Positions 1-64,000 of a stretch of 64,000 nucleotides of DNA are shown one piece after another. Origin of the DNA: Lytechinus variegatus (Eukaryota > Echinodermata > Echinoidea > Temnopleuroida > Toxopneustidae); NCBI RefSeq assembly GCF_018143015.1, contig NC_054740.1:70147356-70211355 (forward strand). Direction: 5' to 3'. The position numbers and the translations under genes are program-made. The notes beneath the pieces were generated by a model. It was not told where the DNA came from and did no database searches. It saw only the letters and a list, made by a program, of their open reading frames with translations. Within the stretch, counting starts at the first letter, position 1, and every line of letters starts with the position of its first letter.

Positions 1-820
1 GTGGGTTTGAAGCTTGCCAACTTGTACTACCATGCGGCCCCCAATGACGGGATGATCTCAGCATGACTTGTGATTGATTTTTTTTCTCAGCGACAAGAAG
101 GAGAGATAAAGAGCTACCTTATAGTTTGATTACACTCTAGAGTCTAGAGAATATTGGGTAAAGGAGCCCCATGGGATATGTGTCCAATCAACATTGGGCA
201 TTTCTTTGGGGCATTTTTATTTATCCAGTGTGATGAAAATTTTGCCCATTCTGAAGTGATTGCTGCTTACTTTTTAACCTTACTGGACAATATGCTTTCC
301 GCATTGGGTAAAATACTGCCACAAATTGTGGAGAAAATTTTACCAAATATATTTCTACAGTGTATTTTGATTATTGCATTCAGTGGATTAGCAAACTCAG
401 ATTCCAAAAGTTTAAAATTATATTTTTTGACAAGGATTAACTACATCCATTAGATAAACTTACAGGTAATGTCTGTACCCTTCTGACCCGAAAGGTGCAA
501 AGTTGCACCTATGAAGGTGCTCCAGGACTTGCACCATTTTATATTTCAGCAAGTTTGAAATAGGGTATACTTTTTAAAGGTACAAAATTGAACCTTTTTT
601 CTTAGAGTCCAGATATGTACAAAGGTGTCATATCTCCCGCTTGAAATGAATGTATCAAAGAAAGGGAAATATCAGAAAATGGGTATACTGATGCGAAAAG
701 GTTGAATAAAGATAACACTGCAATGTCCGGTGAGCACCTGAGAAACAAGCTTTTTTAATGTAATATTTTGTCACCTGACTTCACAGTTACATAATAACAT
801 GGCAGAACTTAAACGCTTTT

Positions 821-1413
821 AAAGGACAAGTCGACCCCGACAAAAAGTTGATCTGAATAAAAGAGAAAAATCCAACGAGCATAACACTGAAAGTTTCTTC
901 AAAATTTGATGTAAAATAATAAAGTTATGACATTTTTAAGTTTCGCTTAATTTCACATAACATCTATGCACATCTGGTCGGTATGCAAATGAGGGAACTG
1001 ATGACATCACTCACTATTTCCTTTGTATTTCATTATATGAAATATGATTTATTCCCATTTTCTCATCATTGTTCTTGAAACAAAGTTCCATTCCTCCCTA
1101 TAAACACATGTAATTACCATTGCCTTAACATTTTATGGTTCAGTAAAGTTGGTCCTTATTGTCAAATCTGTAAAAATTGAAGTATTTCAAACAATAAATA
1201 ACAAAAGAAATAGTGAGTGAGGCACATCATCGACTCTCTCATTTGGATGTCAATGAGTTGTGCATATCACTGTTTTGTGAAAAAAATAAGCGTTACTTTA
1301 AAGTGTCATAACTTCCTTATTTTACATCCGATTTTGATGAAGTTTTCAGCACTGCTAGTTTGATTTTCTCTATTTATCAAAATCAACATTTTTCTGAGGT
1401 GGACTTGACCTTT
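821..1413. mobile_element. foldback MITE, long terminal inverted repeats
   Basis: The left end starts AAAGGACAAGTC and the right end finishes GACTTGACCTTT. Each arm continues inward as an imperfect inverted repeat of roughly 110 bp. Both ends lie next to TTTAAA-like sequence, which would fit a TTAA target. There is no open frame of interest inside. The arms contain a 'TCAAAAT..GATGTAAAATAA..AAGTTATGACA' type segment also seen in elements at 13.7, 18.2 and 43.8 kb. Confidence 0.75.
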
Positions 1414-1970
1414 AAATATTATGTTCATTTAAGTTTGGTGCATGGGGTTCACTAACTTTTTTTTAGCACCACTGTATCTTTAAGCAGGAGTAGATGTCCA
1501 CAACTGCTTCCGTGACTGTCTTTATGTTCTCATTGAAAAAGAAAAAAAAACATCGTTTGCTCATTTGAGTCGTCAGTCTTTGACGTAAAGTTTTGACGAG
1601 AGTTGGAGGATTCGAAGAGGGCAAAACGCATCAGATGTTTTAACCACAACAGCAAGAAGGGGGCTGGGCGGGTTTACTGCAATGTCAGATAAGAATCGAA
1701 CTTGACTTATACCGATCATGCAAGATAACAAGTGCTTGGATACATCTCTAAGGAGACCTTGTTAGTGCATGGAAACTGATGTTTGCGAAGAGGCACGTGG
1801 TTATTGTTTGTTTCATCGGATTTCTAAAGATGGAGTTTGAGTTTGGTTGGTGTATGGAGTAGGGTCCGTGGTATAACCTAAAGGAGGGTTGCTCCTCGGG
1901 TTAACGGATGGTGAGTCAGTATGGGAAGCAGACAGAGGAAGAACAATACACCAAACACCCCGCCAAACAC

Positions 1971-2345
1971 CCTCCCATTTACTCTTATCTAGCTCTCATC
2001 TCCTTCTTTTAACCTCTCTTTCCTCTCCTTCTTTTAATCTATCTTTTCTCCTTCTTTTAAACTCTCTCCCCTCCCCTCGTCTTCTTTTATTCTCTCTCAC
2101 TATCTCTCTGTCCAGCAACCCCCCAATACTACTTTCTCTCCTTTTCTCTCTACCCCTCCCCGCATTATCCGTCCCCTCTACCACCTCTCTACCCCCCATT
2201 ATCCGTCCCCTCCTTTTTTCTTTCTCTCTTTATACTCTCCCCTTTCTCTTCCCCCTCCCAAATGCCTCTGTCATCTGTCTGTCTCTTTCTCGCTCCCTTT
2301 CTCTGTCACGTTTTTAACTCCTCATCTCCCCCGGCCATTCCACAG
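1971..2345. repeat. pyrimidine-rich (CT) tract
   Basis: Nearly 370 bases of almost pure C/T on the plus strand, with repeated CTCTC, CTTCTTTTA and CCCCTCC blocks. It produces long spurious open frames on both strands. Mirror-symmetric parts could form triplex (H-DNA); no function is shown. Confidence 0.8.
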
Positions 2346-5300
2346 TTTCCCCTTAATTCCACCCCTTTCCATTTCATTTTTCTTTTCATTTACGTCCCGC
2401 GTATATTATAACGATCCATCCAGGGACTTGAAGCGGACCTCGTTTGGAATTGGAAAATGTGATGAAAAATTTGCTCTCCGCTAATAAGATAGCTTTATTA
2501 CATTTATACTGTGATTTTTTTTTATCATTAAAGATTGAAAGAAAAAAAGATAGCTTTATTACATCATCACTTATTTTGCATCAATTATTATTCTGTACTT
2601 TGAAATAGATAATGCAAATTTACACATATTTTTTAGATTTCATTATCAAAAAATTAAAATAGATATTACTTTCACCATGTTGTATTGTATTAAGGCGAGA
2701 ACCCTAAAAAAAAATTTAATTGAACAGTTCATTATTGAGGTCCCCATGGGCACCATGTGGTTTAAATATTGAAAGGAGGGGTATAAAATTATGATACACC
2801 TCAACCACTTCGAAATTTCCTGAGAAAATCGACCCGCTCCTCGATCCTCCTAAAAATTCTACGAAAATGCATCTGAACTCATTTTTCTTGAGATAATTAC
2901 AAGCCGTCTGCACAGGTGTCTGTTGATAACATAGTCTGATGTACGAAACTCACGTACTAAGAGGTGCACCCTGACAGATGACATATCAAAAACCAACTAG
3001 AAAGCCCCATATTGGCTTCAGATAAATACCTATATATAGCATCAGTGAAATATCGAAGGTTATTGATGATTTCCTCTTCGCAACATGCATGGTCCCTTTT
3101 TCTACCAACTATTTTGCAACTCTCGAGACATAGATTTACTTATATTATAGGCTATCTCTCCTTGTGTTTATCTGGAAAAGGGGTATAGGAACCATGGCTG
3201 GGCTTGAGTAGTTTATACTGTAGGGCTTTATATAATTATTGTGATAAATTATCGGAATGAAATCAATGTTTATGTTCATTCTTTTATACTTTGAAGTGTA
3301 TATTTATTCAGTTATTCACATTTTACTGATCTATCCATCCATTCATAACAATAAACTCAATTTTTCAATTAAAATGCTAATATTATTATTTATATACCGT
3401 GATCAAGTGCTCTTGAATTCAAGGATATTTTTCTACCGAATTTGGATACCCTTAAACTTCACCTTGGTGTAGAGTGGCAAACGTATAGAAGCGCCTTCCC
3501 GAAGAACCTGAGTGCCACTTTGGGCTTTTTATGAATTAATGGTTCAGATTCCATAGACTTATTCCTTTATCCGCAACACCTCTATCTTTTTGTTTATTAA
3601 CTTATGAATTCATAATCATATTTCATTCATCTGTAGTTAGCTATATCAAAATCATTGATTCATTCATTTATTCGTTCATTGACTATTAACTTTTTGTTCA
3701 TTAATGCGTTCCTTCAGTAAAAATGGTTCATTTCCTAATTCATTATCATCAATCAGTTATTCAATATTATTAGCGTTTATTATCATCTATTCATTCGGTA
3801 TACATTGAATTTCTTTCTTTATGTATTCGTTCATTCATTCATTCATTGAATTTAAAGGGGGGGGGGGGGATGAGGAAGAAAAAAGAACGAACAGCCGGTG
3901 AACAGCACATCAAAACAGATATAGGTTATTTGACTCTAGTTACCCCTGTAATTCAATTGAGAAAATAGTGGTCTTACCCCCCCCCCCTCAAATGACACTG
4001 GCGCCGCCAATGGCCATGACAACAACAACAACAAAATCCCGGATAACAATCTTCAACCGAAATAGCAACAGGCTGTTTATACGGGGCACACTAAAAATCA
4101 GAATCCCATTCACCCACCTGTTAAATCAGTACAACTCAAATCAAACCTCTCAGATTTCCATTTGATTTACTGAGAGGAAATTACAGGGTGGTATCTTAAC
4201 CCGGTATACGTTGTCCAGCTGAAATAAATGCCAGACCTGACAGAATGGTCAGTTTGCAGCGAGAAAAACGGAAATAAATGGCCGACAACAATAATTATTA
4301 AAAATACAATAATATAATAATAAAAAAATACCGCATAGCTTCTCCAAAAGGCCTAAATGACGAAAGAGCATAAACAGACATCACACTGATCATTTACATT
4401 TTTATACGAACTTATTGCGCGACTTTCTTTTAAATATTATTTTCAATAAAGTCATGTGGTTCAAATGACCAATTTTATTCTGATTTAGGTTTCGGAAAAA
4501 AAATAATTTTAGTCATTCGACTGGAGAAAAAAGACCCTTCTCCAAATTACAGTGACACTGGGCAGGCACAGATCGGCGGATGGGATGGGGGTAGTGCGGA
4601 AGGTGCCAGTAGAATTACACAAATGCGTTCATTTGTCTCTTTTTGAGGGTGATTATCCTTATGTAAGAGTGGTAAGAGTGAGCATCCCTTCAATTCATTT
4701 ATTTTTTTTCAAGTTTTGAATTACATATCATTTTAGTTTTATCTACTTTTATTAAAATCTTTAATTCAATGGATTAATTCATTAATCATAATCATATTGA
4801 AAATTACGAGAATAATAAATAGATGGTCATGATGCAATTTGATAGATTTTTACTACCAATATTATCATGATCATGATTTTGTAATCCTTATAATAATTAG
4901 CCTTCAGTCGTGTAAAAATGGGGGCTGCCCCCGAAAATTTTTGAAAACCAAGAAAAACGATGAAGAGAAAGGGGAAGAAAGGATAGATGGAAGGGTGAAA
5001 TGGGATATTTTTTTCTGAATAATAATTATGTCAAAATTTATCACAAAATTTAATTTCTTTTAATGAATAAAAATGTCGAAATTTTTGCTCGCCCCGGCTC
5101 GCAAACTTTTATAGAATTTACGCAATACGAAATATATTTAGATAGCCCCGTCAATACTTTTGGCTCGTTACGCCACTGACAGTTAGTCCTCGGCCCTCGG
5201 CGCTCCTACCACGCCCATATCCAATTCGAGAAGATTGCAGCTGAGCGAATCCAAGGAAAGGGGATTTCCCTATTTTCCAAGATTGCCACTTATTTCAAAA

Positions 5301-5574
5301 TCTAAATAGTGATGATGCATAGATTTAATTACGTTATCGAATAACATAGCTTAAAAATATAAATATTAGGATTAAAAAATTTAGAAAATTCTTAATTATT
5401 CATGATCATTGATTTTGTGAAAACAAAATTTGCTGTGAAAATTTAAAAGAATCGAACAAGTCAAATGGTTAACTGCATGCAATGCAATGGTACCGCTGTA
5501 GTGATTTAGTCTTTTAGAACGATCGTAAAGTCTCTAACGTGTATGTTCAGTTCAGAAGTACCGTATTGGCAAAG

Positions 5575-8500
5575 ATGGGTTTGTCAGAAACCATACAAGC
5601 TTTGAGAAAAGGAGAAGGATTTGGCGACATTGCATTTGTCAAGGAAATTTTGAGCTACAATGAGTTCTTCCAGTCATATTTGTTGCCGAACAGACCTTGT
5701 TTGCTTGACAAGCACGCCACAGAAAATTGGCGAAGTGTCCAAGAATGGGTGCGAGAAGACGGTACACCAAACTTTGAATATATTGAGGCAACATTTGGTA
5801 AGCAAAAAAGTCATTCCTGTTTAGTGTTAGTGTGAATGTGGTAGAATGTTGTCATGGCTACTATGGGGGTAGACAGCTGGCAGCCGTCTGTTTCGAGGAG
5901 TTTTTTTTTAACATTAAATATTTTTATATAATCTGTAAAGAACTGTATTTGGTGAATGGAGCCATTCATTGATGAACAAGGTTATAATATAACCTTGTTC
6001 TCAGTTATATCTGTGGCAAAATAAGGGTGGCAATGTTTGGCTTATTTTCTCTTTTTCTTTGGGGCAAATGCTTGATTTTTTTAAACTGACAGTTTCCATT
6101 ACACCTATTCTTCATATAACTTGGCTCTTATTTAAATTTGATTCTTTTAATAATTTTTTCTTGATTAAAAATAGAGATAAAAAAATGAAAATTTTCTTGC
6201 CATGTTACTTTCCACCAATAGAGGGCGTACCCAAAAATATGCCCAAAATTCAAGTTTTTGAGCGCTCTGGTGAATACAAAAATTATTCCCAAGTTACTAC
6301 TACACTAGTGAAAAAAAAATTGCAACTGTATGGAAATCAGTAATTTTGGTCACAAAAGTTATATTTTAATGATTTTTTAAAGTGTGTGCCCTGTACAACA
6401 TTGGCATACCATAGTCCTACCTGTAGGTTCCCCACAGGCAGGGTGGTAGCAGTGAACAAGTGAGTGGAGCCAACACCAACGGAGTTCAGCGGAACAACCG
6501 AAATAACAGACGTGGTCAAAGCTTTTGGTCTACTATGGGGGTTGGTTGTCCGGCATGTCCGCCCGAGGTTTTTTCAAGAAAATCCCACATTTTCTTTCAT
6601 TTTGTTATGAGAAATTTTGTACACTTACTCTTAATAATATAAGGAACACTATTAACCAAAAGATTTTGTGAAATTAGAAGAATTTCATTTTAAATTTTAA
6701 CTCAAATTGTTAGGTGCGCAGACTTGGGGCCCACCGTCATATCATTCTATGTACATGTATTCCTTGTGTAAAGTTTGTGGTCGTTTTGCATCTTTTTCCA
6801 AGAATCATGCATGCAGATACACACGTGTACAGACAAGGGGGACTGCACAGACTTGGGGGAACTTACCATACTAAAAATTGATGAAACTTTGCGTGTTAAC
6901 TTTTCCAAAATGGCTGTCCGGACAGACAGCAACTGGGTCTACATTGTGTATGCCCAGTAATCCATAATTGGCACGAATCCCATGTAGCATGGTTAGGCCT
7001 AGCCTTGGCTAGGGTTTATATCAAGCAGAGGTAAGCCTCGCCCTAGGCTTAGACAAAAACTCAAAAAGGTTCAATATGTGTGCATTGGTTGTTATGCAGA
7101 AATTGGATCTAACACTCACCAATACACCAATCAGGGGATGATAGTAAAATGTCAGAAATTGTCAAATAAATCCCCAGAAAGACACAGCATGTACAGCCTA
7201 GGCTTTGCCTTTAATAGTTTTCGCTTTAGAACAACTCGGTTATCAAAGGCAATGTACTTGTTGACAGGTGATTGTGTGGCCGTAATAGCATCATAAATCC
7301 ATCCTCCTCCTCATTTCATCACCAATTCACCCCCATCATCATCACCACCAATTACTACATTTGTCACTCTCCCTTTTCTTTGCTAGGCAATGCCACTGTT
7401 CCTGTTGCTAATTGTGGTAAAGAGAAATATTATGCCCAACCCAAGGAAGACTATAAGATGTCAGACTACATCAACTACTGGAAGAAGCATATTGAGATGG
7501 ACTATAGGTCTTCAGAAGGAAGCCTCTATCTCAAAGACTGGCATTTTACTAAGTACTTCTATTTTTAATTTAATATATACATTGTTCGCAAGATTCTCAA
7601 AATCTGTTAGAGATGAGTACAGAGAGAATTAAAGAATTAAGAGAGAAAATAAAATGATCTATCAAAGGTATTTGAAAAAAAAAGAAAAAGAAAGTTTAGA
7701 GTTCTGAGTTAAAAGTGTGAAAATGCTTTTAGTACACATCCATTAGGACAAGGTAATAGTATCATCCTGTTCATAGAATGAGGTCATAACAAGTAAAACA
7801 TTGGTTGGGATACAAACAACACTACACACTTCTATATCTTATTAGAGGTTTGTGATGTTATTTCACTTGACAATAAGCAGGTTCATAAAAAAAACCTTAT
7901 AAAATAATTGGTTTGGTTGTGATCTATCCACCTCAAATTAATGTCATGTCTTAATGTTTTGACTATTCATTCAGAGCATTTCCAGATTATGGGGCCTATT
8001 TCACACCCATTTACTTCAAATCTGACTGGCTGAATGAATTCTGGGATTACAGAGATGACCAACAAGGGGATGACTATCGTTTTGTCTACATGGGACCTAA
8101 AGGTTCATGGTAAGAAAACTATACTAGCACTGCAGAAGCTATTTACTTATGCTCTTTAACCCATTGGAGAGTGAATGCTTTCACTACGGTTCATCCCAGA
8201 AAAAAAGGAAACCGGGATTCCCATGTCTTTTTTTTTCAAAGGCAAATAAATTATATTTCATTTACATAATCATATAATTCAATTATTTCTCTTTATTTTG
8301 ATACCTAACATGACACGGACACTTCACCCATTAATGAGCAAGACGAGTTTGAAATTTTTATGTTAAAACCAGGTTGCGCAGAAAAATTGGACAATATTGG
8401 CATACGACGACCGTGCTTATTCGACGATGAGCATTTCTTTGTACTCTTTGTTAATTTTCTCTCACTGATCCCTAAAATGTGAGTGGATTCAGATTCCCAC

Positions 8501-11500
8501 ATTAGTTTCTGCGCAAATTGATTCTGATATGCTTAAATATTTATTGTTTGTAATCTGTCATGCGTAAACAATTTGCTTAGCTGTTGGCTTAAAAAATCGA
8601 GATGAGATTCCACTCTTGCCACGAGTATCAAATTCATAGTAAAAAACATATTTGATAGATGTGAAATCTATCTCTGAAAACGGTTTTCCTTTTTTGTGGG
8701 ATGCACCGTATAACACATATTTTTTATAGACTCCTTCCCGGCACATTTGCGAGCTTGGTCTCCAACAGGTTGGGGGGGGGGGGAATTGTGAATGAACTTA
8801 AACTTGTATTCTGCTGCCCTGCATACAAATATCAGGGGGGGGGGTGTTTCACAAAGATTTAAGTATGACTTACTTACATGCAGATGCATACAACATATGT
8901 AACGTGCAATCTTATTGATTGATATGCAGTTTGTACACATCCTCTTGTAGATCTTTTGTGAACCCCCCCCCTCATTGGGTTTACTTCCACAGATTCTTGA
9001 TTTAGTTATAAGTGAGTCTGGGTGTGGCCTAAATTATCAATTTTCCATTGATTAAAAGAAATGGATTGAATTTTTTTTTAGTTGTTCAGTAACATGATAG
9101 AATTAATATACATGTAATATACTTGGCCCTCTTTTGTTCAATACACTTTTATTCTTTCTTCCATTTATTCATCCTTTTCCCCTTTCTTTCTTCATCATTT
9201 GAAAATTCATAGCCCACCCGTGCCATCATGTGATGCTTCCCCTGATTTAACTAATGTATTTCCATTTTTTTTGTCTACTGGTATTTGAAAAATTAGAAGA
9301 GTGAGGGTGCCTCCCCTGGTTTAAAATGACGTAATCTCTCCTACACAGGACACCATTCCACGCAGACGTGTTCCGCTCTTACAGCTGGTCAGCCAACATC
9401 TGTGGCAAGAAAAGATGGCTCTTCTATCCTCCTGGTGCTGAAGACAATCTCAGGGATACCCTGGGCAACCTTGCTTATGACCTCACCTCCCCAGAAATGG
9501 ACGATCCCAAGAAATACCCCCACCGTCACAAGGTGGGGGAGCCCTTAGAGGTCATCCAGGAGGCGGGGCAGGTCATCTTTGTTCCTAGTGGCTGGCATCA
9601 CCAAGTTTTTAATCTTGTGAGTACTGAGACACTGCAGAAGGGACCTGACCAAAATCCCACAAGTGTCTTGCTAATCTTCATTTGTTATCATAGGCAAAAC
9701 AATGAAGCTGCAGGAAAGACATGGCAAAGGCCTTTTTAAGGAGTCCCACAATATAAAAAACATGCGGCTTTTTCGAAGCCCTGTTGGTCTCAACTTTGAT
9801 AGAAAAGAGGCTTGGAAGATTCCTGCAGGAAATACCTGTTCTGATTTTAGGTTTTGATTGTGTTAAATGGAATCTCATTGGACCATATGCTTAGGGTTGG
9901 GGTTGAAAAAGAGTTCACCATGTGAGGATATGGTTCAGGGGTGATAATTGTAAGTTTTAGATGAAAGTCCCTTTTCCTTAAAAAATAATCAGATAGTCAA
10001 TCCATACATACATCCATTCATCAGTCAATCATTCAGTCATATTTCCCTCTCTCATTCACTTCTTTTCCTAGGAGGATACTATATCCATCAATCACAATTG
10101 GCTGAACGGTTGCAATCTAGACATCACGTGGAGGTTCTTGCAGTCTGAACTCCAGGCTGTCAAGAAATCAATTGAAGACTGCAAAGACATGGAGGGATGG
10201 GCAGAACAATGTCAGGTATATTCAGTGATTGACACAAGGGGATGCCTAATTAATGGCTTTAATTTTTTTGGAAAATATATACCTCCGTGTCAATATATCG
10301 AATGAGTTAGAATAAAACTTTAAACCTAAAAAAATCACCAATTTGATAGAAAAAAGTGTTCTGAAAAAAACCCCTCTCATGTATTATCTCAAAGAATATT
10401 TTCTCCAGAATAATTTGATGCAATCTGTATGTGGAAACCCTATATGTTTACGTTCAGATAATAAAGAGGTATTTTTTGTTGTGATGTGAATTTTGATTTG
10501 CGCCAAAGTAAGGGTTGAATGCAGTGAATGTATAATTCATTGCAAAATGTTTTTATTAAAAGTTAACATGCTAGTTGTTTAATAAAGACCTTTAAGTATC
10601 TATTCCAATGTCAATTTAATTGAAAAAGTTATTTTGCAGTGAAACTTACTGCAACTCATGTAGGCTTATGACTTCATGTACAGCTTAATTCATTAAGTGC
10701 ATTTATGCCTACTTTGGTGCAAATTTAATCTTTATATTGGAACAATGAATACCTCCAATTATCCAAGCCTATTATTGTTATACCAAGGTTTTTTACCTGA
10801 CTGCTAAGAAAGCACGAATGCCTGTGAGCAAGCAACCAGGGGACCAACGGCTTAAGGTCCTCTCCGAGGGACCTGGTAATGAGGATAAATGCCTTACCAA
10901 AGGGCATTAGCGCACCACTTGGGAATCGAACCCGGGTCACCAGAATCCGAAACCCGCACTCTACCGACTGAGCTATCGCGCTTCCATTATAAAACATTTA
11001 CCACATAAAAATGGGGAAAAAATTCTGGAGAAGATACTCTTCAGGATATTGATGAGAGTTTGTGTTCCAGACATGTTTTTCATTTAAACTGGTGATTTTT
11101 GATGTGTAAGCTTTTTTTCTGGCTCACACAGTATACACTGGTTGAACTAGTACCGACTGCTCCCCATGGGTATTTCAATACATGAATGCACCTTGCAGCT
11201 AGAGCTGCATAATCCATTGTTGAAAACATGAAAACAATCATTACCACATGCATTTTTTAATTGGATCAGTATCAGTACAAGTGTAATTTTAAAATGAAGT
11301 GTACCTTTGCCACATAATTTGAATAGTCTTATGAAAGTTCACCCTGGCATGCAGCTGATTTTAATGCAGTTAGTTTTAATAAAAACAGAAACCAACAGAT
11401 TGTTGGTGATATGGAGAAAGCCCATCAAAGTTTAACAGAGTTATCACTTTAATGTTTTATTTTATTTTTGTGACGTCACATGCGAGCAACTGGTAAATTA

Positions 11501-12338
11501 TTCATGTGTTAAAAATTCTTTAAACAGGACATTTTCTCAGAAAATTATAAATGATTTTTTTGCATTCATTATATAACCGCTTCTATAAGAAACATATTTT
11601 CAGTCATCATGAACCATTAATAAATAGCAAGTTATAGAATTTATACTCCATGATGGGGCAGCTGCCTTTATGTGACGTCATAAAATTCAAATCTAAGAAA
11701 AAAACAAGTTTCTTATTCATTAATGGGTTCTGGTAAAATTTTTTAACAATGTCGTTTGTTTTATTGTCAGGATCAACGTTTCATTTCATAGTTTTAACCA
11801 GTTTTGTGAAGTTTACCCTATATCTTTCATAGAATTTTAGTATTTAACTTAACAGATTCAATAAACAAATTCCAATAGGGTTTAATCTTCCCTTTATATT
11901 CCTGTTTCTTTGTATATTTATTGTTTACTCTAGCTCATCATGAAAGCCAGTACTGGGATGGACTATGCAGAGTTCTTCAACTATCTTCATATCATATCAT
12001 CACGGAGGTTGCAATCATGCAGTCAAAGTAAAATCAAGTCTACCAACATTACATCAAACACAGATGGATGTGATATTCCAATTGCAGATTCCCTAAGGAC
12101 ACAGCATCACCATGTTGGTTCATGTGCTCATGAATCAAATGAAAACACTCCAGTGCTAACAAATATTGGTGATGACGCGTCGAGTGTGAACCATTTTGTA
12201 TTTGATCTGTCGAGGATACAGGAGGTATTAGAGGACATGGTGGAAAATGAGGACTTTAGAGAGATAGACTTTACCAAGCTTCTTTTAAAACCAGATGATC
12301 TGTTGCAAGCGATAAGAACTGAATTGAACACTTCGTGA
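5575..12338 (+). CDS. JMJD4: JmjC domain-containing protein 4 (lysyl hydroxylase)
   Basis: Six exons: 5575-5797, 7387-7552, 7975-8109, 9349-9616, 10072-10215 and 11934-12338. All junctions are GT-AG and phases agree, giving 1341 nt and 446 aa, close to vertebrate JMJD4. The family is an Fe(II)/2-oxoglutarate oxygenase; human JMJD4 hydroxylates a lysine of release factor eRF1 and promotes translation termination. The JmjC core is visible: iron ligands H179 and D181 in TPFHADVFRSYSWS, and H259 in FVPSGWHHQVFNL. Family blocks VPVANCG, LYLKDWH, SDWLNEFW and SINHNWLNG are present. I chose ATG 5575 because it sits in AAAGATGG, a strong start context; an upstream GTG in frame (5539) is unlikely. The last exon holds a poorly conserved polar loop before a conserved C-terminal helix region. 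No break is seen, so the gene looks functional. Confidence 0.93.
5974..6000. repeat. short palindrome in JMJD4 intron 1
   Basis: GAACAAGGTTATA, one base, then TATAACCTTGTTC: two perfect 13-bp arms. Intron 1 (5798-7386) shows no other feature I can name. Confidence 0.7.
10784..10985 (-). mobile_element. tRNA-derived SINE
   Basis: On the minus strand the element begins with a tRNA-like head: A box TAGCTCAGTCGGTAGAGT and B box GGTTCGATTCC (plus 10922-10932), an internal RNA polymerase III promoter. A unique body of about 130 bp follows and ends near a short A-run. It lies in JMJD4 intron 5, opposite to the gene. The head lacks a complete acceptor-stem pairing and joins directly to the body, so this is a SINE rather than a tRNA gene. 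Confidence 0.85.
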
Positions 12339-13716
12339 AAAACTTGTAATTGTTTTTTAGGATATTGCTATGCTCATTGCTAGATATACGAAACTGCAAT
12401 ATTCAGAGAGTTTTGATAAATATTAATTAATACAGTATATGAATGATAATTTATTCCAGTCCTTCATTCTGTGTATTGTCTTACAGGCCAGTGGTGTCAT
12501 AATGAAAGAAATTGCGGGGGAAGGGCATGATGTATGGTGAAAATTATGTAGTTTGCACATCCAAGCACAGATTTCTTCAGAAATCATCTTTGTCAAATCA
12601 CAGGTTTTATTGGATTTAATCGGCCATTTATGACTGATCCACTAATACTAGGTCTCTATAATAAGGAGATTCCACTCATTCTTGTGAAAGTTTGAACCCA
12701 AAACAAATTTGATGATTTTGATATTCCTGGGAATGGGTTTCCTTTTTTGCAGAACACACTGAATGTATCATTGTAAGTTTCTAGTAACATTGAGAGGTAA
12801 CTTTCTGATGGGTCTACACCCGCTTCGTCTGCTGTTTGGCCTCATCTCACATTGTCTTAGGGGTTAAAATACATGGAATTCAGGGGGAACTGCCTTCCTG
12901 ACCCTTGCACGAGGCTTTGCCCCTGGAGCCAGCTGTGACCAAGGGCCATTGGCTGTCCAGATTTAGCTTGTTTAAATGTTAGCAGGCGTGGGAGGGGGTA
13001 AGGGCGATTGCTGCGAGTGTGGAGTGAAACCGGCCAACCTTGTTTATGGGACAAACCAGATTTGGGACTTTGGGTTTCGTTAATGATTACTATTTGACTA
13101 TCCAAGAGACTATGCCAAATGCTTGTAAACCAAGTGAATACACTCTTTATGAGACCGATGTATTTAGATAGACCAGTTTATTTACTAATGTGGATGTCAT
13201 GGACCCATTAGTCATAGATTTGAAAAATATGGTAGAAAACAGGATTTCATTCTCTATTTTCTAAGAACATAAAATGAGGGGGCATATTTTCAAAGATGAA
13301 GTACATGTATAATTAGTTTATTGAAAAATGAAAGTACAATTCTTGCAACGTCCCTATAGATGTTTCTGATATAACGGTCATATTCAGGTCTCTTTTTCTT
13401 TTGGTTTTTCACTTAAATCAACCGTCGAATTAATATTTAATGAATAAATTGAATTATGCAAAATTATTTCTGCACAATTTTTGGTCAAGGACCTCATTTG
13501 TTGAGTTTATACTGCAGGCTTGGATCAAAAAAGGAAGGTGGGGGAGAATGTGCCCCATTTTTATTACTTTTTTGCTTCTAAGAGAATTTCTTGAAAGGAA
13601 GGTACTGAAAATGGTGATCTTTGACTTTGTTTCGCTTCTGAGAAAACGTTTGCCCATCTCCCATGGTGAATCCTGGGCTTGCCCAAGATCTGCACCTAAT
13701 CAAATATGACCGACTT

Positions 13717-14100
13717 TAAAGGGGTACTCTGGGCTTAAAACGATCATATCAAAATAAAGTAAAATTCACTGAGCAAGTCACTGAAAATTTCATCAAAATC
13801 TGACAAAAAAATTATTGAATTTTAAAGATTAATTAGCATCATTTTGTGAAAACAGTTACTGTACATGCACGTCATCATATATGGCAATAAGTGGGCCCAC
13901 TTTCCTTTTTCTCATGTCATTACATGAAATCATAATTGTTTCACATTTTCAAATGTGTGTATATGTATTATTTGTAACAAAACATGTTGCAGCAATGATT
14001 GACTTACACATTTAATCAGTAGTCAATCCAATTGTTTCCAAAACAAGTGGGATATCAGCTTGCTCACTGTTCCATCAAAATAATGCATTCAACTTAAAAT
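13717..14100. mobile_element. one arm of a TTTAAAGG-type foldback MITE
   Basis: Starts TTTAAAGGGGTACTCTGGGC and continues with the segment TTTCATCAAAATCTGAC and then TTATTGAATTTTAAAG, as in the arms of the other foldback elements here. No matching right arm is visible, so the copy is probably truncated; the right boundary is approximate. Confidence 0.5.
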
Positions 14101-14377
14101 GTCAAATCTTATCAAATCATATTTTCAGCCTGGATCACCCATTTCATTCTTAAAGGTGTAGGGTCCACAAATCTAGATGTGGTTGATTCGACACTCACAA
14201 ACTATCTGGCCCTCATACAGTAAACATATCCAACCGTGATACTGTAAAACTAATGCAAAATACAAGTACATGTTTATGAACATGATCTTTTTTATTAAAA
14301 AGATTGTCGCCATCAAGGGTATAGCCGTACAGATACAGTATGTACAAAAAATACAGAACCTTTACCACTTTTCAACA

Positions 14378-14973
14378 AATACCGTAAGGGCACTAGTATT
14401 CAACCCATTTGGAGAGTTTCCTCAAATATATAGAAATATAGTAATCATCTGAATTTCAGACCCGTCTTATTTTCAAGAGCAAATACTCATTCTTTTTCCA
14501 TTATTTTTTTCTTCAACCAGTCGACTGTGTGCGCGGGCAATCAAATTATACGGCGACTGTTTTTGGCACTAGTATTCAACCTAGCGATGAAAGATGGCCC
14601 TGTCTCTCAATCTGCACTTGTCCCATCCGACTATAGACGAGACTATTTGAGATTAGACCGAACAGGGAATCAATCAAAGCCAGAGACTTATATAGATCTG
14701 GATCTAATTTAGCAATCTAAACCCTTTTTGAGATTTGCTTTCTATCCTCACTAGGTTGAATACTAGTGCCATTCAGAGCAAAAGACCATCGCCGCATAAT
14801 TCGATCCTTCCGCGCATATAGTTGACAGATTGATAAAGAAAATAACGACAAAAGATTACCCTGGAAATAACAAAGATTTTAAATTAAGATAGATTCCATA
14901 TTTTTAAATATTTTGGGGAATATGTCAAAATCTTTGAATTGTGCCGGGTTGAATACTAGTGCCCATACGGTAC
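14378..14973. mobile_element. foldback MITE with repeated terminal motif
   Basis: The outer ends carry GGGCACTAGTATTCAACCC and its inverse GGTTGAATACTAGTGCCC. A second inverted pair of the same motif lies inside, at about 14566-14582 and 14755-14772, so the sequence reads as a foldback within a foldback. The sequence next to the inner pair (ATTATACGGCGAC type) is also inverted. No coding capacity. Confidence 0.75.
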
Positions 14974-15035
14974 CTTTTTTTTTCAAAGTAGATACATAAT
15001 ACACAAGTCCTGGTTCCTCAGATGTCTATACTATT

Positions 15036-15141
15036 GCAGTCACACTAATGATACCGACTCAAAACCCGACCAATGGCATGCCTTTGAAAATAAGGTATTA
15101 GTTTAATCGGTCTAGAGTTGGTCTCATTGGTGTGACTGTGC
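15036..15141. mobile_element. short hairpin MITE
   Basis: GCAGTCACACTAATG at the left and CATTGGTGTGACTGTGC at the right form an imperfect inverted repeat enclosing about 75 bp that is partly self-complementary (CCGACTC against GAGTTGG). It looks like a tiny non-autonomous element or a stable hairpin. Confidence 0.55.
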
Positions 15142-16025
15142 GAGCCACAGAAGCACAGTGTACTTATTACAGTGCAATACTAAGGGATTAAACGAAAAAC
15201 TTTCAACCATAACGTGTGAATGGGCTCCTGCTTCCTGATAATTTCAGAATAGGTCCTAGCCCTGTAGTGTGTAGTGCTAGGAAAGGAATGTGTACAATTC
15301 ATGACCGTTTTTACAAACTATCCCTAGAAGATTTCAGCAGTCAGAAACTATTTTGTGTTGAACAAAATAAAACATGTGTAAAGGCCATTTGGGAGGGTAA
15401 ATTTTGAAATAATCAAAAATTTCAATTACTAATACTATGATATTACCACTCCTAAGTAATGAAGAAAGGGAGAGAGAAGAGAGAGTATTACATCTTGTGA
15501 GATTTCAGGTGTTTGACAATTGAGTACTTTGTAAAGATAAGGAATTGTCACAACCAATAGCATTTGCAATGTAGTGTTTGGACTTGAATAGCAATTAAAG
15601 GATTAAAATTACAAAAACTTTTTAAAATTTACTTGCAGTTTTAAACTTAACCTAGTTATTACTTCTTTTTTTTCATTAGCTGGTCTGCAGGAAATTGCCC
15701 CAGCGACTGGCAGCATTGGTTGGGCACCGGTCAGTTGGACCGGGGCCTGAAAAATACCTGCAAGACTAAAAGAAAATAAAAGCTTGGAGCTACATAAACA
15801 CTTTAATTTATAAAAAGAATATTTACAGGGTAAGGTTGCAAAATCAAATAATAGATAGCATTATTGATGGTGTTGAGTCCTGAAGTACTGATGATTCATC
15901 AGTTTGCTACCCTTGGTATTTCCAAAAGAGATGACACAGTGCACATTAAATGTCTTCTTGGAAAACTTTTTAATCATACAAGTGATCAGCTGTACAATGT
16001 CGATTCACTCAAGTAGAGCCTACGT

Positions 16026-19000
16026 TCAAACATCTGAACCTTCTGGTCCTTCGCTTCCAGGGATAAGCTGCCAATGAACAGAAAAAATTTGAAGATTCTC
16101 ATGAATGAAATGTAGCCATTTGATATATGATGAATTGGGTGGGCAATTACATAACAAAAACAATTCACTTACATAACACTAAAATTATTGTGTACATGAG
16201 AAGCAGATTATAGGTGTTTATCTCTAGGCCAAGCAGACATTTTTTAATAATTTTATTTTTGTTATGGTCATGACCTTCTTTAAAACAGACCATGCCCTAA
16301 TTTTGTAACATGTATAACCATTAATGACCAGCTGATAAACCTAAAGGATAACTAAGGTTTGGGGTGGATGTGATAAACTAGATGGATTGTGATTTAAAAA
16401 AAAAAAGATCCGAGCCTCAGAGGAGCCAGGTAGCTAAGATTCAAGGAATGGTAAGGAAGGTATAGTATTTTGGGCCTCTGGGATGAATAACCTTTGTACA
16501 TTTCATTCATGTCCTCTCCAATTTGTATACATGTAGGACTTCATTTTCTTTTAAAAAAATATATGCTCACCAATTTGAACCACTTCAGATTTTATTTCAA
16601 CAAAATTCCAATAACATATGCATTTTGGGGTAAACTAAGTTAGTTTTAAAATGCTGAAGCTTAGAAAGGTGTTAAGGGTATTTGAGAAAGTTTGCATACT
16701 CATCATTTTGACCCATTAAATTTATACATATTTCATTTTAGGTAAGGGGGGGGGGTGGTGATGTGAATATCAACTTACCATTGTAATATTATTCCCATTC
16801 AAAAGAATCTCATCCAGTTTGGTGACTCTCCTACCTTCTGATGTTGTTTCACTTTATAAAGAAAGAAAAGAACATACATTTCTTAGTTCATAACTAGATT
16901 TGTCAAAATTTGTCTTGTCAAAAATTCTCTGATCTAAATCTGAACTCACATTATCCAATATGGTTTCAATACAGCAACATTTTTTTTTTACAAATGTAAA
17001 GTATGGCTTATTGGGTATTTTAAAACCTTGGTCCCCCCTGGAAGAGAGTTCCTGGATATTAAGTGACTTGTGACACTAAACTCATAAAAAAGACCACCAT
17101 ACCCCTTGTATCCATCTCTGATACCCATTAAACGTGGTAAGAATGGTTTATTCTACAAAACCACTGTAATTTAAAGTCCTTGTTCTCCTCAAGAGATGTA
17201 AGGAATGGGTGAACTGCAACATCATAATAATCATTTACAATACAAGCAGTTTCTTCAAATGGAATGCACTTAAGAAAGATATACTTACAATTCTACAACA
17301 TCTTCAAGTACCATGTCTGTTGAGGAAGCATGGTGTCAAGGCTTAAACCAAATCATGGGAATCTAAAATCTAAACAACTTTAAAATATCACAATTCGGTG
17401 AATTCAGTGAACAAAACAATGGTAGAAATTCAACAGTACCAATAATATGATAATAATAATACGGTATTGAAAATGATGATACTACTACCACCACCACTTT
17501 TATGCAATAATAATACTTAGTAGTAGTAGCAACAACAACAAACAAAATTAATAAGTTGAATAAATCGATAGTGACAGCATGAGCCATCATCAAAGTAAGA
17601 CCTAAACTAAAGCTAACTGGCTGGAGTGTGAAGGCATTTTGAATCATGATACTGAAAATTACATTACCAACAGAAGGTAAATATTGATTCTTTACTCACA
17701 AATTTACATGAAAAAGTAATCAAAAGAGACTATCATTGCGGATCGTTACTGCAGACTAGTTTATTATTACAACAAAAAAATTATTTTCCTCATTAGACTT
17801 TTTTCACTCCAACACAAGAATTCTATTCCCTTTTTTAATGACATTTTAACCAATGATTTCTTTCACAAGTTGATTTATTAATATTCAACAAGGATACTGA
17901 CAAAGTCATCAAAGCCAAGCAGAGTTCCAACAATCTCCTTGTCTGTCTTCATAACAATGTGAATCCGGGAGCCAATACATTTGTCAACAAGTTCTGAAAG
18001 ATAAAATCAAAGAGCAAGAACATATGTTTTAGACCACAGAATCAGTCTCTTTATTGGCAGATATTGGGTTCAAAATTTCAATCAGGCTGCCTCTAAAAAA
18101 GAGGAGAAATCTGAATAGTAAATGTTTTAATTAAATAGGTCTCTGAATTAAAGAAGAATTGAAGGAAACCAAAACCCAAGAAGAGAAGTAATCCTATTGG
18201 AAAGAGTAAAATGAGAGGAACAATTTAAAAAAAGTTTCATCAAAATCAGTTATAAAATAAGCAAGTTATGGGAGTTTGAAAACTTTTGTTTTACTTTCTA
18301 TGGGCATCCTCAAATTGGCAAACGTGCTTCAAAATGGCTGATTTTGTGGACAACTCTCCATTTGTTTTGTACACAAATTTTCAGATTTTCCTCATTATCT
18401 TTCAAATAGCATCTTGCCTCCTTCTGAGCACAACATATGTCATAGGAAAATATAATCCACACCATATTTGTCAAGGTCAGGAGGAGATAATTTGAAATAT
18501 GTAAAATAAAGGGGAAAATCTGAAAATATGTGTACAAAACAAATGGAGAGTTGTCCACAAAATTAGCCATTTTGAAGCACGTTTGCCAATTTGAGGATCC
18601 ACATAGTAAGTACAAGACTTTTTAATCTTCCATAACTTACTTATTTCATAACCGATTTTGATGACACTTCTTTTAAATTGTTCCTCTCATTTTACTCTTT
18701 CCAATAAGATTGCTTTTCTTCTTGGGTTTTGGTTTCCTTTAAAGAATGACAAGCTAGAACAGTCTAACCCATGATCCTTTCAATTTACTTGGTCGGAACA
18801 AAACAATGTTTTATGACTGACAGGTAGTTTCAGTCACAATTTCTTCAAATGCAACATGCAGAGTCTCTTTCTTTTGGCATCAAATATAGGTTATTTAAAC
18901 TAGTGACACACATTTGTAAACTAAAGAAACTTATCAATAAGAATGAACATCCTTGAAACCAGTTGAAAATAAACAAAATTATCAAGAAACATGTCAATGA

Positions 19001-19872
19001 AACTCGAGAAACAAATGTCTAGAACTCTAAATAAGTTACAAGATTGTGACACACTTGATAATGAAAAACTTCCCCATTTATAATTTTCATTTAAATTATA
19101 TATTTTATCTAAGTCTATCCATATCAGGTGTACTTTTTTCGGAATACAATATTTCGGCAATGAAAAACTATAAGCTCAATCAAATCACTTTTCCTACTCG
19201 ACCCCTAGGTCTGATATCTGACAAAGTCAGTAGAGGCTGGGTTACCCGCTTGCTATTTTCCAGTTGAATTTTCTTTTGCCAAGAAGAGGGGAAAAAAGGT
19301 AGTCAGTCCTCTAAAAATAAACATCGGGTCAGATACCGTCTGGCACGAGGGAGAGCTCGGGCACAGAGTCAGAACAACTAACTTAGTGGAGGTAGCACTT
19401 AGAATGGGGGTCAGGTGTCCAGACACTTTATATTTTTGAAGACTTCTTATTCTTAATTTTTTTTTCTTTGAATTAGGGCCTACTAGCTACAGTACACTAA
19501 ATAGTTGTAATCTTCTATTTTGTTCTCTATAACATTTCCTAACATCTTGTACTACAAAGTGATGAAATTTTGCTCGTAAATTTTTCCAAATGACTTTCTA
19601 AAAGTGAAATTGATCGTCCGGGCACAACAATGTGGTAGGCCTAGAGCCAAATACTAGTAAACGTAATGTCGGTATGGCCTCTGCACTGCCAAGCCGTGCC
19701 GGCAGGCAACCGGGCCAGAGCGGGGAGTAAGCCGCTGAGCTGAGCAAAGGCAAAGCAGACCACGGGCATCTGAAGTTGCTTTTATTACTTTAATTAGTTA
19801 GATAACACCACATTCATAGAAAACAAGGGTCTTACCAAGAGGTAAAAGGTGAGATGGGTTGGAAGTAGTCAT
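16026..19872 (-). CDS. LSM5: U6 snRNA-associated Sm-like protein LSm5
   Basis: Five exons on the minus strand: 19872-19836, 17993-17898, 17316-17289, 16851-16779 and 16067-16026. All introns are GT-AG and the phases chain correctly to 276 nt, 91 aa, the same length as human LSM5. The start is ATG at 19872 ([17 protein letters not shown]) and the end is [12 protein letters not shown]. Sm fold motifs are clear: [38 protein letters not shown], and the Sm2 motif [14 protein letters not shown]. LSm5 is a subunit of two heteroheptameric rings: LSm1-7, which promotes mRNA decapping in the cytoplasm, and LSm2-8, which binds the 3' oligo-U of U6 snRNA in the nucleus. Some coding blocks are very short (28 nt for exon 3), which is why no long open frame marks the gene. 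It is divergently paired with the tubulin gene to the right. Confidence 0.95.
18162..18739. mobile_element. foldback MITE in LSM5 intron 1
   Basis: AAGGAAACCAAAACCCAAGA at the left pairs with TCTTGGGTTTTGGTTTCCTT at the right. The arms are very similar over almost their whole length (about 250 bp each), leaving only a small loop near 18465. Because of this the same peptide appears on both strands; it is not a gene. The inner arm carries TTTCATCAAAATCAGTTAT then AAAATAAGCAAGTTATGG, shared with the other foldback elements in the window. Confidence 0.85.
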
Positions 19873-22722
19873 ACTGTCGTGATTTTAATTTTATTTTGAT
19901 ATCCAAATTAAGAACAACAACCCCGTCAATTCGTTGTTGACCGAATTCCAACTTCTAGTCAATTTCGAGATTTAACTTGTCTTTTAGAAGTCGTTGATGA
20001 TGTTTTTTAATTTTTTTTCTTCTGAAAGTTGTGTCGAAATGTCTTATAATTTGAAAAAAATATGTAAAACATGCCCTTTCATATTTTTCATCCCTAAATG
20101 AAAATAATATTCAATCAATATCTGCTAATATACTTTCAATATTTTCTTATTCTGCTGGCCCGTTTGGAATTCGATTTGCTTGGCCTATAAAGCGCCCTTG
20201 AATAAGTCTAAGATAGAAAAAAAATCACATTGCGGATCACATGCGCGCGATTTTGTATGCAGTAAAGGGTACGGTATATATGCAACAAACTCGACCTTAA
20301 TCAAAACTCAAGAAACTCCTATTCCGTCTCCGCGCGGGATTCGATTGAGAGAAAGAAATCGTCTAGGAAAGATACATTTTGTCGACCAACTTTATTTTGA
20401 TCTAACGTTAGGCCTACCGTCATATTATCCCAGTTTTTAACAATAACTTTTTGGGTCTTACTCTTATTTTAGCTTAAAGTTAGAACCAAACAAAGGCAAA
20501 GACAAGTTATCAGCAGTCAAGGACGTCTGCAGTGCAGAGCTCGACGTGCGCTAGGCATTGCCATGCCATTCGTCTTCTCCGAATGTGATTGTGCTTTGTG
20601 AGTATAATGTTTAACCCAGGGAGCTCCGGAGCCCAGGAGTCGACCGTGCAAAACGAGGGAGACATAGGACTGGGGTAGATTTTGGTCTCAATAATTTAAT
20701 AAAATGTGGAAACAGAAATTATGCACTTAACACGATTTGGATGATGAAGGTCTGTCTTGACACACAATTCACAAATCCTGACATACTAGACTCGATCGAG
20801 GCACAGAGACTGGAACCTCAAAAACCCCCCAAAATATGTACTCGGTCTCGATCGGCCATTTTGTTTTGAATTTGAAAGGAGAGGTCTCGCAACAGAACTT
20901 CGTTTTTTTGAGGTTTCACTTTCAGTCTGTGCCCCGATGTCAAGATTTGTGTGTCATTGATAAACCTTCATCCATATAATCATGGAATGATGGATAAGAT
21001 AAAGTACATAATTTCTGTTTCCACATTTTACCCCTGTCTACCCCAGTGACAATGTCTCCCTCGTTTTGTATGGTTGACTCCTGGGCTCCGGCCCGCAAAG
21101 CGGGCTGGAGCTCCCTGGGTTGTATAATGTTATGAAAATGCCCCAGCCCCAGGGCCCAGCTGATGGAAGGATTTTAATGATTCAATACTTTTAGTGAATT
21201 TTAGCATCCAAGCTGAAGCTTCGCAGACGCTTTCTACCAATCAATGGACATAAGAGGTCATTGTCAAAAGTTGGTGCACAAGTGCTGTATCTGGATCAAA
21301 CTCTGGATAGCACATGTTCAAATTATTTTGGACCGGACAAAAAATTGTAAATGTGTCGTTTGTCCAGACTTCTGTTTTGATTCATTGATTTTCAACAAAG
21401 GCTCCTTTGTTATTAAGGGCATTTGACAAATTATCAGCGTTATAGGCCTGTTAATGTTAGGATAGAAAATTTAAAAAGTGTTTGTGAAGTGAATGCCAAA
21501 ACGGCATAAGACTTAAGTTCTTAACTAAGATTTTTACCTTTGGAAACAGGAACTAACTTTAGTAAAAAGATGCTTGAAAATGAACAAGTATAGGAAATCT
21601 GTTGATGTTTGCTGTGACTGAAAGAGGACTAGTATTGACCGGTGGACCCCCCTTTAACTTTTACTTAAGATAAAATTGTTGGACTTTCTTTGAACATGAA
21701 TTTCAGACAAAGTTTGAGTTGACATTATTTGTCTTCGGTTGATTGTTTCCAAGTGCGCTAAATCTCTGACCTATTCATTGTTTTGCTGCTGTAGTATTTT
21801 TATATTACCAACAACCTTGGACTTGTCAGGCAGGCAAGGCTCATGGGCAATCTCGTTCAGGAAGGTCTCATTCAAGCAAAAAAAAAATTAACATCTTATT
21901 TTTTTTTTGGCTACTTATCACTTGTAACCTACTGCCTATTAAAAATCTGCAATATTGGATGAGCTTAAAGAATTTTATGGAAATATTGGGATTTTCAGGG
22001 GCTCCTTTATTTTATTTTCCAGGGCTCCTTTGAGCATTTAAAAGAATTCATATCTGCTTTCCAAAGCACTGTATAAAGTGAGGATGATGAGTTGCCAAAT
22101 AAGAAGTCGGCAGTTCTAATCAATCAGAGTGTTGATGGGGATCAGGCCTGTGAGCAGGAACATTTTTTAGTGCAATTGGTGGCATACCTAAGATTGTTAC
22201 TCTGAACAGTGTTAACTGTATCATTAATGACAATACACGATCACTGTTGGAGAATTGGATGAGGTAATGCTGAAATATAATCTTCCGTGGAAAAATCTCA
22301 TGGGGGGGGGTCAAGGGTTACTGCCCCACCTAAGATTTTTCAAGTAGTGAAATTAAAAACAAAAATTTTGTTATACCTGATATGCATATTTTTTTCATGA
22401 ACCATATTTCTGGGCTTGGATTCTTGGAACAAGTGTGGATGTGCAAGTTGCCTTTATTTCTGCCTAATCCAATGTCAAGATAAGAGTCCACCACCAGGAA
22501 GATTGTTTTTATCAGTTTATCATGTTTTACCTTCTGAAGATTTCCATTGTGAAAAAGAAAGACAACAAGAACACACTTGTTGAAACATTGAGTTAGGGTG
22601 TTGTTTTTTCAAGACCAACACATGCCCAAAAGAATACATGGTGTACTGTGAAGGCGTGAAACCATTCCATTCTTATCATGATGTATTTTTTTTTCTCGTT
22701 TCAGTGCAATTAATTACCCAGA
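19873..22722. promoter_or_regulatory. LSM5/tubulin divergent upstream region
   Basis: The start codons of LSM5 (minus) and the tubulin (plus) are about 2.85 kb apart, head to head. A consensus acceptor (TTTCAG at 22699-22704) lies 18 bases before the tubulin ATG, which implies a non-coding first exon upstream. CTTT|gtgagt at 20597/20598 is a candidate donor; it would put the transcription start near 20.5 kb, about 0.6-0.7 kb from LSM5. That would make a shared promoter plausible, but no core element is identified. Confidence 0.4.
20612..21121. mobile_element. MITE with 10-bp target duplication
   Basis: Starts TAACCCAGGGAGCTCC and ends GGAGCTCCCTGGGTT. It is flanked by the direct repeat GTATAATGTT at 20602-20611 and 21122-21131, a 10-bp target site duplication. 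Arms of about 200 bp are imperfectly inverted, including GGAAACAGAAATTATG and CATAATTTCTGTTTCC. The right end has an extra GC-rich hairpin (CCCGCAAAGCGGG). A duplication of 9-10 bp would suit a Mutator-like origin; that family call is a guess. Confidence 0.85.
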
Positions 22723-25700
22723 ATGTCGACTGTGTTTCTTCATGTTGGCCAGTGTGGCAACCAACTTGGCCAACAGTTCTGGCAGCTTGTCCAACAGGAT
22801 GATGAAGCAAAGTAAGACAATGCAATGGGTGATCCCAAGTTTGGTGTTGACCTTTGGGTGTTGGTGTTGGGTATTTTACATTGAGGCAGAGTCGGCAGAG
22901 TATCGAAATACAAATGAAACTCTCCCGGGGACCAGTGGAATATATTGCTGTACACACGCATGACCAAAATAACGTGTTAAAGGGGTGTTTTTTCAGTTTT
23001 GGATGCGGTCCACGCATGGATTTGTTAAGGGTATCAAAAACACAGATTTTCAAAAAATGGGGTTGTTCTGAAAGACTGGTCAATGGTCAATTGTAGGGTC
23101 AAACGTATTTAGGGTATGTTTTTTTTCCAAAGCTTTTTTTAAAGACTAACCAAATGTGTGTAGGTTTTTTTTTCCCCAAGCTTTTTCCCCGGGGTCATAA
23201 TCTGGCGACAACTTGTTTAGGGGCCAAAAGGTGTAAATAAAGCGAGCTAGAAACTTGTTTAGGGGGGTATTTTGCACACAGAGAAAAACTTGTTTAGGGT
23301 TGTTTGGAAATAATTTGGCCATGCATACGTGTACAGCAATTCATTTGCCTCCCCCACCCCTGGGGAAACTCGCCTTGGGATAATTCTCTGTATGTTTTGG
23401 GCTATATGGTGGTTGTTTTGTAGAGCTTTTTGTAACTTGTGAGCGACTTTAGAATGACTTGGGACCCTCTTTAGGAACTAGACAATGTTGGGTATCACCT
23501 ACCACAAAAAGAGCCTCACCAGTCGTTCGTAAAGTCACTTGCAACTCACGAACAGCTTTATCAAGCACTTAGCAGTAATGTAATTGGATAAATAATGGAG
23601 CTAGTGAAGGCAATCTGGGGCCCATTTCATAAAGATTATCAACTAAGATAACTTAACAATTATGGCAACTACCCTCATAGAAACCTTGATAGTGATTGGC
23701 TGCAAAGCCCTGTTACCATGGTAGTTTGCTAGTTGCCATGATGACAAAGTACAAGAGTTGTAAGTCCTTTTAATGGGGAAAAGGGCACCTGAATTGTGTT
23801 TCCATAATTAGCACTAAAACTAGCACAAACACTGACCTTGAAATCACCAAATGAAAATTTATTACAATCTTAAGCAGAAGTTAAGTTTTTCTCAAGGCTG
23901 ATGTTTGCTGTGTATGTTGATTGATTCTTTGGAAAAAAGGTATTTCAGGATGAAGCCTAGTGTAAAACAAAACAACAGTTGGGTGATCTTTAGTTGTAAC
24001 TTGTATTTTCATTTTACCCCCAAAAAGTAATTCCTAAATTGATTAGATCAAGGAAAGCACAACATGTTGCACGATTTGGCAATAAATATTGTATTTTTTT
24101 GCACGCTCAACTACATTTAAACGTCGATGGAAGCTTGCATGCAGACTGAATTGCCATCAATGTATTACAATTCCCATTGGTATAATTTTTTTTTCGATCA
24201 TCATACTTTATCATAATATATGCTCATCCTTTAAAAAAGCTATGTACATCACCAGTCTGTAATTTTTTTTGGTTGTCAATATTAATTTGCAGATGTACTT
24301 TTTACCGGAGAGATCAGAAGCTTCCCTCTCTCCATGTCGATACAGAAAAGAAAGTGATTGCTAAACTTTTGAGAAACAGTAAACAGTAAGTTTCATTTGT
24401 AAAAACATCCCAGTGTTGATGCTTTCACCTACTGAAGTTAATCACCAATTAGGAGGCATTTTGCCCATATGTATGTCTATCCCAGCCTCATGTTCGCTTT
24501 TTTCATTCATTTTAACTTTTCATTTTTTTTTCTATTCTATGAGTTCTATTTCAATTTCCCATTATCTACTCTTCTTGCAAGGGGGTTGGGATGTATTCAT
24601 AATAACAAAATTCACAATTTTGCATGAAATAATGCAACTGACATTTTCTTTCATGTCCCTGCTGCTTATCCAGCCCATTCTCTTCTTCTTTCATTTCATT
24701 TTTTCTCTCTTTATCATCTTTTCCTTCATTTCCTTCTCTTTGCACCTTGTTTTCTTCTAATTTTGATTATAAAATGCTATTTCTGTCTCTCTCTAGTCAT
24801 GATATGAGGAATGATTCTACTTTAAAAAATGACTACAGGGATTTCCAAATTTCTTTTGAAACCTGTGGTGTTTTCATTTGATAAAAGAGATGCAAAGGAA
24901 ATTTAAAAAATATTTCTTTGGAAAAAAAAAAATTTTTTCACAAAGTCACAAACCATATATTAATCACCTTGAAACTTGAATAAGTTTTACATTACCTGAC
25001 AAGAAAACACATTTTCATCACAGAACAATAGGCTATGGGATGCATTTACATGATTTCCACAGAATATTATGCCAACAGGTGTTTTCCTTTTCCTTATACA
25101 CAATTTGGTAGCACTTACATGTAGTCTCAAAGAAAATAATTTTTTAACTCTTTTATCCCGATGCCTGATTACTGTACAACATGAACTCAAATGAAAACAA
25201 AGATGAGTGTAAATATTCATTTTACTTCCATCAAAATATTATTCTGTCTTGTACACTGTTGAGTATCGCTGTATTCAAAGGAAGAGGTTCTGGATAAAGG
25301 ATGAGATTCTGATGTGGACAACTTGCTCTGCAATCTGTGCCAACGTGGCCACTCCTCGTGAGACTTAAGTAAGAGATCTTCTTGCCTCTTTTTACAACAG
25401 CCTTCCAGGTAGAAAACATTTTTCAAGGATATTCAGAAATAGGTAGTACTGTGGAATGTTTCTGACCTCAGAATGATACATTTAGTTTTGTCTGTCAGAT
25501 GGGACCATGTGCTTGAGCATTGCCAAACAGCATGCAGGTGTTCTCTGCAGGATTAGGCTCCTGCTCCAAGAAATGATTGAATCTTTCACCATCCTTTCCA
25601 CCTTGTCTCGAATCATGGTGAGCAGGTCTTCTGTAGCTAATTGCAAAGGCCATTGTGAGACTTGCTCCTCAGCATCCTGTAGCTTCGTAACTGCTTGTTG

Positions 25701-28700
25701 GACATGCCTTGCATGACCACAGGTATTCTTTGATCAAAGATTGAATCCAGTTTCATTAATGTGTATGAGCTCTAAGTTGATCCGGGTGTTCATCATCCAA
25801 ACTGAGAACTCCTTCCTGATGATTTGTCGCTTTTCAAATTCAAATTTGCTTTATTTCATCTTCAACAGAAAAAATAAAAAGGTTGTAAATAATTACAATG
25901 ACATTTACAAGTGAAATTTAGACAAATGATATGAATTGAGGTAGGTACAATGTATGATATTTTTCCATAAGTAAAACAAATTATTATATAAAAGCAAATA
26001 ATCATTCACATTATAAAGATTTGAGTAAATGGAGGGATCCACTAAAAAGCAATTGCTTGTAGTGTGTGGACCCCCCCTCAAAAAAAAAAAATGCCTAAAA
26101 AAACGGACACTTGGTCATGTCTTGCACGACCTCAGGTTCTCTTTGTCTAAAAACTGAATCCAGCTTCATCGATGTATATGAGCTCCATGTTGACTCCAAT
26201 GTTCATCGTCCACACTGAAAACTCCATCCTGATTCTAGTGATCCTGTCGCTTTATCGCTTGGCCTATGAGTCCTCCAGTTTCGTCGTTGAGACGAAATTT
26301 GCAGTCAGGATGTTTGATCGTGTCGAATTTGAAAAGTAAATGTCTGAGCTCTACGTTGATCTGTTCCAGTGTGAATTCTGTATGTTCCCAACCAATAGGC
26401 CTATCTTTAGCTCTATCCCTTGTTTCATTAGTCACAAGTCTGTAATGACGACCATCGCATGCCACCGAAATGACATTGTTCCTTGCCTCTTCTCGGTCGG
26501 TGGATGATATGGTAGTCTATTATTTTTCTGAAAAACATGTGACTTCCACAGTCTTCCCCCTGCCTAATTAAAGGCATCAAATAAGTGCTCGTTATCTTCA
26601 TCTGATATCTTAGTGTAAGGCATCTTTTCCATTTGCTTTCAACTGGTGAGTCTAATCTGAATTACCTAAATGACAATTGATTTACTTATTGAAGACTTTA
26701 TGCTCTAAATGCAGGATTACATGTATATAACAATTCTATTGTGCGGACAATTAAGTTCTTTAAGGGGGGAGAATTTCTCTATTTATTAGGACATTTGTTT
26801 TGCAAAATTAACATTTCGTTTCTATTTTGAAAAAATTCTAATGTGTGGATATTTGAATTTTCTGTGTACATTTTATTCACATATTGGGATATATTACTGG
26901 ATGAAAGAACATTTGATGTCCGTTTGATATTTGAATTACCATACCTAATAGGACACTTGCACTGACATAAACAGATATTTAACCTGGTTATGATTGAAAT
27001 TGTAAATGTTTTTCTTGTTAGGTGGTCTGTCTATGACAGATCACCTCTTAATTTCGTCAGAATTTTCTTATTATTTATTTATTTATTTATTTATTTTTAC
27101 GGATTTTCTTGTCGCCAAGTTATCTCAAAATGGACTTGGTCAATTTCATTGAATTTCATGTCATCTATAGGATCTGTCATGGACACGTGCAGAAAAGTTT
27201 TTCAAGGTCATCAGGTCATGATGACGTCATCTAGGCGCCATTTTGTAAAATAACATTATCAATCATATCTCCATTATCAATTATCAAAAATCAATCAAAT
27301 TATTTTCACATCAACTTCAGGTCAAGTGTCTTTAGGTCATGTCATCAAAGGTCATCTGGAGGTCAAGAAGCGCGCGTACGCGCGCGTCAAAATTTCAAAA
27401 TGCTCAAAATCACTTTTTGACCAAACGAGAGTACGTTTCAGGTCATTTTAAGCATTTCAAAATTTTGCGCGCGCGCGCATTGCGCTTCCGCGCGTAACGC
27501 CTTAACGCACTCCAGAAACACCGTTTTTTTTAACATCTTTGCATTGATAATAAAATTTTGAACAATTTGATACCTTGATCAACCTTCTACGACCATTAAT
27601 GACGAAATTAACACCCCTTGAAGTTTGCAGCACGTGTGCGCGCGAGCTCTCACTATAGGCCATATATGGGCAAAAACATGCCTCTTGAAAATTCACTGTA
27701 GCTCTTTAAATAGTCCATTGACCCCCCATTTTTTTTTCATATATCAATAGAGTATGAGTTGTAGATTCGATTTCATGTCATCAATGTCCCTAAATTATAT
27801 CATGACGTCATCAAAATAGCGCCTAAACTAAAAATTTCATTTAAAAAAAAATGACGTCATCAAATTTATGCAAATTCGGTTGTAACTTCTCGAATATAGA
27901 TTGTTTTTCGCCCAGATTTCGATATGTTGTAGTTTAGAATGTACTCTTTCTCTTCAGTCATCATGAATTTTCGTTTTGAGAAACGCATCATTGCGTAAAA
28001 CAGCGATGAAAAGAGGCATGTCATTTTTCCTCATTTTGCGTGTAATCTCTATGGGACATGACTTTTTCTCAAAACTAGATTCGACATTCCGCTATTTCGT
28101 GAGACATATCTCCATTGTTTCTTGTCAGTTTTCCCTGAGCTTTAAGTATGTTGTAGCTGAGATTCTTAGCTTTCGGAAATGTGCCCTCCATTTTTTGATC
28201 AGATGCCGGGATCATGCCCGTATTTCGCTTGCAAAATTTGAATTGTAATTCTCAAAATTGCTTACGTGTAATCTCTATGGGGAATATCGTGGCTCAATGG
28301 ATAACGCATTTGACGTGTTGGTCCGTGTTGCTGACGTGTTGGTCCGTGTTGCTGACGTGTTGGTCCGTGTAGCTGACGTGTAGGTCCGTGTTGCTGACGT
28401 GTTGGTCCGTGTTGCTGACGTGTTGGTCCGTGTAGCTGACGTGTAGGTCCGTGTTGCTGACGTGTTGGTCCGTGTTGACTACGTGCTCTGCCGGCATGAT
28501 CCGTGTAGATCCGTGTGAAGCTGCCGTGTTGATGCCGTGTTCAGTCATCTGGGGCAAAACTATCCCGGACCTCCCCGGATCATGCCGGCATTGCCGTGTT
28601 GATCCGTGAAGATCTGTGTCTATAAATCATGATGGCGAGAATAAAGACAGACCACCTAATTCGTCCACATGACGAATTAAATTCTAGTTTGATTTTGTTT

Positions 28701-31700
28701 TGCATATTTAAGTCCTGAAGTATCCATATACATGTAAATACATTTTTGCTTATGTTCGTTTGTGAGACAGTAGGAGTGATAATACTTCGATTAGAAATAA
28801 ATTTGCTGGAGTATTAAATGGGAATTCTTAGTAATTTGTTCCTGTTTCTTTCCTGTCGGTGTTGGCAAAAATTGTAGCTAGAGGTCATGACATTCACACA
28901 ATAAGTTCTTCTCACAATAGGTGATGAATTATCTTACTGTTACTGATAAAAATGAAACAAAGCTCATGTTTTTATATGAGAATGATAATGACTTGAATGG
29001 ATTTGGGGATAACTTAAAGGTCAAATGTTATATAGGCCACATTTTTTGGACTGACTATACTATTCATGAAACACATAAAAGCAAATGTCCGTTTCTTTGT
29101 TTTTTTTCAGACTTCCTGTAAGAGAGGAAAATGTCATCTTGAGTAAGCAAGGCAGAGGAACAAACTGGGCCATGGGTAAGTGTCTTAAAGCTACTGTATA
29201 CCATATGATTGGCATAGGATGTAAGCTTACAAGAAGGGGCTTTTTCATATTTTTGTATGATATTGTAAACAAATGGAATGATCATAATTCTGAATGAGAG
29301 TGATTATTAGAATAAAAATATTCAGATGTCAAATTATTGAAAGCATTTATTCCTCAGTCATGTTCTAATTTCTAAAACTCAACATACATCATGTAATTAA
29401 GGGCTCCGTCAAAAGCGCATTTAAGCCTTGTTCAAATGACTGTTAAAAAGCATAAACGTTTACCTATTTGTATATTAAACCGTTTAACCTTATATTTATA
29501 GACACTAGATCTAGGGAAAAAGAAAACCTTCCCCAAAAGTTACTGGAATTTAACATTTGCATCTTTCTGTCCATGAAATAGTCATCTATTTTCCATATTT
29601 CTTTGAAATTATTTTTATTTAGTTGGAAACTATCTAGCAATGTATAAAGAATATTATTCACCTCTTTCTTGACTCTGAAAGATCGTTGTTTGATGTTACA
29701 CTCTGCCAACACCTTGAAAGTCTACTTATGGCCTGGGGCCCGTTGCAGAAAGAGTTGCAATCAATCGCAACTCTAAAAATCATGCGCAACTTGATTTACA
29801 ACCAATCAACAGCGCGCATTTTGGACTTGCGATTGTTTTTTTGACTTGCGTTTAAACGCAACTCTTTCTGCAACAGACCCCAGGTCTACGATATGTAGCG
29901 GTTTCGCTGTAATATTAATAGTGCACCTCGGAATAGAATATTTCTAGATAGATGGTGCTTTACAATGCCAATTATTATTATTTCTATGATTATGAAGTTA
30001 TTCTGATGTGGTTCTAGGTTACCATGGGACATCTACCAATCCTAGCGAGAGCATGATTGAAGTGACCCTTGAAGTGTTGAGGAAAGAGGTGGAACGATGT
30101 GATTCATTCTGTGGAACAGTTATGATGCACAGTCTCAGTGGAGGAACAGGATCAGGTTTGTATATTGATTTAGCTATAGCTATGGGACATAACGCTGTTT
30201 AGTTTAATATCATATTTAGATTTTGAGAGGATTTACAGATAAGCTTTACAGATAAGAGTGAAAATGGCAATCCTTTCTTGTGGTAAATGGTATTCACCAT
30301 TAAATGTTCATTGATTATTAGCACGTAAGAAAGGTTTACTAGACATTCTTAAAGTCGCTTCTTAACTTTACGAACAGCTCTTTGAAACGCCCAATCGGTC
30401 GCAATAAATTTGACTTTGGCAGAGCTACTTGTATTAAATTTTCATACTTGGCTATATTACATTTTAGTTTAAAGTTATAGCAAAACAACAGGTAGTCTCC
30501 TATTGTAATGTCCATGGGAAATATTTCAGAATAGTCCAAATCTTTACAGCGAAATATTAGGTGTGCATGTATTATGAAATGCATGAATTGTCTGTATTCT
30601 TTATTTGATTGCAGGCCTTGGTTCTCATCTGTGTGAGGCTGTGCGAGACACCTACCCTATGGCATACATCCTAGACGTAGCTGTAGCACCCCATACCCAA
30701 GGGGAGAGCCCTCTTCAACATTATAATAATCTGTTCTGTCTTGCATGGCTTCAAAAGTAAGTTCAGAGCATACCTTGGATAATATAGGAGGCTAATAAAA
30801 TCAACTATAGATGGTTAACTTGATCTTCAAAAAGTGTCTCCGGCTACCTTTAAAACATATCTCTTCTTATCTTATCAGGGAATATTCTATTTGAATGCTT
30901 AATAATTTTCTTTTATTTTTTATAAATGCAGATAAAATTTTGATATCATGTTGTTTAAAAGTCTAGTGTACCTGTTATTGAATAAATATAAGATCTTTAA
31001 AATTGTAGATGAAAGTGCTTTCATATTGTTATTTAGGAACTCTTAGACTACATTATTTAATGTGAATTAAGCTATGAACTGCTTTATCTTCGCTGTATAT
31101 CATCATCAGCATCATCATTGTCATTACTCTCATTTATAATCATTACTCATCTTATTTTCTACTAAGAAATACAGACGTATATGTATGTGTTTCTTTTTAC
31201 AATATGAGATAAATGATGTTGATGATTTCATTCTCATTACCAACTTTGATATTTATCCTTTAAATCCAGATTTGCAGATTGTGTTATCCTTTATCATAAT
31301 GATGAAGTCTTGCATCATCTCCAAGGCTTGAATATCACCAAGGGCAACCGAGATGCTGCAAACGTCGATATCAAGATGATGAATAAGTACATCACAGACT
31401 CCCTGGCAGGTTTGCTCTGCCCCATTTCAAGCAATACAACAAGGAGGTACAGTATTTTATGCATTTCATATAAAATGTGCGCTAGTAGCGGCTGTATTGT
31501 GACATCAGTTGTATGTGTTAATCCTGAGAGAGTTATTGACCATAGTGTACACAACATCATGTATTAATTAATAAGTTTTTTGCTTTCAAAGTGATTAAAA
31601 ACTTTATTTAAACATCGCAGTTCTCTAGGAACTTAATTGTAGTTTTACTGACTTTCTTTTGCTTTTGAAAACAGAAAAATAGTTGACATGCGAGCCTCTC

Positions 31701-34700
31701 ATGATAAAGAACGTTTTGGGGCTTATATACTCTGGAGTGAATGGATTGTGAATAATGATGATGATGATGATACAGATAATGACAATGATGATAATGATAA
31801 TAGGCATTTTCATAACACCAACTATCAAGAAATGATTCTGAAGTGAAAAGCTATTTTAACCCTGGCTAGATAAATGCATAATTAAAGATTTTTTTTTTGT
31901 CTCTGAAGAAATAAAGATGAATGTAGTCCTTTTTGGCATTTTGGTCTTCATATTCATATTCCTTCACATTCTGATGCAGTTGTCTTTTAATTCCCTGCAG
32001 TGGTATATCTAGTGGCAATGAACCATGGGAGTTGCTGAGGTCTGTGGCTCCGATGCCTGCACATAAGTTTCTTCATGTCTCCCATGTCATGAAAAGGTGA
32101 ATAAATCTTATGTGAAGTTTTGATGTAGTTCAGAATGTGATGAATACAGATTCACCTTGAAAGATGACTTTGCAATGTGCTTGCTGTTATTTTGTGTATT
32201 GTATTACTTCTGTTTAATGCTATTACACTCTGGGAGTGATGATTATATAATTGCCTATATCATATGTGGCATGACAGGTGTTTGTGGGATGGGGGAGGGG
32301 GAGGGGGGTTGAAGCCTGTTTTGCTGTACATCCACATTTTCCATGGGAACAATTGTCTTTAGAGCAAATGTCATGGATCCTACGAGAGCAGATTATGTCA
32401 GATTTCAAAAATATTTCATAAATATGTAAAAGGTATATGTTAAATTGCTGATCTCCCCTGCATTGTCTTCTTCCAGAATGGTCTCGTACTACATAGTGTA
32501 ATCCTCGTTTGTATACAACCAGTTTGTCTACTTCGGTCGAATAATTGTAATTTAGCCCATTTACCATTTTGTGATTGTCCAATTGCCAATTCTGTTTTAT
32601 CAATTTCGCCTGATATTCTAACACCACTTACGATGTGTTACAAGAAACTTACAACTGATTGCATGCCAATTTTAGGTCCAAAAATCAATTCATGCATTTC
32701 ATTGCAACTTTGCAATCGATTGCTGGTCTCCTTGCATCGAACTAGTATGAATTGATTTGCATTAGTTAAAATTGATCCATCGCTTGTAAGTTGCATCTGA
32801 AATTTGCAATTGATTGCAAATATTTTCTTGCAACAACCCCTTAGTCTATATTGTTAGATGAACTAAATTTTTTACAAGGTGGAACAATGATAAATAGACC
32901 AAGTTAAATTAGACCAAGCATGGAGTTAGACTTTATTTTAGAATAAGTTTAGTTCAAACCAAATTGAAAGTAAACCGAATTCTTTTTGCTTCTGTGTTAG
33001 TCTATATCAGAAGTGGACCAACTGCTTGTAAACCAATGGTTATCAACCATAATCGTTAATATCACTGATGAGTTATTCAACTATTTTTGAGCGATGATTT
33101 TGTCCTATTTTATATTTTTAAATAGTAAATCCACGTGGGAAGCGATGACTACTAATCTTATCCAGAGTGCTGTCAGATACGACACAGATGGACAACATGT
33201 ATCCTTTTATCTAGTACCTAACTGACAGTCAGAGCCCCTCATGGCATGTTACTACAGCAGGAATTGCTTCCTCCTTTTGATCCAGCCATGGGGCTCTTTT
33301 GTAAAGCTGCTTGTAAATAAATAACATAACTTCATGCATGACATTTGAAGCTTTCTTGTGTTCAACAAGATATCTTTGAGTTTTCCGTTTCTTAATACAA
33401 TAGGAGTGCTAGTCAAATAATAATGATCAAGCATCTACACAGATGCTTGGAATCAGGATTTTAGTCTACAAAAATCAGATATCAACATCAGCTGATGGGA
33501 ATAAAAATGATTGAGAATCTGACTTAAGCACCCTAGAAAGGGTCACAAGTTGTGCCCGTCCTTCACGTTTATAATTTCGTGGAGCTCAATAAATCGCTCT
33601 CCTTATTTTTTTGAGGAGCTCAATTGAGCTCCTCAGAATCGCTCTCCGTGAGGAGCTCAAATCAATTCATTACAATACATGTATGATAAATTGTAGTTTT
33701 TTCGTAACATTGTATATATGCAATAGCTGTGTAAGCTATTAATTAATCTGTGGTGAAACTAGGCATGGGTCACGTACGTTTACAAGATGTCGTACGCGCT
33801 CCTGCTAAAAAAAAAAAAAAAATTGAAAAAAAAAATGGCTAAAATTTCACATTTTACATCTTTAAATCCATGAAATGGCCTTCTTTTTTCCATAATACCT
33901 TGAAATTACTTTGAATTACTTTGATTTAGTTAAAAACTATCAGAAAAATGAAGAATATTCACCTCTTCCTCGACTCTGATTTGAAGTTACCTTGGTAAAT
34001 ATTGTAGTCCCACATGTAGACTTCCATGGTGTTGCCATGAAAATCTACATATGGGACTGCAATATTGAAACCTAGAGCCGGGAAAGAGATGAATATTCTT
34101 CATTTTTCCGATAGTTTTCAACTAAATCAAAGTAATTTCAAGGAATTATGGAAAAAAGAAGGCCATTTCATGTTTTCACTTTTTTTCTATAAGGAGCACG
34201 ATTTTTTGCTCTCCTTATTTTTTTTTAGGAGCGCCGGCGCGATCGCGCTCCTAAAAAATGAAGGTCTGTTGTGTGAAAAATTTTAAGTTATGCATTTAGT
34301 TGTGTGTAACTTACAAATAGCTTTGTGAAACGTCCCCGTTTAGTTCTAATGTCTTGAATTCTATGATGATTATTTTTCTCAGTGAAACATATGGCCCATG
34401 TTCAGAGGCTTGTAACAGAACTAAACTGACATTCAAAACCCAAATTTGTGTTTCACTGCTATGAGTATACAGTATTCGAGTGGCAATGTTATTCTGTATC
34501 AATGCCTGATTCCCTCCAATATCCAAACGCTCCAATATTACTATCCTTGACTGCAAGGCTGTGTTTGATTCAGTATTCTTCGCTTGCTTCACTGGTAGCG
34601 GTAAGAGGAGACCCAACATCTACCTTTATGACCAGTCTTCCAGTCATTGAGAGAAAACTCAAAGCAGCTCTTGGCTTCGTGGAGTGGAATCCCTTCCCCA

Positions 34701-37700
34701 TTGACTTCTGGATTGGTAATGTGTGCATGTGGAATCTATGGCTTTGTGTTTTATATTGACAAGAGGTGATCATGAGGGACACCTTTTTTAATGCTGCATG
34801 TTGGTGGAAAAGATGGGCTCTGAGTTCAGATTTAAAGGTGTCAGGGCTGTTACAATTAAAAAGTTTGGTCATTTTAGGGATTCAAAGACATACAGTATCT
34901 GGTATAATTCTGTTACAATTTTATCATAAATGCTTGCTTAATTTTTGTCTCACCTGCGAAGCAAAGTGAGACTATAGGCGCCGCTTTTCCGACGGCGACG
35001 GCGTCAACATCAAATCTTAACCTGAGGTTAAGTTTTTGAAATGACATCATAACTTAGAAAGTATATGGACCTAGTTAATAAAACTTGGCCATAAGGTAAA
35101 TCAAGTATTACTGAACATCCTATTAGAGTTTCATGTCACATGACCAAGGTCAAAGGTCATTTAGGGTCAATGAACTTAGACCATGTTGGAGTAATCAACA
35201 TCGAAATCTTAACCTGAGGTTAAGTTTTTGAAATGTCATCATAACTTAGAAAATATATGGACCTAGTTCATGAAACTTGGACATAAGGTTAATCAAGTAT
35301 CACTGAACATCCTGCATGAGTTTCACGTCACATGACCAAGGTCAAAGGTCATTTAGGGTCAATGAACTTTGGCCGAATTGGGGATATCTGTTGAATTCCC
35401 ATCATAACTTTGAAAGTTTATGGATCTGATTCATGAAACTTGGACATAATAGTAATCAAGCATCACTGAACATTTTGTGCAGGTTTCAGGTCACATGATC
35501 AAGGTCAAAGGTCATTTAGGGTCAATGAACTTTGGCCGAATTGGGGATATCTGTTGAATTCCCATCATAACTTTGAAAGTTTATGGATCTGATTCATGAA
35601 ACTTGGACACAATAGTAATCAAGCATGGCTGAACATTTTGTGCAAGTTTCAGGTCTCATGATTAAGGTCAAAGGTCATTTAGGGTCAATGAACTTTGGCC
35701 GAATCGGGGGTATCTGTTGAATTACCATCATAACTTTGAAAGTTTATTGGTCTAGTTCATTAACTCATTGAGTGCTTCGTGCACGCTACGTATCCTACTA
35801 TAACATGCCACACTCGTGCTCGCACGCCTACTATTGACTGCTTTGTGCTTGCATTGTTTCCTACCCTCGCCTGCTTCGTGCATGACTGCGCACATTCGGA
35901 ATTACAATCATTGTTACGCCGTTTTGCATTGTATTGCGCATCGCATGCACGCCGTAATTAGCACTATTGTGTGCCGTGCGAACTCTGCTTTCTGACAGAT
36001 CAACTTACTCACGCGGTTTACATTCGACTTTTTCGAGTATTTCTACATTTTTTACAAGATATGGCTCCGCCTCTGAGAGGGAAGAGACCTAGGTTTTTTG
36101 ATCCATACAAAATACTCTACAAAATGGAACTACTTGATACAACTCATATTTTAGCGGTAAAGATAATAACCAATCCATATAATGAGGACACCATTATAAG
36201 GGGTATGAAATTTTCTACAACTTTACTACACAATATTTTGTGGATAAACTAATCGTTAGAGAGTTACAAGCAATTGTAATCATGACTATTGAAAGGAGTG
36301 AATACGACTCGCTATCCCAAAATCAATGTGGCACAGGGGGTTTTGTGGCTGGCACAGGGGATTAGCATCGGATTAGCACTGTGGCGTTGGGTTATTAGTG
36401 TGTGTGGCATGTTAAGAGTTAAACTTGGACATTAGAGTAATTAAGTATCACTGAACATCCTGTGCGTGTTTCAGGTCACATGTCCAAGGTCAAAGGTCAA
36501 TGAACTTTAGCCGAATTGGGTGTATCTGTTGAATTACCATCATAACTTTGAAAGTTTATGGATCTGATTCATTAAACTTGGACATAAGAGTAATCAAGTA
36601 TCACTGAACATCCTGTTCCAGTTTCAGGTCACATGATCAAGGTCAAAGGTCATGTAAGGTCAATGAACTTTGGCCATGTTGGGGTTTTTTGTTGAATAAC
36701 CATCATATCTCTGTAAGTTTATTGGTCTAGTTCATAAAAAGAGGACATAAGAGTAACCATGTATCACTGAACATCTTGTGCGAGTTAGAGTAGTATGCAA
36801 AGTCAGCACTGCTGCTATATTGAACCGCGTGATGCAGGTGAGACGGCCAGAGGCATTCCACTTGTTATTTTTTGGTATCCTAACTATTCGCAATCATTAT
36901 ATATTTAATTACCTGTAACATGTTTTATCTTGCATCACTAAAAATAAGTTAGAGTTTATCATCAACAAATGCCTTTGCACATCTTTTGTTGTAATTCTTA
37001 TTCAGCTTCTGATTTTTTCCCAAACAGCAAGAATATACTTAAAACAGTCTTTGTAGAATCATTAGTTTTATCAGTTGATTATCCAAATCCTTACACTAAT
37101 TAAGATGTATTCTTGTTATCATTTGTAGTATTTTCTGTCTCATTCCATCTCAGAAGATTAATTTTGAATGTCTTGATTTGTTTCCTGCATGTTGTAGGAA
37201 AGCAGCAAGGAGTTTTATTAAAGGACACGTCTTCCATGACGATGTGTGTGAATACTAGTAGGATCGTGAGCATGATGCAGAGGGTACAGTCCAGAGCACG
37301 TTCCATGTACGATGCCAAAGCTTTTCTACACTGGTACCAAAGATACAGCTGTGATGAGGCAAGTACACAAGGCTCTTGGATTTAAAGAAAAAAGTCTTCA
37401 TCTTTAATCGAGTACACCTATATCAATCTATGATAATGCATTACGATAACATGGTAGGGGTGGACTGTACCAGAATGGAGGAAGAATCAAGCGAATAGAT
37501 TGTATACATCATTTCTGAAAGTTTTTTAGACATCATGTACTGTATACTTCTGTATGCATCATTGTTTTGACCAAGTAAGTTGCTCCTCTCTAAGTTAATG
37601 AAAAGAGATATTCTCTATATCAAGATTCATGACATTGATAGATTTTCATAGATGAGATTGATAGTATCTTTGAATACCTGTAATATTTGTATCAAACAAT

Positions 37701-37795
37701 CTCTTCCTTGAAAAATCTTTTAGACGGAATTTGAAGAGGCATTTGCAACAGTGAATCAAGTCATCAGGGACTATGAGAGTGCTGCTGAAGGTTGA
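22723..37795 (+). CDS. divergent tubulin, probably zeta (delta alternative)
   Basis: Eleven exons: 22723-22811, 24293-24385, 29111-29175, 30018-30155, 30615-30756, 31270-31446, 32001-32096, 33126-33198, 34574-34715, 37198-37358 and 37724-37795. Phases chain to 1248 nt, 415 aa. Tubulin landmarks: GQCGNQLGQQFW near the N-terminus, VDTEKKVI, GRGTNWAMGY, the GTP-binding SLSGGTGSGLG, the PLQHYNNLF helix, VRGD, FVEWNP, and KAFLHWYQ near the C-terminus. It is neither alpha, beta, gamma nor epsilon. It matches delta no better than expected for a sister class, so zeta is my best call by exclusion. Zeta and delta tubulins act at centrioles and basal bodies. It is about 35 residues shorter than usual, mostly in the N-terminal loop. 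Intron 10 starts GAG|gcaagt, a GC-AG intron. For exon 9 the acceptor at 34573 aligns best; an acceptor 108 bases earlier is also in frame. No stop or frameshift is seen. Confidence 0.85.
22926..23367. mobile_element. foldback MITE in tubulin intron 1
   Basis: CCGGGGACCAGTGG followed by ATTGCTGTACACACGCATG on the left is matched, inverted, by CATGCATACGTGTACAGCAAT and CCCCTGGGG on the right. Between them ACTTGTTTAGGG occurs three times (near 23211, 23251 and 23289). It is non-coding and non-autonomous. Confidence 0.65.
25216..26640 (-). mobile_element. relic IS630/Tc1-like transposase
   Basis: Minus-strand fragments resemble an IS630/Tc1/mariner-type transposase. In order they are a stretch with TLEQINVELR (26.24-26.47 kb), a catalytic-type segment ELIHINETGFNL (about 25.75-25.80 kb), and a C-terminal segment reading FLNILEKCF and FSTWKAVVKR (about 25.40-25.45 kb). 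The segment with the 'DE.GFN' motif occurs twice (about 25740-25835 and 26120-26240), so part was duplicated or two copies were joined. Many stops interrupt it and it cannot be active. It lies in tubulin intron 2 on the opposite strand. Confidence 0.6.
28285..28311 (+). repeat. tRNA A-box-like fragment beside minisatellite
   Basis: The sequence reads ATCGTGGCTCAATGGATAA then CGCATTT, like the D-arm of a tRNA (A box). It is cut off by the 21-bp minisatellite. No anticodon arm or B box follows, so it is at most a SINE or tRNA remnant. Confidence 0.35.
28312..28479. repeat. 21-bp minisatellite, 8 copies
   Basis: Eight tandem units close to GACGTGTTGGTCCGTGTTGCT. Single-base variants (TTG or TAG at two places) recur every three units, so units 3-5 and 6-8 form a 63-bp higher-order repeat. 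Degenerate partial units continue to about 28620. The peptide repeat it makes on the minus strand is an artefact. Confidence 0.9.
29560..29705. repeat. single arm related to the 33.9-kb foldback
   Basis: The segment GAAATTATTTTTATTTAG, AAACTATC, AAGAATATTATTCACCTCTT and TTGACTCTGA matches the arms of the foldback at 33869-34172, but only one arm is present. Confidence 0.5.
29735..29881. mobile_element. 147-bp hairpin MITE
   Basis: GGGGCCCGTTGCAGAAAGAG at the left and CTCTTTCTGCAACAGACCCC at the right are nearly perfect inverted repeats around a 100-bp centre that is also partly self-complementary. It lies in tubulin intron 3. A similar GGGGCCCATTTCATAAAG end without a partner occurs near 23627. 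Confidence 0.8.
33613..33634. repeat. perfect 22-bp palindrome
   Basis: GAGGAGCTCAA followed directly by its inverse TTGAGCTCCTC. It lies in a cluster of GAGCTC words around 33580-33660 in tubulin intron 8. Confidence 0.8.
33869..34172. mobile_element. foldback element, ~150-bp arms
   Basis: CATGAAATGGCCTTCTTTTT on the left and AAAAAGAAGGCCATTTCATG on the right pair over about 150 bp with few differences, including AATGAAGAATATTC and GAATATTCTTCATT. A GC-rich hairpin (GGAGCG with CGCTCC) lies just outside at about 34230. Tubulin intron 8. Confidence 0.8.
34947..36844. mobile_element. element of ~163-bp tandem units with DR1 sites
   Basis: Ends GTCTCACCTGC and GCAGGTGAGAC are inverted repeats. 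After a GC-rich left part the body is a degenerate tandem array whose units include CATCATAACTT, AACTTGGACATAA and AGGTCAAAGGTCA. Perfect AGGTCAAAGGTCA occurs at 35147, 35339, 35502, 35665, 36487 and 36640; spacing is 163 bp in the regular part. The array is interrupted at 35764-36418 by a smaller element. It sits in tubulin intron 9 and has no coding capacity. Confidence 0.75.
35764..36418. mobile_element. 655-bp insertion with TTAA target duplication
   Basis: Flanked by TTAA at 35760-35763 and 36419-36422. Removing it restores the repeat unit (TTCATTAAACTTGGACAT), as seen in an intact unit near 36568. The ends are CTCATTGAGTGC and GCATGTTAAGAG, only weakly inverted. TTAA targets are typical of piggyBac and Kolobok elements; no transposase is recognised. 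A short open frame starting MAPPLRGKRPRFF (36061-36252) could be a transposase remnant, unproven. Confidence 0.7.
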
Positions 37796-38400
37796 GGATT
37801 GATGATCAGAGACAGAGATGGTCCAAAGCTAGTCTGGTGGTTTGTTGGTGATTAGAGTGTCATCGGGAGACTATGACAGGGCTGCAGAAGGTTGAAGATT
37901 AATGAGCACAGCACTGGATGACAGAGATGGTCCAAAGTAAGTCTGATCATGTCTTGTTAATAAGAGAGAGATCAGATATGAGACAGCTGCTGGAGGTTGA
38001 GGATTGATGATCACAGACAGAGATGGTCCAAAACAAGTCTGATGATGTGTTGATGATTACAGAGTTGTCAGAGACTACGAGAGAGCTGCAGAAGGGTGAG
38101 GATCGATGCTCAGAGACAGAGATGGTCCAAAGTAAGTCTGATCATGTCTTGTTAATAAGAGAGAGATCAGATATGAGACAGCTGCTGGAGGTTGAGGATT
38201 GATGATCACAGACAGAGATGGTCCAAAACAAGTCTGATGATGTGTTGATGATTACAGAGTTGTCAGAGACTACGAGAGAGCTGCAGAAGGGTGAGGATCG
38301 ACGGGCACAGCACTGTATGACAGAGATTGTCAAGAGCAAGTCTGATGGTGTGTTGTGAGAGATCAAAGACTACGAAAGTGCTGCTGAAGGCTGTACATTG
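37770..38400 (+). repeat. tandem copies of the tubulin 3' end
   Basis: The last codons, stop and start of the 3' UTR (GACTATGAGAGTGCTGCTGA, GGTTGAGGATTGATGATC, ACAGAGATGGTCCAAAG) recur several times downstream in degenerate form, each with a stop at the same relative place. Two long blocks starting at 37931 and 38126 are almost identical, with a 195-bp period. Copies are out of the coding frame of the true gene and lie in its presumed 3' UTR. Confidence 0.75.
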
Positions 38401-41400
38401 AAGGATTTATCAACACAACACATCACAGCAGAGTACAGGATCAAGTAAGAAGTGTATTAGTGGTAGGATATACAAGTTCAGAAAGAAATCAGAATAATTA
38501 TTATTTGGAGAGTGTGTAATTGACCTTGCTTACGAGTGCAAAGGGAAAAAACAGGAAAATTATTGCGTAGTTTTGATAAAGTTTGTTTTAACTTTATCAC
38601 ACTGGGCTGATGGTATAACATGTTTTTCATGGATCAGGGATTCCTAACAATTCAGAGTCTATGTCACATTCTTGAAAATCTTCAGAAGGATTTATTTGAG
38701 ATATGTTTTGATAACGTCAGTCACCACTCTATGTTGCTTGCATTAACCCTACAACACATACATGGTACTTAGGTCAACTTTATAACTCTCAAGTAGTCTC
38801 CTTTTTAATGATTTTTTTTTTACAAGCATGGCTAAGAATAAGCATAGCAGTTATGACATGAGATCAGTGAATCTTGGAGATTTGTATTGCTTGAAGTCAT
38901 AGCAAAAGTCTTTCAAATTTGAAATGATGTTATTACTTGTAAATTTGTAGCAACAAAGTACCCATCTGAACCATCTGAAATTTTACTTGCAATATAAGAA
39001 ACTGCAAATTGCCAGTGTGATTCTCTCTTTTGAGATACAGCTCTACTCTTAACCTCTAAATACTTGATACAGATTTTACCTCCCATTCAAAGAATTCCAG
39101 TCAGGGCTGGTCTTCCTGTTACGTAAAGTATTTAAATCTTAACAAACAATTTAGGCCAAATCTATCGCAACAGAATTGCTCTCAGTTGGCATTCAAGAGA
39201 CAAGTTTCACTTTTGAATTCATGCATTTTCATTCTCTGCAAGTAAAGAACTTGTTAACTTGTAGTTTCTTACATCGGACATTATTCAACAATGTCATATT
39301 TGGGAGATATGCCACTTGCATGAATATGTCAGTTGCTGCTATGCCTGATAAGCACCAGCAAGCTTTTTAGTACATACATGCAGGGAAACATTTATCATCA
39401 GATCATGCATTAAAACACTTTGGCATTTGTTCATGAAAATTTGATAACAAATTTACATTGAACACACTCAAACTCAATGTTCATCTTAGTGTGATAAAAA
39501 TGCACACAGAGCACTTTGCAGCGATTAACAAGCGAAATCACAGATATTTTTTTCTCCTTTTTTGTGTTAGACATACAGACTATACTTTTCTTTATTATTA
39601 TCAGACAAGTTCTCACACAATGACACGGCAAGAGAGACGTTTACACCTGGATAGGCAGTGTCTGTGTCTTGCGCTTGAATCGGGTTAGCATAAGTATTCT
39701 CAAGATCTACTCCTTGAGGTTTTTCAAGGCTGATCAAACTTGGGAAAGTATGCAAAGGTTAAGTTGTGTTTTACCAGATGACACGATATATTGAAGAGCT
39801 TGATCATTCTGTTGTGCGATTGGGAATCCATATTAAGAATGCTCTCCACAATTGGTTCCTTTTTCTCTGTTGCATTTTTCCATTCATCTGTTTAACAAAA
39901 TCAAAATGAATGAAACAAAAAAATCATAAGCTTGACTTTAATACCTCAAGGCTCAAAATTAAATGACATTTCATCACAGTTTGAAAAATTTAAAAATCAA
40001 ATGGTCCTTCACCGGCATCAATGAAAAAATTCTGAGTCCACCAATATTTTTGGTTTTTTTTCACAGTGACTCATCAAACATGCACTGAAAATTCTACCCG
40101 GTATTTATTTTCCTTTGTCTGGTGACTGGTCACAATTGATGAAAAAATAAAAATAAAATTCATTGGCCGAAATTCACAAAGGTGGTTTAATTGATATTAA
40201 GGTTTGGGCAAATTTTGTGTTGTAAAAGGGTGCTTAATGCCTTAATTTAACATACATTGTGTACACTAAAAAACGTTCAATTATAAACACGCAAAAGCGG
40301 TGGCTAAGACACTGACTTCTTGCAAGTTACAATAATTTAGAATCTTAGACCACATTTTATGTAAAGTTTAAACTGTTGAATAAACCATGGTCATGGTGAC
40401 CTATACTCTAACACATCTCATGGCAACAGCGGCAACAAGTACAGTATGAATTTATTGCCCTTTGTTAATACAAGCATGTTCATGATTGGACGTTTCTTGG
40501 GTTAATGCACCAAAGCATGTACACCACCATGAAATTGACCTAAACCCTGGTCTTGATCTAAGACTAAAGTTAACAACTGCCTTTGTGAATTCCAGCCCTG
40601 TTTTAATGCATGATGATGATCATGATATACAGTATATCAAAGACTGGAAGAATTGGGCAATAACAATTTAGTCAAAATTAGGCAAGTTCCCTTGAAATTT
40701 GCATTTGCACTTGAAATTTGTATAAAACAATTATGTAAATTCTGGTGGCTAGTACCACCACTGTTTGATCATTATAAACAAAAGCGTAATTATTATCAAT
40801 TTATTTTTTTCATTCGGAAACATCAATTTTAAAGATGTGCATTCAACTGAGAAAAGCAAATAATTAATTATGCATGTGGGACTGGGTCATTAAAAATCTC
40901 ATACAAAATTCAAAGGAAACTTACTGTATGCAATCTGGTGTTAAATACTTTTGCCGTGCCTCATAGCCGAATGTTTTTTCACGTGACTGGAGCCTGAAAT
41001 GAACACCCAAGCTCACAACTACCCCTTTCCGCTGGGGACCGGAGCTAGCATACGCACGACAGACCTGGCAGAACACAACGATGAATCCGTCGGCGAGTAG
41101 AGATCTGTCGGCGAGTAGAGATGATGAGTGGTAGAGAGTCTCTCTACCACTCATCATCTCTACTCGCCGACTCAAGCCAGCATCTCCTCATCAGCTCCAC
41201 TACTCAAGCTGTTCTCACTCAACATTCCTTCTGGTTTACAGTCCTTTTCAGGACTATTTTCAAGAAAGAATACTCTACTCTCAAATCTCCACTTTCTCGC
41301 CTATCCACTTCTTCTCTTCTATCCACTGTTCCTATAACACTCCACATGGTGTACCGTAAACCACATCAGCAAAATGATAGTTGTCTAAGAATAGAGAAAG

Positions 41401-42780
41401 GAATGAAGAAAAACTTAGAAGTTATCTTCTTTTGGGGGGAATTAGATGTCATTTGTGTCAAGCTGCTGTACACGGTTTTGCTTAACTTTCTGTCTCGATG
41501 TTTTTTTCTTTTGTTTTTCTCTTGAGTTTAAGGTAATTGTATCTCTTTCCGTCTCAATCTAGAACAATAATTTCTTCCCCCCCCCCTCCTCACTCTCCCA
41601 CTCTGTCTACTTCAACTTGTACAATTTTCATATTATCCATCGCTTCTCTTCTACGTGATTTCACTCATGACATCAGTATAAAGCTAGTAACAATATGAAA
41701 TAGAATAAGGACATAACTGGATAACATTTGAGGGTACATTTTTTATTGATCCAAAACAATAAATTTAGCTGCATCAGACCAAGAACAATGTGTCGAAACG
41801 TTAGTTTAAACAACAGGCAATACATTTGAACATATTGCAATCATACTAATACAGTCATATACTTTCCAAATTAATGTTGCTCATTTCAATACATGTTAAA
41901 GTAGGTTTAGTTCTTGTCAAATCACGAAATATGGAAGTAAGAATACTTCACCAATTTAACTTAGTGAGTTCTATCTTATGCAAAGCTTCATATCGGCTAC
42001 CCAACTTTAATGACGAGATCTGAATTATTTGTTGTATGTGAATATCATAGTTTTGTATCAGTATTTAAGGCTGAGGCATATTAATCATAAAAAGCAATGT
42101 AGTCATTTGCACATACATGTATCAACCTACACTGTACATGTCCTAGTTTCATAAAATATCAGTACAAAAACAAAATTTTATTTTCTTTTGTATCTGAAAA
42201 TCAAAATCAATTCAACGTTCAGTCATACCTTAGATTGCATAGGATAACAACAATTCGCGTACATAATTTCAACTGTTTTTTCAACTGCTATGAACTTGTA
42301 ATTGAATATGGTTGCAAGAGTGTATATAGGTTTTTCCTTATGTGATCATAGACGTTTGACTACTATACATGTAAACCAGAATTCACCATTTAAAAAACAT
42401 TGCATTTAGAATACAAATATGGACATTTTGAGTACACAATATATTTTCTCTAACACGGATTCATACCTTTTATAGTATGATGACAAGAATTGGATTAATG
42501 CAAAACTTTCTGTGAAGTGACGTTTTCAAAAGACTTAGTTAATGGGCATATACACTGGTCATAAACATTTTAAAGCATGTTACATAATCTAATCACTTAA
42601 TTATATAAATCATTTGTAAACATATGCATGAGGGAATGCATCATCTGTCCATTGCATGGGTTTTACGAATCACAATCTCATGTATCACAACGAATGAAAT
42701 AATAGAGTTCATGTATCATTTTTTTACCCAAAATACAATACACAGCACAAACAATTTAAGAAACTAAACACTGCTGAATA
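38401..42780. other. gene-free interval after the tubulin gene
   Basis: No conserved exon is seen on either strand. The only clear structure is the perfect inverted repeat at 41107-41171 and a short C run near 41580. The left part probably includes the tubulin 3' UTR. Confidence 0.55.
41107..41171. repeat. perfect 32-bp inverted repeat
   Basis: Arms 41107-41138 and 41140-41171 are perfect reverse complements with one base between; the left arm begins GTCGGCGAGTAGAGATGATG. The first 15 bases of the left arm also occur as a direct repeat just before it (from 41089). Confidence 0.95.
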
Positions 42781-42809
42781 CTGATTACACGGTAAAATTG
42801 GGGCATGCA

Positions 42810-43179
42810 TCACATGATCTCACCGAATTTGTTTGGTCCGGTGCGTGTGCGCCACATATGTTCGTCTAGGTACGATGGGGACAGGGCTCTGCTAGTTTCA
42901 AACTGCCGTCGAAGCTTCCGTTTGGCGTGCATCCACCGACCTTCGATGGTGTTGGTGTGAAGCCATGGGAGAAAGGGGGTCAACGAAGTTTTCTTCGTGC
43001 ACCACGACATCGTGGAGGTAGATTCCTCCGTTCAGCTGGTCCAAGTTATCGTAGGCTGCCCAGCCATCGCTGATAATGTGGCTGCCGGGCAGTAGCCATC
43101 TAGAGATGATGGCCTCCAGAGTTGCTCTATTCCTGTTAGGGACAACCTCCTTTAAACACCTCTCCGTCTCCCTCACGAC
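42810..43179 (-). pseudogene. Merlin-type (ISXO2-like) transposase fragment
   Basis: Minus strand. The first part reads RETERCLKEVVPNRNRATLE, then ISRWLLPGSHIISDGWAAY, the ISXO2/IS1016-like DDE core with the second catalytic D in SDGWAAY. After a frameshift near 42.96 kb the other frame gives HTNTIEGRWMHAKRKLRRQF, the conserved NxIE/W region with the last catalytic glutamate, and then SYLDEHMWR. These are hallmarks of animal Merlin transposons. The N-terminal zinc-binding part is not visible; a good acceptor (tttatag) precedes the fragment at about 43180. It is a broken remnant. Confidence 0.8.
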
Positions 43180-43766
43180 CTATAAACAATGAATGTTTAG
43201 TATAATTAGTCTGAGTTTGCAGAAATGTCATAATTTGTGCCCCAACTTCACAGAAAGATAGTCATAAATAGTCATACCTTCATCTGCATCTACACGGACA
43301 TCATCCAACGTCTTTCCTGCCATTGCTTTTAGGTCTCCCTTCTCCATGCTGAAGAGTACTTTAGAAATCTTTGCTACTTGCAGTGATGCATCCGGCAGGC
43401 GGTAGTAGGCTCTGTGAGTTCTTACGTCATGGCCCATGAAGGTCGCTAAAATATCAAGTTCATTATCTTTCAAGTTCATGATTTGAGAACTGACAGCAAT
43501 GTACTTCCTGAGTTTTGTCAACCTAAGCTGATCTGGATACTTTGCTCCACACTTTTGGGCTTGATTTCGCCGCGTATCAGTTGCTCTCAAGTGGCCTCTT
43601 CCATCTGGGTTTGCAAACAAGAAAGGATTTCCATCATTGACTACTTGTGACCTTTTCTCCATCAAAAAGTCAATGTTGCTTTTCATGTCATCTGTTTTTT
43701 TTTTTTTTTTTAATATGTTTTATTGAATCAACAAAATTACAAATTTACAAGTGATTGTTACAATGC

Positions 43767-44370
43767 TTTAAAGGGGAATCCAACCCAAATAAAAACTTGT
43801 TTTTATAAGGAAAAGAAAAATCAGACAAGTTGATTGGTGGAAGTTTGAACAATATTGGACAAACAACAAGAAAATTATGAATTTTTAAAAGTTCTAAATA
43901 TTGGTAATCACTATAACCATGGAGACTTCAAATTGGCCGCATATGGGATGTGATTGTGATGAAAGGCAAGGACTACTCTTCCATGTACTCCAATACACAT
44001 TATGGCTAAAATGTCATTTTTCCCAAAAGTTTTATTTCAAATTATATTTTTCTTTCACGAGGGCATAAAACAATATACTCCCTGGGTTATATTTAGATTA
44101 CTGCCCCAGGGGAATGGGTACTTAGGAGAAAACCACAAATCCCTGATAATAAAGTACATGGCCTATGGGAAAGTTGTCCTTGCCCCTTGTCATAATTTAC
44201 TTACTCAGTTGCCAATTTGAAATCTACATAGTATTAGTGATCTCAATTTTAAAGCAGCTATAACTTCCTTATTGCTTGTCCGATTTCTTTTAAACTTTCA
44301 CCATTCTGTTTAATTTATTTTTCTCCTTCCCAACACAACTTTTATGACCAAGGCTGGATTCCCCTTTAAA
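43767..44370. mobile_element. MITE nested in the LINE
   Basis: TTTAAAGGGGAATCCA at 43767-43782 and TGGATTCCCCTTTAAA at 44355-44370 are perfect 16-bp inverted repeats; the TTTAAA may include a TTAA duplication. The right arm, read inverted, has AAGCAATAAGGAAGTTATAG, as in other foldback elements of the window. About 600 bp, non-coding. Confidence 0.85.
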
Positions 44371-44977
44371 ATAGATGTAAAATATTAACCATGCTTTGTA
44401 AAAAAGGATAATAATTATTGAAAAACACAAGCAACAAATTATGGTTGATCTTCATGACATATGGGTATATTTTCTTCTCACAATTAATAAATATAATTAA
44501 TAAAAAACAAAAGAGATTGAAAACTATTATTAAAAACAAGACAAAGGAAGGCGGGCACATGATAAAAGGACAGGACTTCAAATCAAAACACAGTCCTGTT
44601 CATATGTGCACTGATGAAAAGATAGGCAAAAGAAAACCACACACACAAATGCACTAAAAACCGACTTCTGGCAAAAGAAAATAATTAATCTGTTTGGTCT
44701 ACTTAAAGATAAAATATAACATAAAAATAAAAAGACCCAGCAAAAGGTCAACTGTAAATACCATGATTCAGCTAAACCGACTGGCTGTATACTGTGTAAA
44801 CAGCTTTCCTATAAAATGAGGTTTCATATTTAACCAACAAAATGAAGTTTCCCTGCAGCATATCTAAAAGCCAACCTTGCCGGGTACATAAAAAATGCTT
44901 TCTTGCCCTCGCATTTCAAGTTATTGAGTTGGTCTAGTTTTCCCCTTCACAGCTCAGCCATGCGTTTTGAAAAATCT

Positions 44978-45733
44978 TCAGAAACAGATTTTTTGCCCCT
45001 GGTAGGTGCTCTGCTTAAACTTAGCAATGCATGCTTTGCGCACAAATTCTTTCCCAGCGTATGTTGAGAAAGCTACATGGATGACCCTTGGGGATTTGGC
45101 TGCTTGTGAATCTGCTCGTACGACAGTGGATGTGCGATGACAACGCTCAATAGATATCTTGGGAACATCACTGGATGGCTGAACTCCGACAAAATCATGA
45201 ATGAGATTCTCCACGAGCTTTTGGGTGTTTTTTCCACGGCTTTCTGGGATCCAATGGAATACCAGACTATTTCTCCTGCTGTGATTCTCAAGGTCGTCCA
45301 GCTTTGATACCAAAACCTCGTTCTCAGCTTTCAATTTGTTCACTTCCCTGACAACCTCATCCAACTGGATAGTACAAGCTGATATTGTTTCCTCGTTGGC
45401 TTTTACTTTCTCATTGATTTTCTCAACCTTTTCCACCACAAGCATCTCCATATAATGTTCTAGATTAGTAAATCTTTGATCTAACATGCTGGTGAACTTA
45501 CTGAACCATCGTGGAGGTGAATCGGCATCTCCTTCTTGTTCATCAAACGTAAGAGTGAGCCCTCGCCTGACGTTGGCTGCGCTGTTCTTGGCATCAGCTA
45601 AATCTTTATCGACTTTCTGCTTCATCGGAGATTCATCAGGTTTCTTTGCCGAAGACGCGGGGGAGTCCATCAGCTCATCCCGTAGCACTTCAAACATATT
45701 CGATTTCCCCATTTTCGTATTCGAATTCAGCAT
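44978..45733 (-). CDS. LINE ORF1-like protein
   Basis: 251 codons from ATG 45733. A charged N-terminal third is followed by a coiled coil (about residues 95-150, with NKLKAENEVLVSKLDDLENH) and then an RRM-like/C-terminal region starting RRNSLVFHWIPE and including IERCHRT and ARADSQ-like surroundings. The order, coiled coil then 'LENHSRRNSLVFHWIPE', is typical of ORF1 proteins of L1/CR1-type LINEs, which bind RNA and chaperone nucleic acid. The frame ends at GQKICF; the neighbouring frame continues with VSEDFSKRMAEL, so about 50 C-terminal residues were probably lost through a frameshift. Confidence 0.8.
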   Translation of the reverse strand: MLNSNTKMGKSNMFEVLRDELMDSPASSAKKPDESPMKQKVDKDLADAKNSAANVRRGLTLTFDEQEGDADSPPRWFSKFTSMLDQRFTNLEHYMEMLVVEKVEKINEKVKANEETISACTIQLDEVVREVNKLKAENEVLVSKLDDLENHSRRNSLVFHWIPESRGKNTQKLVENLIHDFVGVQPSSDVPKISIERCHRTSTVVRADSQAAKSPRVIHVAFSTYAGKEFVRKACIAKFKQSTYQGQKICF

Positions 45734-46247
45734 TTCTGGAGTATTCAGCTGCCTCTAAAGACTCATCTCATCCCCAAAAAATTCACGAAACACTGTTCAA
45801 AAAGACCAATAACTTTTCTTGTCACCAATCGTGTGTCCTCCGCCGGTTTTTAGTGAAAATGTGGGATTAAATTTCACTCACAACTTTCATGACAGATGGT
45901 CAAGGGCACCCTCCCTTCATGTCATCTGTTAGCAAAACGGGTACAGTGTTATTGCATTTCCGATTAATCTCCATCCTCAATACCACATTGCACAATGCCT
46001 TTTCCCATTTGGTAAGGCCTTCACCAAATATTCCACCTTCTCCTTTTGCGATACACTTGTAATCACTGAGTAGCATCTTCGATACCTCTCCTGGACGCTT
46101 TCTGTTGAAAACACACACCTGGGTCAGGGTAACCTCAGCCAACTGTTTCCATCTGTCGCGGGTCTCATCACTACTGCAGCTGTTCAGCTTCTGTTTTCTC
46201 TCTTCTGTTTCCTTTCTCACATAATTGGACAGTGCAACAACATCTGT

Positions 46248-47150
46248 GGCCTGTATCACTAAGCGCTAAGATGCGTCTTAAGCATCCATAAGTCCGGTTA
46301 TAGGACTTAGTGTAAGATGCATCTTAGCGGGAGTTTCACAAAGACCACTAAGACGCGTACCATACTTAGTACCCATTTAACTAAGTTGCATACATAGCGT
46401 AGCCTACGTCTCGTCTAGACGAGACGTAGGAACTGTTCTTAGTGTAATGTCATGTTTCCTAGTGGCCACAAACTGCAGGAGCGCTTCGACTTCGACCCTT
46501 TGGAAGTCCTTGCTTCTTTTTCTAGGCGTTTCCTAAATTTTTTGAGTAAAATGCATATTGTTATTATTTATTTTTATGAATTGCCCAACATCATGTAATT
46601 GCCTGTCTGTACACTACCAAATATGTTTATAGTAGAGAGAGGGGGGGGGGGTAATGAGCACTATTTTTTGTACTCAACACCCCCCTCCTCCCTTGAGAAA
46701 AAACAAAAAGGTAAAATTTTGGATAATCTTTTGTTTTCGTCGAGGTATCAAATACAACTTCCAATGCATACATTTCACTTTCAATATTTTACTTCTATGT
46801 TGTCTTAAGAAAAAGGTTAATACCATACCTTCCCCATTATCCTCCTACAGTAGTCAAAATTATGTTAAAGTGACAAAATTCCTCCTCTCACTTTTTAGTC
46901 GCAGACGAAAACTTGCGGGAAATTACTACTTTTTATCTTCACACAAGGTCGAAGGTCACAAAATTAGGCTTCGTAGACTCAAAATCGAGACGTTTTATTG
47001 TTGAAGACGCGTCGCACACAGGACTTAGTAAAGAACTGTTTAGTGGAACTGACGCACCAACAGGACGTCAGTAAGACCCGTCTTCGTGTATGACGCGTCG
47101 CAGCGACACTAAGTCCCGTTACACTAAGTACTGTTTAGTGAAACAGGCCC
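46248..47150. mobile_element. 0.9-kb MITE in the recombinase-like gene
   Basis: Ends GGCCTGTATCACTAAG and CTTAGTG..., GTGAAACAGGCCC are inverted repeats, with subterminal repeats of ACTAAG and GACGCGTC words on both sides. CTGT flanks it (46244-46247, 47151-47154), a probable 4-bp target duplication. Removing it joins the gene frame as LLPLT then TDVVALSNYV, as expected for the family. It contains a perfect 28-bp palindrome at 46403-46430 and no gene. Confidence 0.8.
46403..46430. repeat. perfect 28-bp palindrome
   Basis: CCTACGTCTCGTCT followed immediately by AGACGAGACGTAGG, with no spacer, inside the 0.9-kb MITE. Confidence 0.95.
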
Positions 47151-49899
47151 CTGTTGTCAAAGGAAGCAGCCTTGGTGTATTTCTCTTGTTTACTTTTAAT
47201 GTACGCAGTGCATGTGTGCTTACTTCTGCTTCCCACTTGAGGGTATATGATTTGATGAACTGTTTGCATTTCTTTTCCAAACCAGCATCTGCTTCCGACA
47301 GAGCATTTCCCATAAGGATTTTGGCAGCCGTCACCAGTGTATATCCGACTTTCAGTGCCAAGCTTGGTGTTGTGTACAAATGTGTATCCTTGTTAAATCC
47401 TGCAGCCTTCCTAGTTGCAGCTATGACCTCATCGAATTCGATAGGACTAATCAAATCTACCAATGAAGCTGTACCCAAGAACCAGTCGTGCAAGTTCATT
47501 TTTGTCGTATGTATGAATACTGATCTTTGTCATGCCCATGCTTCAATGTCAGCTTTTCTGCTACTTGCTGCATCAATCTATCTGATTTCACAACTCTCAA
47601 TATCTCATCATGGACTCCCATTGATATTATCATGTGCACCTTTGGGCTTACTCTTCCCTATTTCAAGTACTACTGGATCCTCCTGACACATCTTCCCCAC
47701 TTTATCCTTCCTAAATTTGCCCAGAATCTCATAGGAAAAATTGTTGTCTGAATCTGCGATAACCTTAAGGAGAGATAAAGGAATTTTGTCAGCAGGCTTG
47801 CTTGCATCACTGTTCCTCATGCTAAGTCGTTTGTGTTTTCTAATGTAACTGGCAGCGTCGGCTCCAGAACATGTGCCACATATGACAATATCATCTGAAG
47901 ATGAGCTGCCTGGCCCCCTTTCACGCTCAAAAGAAGACTCCTTTTCTTTCACTCTCTTTTTGTTTACCACAAATGTTCCTTCTTTCTTTATCTTCCCAAA
48001 TTCAACATCTCTTTCTCTTTTAGGGAGAGAGAGTGCATATTTGACCCATGGTTCGTTACTATGTTTGTTCTTGAGGTGTTCAGAAAGCTTGCTTCTAAAA
48101 ACCTTGCAAAATATACAGAAACGGTAGGGTTTCTTGTAATGTTTCTTTCTTTCACTTGCAGAGTTATTCTGATGAGAAATGTCAGAAACAATGCTCTTGT
48201 TTTCACTGCACTGACGCCTTTCCACACTTGGTTTAGCTGTGCTGAGGGGAAATTCAATACTCCCTTCAGAATCAGACTGAATGGGAGAACAGTCAGTCGG
48301 GATATAGTCAGGGTCCTCATCATCTTTAAAACTTTCAGAATGCTGCCTTTTGATAGTGAACATTCCCTCGGAGTCATTGTTGGTCTCTTCATCACTTGAT
48401 TCAACAATACTAAGGGAGCCCATCCATATTGCATTGGCAGCGTGCACCCCGCGAGCGTACGCTTGCACACTCTAAGATGGGATAATAGCGTCGGCCAGCG
48501 GCAGCTAGCTGCGATAATTAAAGCACAATAGAACTCACATCCGCTCTCGCAGCTCCCCCTGTGCCTGCTGCCGCTCGCTGCCATACTTTATGTTACATTT
48601 GATTATAGATTTAATCCTCAGCTCCCTGCATCTAGCAGCAGCTAGCGGCCGCTAGCTGCGCTGTCGCTGCCCCCCATTTCTATCAAAATTCGCAAAGGCA
48701 ATCTCACCCCGCGCCGGCCACGGCTAGCCTTCAATTCCGCGACTCGCTCTGGAATGAAGACCCGGAATGAAGAGTAAACATGTACGTCGTGGTGCCTGTA
48801 CTAGTTCCACTTGTCGTGCTACTCGACTTCAAATTATTATATTTAAAAGCATGATAATGAAAGGCGTTCCTCTTTTATGTCCGTATCGAAGGATTTCATG
48901 CAAGCGCGCTCTATTGGAAATGACTACAGCTAGCTAGCGATAGAATATGCTCGGCCGCATCGTGTCGCATGGCGACCGAGTACTACAGATCAACACGTGC
49001 GCATAATTATGAATATGACAAAAATTCTCGATCTCGATAAGTCGATGGTTCTCAATAGTTTCCGTTGTCAACGAACTGAACTGAAAATTAACGCCATCAA
49101 TAGAAATACTGCCGATTTCGAAAATGTTGCAGCTTTCGAGTTGAGATTGACACGGAAGATTCACACATGAAAAATAAGTTGAATTAATGACCTCTTTTAA
49201 CGTATGATTTTGGGACCGGATACAGATGGATTACACGCCTATTTTATCCCGTTTTATCCGAACGTCAACGTTGCTTCTTGGCACTGACAAAAATATTAAT
49301 TCCCGAGCATGAAAATCAAGAAGCGCAAGACAAACCGTTCGTTTAAATAGAATATTAATGATCGAGAAGTTGCACGAATGGTACCCATGCATATTTTTTT
49401 TACCTCTATTAAGGCCATAGTTTGAGACATCTTGGTATGAATAGGCCTATATCATCCAACTCGCCGGATAATGTCCGCCAAGAGTGTATAACTAGAGGGG
49501 TAGGCCTATTCATCTTTGCCACGGGAAGATTAATATTTTTAGAACATTTATTTTTTCTGACAGAGGCCAGATAAAATGACACAATATGAATATGATGCCC
49601 GAATGTAACTAAATTAGTGCGAACATTGATATCAACGGCAAACTAAATTTTGGAGAATGATAATGACGCCATATCATTAAACACGCTAAATCGCAAATCA
49701 ACAAAATGTCTACTTCTTTTTCTTTTGTTAGACATACTGCCTTACTTTTTATGTTGGTTTGAAATACTTCCTTTATGATATTTTTGTTTTGATTTTTTGA
49801 CATTTTGATTTTGTTTCTGACATCGTATAAATTGTTTGGGTATATTTATGTTGGGTTTTTTGTTTAACTTATGCCGAATTTTTGATATTGTAGGCACTC

Positions 49900-52400
49900 T
49901 TGATTCTATAGAAAATTATTGGGAACGCAATCTGCTTCTGTTGGACTTTTTTTTGGAAAAATACGCGAATTGTATTTCTTCCAGGAGAATAAAAGTTTAC
50001 ATTGGAAAATATTAATTGATTTCATGATATATAATTTCCACTTCAAAACAATTTCAAAAATACGTCTCGAACGATCGTGCATTAATCTAAGACTAAGATG
50101 TTGAGTACTTTTATTCCAACGTATTACCCTTTTATTGGAAAGATAAGCGAATAATATTTATTTCAGGAAAAAGAGCTTATGGTATCTGAAATAAATTCTA
50201 TATAATTTCCACCTCAAAACAATTTTGAAGTACGTTCCGATCGATCATGAGCTGTGATCTGAGAGTTGAGACCATTTATCTAATGTATTTAGGACTTATA
50301 TTTCTGACTTAATTGAAAAGATACGTGAATTGTACTTCTTTTTAGGAGAGTGTTTATTCTCAAAGGAAATTAAATTATTTCAATATAATTTCCAAATCAA
50401 AACAATTTTGAAATAATTTCTGTCTCGAACGATCTTCAATTAATCTGAGACGTTTAAAATTTTTATTCCAACCCTTTACCTCTTACCGGACCTAATAAAC
50501 CGGCCAAAGTCAATGATCAGCACCATTAGCGTACCTAAAAGGGGGGGGGGCAGACTGCCCCCCCTGACGAGTCACAATACATGCAAGTGACGTATCCCTG
50601 CCCCCCCCCCCCCCCTGACGAGTCCAAAGTGATCCCTGACGAGCCATAAGTGACCCCTCTCCTATGTGAAGACTTTTTTGCTTGTCAATTTTTTTTACCA
50701 TTTATACCTCGGTCACATTTGCTCTATGGCGGCTGTACGGCGAGTCGGAAACAGCCGTTTTAACATTTTTGAACCAGCTGCATATAGGTGGTTTGTATAT
50801 AAAACAAATGAATAAACGGCTGTTTTAATTCGCCTTACGGCTGCCGTAGATCAAATGTGACCGAGGTTTAAGTCCCGTATAAGAATCAGTGCTTTTCAGT
50901 ATCAATAATCTTCAATACTGTCTTTCTAGGCACGGGATTAAATCCGATCAGCCTTTCATCCACCAGTTTTCTATAGTGCGTTAACAATTCCCTAGTGACG
51001 CTAAAGACCACACGCAGAGGGGGGGATAGCGGGGGCGTTAAGGGTCGAATGCAAATTACAAACGCCGTCTTTTGATCGCTCTATATCATTTCGAGCAGGA
51101 ACAATAATAAAAAAAAACCCGGATGTGCGGTTTAGTAGTCCATAGTTTTTTTTCTTATTAAAAAAAAACATTGAATGAAGAAAAAGAAAACGCTTGGGAT
51201 CCAGATGACATCCCCATACAAAACATCAAACTTTTGAAAAAAAGTGAAACTGTATGATACTCATTGTAATTTCCATACTGCAGTATTTGATAAATCCAAT
51301 CATTTGAGGCCTATTTTTTTAGTTTAGCAACATTTTGTGAATAAATAGGCTAGGGCCATTACACACATAATGGGAACTGATACATGTGACAATCCTTTTT
51401 TTAGTGCCGCATGTTTTTATTCAAATGAGGAAACTCTTCACCCTCTATATTTTATTATGAACATGATGAATGGGTGCTACTGCGTATTTCGCGAACCGAT
51501 TCCATTGTTGGATGCATGGAATATCTCTGTCGTTCTTTGATTTTCGCCATCATTTCCGATTGATCATGTGTTGATGTAAGAGCGATTGTTTTGAGGTGCA
51601 AACAATTTAAGATAAATTTCATATATCTTCAGGACTGAATTCATGTTCTCTGAGAACATAAATGACACTTTCCCGGCAATATCGGAAAGGCAAATGAAAT
51701 GGAGTTACAAACATCTCAAATTAATGCAGGTTCGATCACGCATGATTTTAAATTCAATGCGAGTGTAAACGATTTAGATAACTGATATTCCCGTATATGG
51801 ACGAACCCATGTTCTGTCAGAAAAAAATGAAATGACTAATTTTCCCAACAAAGTCGAAAAGGTAATATTTTAATGGAATAAAAGTCGCAAAATTTCTTAT
51901 TCTTGATCCAATCCGACATGAGATGAAAGCATTTCAGTATGGAATATCGAGTTAAAAGATATCCTCTGTCAATAAAAATATATTTTAAGACTTTCGATGT
52001 GGAAATAATTTATTTTTGTTGGGCTATGAATACCTATATCTTTCAACAACATACGATTGTTGTTCTTGGTCCGGCCCGTTATAAAATGATGGTCGACTTT
52101 AAGAAATTATAGATATACCTATATACAGAGTTTCGATCTAGCTGATACTTCTAAAAGGTTTCGAATCGGAAAGAGATCCGACCCGACATAAAATGGCGAT
52201 ATAAAATTGACAAATATCGAGTTCATAAAGATCTTGAATTATTAAAAATACACTTCTGAAGAGTTTTGGAACGGAAAGAATATAATTCGCACTACGCTAT
52301 AATATCTACATCTTCTAACAAGATGCAATTATTGCTTGTTCTTGATCCGACCCGATATGAAATTAAGTATACAAAAAAAGTTACTCCTCCCCGTAATCAA
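49900..52400. repeat. left array of the foldback element
   Basis: About 175-185-bp degenerate units are evident at 49.93-50.46 kb (each with TTTCCACxTCAAAACAATTT and CGAACGATCxTxxATTAATC). Copies of TTGTTCTTGATCCGACC-type sequence follow at about 51.9, 52.07 and 52.34 kb. This is the inverse of the motif in the right array. A low-complexity C/G run lies near 50.54-50.62 kb. Confidence 0.65.
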
Positions 52401-53970
52401 AATTACCCTGCCGCCGCCCATCCTCCTACCCCGGATGGCGGGCAAGGGGATTTAAAAAAAAACAGTAATACATATATAATGATAATATGACAAAATATAT
52501 TTTGCGTTCAGAATTTTATGTTGCTCTATATACACAGCACATGGCGGTAAATGAACGTGGACTGAAAAAGTGACGACATGTTCTATTTCCACTCCATGCA
52601 GAATCATTGAACCTTTCGTGCCATTTCTAGTTAATTGATGCATACGCAATTGTTGATGATTATTTTACATCTCGTCTTTTTCTAACAATTTTGTCCAATA
52701 GGCGTCACTTTTCTTCTGTGTCTAATTTGTCAACAAGGTTAGAGCTGCAAAATATGTTGCAAATGTGCTTTTATCCTCTCAACGATAAAATGCGAAGGAA
52801 CAATAGATTCAATTCCTTATAGAATTAGAGCTATTGTGACAAGTTCGGGCAACTGGCACTTCGTCATTTCACAAAGGAGTGATTAGTGCCCATGATCGAA
52901 TTCATTGACCCTGAGCTTCATTGAAAACATTTACGTTACCATCTCGTTTTTTTTGTCAGGACGACCTTTGTGCTTTTCTTGGCAAAAATAACAATTACAA
53001 GAATTCTTTGAACAGGAGTGAAAGCAGGAAGCCTGACCAGGTTGACGTTATTCCAAATGGTGCAAAAATAACCCCAACAGGAAACTACAATGAGCACGCA
53101 ATAAACAGACGAACATTATATTTCAAAAGTGGTTCGGGTTATTATAATTTTGTAAATGTAATTTGAAAAATCGCGAGAGCAAAAGAAAGTTTAAAAACAG
53201 AGAAAAGAACGCAAATACAATGAATTGAAAGATGTGAAAAAAAAAACAAGTATGAAAAGTAGATCATGAAAATTTAAAGAACGGGATTTTAAAAATAGCG
53301 ACCAAGCCGACCATTATATGTTTTGGGTAGTTGGACATCAAACATGTCGGGGGGGGGGGAGAGAACACGTCCTTCCAAAAGTCAGTTAAGCGTAGGGGAC
53401 ACAAAATGTCATACACCCCACCCTCTCCCTGGCTCCCCAACAAATGGAAGCTTTAATTCATTTGATTATTTACGAACGTTCTCTAAATGTCAAAACTATC
53501 AAAATTGTTGAAGATATGCCTTATAGAAAATTCAAGCACGCTTCGTGTAGTGTTTTCGTGCTTGCACCCTTTACAAAGGCCAAATGAAATCTGATCTTAG
53601 TTATATAGCAATATAATGAGGCATATAAAGTAGCTGAAAGGGCAGCTAGGCATTGTGGCCCCGGGTAAATCTATAAGTGCCCTCACTAGTATGGACTTGG
53701 TTGTATACCCCCCCCCCCCCCCCCGATTTTTAAGTTTATCTTTCTTTTAATTATGTTAACAATTTGCAAAGATTTTGTATCCCCATGCCGACACAAAAGG
53801 TAAGTTATAATCAAAGTTCTAATAATCCCGCCTTCTAACAAGGTATTCTCTTTAGATGCCTATTGACATTACCGCCCTAAAAATATATATGTACATAATT
53901 ATACCAAAGGGCTATACATACTTTTCAACGTGCCCAGGATTTTATAGGTCTAATAATTTTTGACACCCAG

Positions 53971-54004
<34 letters not shown>
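53971..54004 (+). repeat. 34-base poly(C) run
   Basis: Uninterrupted C from 53971 to 54004, with another run of about 17 at 53708-53724 and others near 50.6 kb. Such runs are prone to length errors in sequencing and can form i-motif/G-quadruplex structures. Confidence 0.9.
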
Positions 54005-54005
<1 letters not shown>

Positions 54006-54539
54006 TTTACATGAAATCGCTGAACAATTTTTCAAAAGATTCTAGTGTTGGATGACTTTTAAAAGCATTAAAATATTATAAGAGGGCAAAAAAGTAGACT
54101 CCACAGGATGTTCTTTCTTATCCTCTTTTAAGATTAACTGATTAAATACCTAACAATGGTGCTGTTTAAGTCATTAAAGATCAAAGCGGTCATTTGCTTT
54201 CACAATGTAATGCGCGGCAAGTTCTTTTCAAAGAAAGTATCCAACGTAGATTATATTGATTAATTATCATTGAATGGTCATGGGCGTAGCGGACGTAACT
54301 ATTCTGCGAAAGATCCTGCTCTTTTCATTGCGCTTGAGCGTTTTTCAGACTACTCGTTACAATGGGCTTCTAAATTGATTGTGTATACATTGCACGAGTA
54401 TGGAAACATAATGAATTGCGAAGAAGCACCATTACACTCACCTGCTGCGACAAAATAATCCAATGATTATGTAAAATGAAATGAAATTACTTGAATACTT
54501 TTGCATCAAATATTATGGCATAAAATCACAAATTTTGTA

Positions 54540-56790
54540 ATTTGAACCATCAAATTAATGGCAAGGTGAATTATATCATTCTAAAACAGGAACAAGCGAT
54601 TATCGTGCATTGGTGGAAGAAATAGTTAATTTTTAAGCAGGGTTAATTAGATATATATGAATTCTTCCACCTTGAAACGTACTAGAAGTATTTATAAAAT
54701 CATTTATTAGACAGTTTTTGGCTCAATATTTCGTACATTTATGCCTTTATTTCGTGTCGGAGCAGAAATAAACACACAAGCGATAATCGTACATTGTTTG
54801 AAAATACCGTAGATTATTGCGAAAGGCAGTCAGATGCTTTCCGCCTCATAACTATTTAGAAATCTACGGCCTATTTTATCTATTAACATGCCAAATATTT
54901 TGCGTCATTTCATGTCGGGTCGGATTCAAGAACAAGCTATCATCGTACATTGTTCGAAGAAAAGAAAAGTTATTTTATTTCCGCCTTAAAACTATTTTCG
55001 AATAATCTAGGACACATGTTATCTGTCAATGTTCCATATATTTTGTTTTCTGGTCGAATTCAAGAACAAGCGGTTATCGTACATTGTTCAAAGAAATACG
55101 TAATTATTTCGCAAGTTTTATTATATGAACACGAATCTTTCCACCTAGAAACGTATCAGAAATATTTTCAAAACCATTTAAGACACTTTTTAGCCCAATA
55201 TGTCATTTTTTATACCTTCATTTCTCGGTTCATTTCGTGCCAGAGCGGAAACAAACACGCAAGCGATAATCGTACATTGTTCAAAAATGCCGTTACAACG
55301 AAGGTAATTGGATTCTTTCCGCCTTAAAACTATTTAAAAGTATATTTTGAATAATCTACGACCCATATCTATTAATATTCCATATATTTTGTTTTATCAA
55401 ATGTCTGGTCGAATTCAAGAACAAGCGATCGTCGGACATCGTTCAAAGAAATGCATAATTATTTCGGAAGTTTAATTATATGAACACGAATCTTTCCACC
55501 TTGAAACGTACCAGGAATGTTTTTAACACCATTAAAAACACTTTTTAGCTCAATATTTCATTCTTTTATACCTTCATTTCGTGCCAGAGTGGAAACAAAC
55601 ACACAAGCGATAATCGTACATTGTTGGAAAATATCGTAGATTATTACGAAAGGTAATTAGATTCTTTCCGCCTTAAAACCATTTTAAAAGTATATTTCGA
55701 ATAATCTAGGATCCGTGTAATCTATTAATATTTCATACATTTTGTTTTATTACATATCTGTTCGAATTGCGACGATTATCGTACATTGTTCAAAGAAATA
55801 CATAATTATTTCGTAAAGTTTAGATACATGAATACAAATCTTTCCACATTGAAACGTACCAGAAATATTTTTAAAACCTCTTAAGACACTTTCTAGCTCA
55901 ATATTTCATTCTTTTATACTTTCATTTCGTGCCGGAACGGACCTAAAACTATTTAAAAGTAGGCCTATATTTTGAATAATCTACGACCCATTTATATTCC
56001 ATATATTTGTTTTATTAAATGTCTGGTCGAATTCAAGAACAAGCGATCATCGGACATGGTTCAAAGAAATGCATAATTATTTCGCAAGTTTGATTATATG
56101 AATACGAATCTTTCCACCTTGAAACGTACCAGAAATATCTTTATAACCATTAAAAACACTTTTTAGCTCAATATTTCCTTAATTTCCCCGTTCATTTCGT
56201 GCCGGAGCGGAAACAAACAGGCAAGCGATAATCATACATTTGGGAAAATACCGTAGATTACTATACGAAGGGTAATTAGATTCATTCCGCCTTCAAACTA
56301 TTTAAAAGTATTTACGACCCATTTATCTATTAATATTCCATATCTTGTATTATTGATTGTCTGGTCGAATTCAAGAACGAGCGATTATCGTACATTGTTC
56401 TAATAAATACATAATTATTTCGTAAAGTTTAGTTACATGAATACAAATCTTTCCACATTGAAACGTACCAGAAATATTTTTAAAACCTCTTAAGACACTT
56501 TTTAGCTCAATATTTCATTCTTTTATACTTTCATTTCGTGCCGGAACGGACCTAAACAAACACGCAAGCGATGATCTTACATTGCTAGAAGGTCCTATTT
56601 CATGTCGGGGTCGGATTAAGAATAAGTGATGATCGTACTTTGTTGGAAGAAATAGATCATTATTACGCAACGGAAATAATATAAGACTAATATCAATATG
56701 AATCTTTCCACCTCGAAATGTATAAGAATTATTTTGCTAAGAATCTAAGACACTTTTCAGCTCAATATTTCATACTTTAATACCTTCATT
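54540..56790. repeat. right array of the foldback element
   Basis: The word GCGATAATCGTACATTGTT, or close variants, occurs about a dozen times from 54.78 to 56.63 kb with alternating spacing near 160 and 180-190 bp. This makes a dimeric unit of roughly 340 bp. Other recurring words are TTTCCACCTTGAAACGTACC, TTTAGCTCAATATTTCAT and CTTTCCGCCTTAAAACTATT. Copies differ by point changes and small indels. Confidence 0.8.
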
Positions 56791-57089
56791 TCGTGTCGGG
56801 CAGACAAGAAAATCGCCGCATCGGTCGCGCACATTTCACCAACGGATTTAGAAAGCACATCATTTTGAGTACGAGTATTCGCCTGCAAGTTGGCCGCGTG
56901 CAAGCTGCGAGAAGCGGCGAGAAGCTGCAATGATAAAATCTAGGATTAATGATTCCTGTTAATCTGCTTTAATCTGAGCAGCGCGCCGCCGCTAGCTGCG
57001 TCTAGCGGGGAGATACATCCTGTTCACTAATTACCGCAGCGGGGGTGTGCTCGCGGGGTGCACGCTGCCAATACAATATGGATGCGGTC

Positions 57090-59052
57090 CAACAATACTA
57101 ATAGCATCTGTTAGAATGCAGTTTGGACTAGATTCATCTGTTGGCTCAAGAGGTGTCTTGTTGGTAACCTGTGTTTGGGAGTCGGTAAGACCAGGCTCAC
57201 CAGGTACCTGACTGCAGAAACCGTAAAAGCATGTCGCCTGATTCTTCAGCCAGTACCTGAGAGGAATGAATATCAAATACAACTCATCAACGATATGCCT
57301 CGTCTATTATACCTGAAAAAGTTGGAAATCCTACTTTCACTGGATATGAGTCTAAACCATAGAATGATGCAGCTATTTGTTACTTATGTTTACATGTTTT
57401 GTTCCATCTGCCCTAATCAAACTACAGAATCCTTGTGACACAAAATCAATGGGGCCACACATTTTAGTTAGTGCTACACAATGTATATGGATTTTGTGTT
57501 TACAAGATTCCACTGTACATCAAGGCTTGAAACAGTAGGTCCGACTGAACTAATTTACTTCTCCTGATTCTCAAATCCTTACTTCAAGCCCTGCTGTACA
57601 TGTAAACAAGTTATATTTGACCCGGCATTTATTTGAAATGAAATTATCAATGTACTAACCTTTGCAATGTACATGTGTGTCTTCTTCTTACTAACCAACC
57701 GCACAGCAACAAAGTCTTCAGGGTTGACACTGTTAATGACAGAAAAAAAAGAACATTCTTAATTCTAGGGTGTTCTGACTACAGGTGTACCTACATGTAA
57801 GAATATAACCATTTCATAGTTAGTCAACATATAAAAGCAGGGAAGCATTGTATTTGGTTAACATCTAACTGTTGTTTCCTCAAGACAGTGATGACACTCA
57901 ATGAGTAGATGACATGCAACAAAATTCCCATACCTTGTATCCTGCTTGGAACACGTATCCGCTTTAGGGGGGTCTTCTGGGTCACCTGAATTGGTAACTG
58001 GTGGTGGTTGCTGGCTCTGTCTGGTTGGCATCAGCTTCTCACTCTGTGTCTCTTCCTCTGAGTTATCTTCTGGGAATACGGTGGTTTTACCTGTTCTAAC
58101 ATCCTTGCATACATAGAGGTCAACATATGCAACATTGACACACTCTCCATCGTTCTGTAAACATGGATCACAGAAGCACGATAGTTTGCGCACAGCAATG
58201 ATGTTTGGCTCAATGGAGACAACGCTATGAAAAAGTCGCGTATTGTCAACAGTTTTGGTTGTCTGGCGATCCCTGGCTCTGTCTATGTCGGACACCCAAA
58301 AAGCCGTACGCTGGAAATGGTAACACTTGTCTTCATTTGCTTCTGTTGGAGCCGGTCGGTGCAGTGCTCTTTTACATACAAGTAAAGATCATGTGCATTG
58401 GCTATGATGGCATTTCCAGCCATTACAGCATCTGTGGCCTGGTGTTTGATAACTGCACTTTCCTCGTCACTGGGACCTTTCCCATGGCGCGAGCCAAAAA
58501 ATTCATGTTGGAACTGCACGCCATAGTCCTGTTTGCCATATGAGAAATCCATGAAAGGGCCTCTTGATTTATACTGGTTGCCACATCCATCTGAGAATCT
58601 AACAATTCTTTTGCAATCAGTCTTCAGGTGATTAATGGCTACTTCTGAAAACTTGTGGACGGCGTGGTAGTCATGTGTGTTATCATCGCTTATCATTAAT
58701 AATGAGTCTATTGTTTTTTCACCACACCTCGGGCACTGATAATAAGTGACAATGGGGTGTAATGTAGCCGACGCATGCCCCCAATGTACACTTTGTATCT
58801 CGTCTTGAAAGCGACAAGAGTAATTTTCAGCAAAATCTAGTACCATAATAATGCAGCCTTCAGGTGGATTTTCTGATACTCTGCGGAACTGGTCCCCTTG
58901 CCAAGATGCTGTAAACAGGTGCAGTGCTAAATTAAATTTAGTTACAGTCTCTTCCTGCAGCTCCTCCAGCAGTTTCTCCAATGTCCCTTCCTGTTGTTTC
59001 AGCACCTTTTTTTACCTTTAGACTGAGTCTGATCACCTTCAGTGGAAATCAT
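57090..59052 (-). pseudogene. RNase H/DDE-like transposon-derived gene
   Basis: Three exons on minus: 59052-57934, 57729-57660 and 57256-57197, with GT-AG introns and matching phases (IAK|VLAEESGDMLLRFLQSGTW). The first exon holds the family core: VLDFAENYSC, EIQSVHWGHA, TLHPIVTYY, then paired cysteines (CPRCGE), NTHDYHAV, VRFSDGCGNQYKS and FFGSRHGKGPSDE. The spaced acidic residues (D in LDFAEN, D in FSDG, D/E in HGKGPSDE) suggest an RNase H-like nuclease fold. The C-terminal part has a CFCDPCLQNDGEC knuckle. Related unnamed proteins are abundant in molluscs, cnidarians and lancelets. Two frame disruptions lie in exon 1 (a run of seven A near 59.01 kb and a shift near 58.35 kb), so the copy is probably inactive. 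A second open frame leads from its last exon toward the recombinase-like gene. Confidence 0.65.
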
Positions 59053-59448
59053 AATGCCCCTGGCCACTACAAACGTAATGGAACATGCTTTGGACCACAA
59101 TGGTAATGTACGCTAAAACTAACACTGAATACAGGCAAAAATATATTAACATCATCTTTGAAGCAATAATTGTTTGCTTTTTGATCTTGTTCGGCATCGA
59201 TCTAGGCAAGTATTGGTCATATTCATGTTATGTCCCACGTCACTTACATGTGACCTCTATCTAAATGAAGATAATCAGAATATTTTCAAAACTGCATATC
59301 TATGGCAAGGGACGGATATCGGATGAATATCTGCTTTAACTCAGGAATAGTTTTAAAGGTGATGTCGAGTTATTTTTTTCTTCTTTTCTTTTCATTTCGG
59401 TGTTTAAACACTGAAAATAAATGCCAAAAACAGTCTTGTGTTTGTGTC

Positions 59449-60820
59449 CAAGGTTGGCGATTTTTAAAATTTTATTTAAAAATAAAAAAAATCAGACTTT
59501 TAAAATTTAAATCAGATTTTTTTTATTTTTTTATTTTTTTAAAATTTCATTCGAAAAAAAGCTTAAATACCAAAAGACCTCATCCTACAATGACATAAAT
59601 TTTAATGTTATCACACATTTTAATCCTAATATTTTTCTTAACCATAATGATTTGTAATTAAATCTAGTCAAAATGGGCAAATAAAAATCAATTTGTGCAG
59701 TCATGTATATGAACTTAATTCTATCATACATACATGTAGGGCTATGAAGGAAACTTCCTTAAGGAATTCCCAGTGAGTAGAGAATATTCCCTTCTGTGAA
59801 TTTCCACTCAGTATTTAAAAAAAAAATCCCAGAGGAAAATCTCCAGACACTCCTCAGTGAAAATTGTATCTAAATGTGCATTCAACAGCTTTGTGACAGT
59901 TTTACAAATTGGTAATAAAGCTCATCCATTGCTACAGATAGAGATGCAAAACTGTCATTGTTGGAGACCAATATAAGAGACAGCTTAGTCAAAGGGTGAC
60001 TACACTACATTATGTTACTGTGATTTTTACATTAATCTACAATTCTTATTCATATGTTCTCTAAAAATCTGTTTGATACATGAAGTGGGAAAAAAAACCC
60101 TATTGACCCTATACAACTGTAAGTTTGACTAAAAGGATAAAACCAGCAAAACAGCTTATATTACGACATATGTATTACAAAAAGAAGTATTGTATTTTAA
60201 ATCAGACACAACTTAAAACTGTAATTGATTGTAACTTACATGTAAGTACCTACATCTTCAGAATTAAATGTAGTTTTAAAAGTTTATTATGAATTTTGCA
60301 AATTGTTTTTATAGATCCTCTTTCCATTGCTACATGCAAATACAAAACTTCCATAGCACTGAACATAAAATGAGCTAGTGACTTAAAAGGTATATGAGAA
60401 AGCTTTTTTCAACAGTCAAATTGTGACTGTACTACATTATGTTAATTGTATGATAAATGTAACAAGAAGAAATAAGCATGTGGAATCTGTTGATTAGTTG
60501 ATTTTTTTAAATTTCACATGATAGAAGTATAACTGTGAAGGATCAAAACTGGAAAACTGCCAACAAACCTTTTGTCATTGACTTTTACTTATTATATTTT
60601 ATACACTACTGCTCTCTGAAAAGTCTTGGATTGTGTGATAAATGATAAGAAATAGATAAGAAACTTGTTTCACTATTAATAACTGACAAAGAATGTAAAA
60701 TTTCAGAAGAAAAACTTGACATTTACAATAAAATGGAGTAACTGTTGACACAAATCTCAAATTTTTAAGGAATCAGCTGATTTTATTGACTTAAATCATG
60801 ATTTAAATCCGCCAACCCTG
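59449..60820. mobile_element. hAT-type non-autonomous element
   Basis: TTTGTGTC flanks it at 59441-59448 and 60821-60828, the 8-bp duplication typical of hAT. The ends are CAAGGTTGGCG and CGCCAACCCTG, followed inside by AT-rich ATTTAAAT/ATTTTTAAAA sequence. No transposase is visible in 1372 bp. It sits between the BEN-domain exons and the DDE-like gene. Confidence 0.85.
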
Positions 60821-60954
60821 TTTGTGTCTAAAATTCATTCAGCTTCACCTCTTTCTTTCTATTTTCTTCATTCCCCTACGCCCCATAAGTGGGTTTTAAA
60901 AGAAAGAATATATCAAACAGCCACTCCAGGCTACATAGTGTTACCAAAAAAAAA

Positions 60955-62575
60955 CTATTTCTTCTTATTTTTTAGTGCCCTTCGCACCGTTGCACACTTT
61001 TGATTTATCTTCTTGTTGAACTCCTGGGCGCTGAAGCAGCTATGGCCCCCAGGAGTTCTGAAACGGCGTAAGACACACTCTGAAACAGAAAATGAGAAAA
61101 GTTGAAAATTTGCATTAAACACATTAACATAAATACACTGAGGCAAAGTAATCACCACACTTTTTTACAATTAAAATTTAAATACTTTATCAGCTTCTAG
61201 TCAAAAGCCCACTTGCCCAGGGAAAGAGTGGAAGCAAACATCCATTTTTCTTCCATTATTGGGCAACTGTTTATCATAAGTAAATGTCTGGCATACATTG
61301 TAATCCAATAGATGCTTTCCACTTCACTAGGAGCAAAGGTCAAGTTCCTGATTATTCTGCCGTCTAACTCTAGTAATGTATAGAAATAAAAACATGATAT
61401 ATACACAAATGCACACATTACAAAAAGCAAATGAACACTACCTGACTGTGAATATATAGCGATAACATCACATTTTATCATCAAATACAATGACAATATG
61501 TTTTTATGAAATTAAAAACTTGAGTGGATATGCATCATTGTTGCAATCTGAGCAAAACATTCAATACCCAATCTAAAATGGCCAAAATAGGGGAATTGAA
61601 AAGTTAATGTCATAATCTTGCTAGCGTTTAAAACTGTGGATGCCTCTGGTATGTTACGAGGTGGATAAGACAAAGAATACCTACCTTTAATTTGGTCCAG
61701 TTTGCCCTTGTCAAGGGGCTTGCTCTCTTCCCCTTCCCCTTTGTTCACGGCTGGCCTAGACCCACAGGCATTCCCGTGGGCCAGACTTTCCCCAAAGACT
61801 GCCTCTAGAAGGGAGCACAGAAGGGCCTCCTTTGTTGTTCCCTTACTGAAGGCAGTCCTCTTGGCCATTTCAGTCAGGAGTGGAATTCCTCCTGAAAATA
61901 ATGGCTCCAGTTCCTGAGAAGAGCAGTTAGGAAGGGTACACGTATTTAGAGTAGTGTGTAAAATTTTGATAACAAATTCAAGAAGCTTCATTCACTAGGT
62001 GAGAATAGAAAGAGATGTAAATCCACTGCAATTCATTGATCAATAAAAAAAGCCATACTTAAAATGTGGTAGTTAATACATGTACATGTATTAACTACCA
62101 CATGTACATTCTTGGGGTAGGGGGTTCAATTGAAGAAAAACAATGTTCCTTTTTATTTTTTTAATCATAAAAATAAAAGTCAACCAAGTGAGGAAATATA
62201 TTATTCCGGCAGTTTTAAAGGCATATGGGAGCAGTGTTGGCAAGAACAAAAATGTTGCATGTTGTGCTGAATTGAGGCACCAGGTTTTTTGTAAATTACC
62301 CCAAAATACATGTTGGAAATGTGAAGGTTTTAAGATTGATTTTTATGTAAAAAGATTGATAAATCTCCTTTGTTTTCCTTTGTTTTTTAAAAAGGCCAGT
62401 ACGACAGTTTTCAAACATTTCTTGATAATGTCAACAAAGAATACACAAATTAACAAAGTACACTGACCATGCTCGGGGGTGACATCTGGAAGGCTGCTGC
62501 TTGCTCTACGGATGGACTCTGTACATGTGATAAGTAGATTCAAGATTGTATCAATGTGGCACTGCAATTGACCAT
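60955..62575 (-). CDS. BEN-domain protein, 3' exons (partial)
   Basis: Minus-strand exons 62575-62468, 61913-61685 and 61079-60955, ending at a stop after RRALKNKKK. The second exon encodes the start of a BEN domain: ELEPLFSGGIPLLTEMAKR, then EALLCSLLEAVFGESLAHGN and LDKGKLDQIK. The third completes it with ECVLRRFRTP, EFNKKINQKCATVRRAL. BEN domains bind DNA or chromatin proteins and occur in transcriptional regulators and some viral and transposon proteins. The junction of the second and third exons is in phase. The first listed exon ends in phase 1 while the next begins in phase 0, so an exon between them (61.92-62.46 kb) is probably missed. The 5' end lies beyond the window. Confidence 0.7.
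62064..62103. repeat. perfect 40-bp palindrome
   Basis: ATGTGGTAGTTAATACATGT followed directly by its exact reverse complement, with no spacer. It lies in an intron of the BEN-domain gene. Confidence 0.95.
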
Positions 62576-64000
62576 CTAAAACAGAAAATGCTAATTTTTG
62601 TGTGCATTGTGGAACTGAAGTGAAAACTTGATTTTACTTCTAACTACACTTTATCAACAGGAAATGTGTGTATGTTACTTTACGTGCATTATGTTTCAAT
62701 AACCAAAACGGAGTGCTCATGCACACCTCAAAATTGTATCAATAACTTTAACGAATTGCCCAAACCAATCCGTGACTTAAATATTAAAAAATTTTGTATG
62801 GATATTTAATTTAATAATGCAACGTGAGAAGACAAAATCATTACTCTCATCAAGTTGACTTCATTTTGACCAGAAGACAAGATAGTGTACTTCATATCTT
62901 AACTAGATTTCAATGAATAGTTGCATAGACTTGAGCATACTTAGCAGGAATGTATGGACCTGTTCATAGAGCTGACATTTGTGGCAATTTGTCTTGAATT
63001 CCCTGTTATTCAATGAAGGGGTGAGCCAAAAGTAGGGGACAAAAATTAAGTTCAGGTAGATGTCGAACATTATACGTCATATGAAAGCTGAGAATCTGTA
63101 GTTTATGAAAACATATTTCCTTTATTATGACCATGGTCCGTTTTTAAAATATTACCTTCTATTTAGCAAAAAGCACCCTCACTGCGCAACAGGATGAATT
63201 TGATAAAAATGTTAGTTTAAATATAAAATTCAAAAGTATTTTGAAAATTCAAAATGTTCATGGAAATAGTCTTTGCAATAGTGTTTCAGGCATATGATCC
63301 ATTCTGGTAGCCATCTGTTAAAAAATGGGTAAAAATTTGAACTTTTTGGTCCAGAATCATAATTTGGGCTATTTTGACACCAAACTGGAGATTAGCCACT
63401 AAGGTTTATAAATTATCAGACCAATAATACACTCTCACTTTTGTACCATCAAAATCAGTTACCTTCCATTTCCAGAAAAACTATGAAATTTCCAAGTTTT
63501 TCCGTCCCGTCGCATTTTTGGTTTTTGAGGTGCGATGGGACGGAATTCATAAATGGCAAGTATAGTCCCCATGGCACACATAGCATTTGATGTAAGTATT
63601 ATTGATTTCACTCTAGGTGCCTTCTATCTCTTAAAATAGAATGATTTAAGAAGAATGCTCCACTCCATTGTGAAGAACATGATTGTAATTCTGAATTTAC
63701 AGAAAAACAACCATTTAGATAAAATCTTGGTTGAAGTCCCCATTTGTTTGTACATGGCATAATATTTTCTGTTTATATGTTTATACCTTTAATTTAACAC
63801 TGAATGCCTTTAATCTCTTTAGTTTGTGTGAATTAACAAAGGTGCCCCCCTTTCCAGTATAAAAAATGGGTCCTACTCTAATTTTATAGAAAGAATAACT
63901 TTTTGGATGGAATCAGCATTGGGGAAATATCTCCATTCATTTTGTACATGGAACAAATCTTTCGTCCCGTCGCGTTCCGTCTTGTCGCATGACACGCATG
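62576..64000. other. right edge: repeat with hairpin, no gene
   Basis: No exon is recognised; upstream exons of the BEN gene may lie here or beyond. TTCCGTCCCGTCGCAT (63499) and ATGCGACGGG-type inverse GTGCGATGGGACGGAA (ending 63544) form a hairpin. CGTCCCGTCGCGTTCCGTC recurs at 63962, so a repeat element is cut by the window end. Confidence 0.5.

Follow-up and report, generated by a model that had tools for sequence, protein, structure and literature searches.

The window analysed here, 64,000 nucleotides of the genome of the sea urchin Lytechinus variegatus, contains a repeat-rich element enclosed by an exact 12-bp direct repeat. This arrangement raises the question of what kind of transposon the element is and whether the 12-bp repeat records its insertion. 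The initial annotation proposed a foldback element with tandem-repeat arms and a 12-bp target duplication. The copies elsewhere in the genome point to a different answer: the element is probably a large non-autonomous cut-and-paste transposon, mobilised in trans by a transposase of ISAzo13/Zator-like type that uses TWA targets.

Anatomy of the element in the window

The features are as follows, with a strand given for those that have one.

48402–48413: left copy of the 12-bp repeat CAACAATACTAA
48411–48413: left TAA target duplication, the last three bases of the 12-bp repeat
48414–57090: transposon copy, GGGAGCCCATCC...GGATGCGGTCC, with ends set against other copies
48415–48456, plus strand: left arm of the terminal inverted repeat (TIR), 42 nt
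48504–48938: six GCTAGC motifs clustered in the left subterminal region, candidate transposase sites
50029–50433, plus strand: three ~180-bp repeats, weakly resembling the right array and oriented like it
51902–52362, minus strand: inverted block (~460 bp) of array-like units, a relative of the right array
54581–56815, plus strand: main tandem array, period ~355 bp (extent from the profile; TRF period for 55049–55941)
56991–56996: single GCTAGC motif near the right end
57049–57090, minus strand: right TIR arm, 42 nt, with 93% complementarity to the left arm
57090–57101: right copy of CAACAATACTAA, whose first C doubles as the element's final base
57091–57098: eight bases AACAATAC added at the right junction, the same as the eight that precede the left TAA
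57099–57101: right TAA target duplication

The two TIR arms bear out the proposal that the termini are inverted repeats, and the proposed boundaries of a multi-copy DNA transposon hold, give or take a base, as other copies end likewise. The family consensus ends are GGGAGCCCATCC...GGATGCGGTCCC; comparison with these copies reveals that the right end of the window copy is devoid of the final C. The subterminal GCTAGC motifs noted at the outset are present, six of them in the first ~700 bases (1000 mononucleotide shuffles give a mean of 0.17 and a maximum of 4) and only one near the right end. These motifs may serve as transposase sites.

The inner arrays had been described as one repeat family in opposite orientations. 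This is correct for the block at ~51902–52362, which clearly runs opposite to the right array (nhmmer with a single unit, E 2.4e-7); profile runs give better E-values, which are partly circular because minus-strand matches of other copies entered the profile. The description fails for the ~50029–50433 repeats of the 50–52.4 kb array: their match to the array profile is weak (best E 2.1e-4), and they run in the same direction as the right array. Twenty block-shuffled elements gave no match. Over most of its length the left half of the element does not mirror the right half.

The window family is non-coding, with no recognisable coding capacity. The longest stop-to-stop open reading frame (ORF) wholly inside the window element spans 146 aa, a Pfam scan of 10 of its ORFs gave no match above cut-off and a tblastn search for transposase remains in 21 window-type copies gave no match at E 1. 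The earlier remark that no transposase is seen inside the element is thereby upheld.

A family with three-base target duplications

The TIR core is found at 80 sites genome-wide (pattern with up to 3 mismatches; control, 0). Searches with the left and right ends returned at least 41 matches (best 40 of 83 candidates scored) and at least 40 matches (best 40 of 81 candidates scored), respectively. The family accounts for dozens of copies in the host genome, and the 21 read from end to end measure 7.0–9.4 kb. Two of the copies, L016 and L017, share 99.5% identity across 8.6 kb and differ in their flanks; the low pairwise identities of L011 are due to an internal deletion.

Thirty-five end pairs were compared, a set that omits partnerless TIR sites such as C4:339686, C1:72777860, C11:30093244, C6:24003921, C1:46339608, C1:46375422, C4:32358868, C4:38758666, C16:11981060, C2:41375474, C2:41418199 and C4:47974147. 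For the sister elements at C2:41375474 and C16:11981059, a matching left end is absent within 11 kb and 6 kb, respectively. An exact 3-bp target duplication flanks 30 of the 35 pairs (20 TTA, 10 TAA) and extends past 3 bp in none of these clean cases; the remaining five lack a clean 3-bp duplication. Aligning genome-wide copies with their flanks, a check proposed with the initial annotation, therefore recovers the same end positions, but the duplication is TTA or TAA and a 12-bp duplication is not a property of the element.

The 12-bp direct repeat itself is exact, as reported: CAACAATACTAA occurs within the window at 48402 and 57090 only, with no reverse-complement copy. The apparent duplication of 11–12 bp arises because the right end consists of the loss of one C and 8 nt matching the left flank, followed by TAA. 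The window copy would have inserted at TAA, its right end losing one base and acquiring eight from the flank on the other side, probably when the junction was repaired; a repair origin is the probable explanation of this odd junction. A genome search for a paralogous empty site with the left flank found that flank alone, so the empty site was reconstructed by joining the two flanks.

A different explanation of such junctions is that the transposase at times makes cuts of longer stagger, in which case the window copy (11–12 bp) and L037 (9 bp) would carry true long duplications. Flank sharing of at least 9 nt is indeed found in 6 of 35 true pairs against 10 of 1190 swapped pairs (the flanks of the window copy, L015 and L037 being extended to the TIR break in true and swapped pairs alike), and discrete duplication lengths within one family are described for IS481EU (PMC10045372). 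However, the two clear cases both show damage at the end that has the extra copy, with 1 nt lost in the window copy and GGGAGCC lost in L037, and TWA is present where the normal 3-bp duplication would be. Moreover, L015 has flank-like filler within its TIR, and the six sharing pairs include L012, apparently inserted into a target made of tandem repeats, L026, which may be a similar case, and L011, whose match lies far from the element. We regard the longer stagger as unlikely. It would account for the odd junctions alone and could hold alongside the main reading.

A candidate transposase in a diverged relative

The initial annotation recommended looking for a larger copy with a transposase. 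A diverged relative of 21.7 kb at C6:34148675–34170352 shares the TIR type, has TTA on either side and, over the left ~0.6 kb of the window element, is ~73% similar to it. It harbours exon-like pieces of a DD43E transposase, with the motifs SADNK, VDGGPD and NPVEHLW, whose exon structure is predicted and whose reading frame is interrupted in the interval from the second D to the E. This interval measures 43 residues in the C6 relative, against 42 in three ISAzo13 proteins; a C16 copy also has 43, in an unbroken stretch of 199 aa. Transposase pieces are present in one TIR-bounded copy only, that on C6 (21.7 kb read except 2.8 kb), and comparison by eye shows that none of the other transposase loci found in the genome coincides with a listed TIR site.

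Database searches with the C6 pieces gave no match above cut-off in Pfam, DDE_Tnp_ISAZ013 (PF07592) included, or in NCBIfam; the sole match is a sub-threshold one to OrsD on the zinc-finger-like tail. A PDB search with the second-D piece produced nothing of note (one match, E 0.46), and the ISAzo13 Pfam model returned two chance-level matches from the host genome, none above cut-off.

Profile comparison reveals similarity to ISAzo13. In hhalign local mode, two host-genome rows aligned to seven ISAzo13 rows score 47.8 (P 4.3e-6) and three rows score 64.3 (P 1.4e-8, probability 95.5). The ISAzo13 rows represent seven of eight loci, the omitted Methylomagnum protein being one with part of the core missing. 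Controls score 18.9 for four Harbinger rows of the host genome (P 0.17), 16.1 for reversed ISAzo13 and 22.6 for the best of 50 column shuffles. IS630, represented by five of six loci (L085 is without a usable ORF), scores 40.6 with two rows and 41.5 with three (P 3.6e-5); the C16 row alone scores higher against IS630 (34.3) than against ISAzo13 (29.7), and ISAzo13 and IS630 match each other at 40.2. Since IS630 also matches and the two groups match each other, ISAzo13 is favoured, not proven. The profile evidence, which comes from the C6 relative and not from the window family, thus favours a transposase homologous to ISAzo13, with the D, HDF, D and E regions in alignment.

Zator is described as resembling ISAzo13, with 3-bp duplications in both (PMC10045372), a feature common to the window family. 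The likeness to Zator would run through ISAzo13 profiles and this published description, not Zator proteins, and differences exist: the window element is non-coding and the C6 pieces fall below the ISAzo13 Pfam cut-off. Among the papers searched, none treats Zator together with DD43E.

In the preferred reading, a transposase made elsewhere would bind the short TIRs, perhaps aided by the GCTAGC-rich subterminal DNA, and the element would then be inserted at TTA or TAA to generate the 3-bp duplication, its non-coding interior holding an expanded tandem array. The enzyme would most likely belong to the lineage of the C6 relative: DD43E, of the ISAzo13/Zator kind and near the IS630-Tc1-mariner group. 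That this lineage moves the window family is a link that we infer from one diverged copy.

Harbinger and foldback elements compared

The same anatomy would be expected of a non-autonomous PIF/Harbinger element moved by a DDE_Tnp_4 transposase. The TWA duplication, seen in the 20 TTA and 10 TAA pairs, is the published, defining hallmark of PIF/Harbinger (PMC4482050), and the genome contains at least 150 DDE_Tnp_4 matches (best 150 of 458 candidates), many of which share an identical score, suggesting recent copies. Yet four host Harbinger families (two loci each, L063–L070) have borders unlike GGGAGCC and the window-family TIRs, for example AAGCCTAGGTCACAT or AAGGCCCGGTCACAT (the 5' border of L067/L068 was not reached). 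The C6 transposase-like protein is unlike the four Harbinger proteins in the hhalign comparison above, its pieces have no DDE_Tnp_4 match in Pfam and none of the 150 matches listed lies between paired TIRs on inspection by eye. A Harbinger origin is accordingly judged improbable. The DDE_Tnp_4 genome search and the four families read, whose TIRs do not match, speak against Harbinger as the transposase source. Among the papers searched, none deals with Harbinger transposable elements in the sea urchin Lytechinus.

The initial proposal, a foldback transposon whose arms are tandem repeats and whose 12-bp target duplication is genuine, would account for the exact repeat at the window copy and for the one inner block inverted relative to the right array. 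It has very little credence when set against the 3-bp duplications in 30 of 35 pairs, the 42-bp TIRs and a left half that is mostly not an inverted copy of the right; as a family rule, a 12-bp-duplicating foldback is ruled out by TTA or TAA at other copies. The element is not a strict foldback, contrary to its first description, because of its short TIRs and largely unmirrored array, only the ~460-bp block being clearly inverted. FB/Galileo and the sea urchin TU elements are foldback DNA transposons with a repeat-rich interior, and the initial annotation gave their duplications as 7–9 bp. The window element is likewise a DNA transposon with a repeat-rich interior, but long repeat-built inverted arms and 7–9-bp duplications are absent from its family. 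Its architecture is also reminiscent of Tetris, a Drosophila virilis foldback whose long TIRs contain ~220-bp tandem repeats (PMC4079207, which also mentions sea urchin foldbacks). Both are non-autonomous with internal tandem repeats (~220 bp in Tetris, period ~355 bp here); in Tetris the repeats reside inside long TIRs, whereas the window element combines 42-bp TIRs with a mostly one-sided array. IS481EU has duplications of ~4, ~15 and ~25 bp, and TGT...ACA in families with ends given (PMC10045372); it resembles the window family in unequal duplication lengths and differs from its GGG...CCC ends and 3-bp rule.

A broader proposal, offered tentatively and with the odds somewhat against it, is that the family represents an undescribed eukaryotic lineage from ISAzo13-type insertion sequences, distinguished by DD43E and an added zinc-finger-like tail. 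Its strict, Harbinger-like TWA preference would be convergent. Long coding elements, of which the 21.7-kb relative is an example, would be rare beside large array-bearing non-autonomous derivatives that now dominate, and ends would at times be repaired by copying the opposite flank.

The striking 12-bp duplication at a single copy is misleading: the junction is irregular and the family rule is a 3-bp TWA. At some ends, opposite-flank filler documents natural integrations that were irregular or repaired. If the transposase link is true, TWA duplications need not mean Harbinger, which is of consequence because non-coding families are often classed by duplication and TIR alone, and recent copies would join the ISAzo13/Zator group, with a transposase that can be tested.

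Family ends and target duplication

The 30-base core of the terminal inverted repeat (TIR) of the window element (48414-57090) occurs, with at most three mismatches, at 39 forward and 41 reverse sites of the 869.6-Mb assembly (33 contigs, of which the window forms part), the backwards control yielding 0 and 0. The first 299 bases of the element match at least 41 places (best 40 of 83 candidates scored) and its last 252 bases at least 40 (best 40 of 81 scored). The 35 end pairs compared comprise the window copy, 20 whole copies, the ends of 13 pairs and the ends of one diverged relative. Exactly 3 bp are identical on the two sides of GGGAGCCC... and ...GGTCCC in 30 of them, TTA in 20 and TAA in 10; the initial annotation described an exact 12-bp repeat at both ends of the element, which is present (48402-48413, 57090-57101), but its reading as a 12-bp target duplication does not hold as a family rule. 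The five deviating pairs are the window copy and loci L015, L026, L037 and L047.

The window element and the 20 copies read whole measure 7.0-9.4 kb. For some other copies the end coordinates are separated by 10-14 kb, and for one by 57 kb: at G000:C4:45598324-45655650 two intact family ends are flanked by TTA on both sides, a spacing probably due to large nested insertions. Two copies on contig C4, L016 and L017, ∼336 kb apart with different flanks and each with its own TTA duplication, are 99.5% identical across 8.6 kb; the left 1.7 kb of 21 copies shows a median pairwise identity of 98.6% (210 pairs).

The family right end reads ...GGATGCGGTCCC followed by the target duplication, whereas the window junction reads ...GGATGCGGTCC, then AACAATAC, then TAATAGC, and the left flank runs ...CAACAATAC TAA before GGGAGCC. 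TAA is therefore in place on the right, one terminal C is lost, and the right TAA is preceded by 8 bases that repeat the left flank exactly. We read this arrangement as putative repair filler copied from the opposite flank; a true longer target stagger is a possible alternative. The flanks joined with a single 12-bp copy form an unbroken minus-strand reading frame (...DAISIVESSDEETNND...), which suggests that one copy was present before insertion. Copy L037 mirrors the window junction, with TTACAGGAT on both sides and a left end lacking GGGAGCC, and L015, whose flank is of low complexity, carries flank-like filler within its right TIR. Among the 35 true pairs, 6 show flank matches of at least 9 nt, compared with 10 among 1190 swapped pairs; of these six, L012 looks like an insertion into tandem repeats at the target, L026 may be a second such case, and in L011 the match is distant from the element.

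The minus-strand frame split by the element (47608-48413 and 57091-57303) reads through when joined and contains a finger-like motif, and the ORF at 43228-43719 has a tyrosine-recombinase-like end (HDVRTHRAYYR); together we take them to suggest a Crypton-like or derived gene. Pfam returned nothing above cut-off, and the left flank matched only itself in the genome. Tandem repeats lie elsewhere in the window at 35004-35747 (units of 163-192 bp), 37759-38346 (∼96/195 bp) and 28311-28485 (21 bp). Since AGGTCAAAGGTCATTTA, resembling the end of the 35004-35747 unit, also borders copies L024 and L031, those two copies may have inserted into repeats of this kind elsewhere in the genome.

Anatomy of the window element

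The inverted-repeat termini of the initial annotation are confirmed as TIRs of just 42 nt, and the element is therefore not a foldback transposon in the strict sense. The two inner arrays, supposedly in opposite orientation, are borne out on the right (54581-56815, period ∼355); the left 'array' consists of two different blocks, of which just one is inverted:

Left blocks of the window element
∼50.03-50.43 kb, same orientation as the right array, to which it is weakly similar
∼51.90-52.36 kb, inverted relative to the right array

The array unit has 293 matches in the genome and, among the matches listed, those checked by eye sit in or beside element copies. A GCTAGC cluster adjoining the left TIR was seen in 5/5 copies inspected (L009 being one motif short) and may be candidate transposase-binding DNA. 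The architecture resembles that of Tetris, described in PMC4079207 as a non-autonomous element with internal repeats of ∼220 bp, although the window element lacks its long TIRs. A hairpin of ∼170 bp (50702-50871; 42-nt arms, 86% complementary) terminates in ACCTCGGTCACATTTG, similar to the CCCGGTCACATA termini of L069, a Harbinger family of the same genome, and is perhaps a small nested transposon.

As initially noted, no transposase is recognisable inside, nor is any other coding capacity: the longest stop-to-stop ORF entirely within the element, located in the array, spans 146 aa, and a Pfam scan of ten ORFs gave nothing above cut-off.

A coding relative and its transposase

Two TIR sites, C6:34148675 and C6:34170352, lie 21.7 kb apart, each flanked by TTA. 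Over its first ∼0.6 kb this relative shows 73% similarity to the window element; more blocks of similarity follow up to ∼54.17 kb of the window, and the final ∼0.19 kb matches the right end of the window element at 88% similarity. Past the similar left part lie transposase-like pieces, for which we infer an exon structure:

Transposase-like ORF pieces on contig C6
34153724-34154032, + strand
34154751-34155215, + strand
34155927-34156235, + strand
34156130-34156909, + strand

They contain SADNKNKV, HDFPTPGYA and LLVDGGPDCN, with DSALNPVEHLW in a different frame, and terminate in a finger-like stretch (CDKMGCRYVF...DHRRKVH). The sole significant inverted repeat around them is the element's own TIR (element read except 2.8 kb, 34161601-34164399). 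The nearest related gene elsewhere (C16:16788370, 83%) has its D43E stretch open across 199 aa; none of the related places found coincides, compared by eye, with another listed TIR site, and the pieces had zero matches at E 1 in 21 window-type copies. The relative also holds a 378-aa ORF (L058:832-1965; C6:34165231-34166364) whose C-terminal part presumably resembles a BEN domain; its Pfam matches were sub-threshold, for example to leucine-zipper models. At L060:617-1913, in a sister element whose right end is alike, the array is a different one: a 396-bp unit present in 3.3 copies, with two of the units open across 131 aa and a third across 112 aa.

Pfam and NCBIfam gave nothing above cut-off for the C6 pieces, and the one piece compared with the PDB gave nothing notable. 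A likeness to ISAzo13 was noticed and then tested: a query fragment matched genes on plasmids, many of which bear the annotation ISAzo13 family, and 7 of the eight loci retrieved were used. With hhalign, two host-genome rows scored 47.8 (P 4.3e-6) against seven ISAzo13 rows, across both D regions, HDF and E, compared with 40.6 for IS630 (five rows), 18.9 for Harbinger (four rows), 16.1 for reversed ISAzo13 and 22.6 for the best of 50 column shuffles. Adding the C16 row gave 64.3 (P 1.4e-8), 41.5 and 18.8 for ISAzo13, IS630 and Harbinger, respectively; by itself this row scored higher with IS630 (34.3) than with ISAzo13 (29.7), and the two families match each other at 40.2. The D-to-E spacing is 43 in the host transposase and 42 in three ISAzo13 proteins. 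These scores and the spacing place the enzyme, on sequence comparison, among the ISAzo13 and IS630-Tc1-mariner transposases, ISAzo13 being the preferred relative; it is not Harbinger-like. PMC10045372 describes Zator as the relative of ISAzo13 in eukaryotes and gives 3-bp duplications for both, and PMC7386202 treats it as a separate superfamily close to IS630.

The weakest step is the putative link of the C6-type lineage to the window subfamily, which is drawn from one diverged copy. The observations fit a non-autonomous element that would be mobilised in trans by a DDE transposase choosing TWA (TTA or TAA) targets, the same principle by which maize Ds is moved by Ac.
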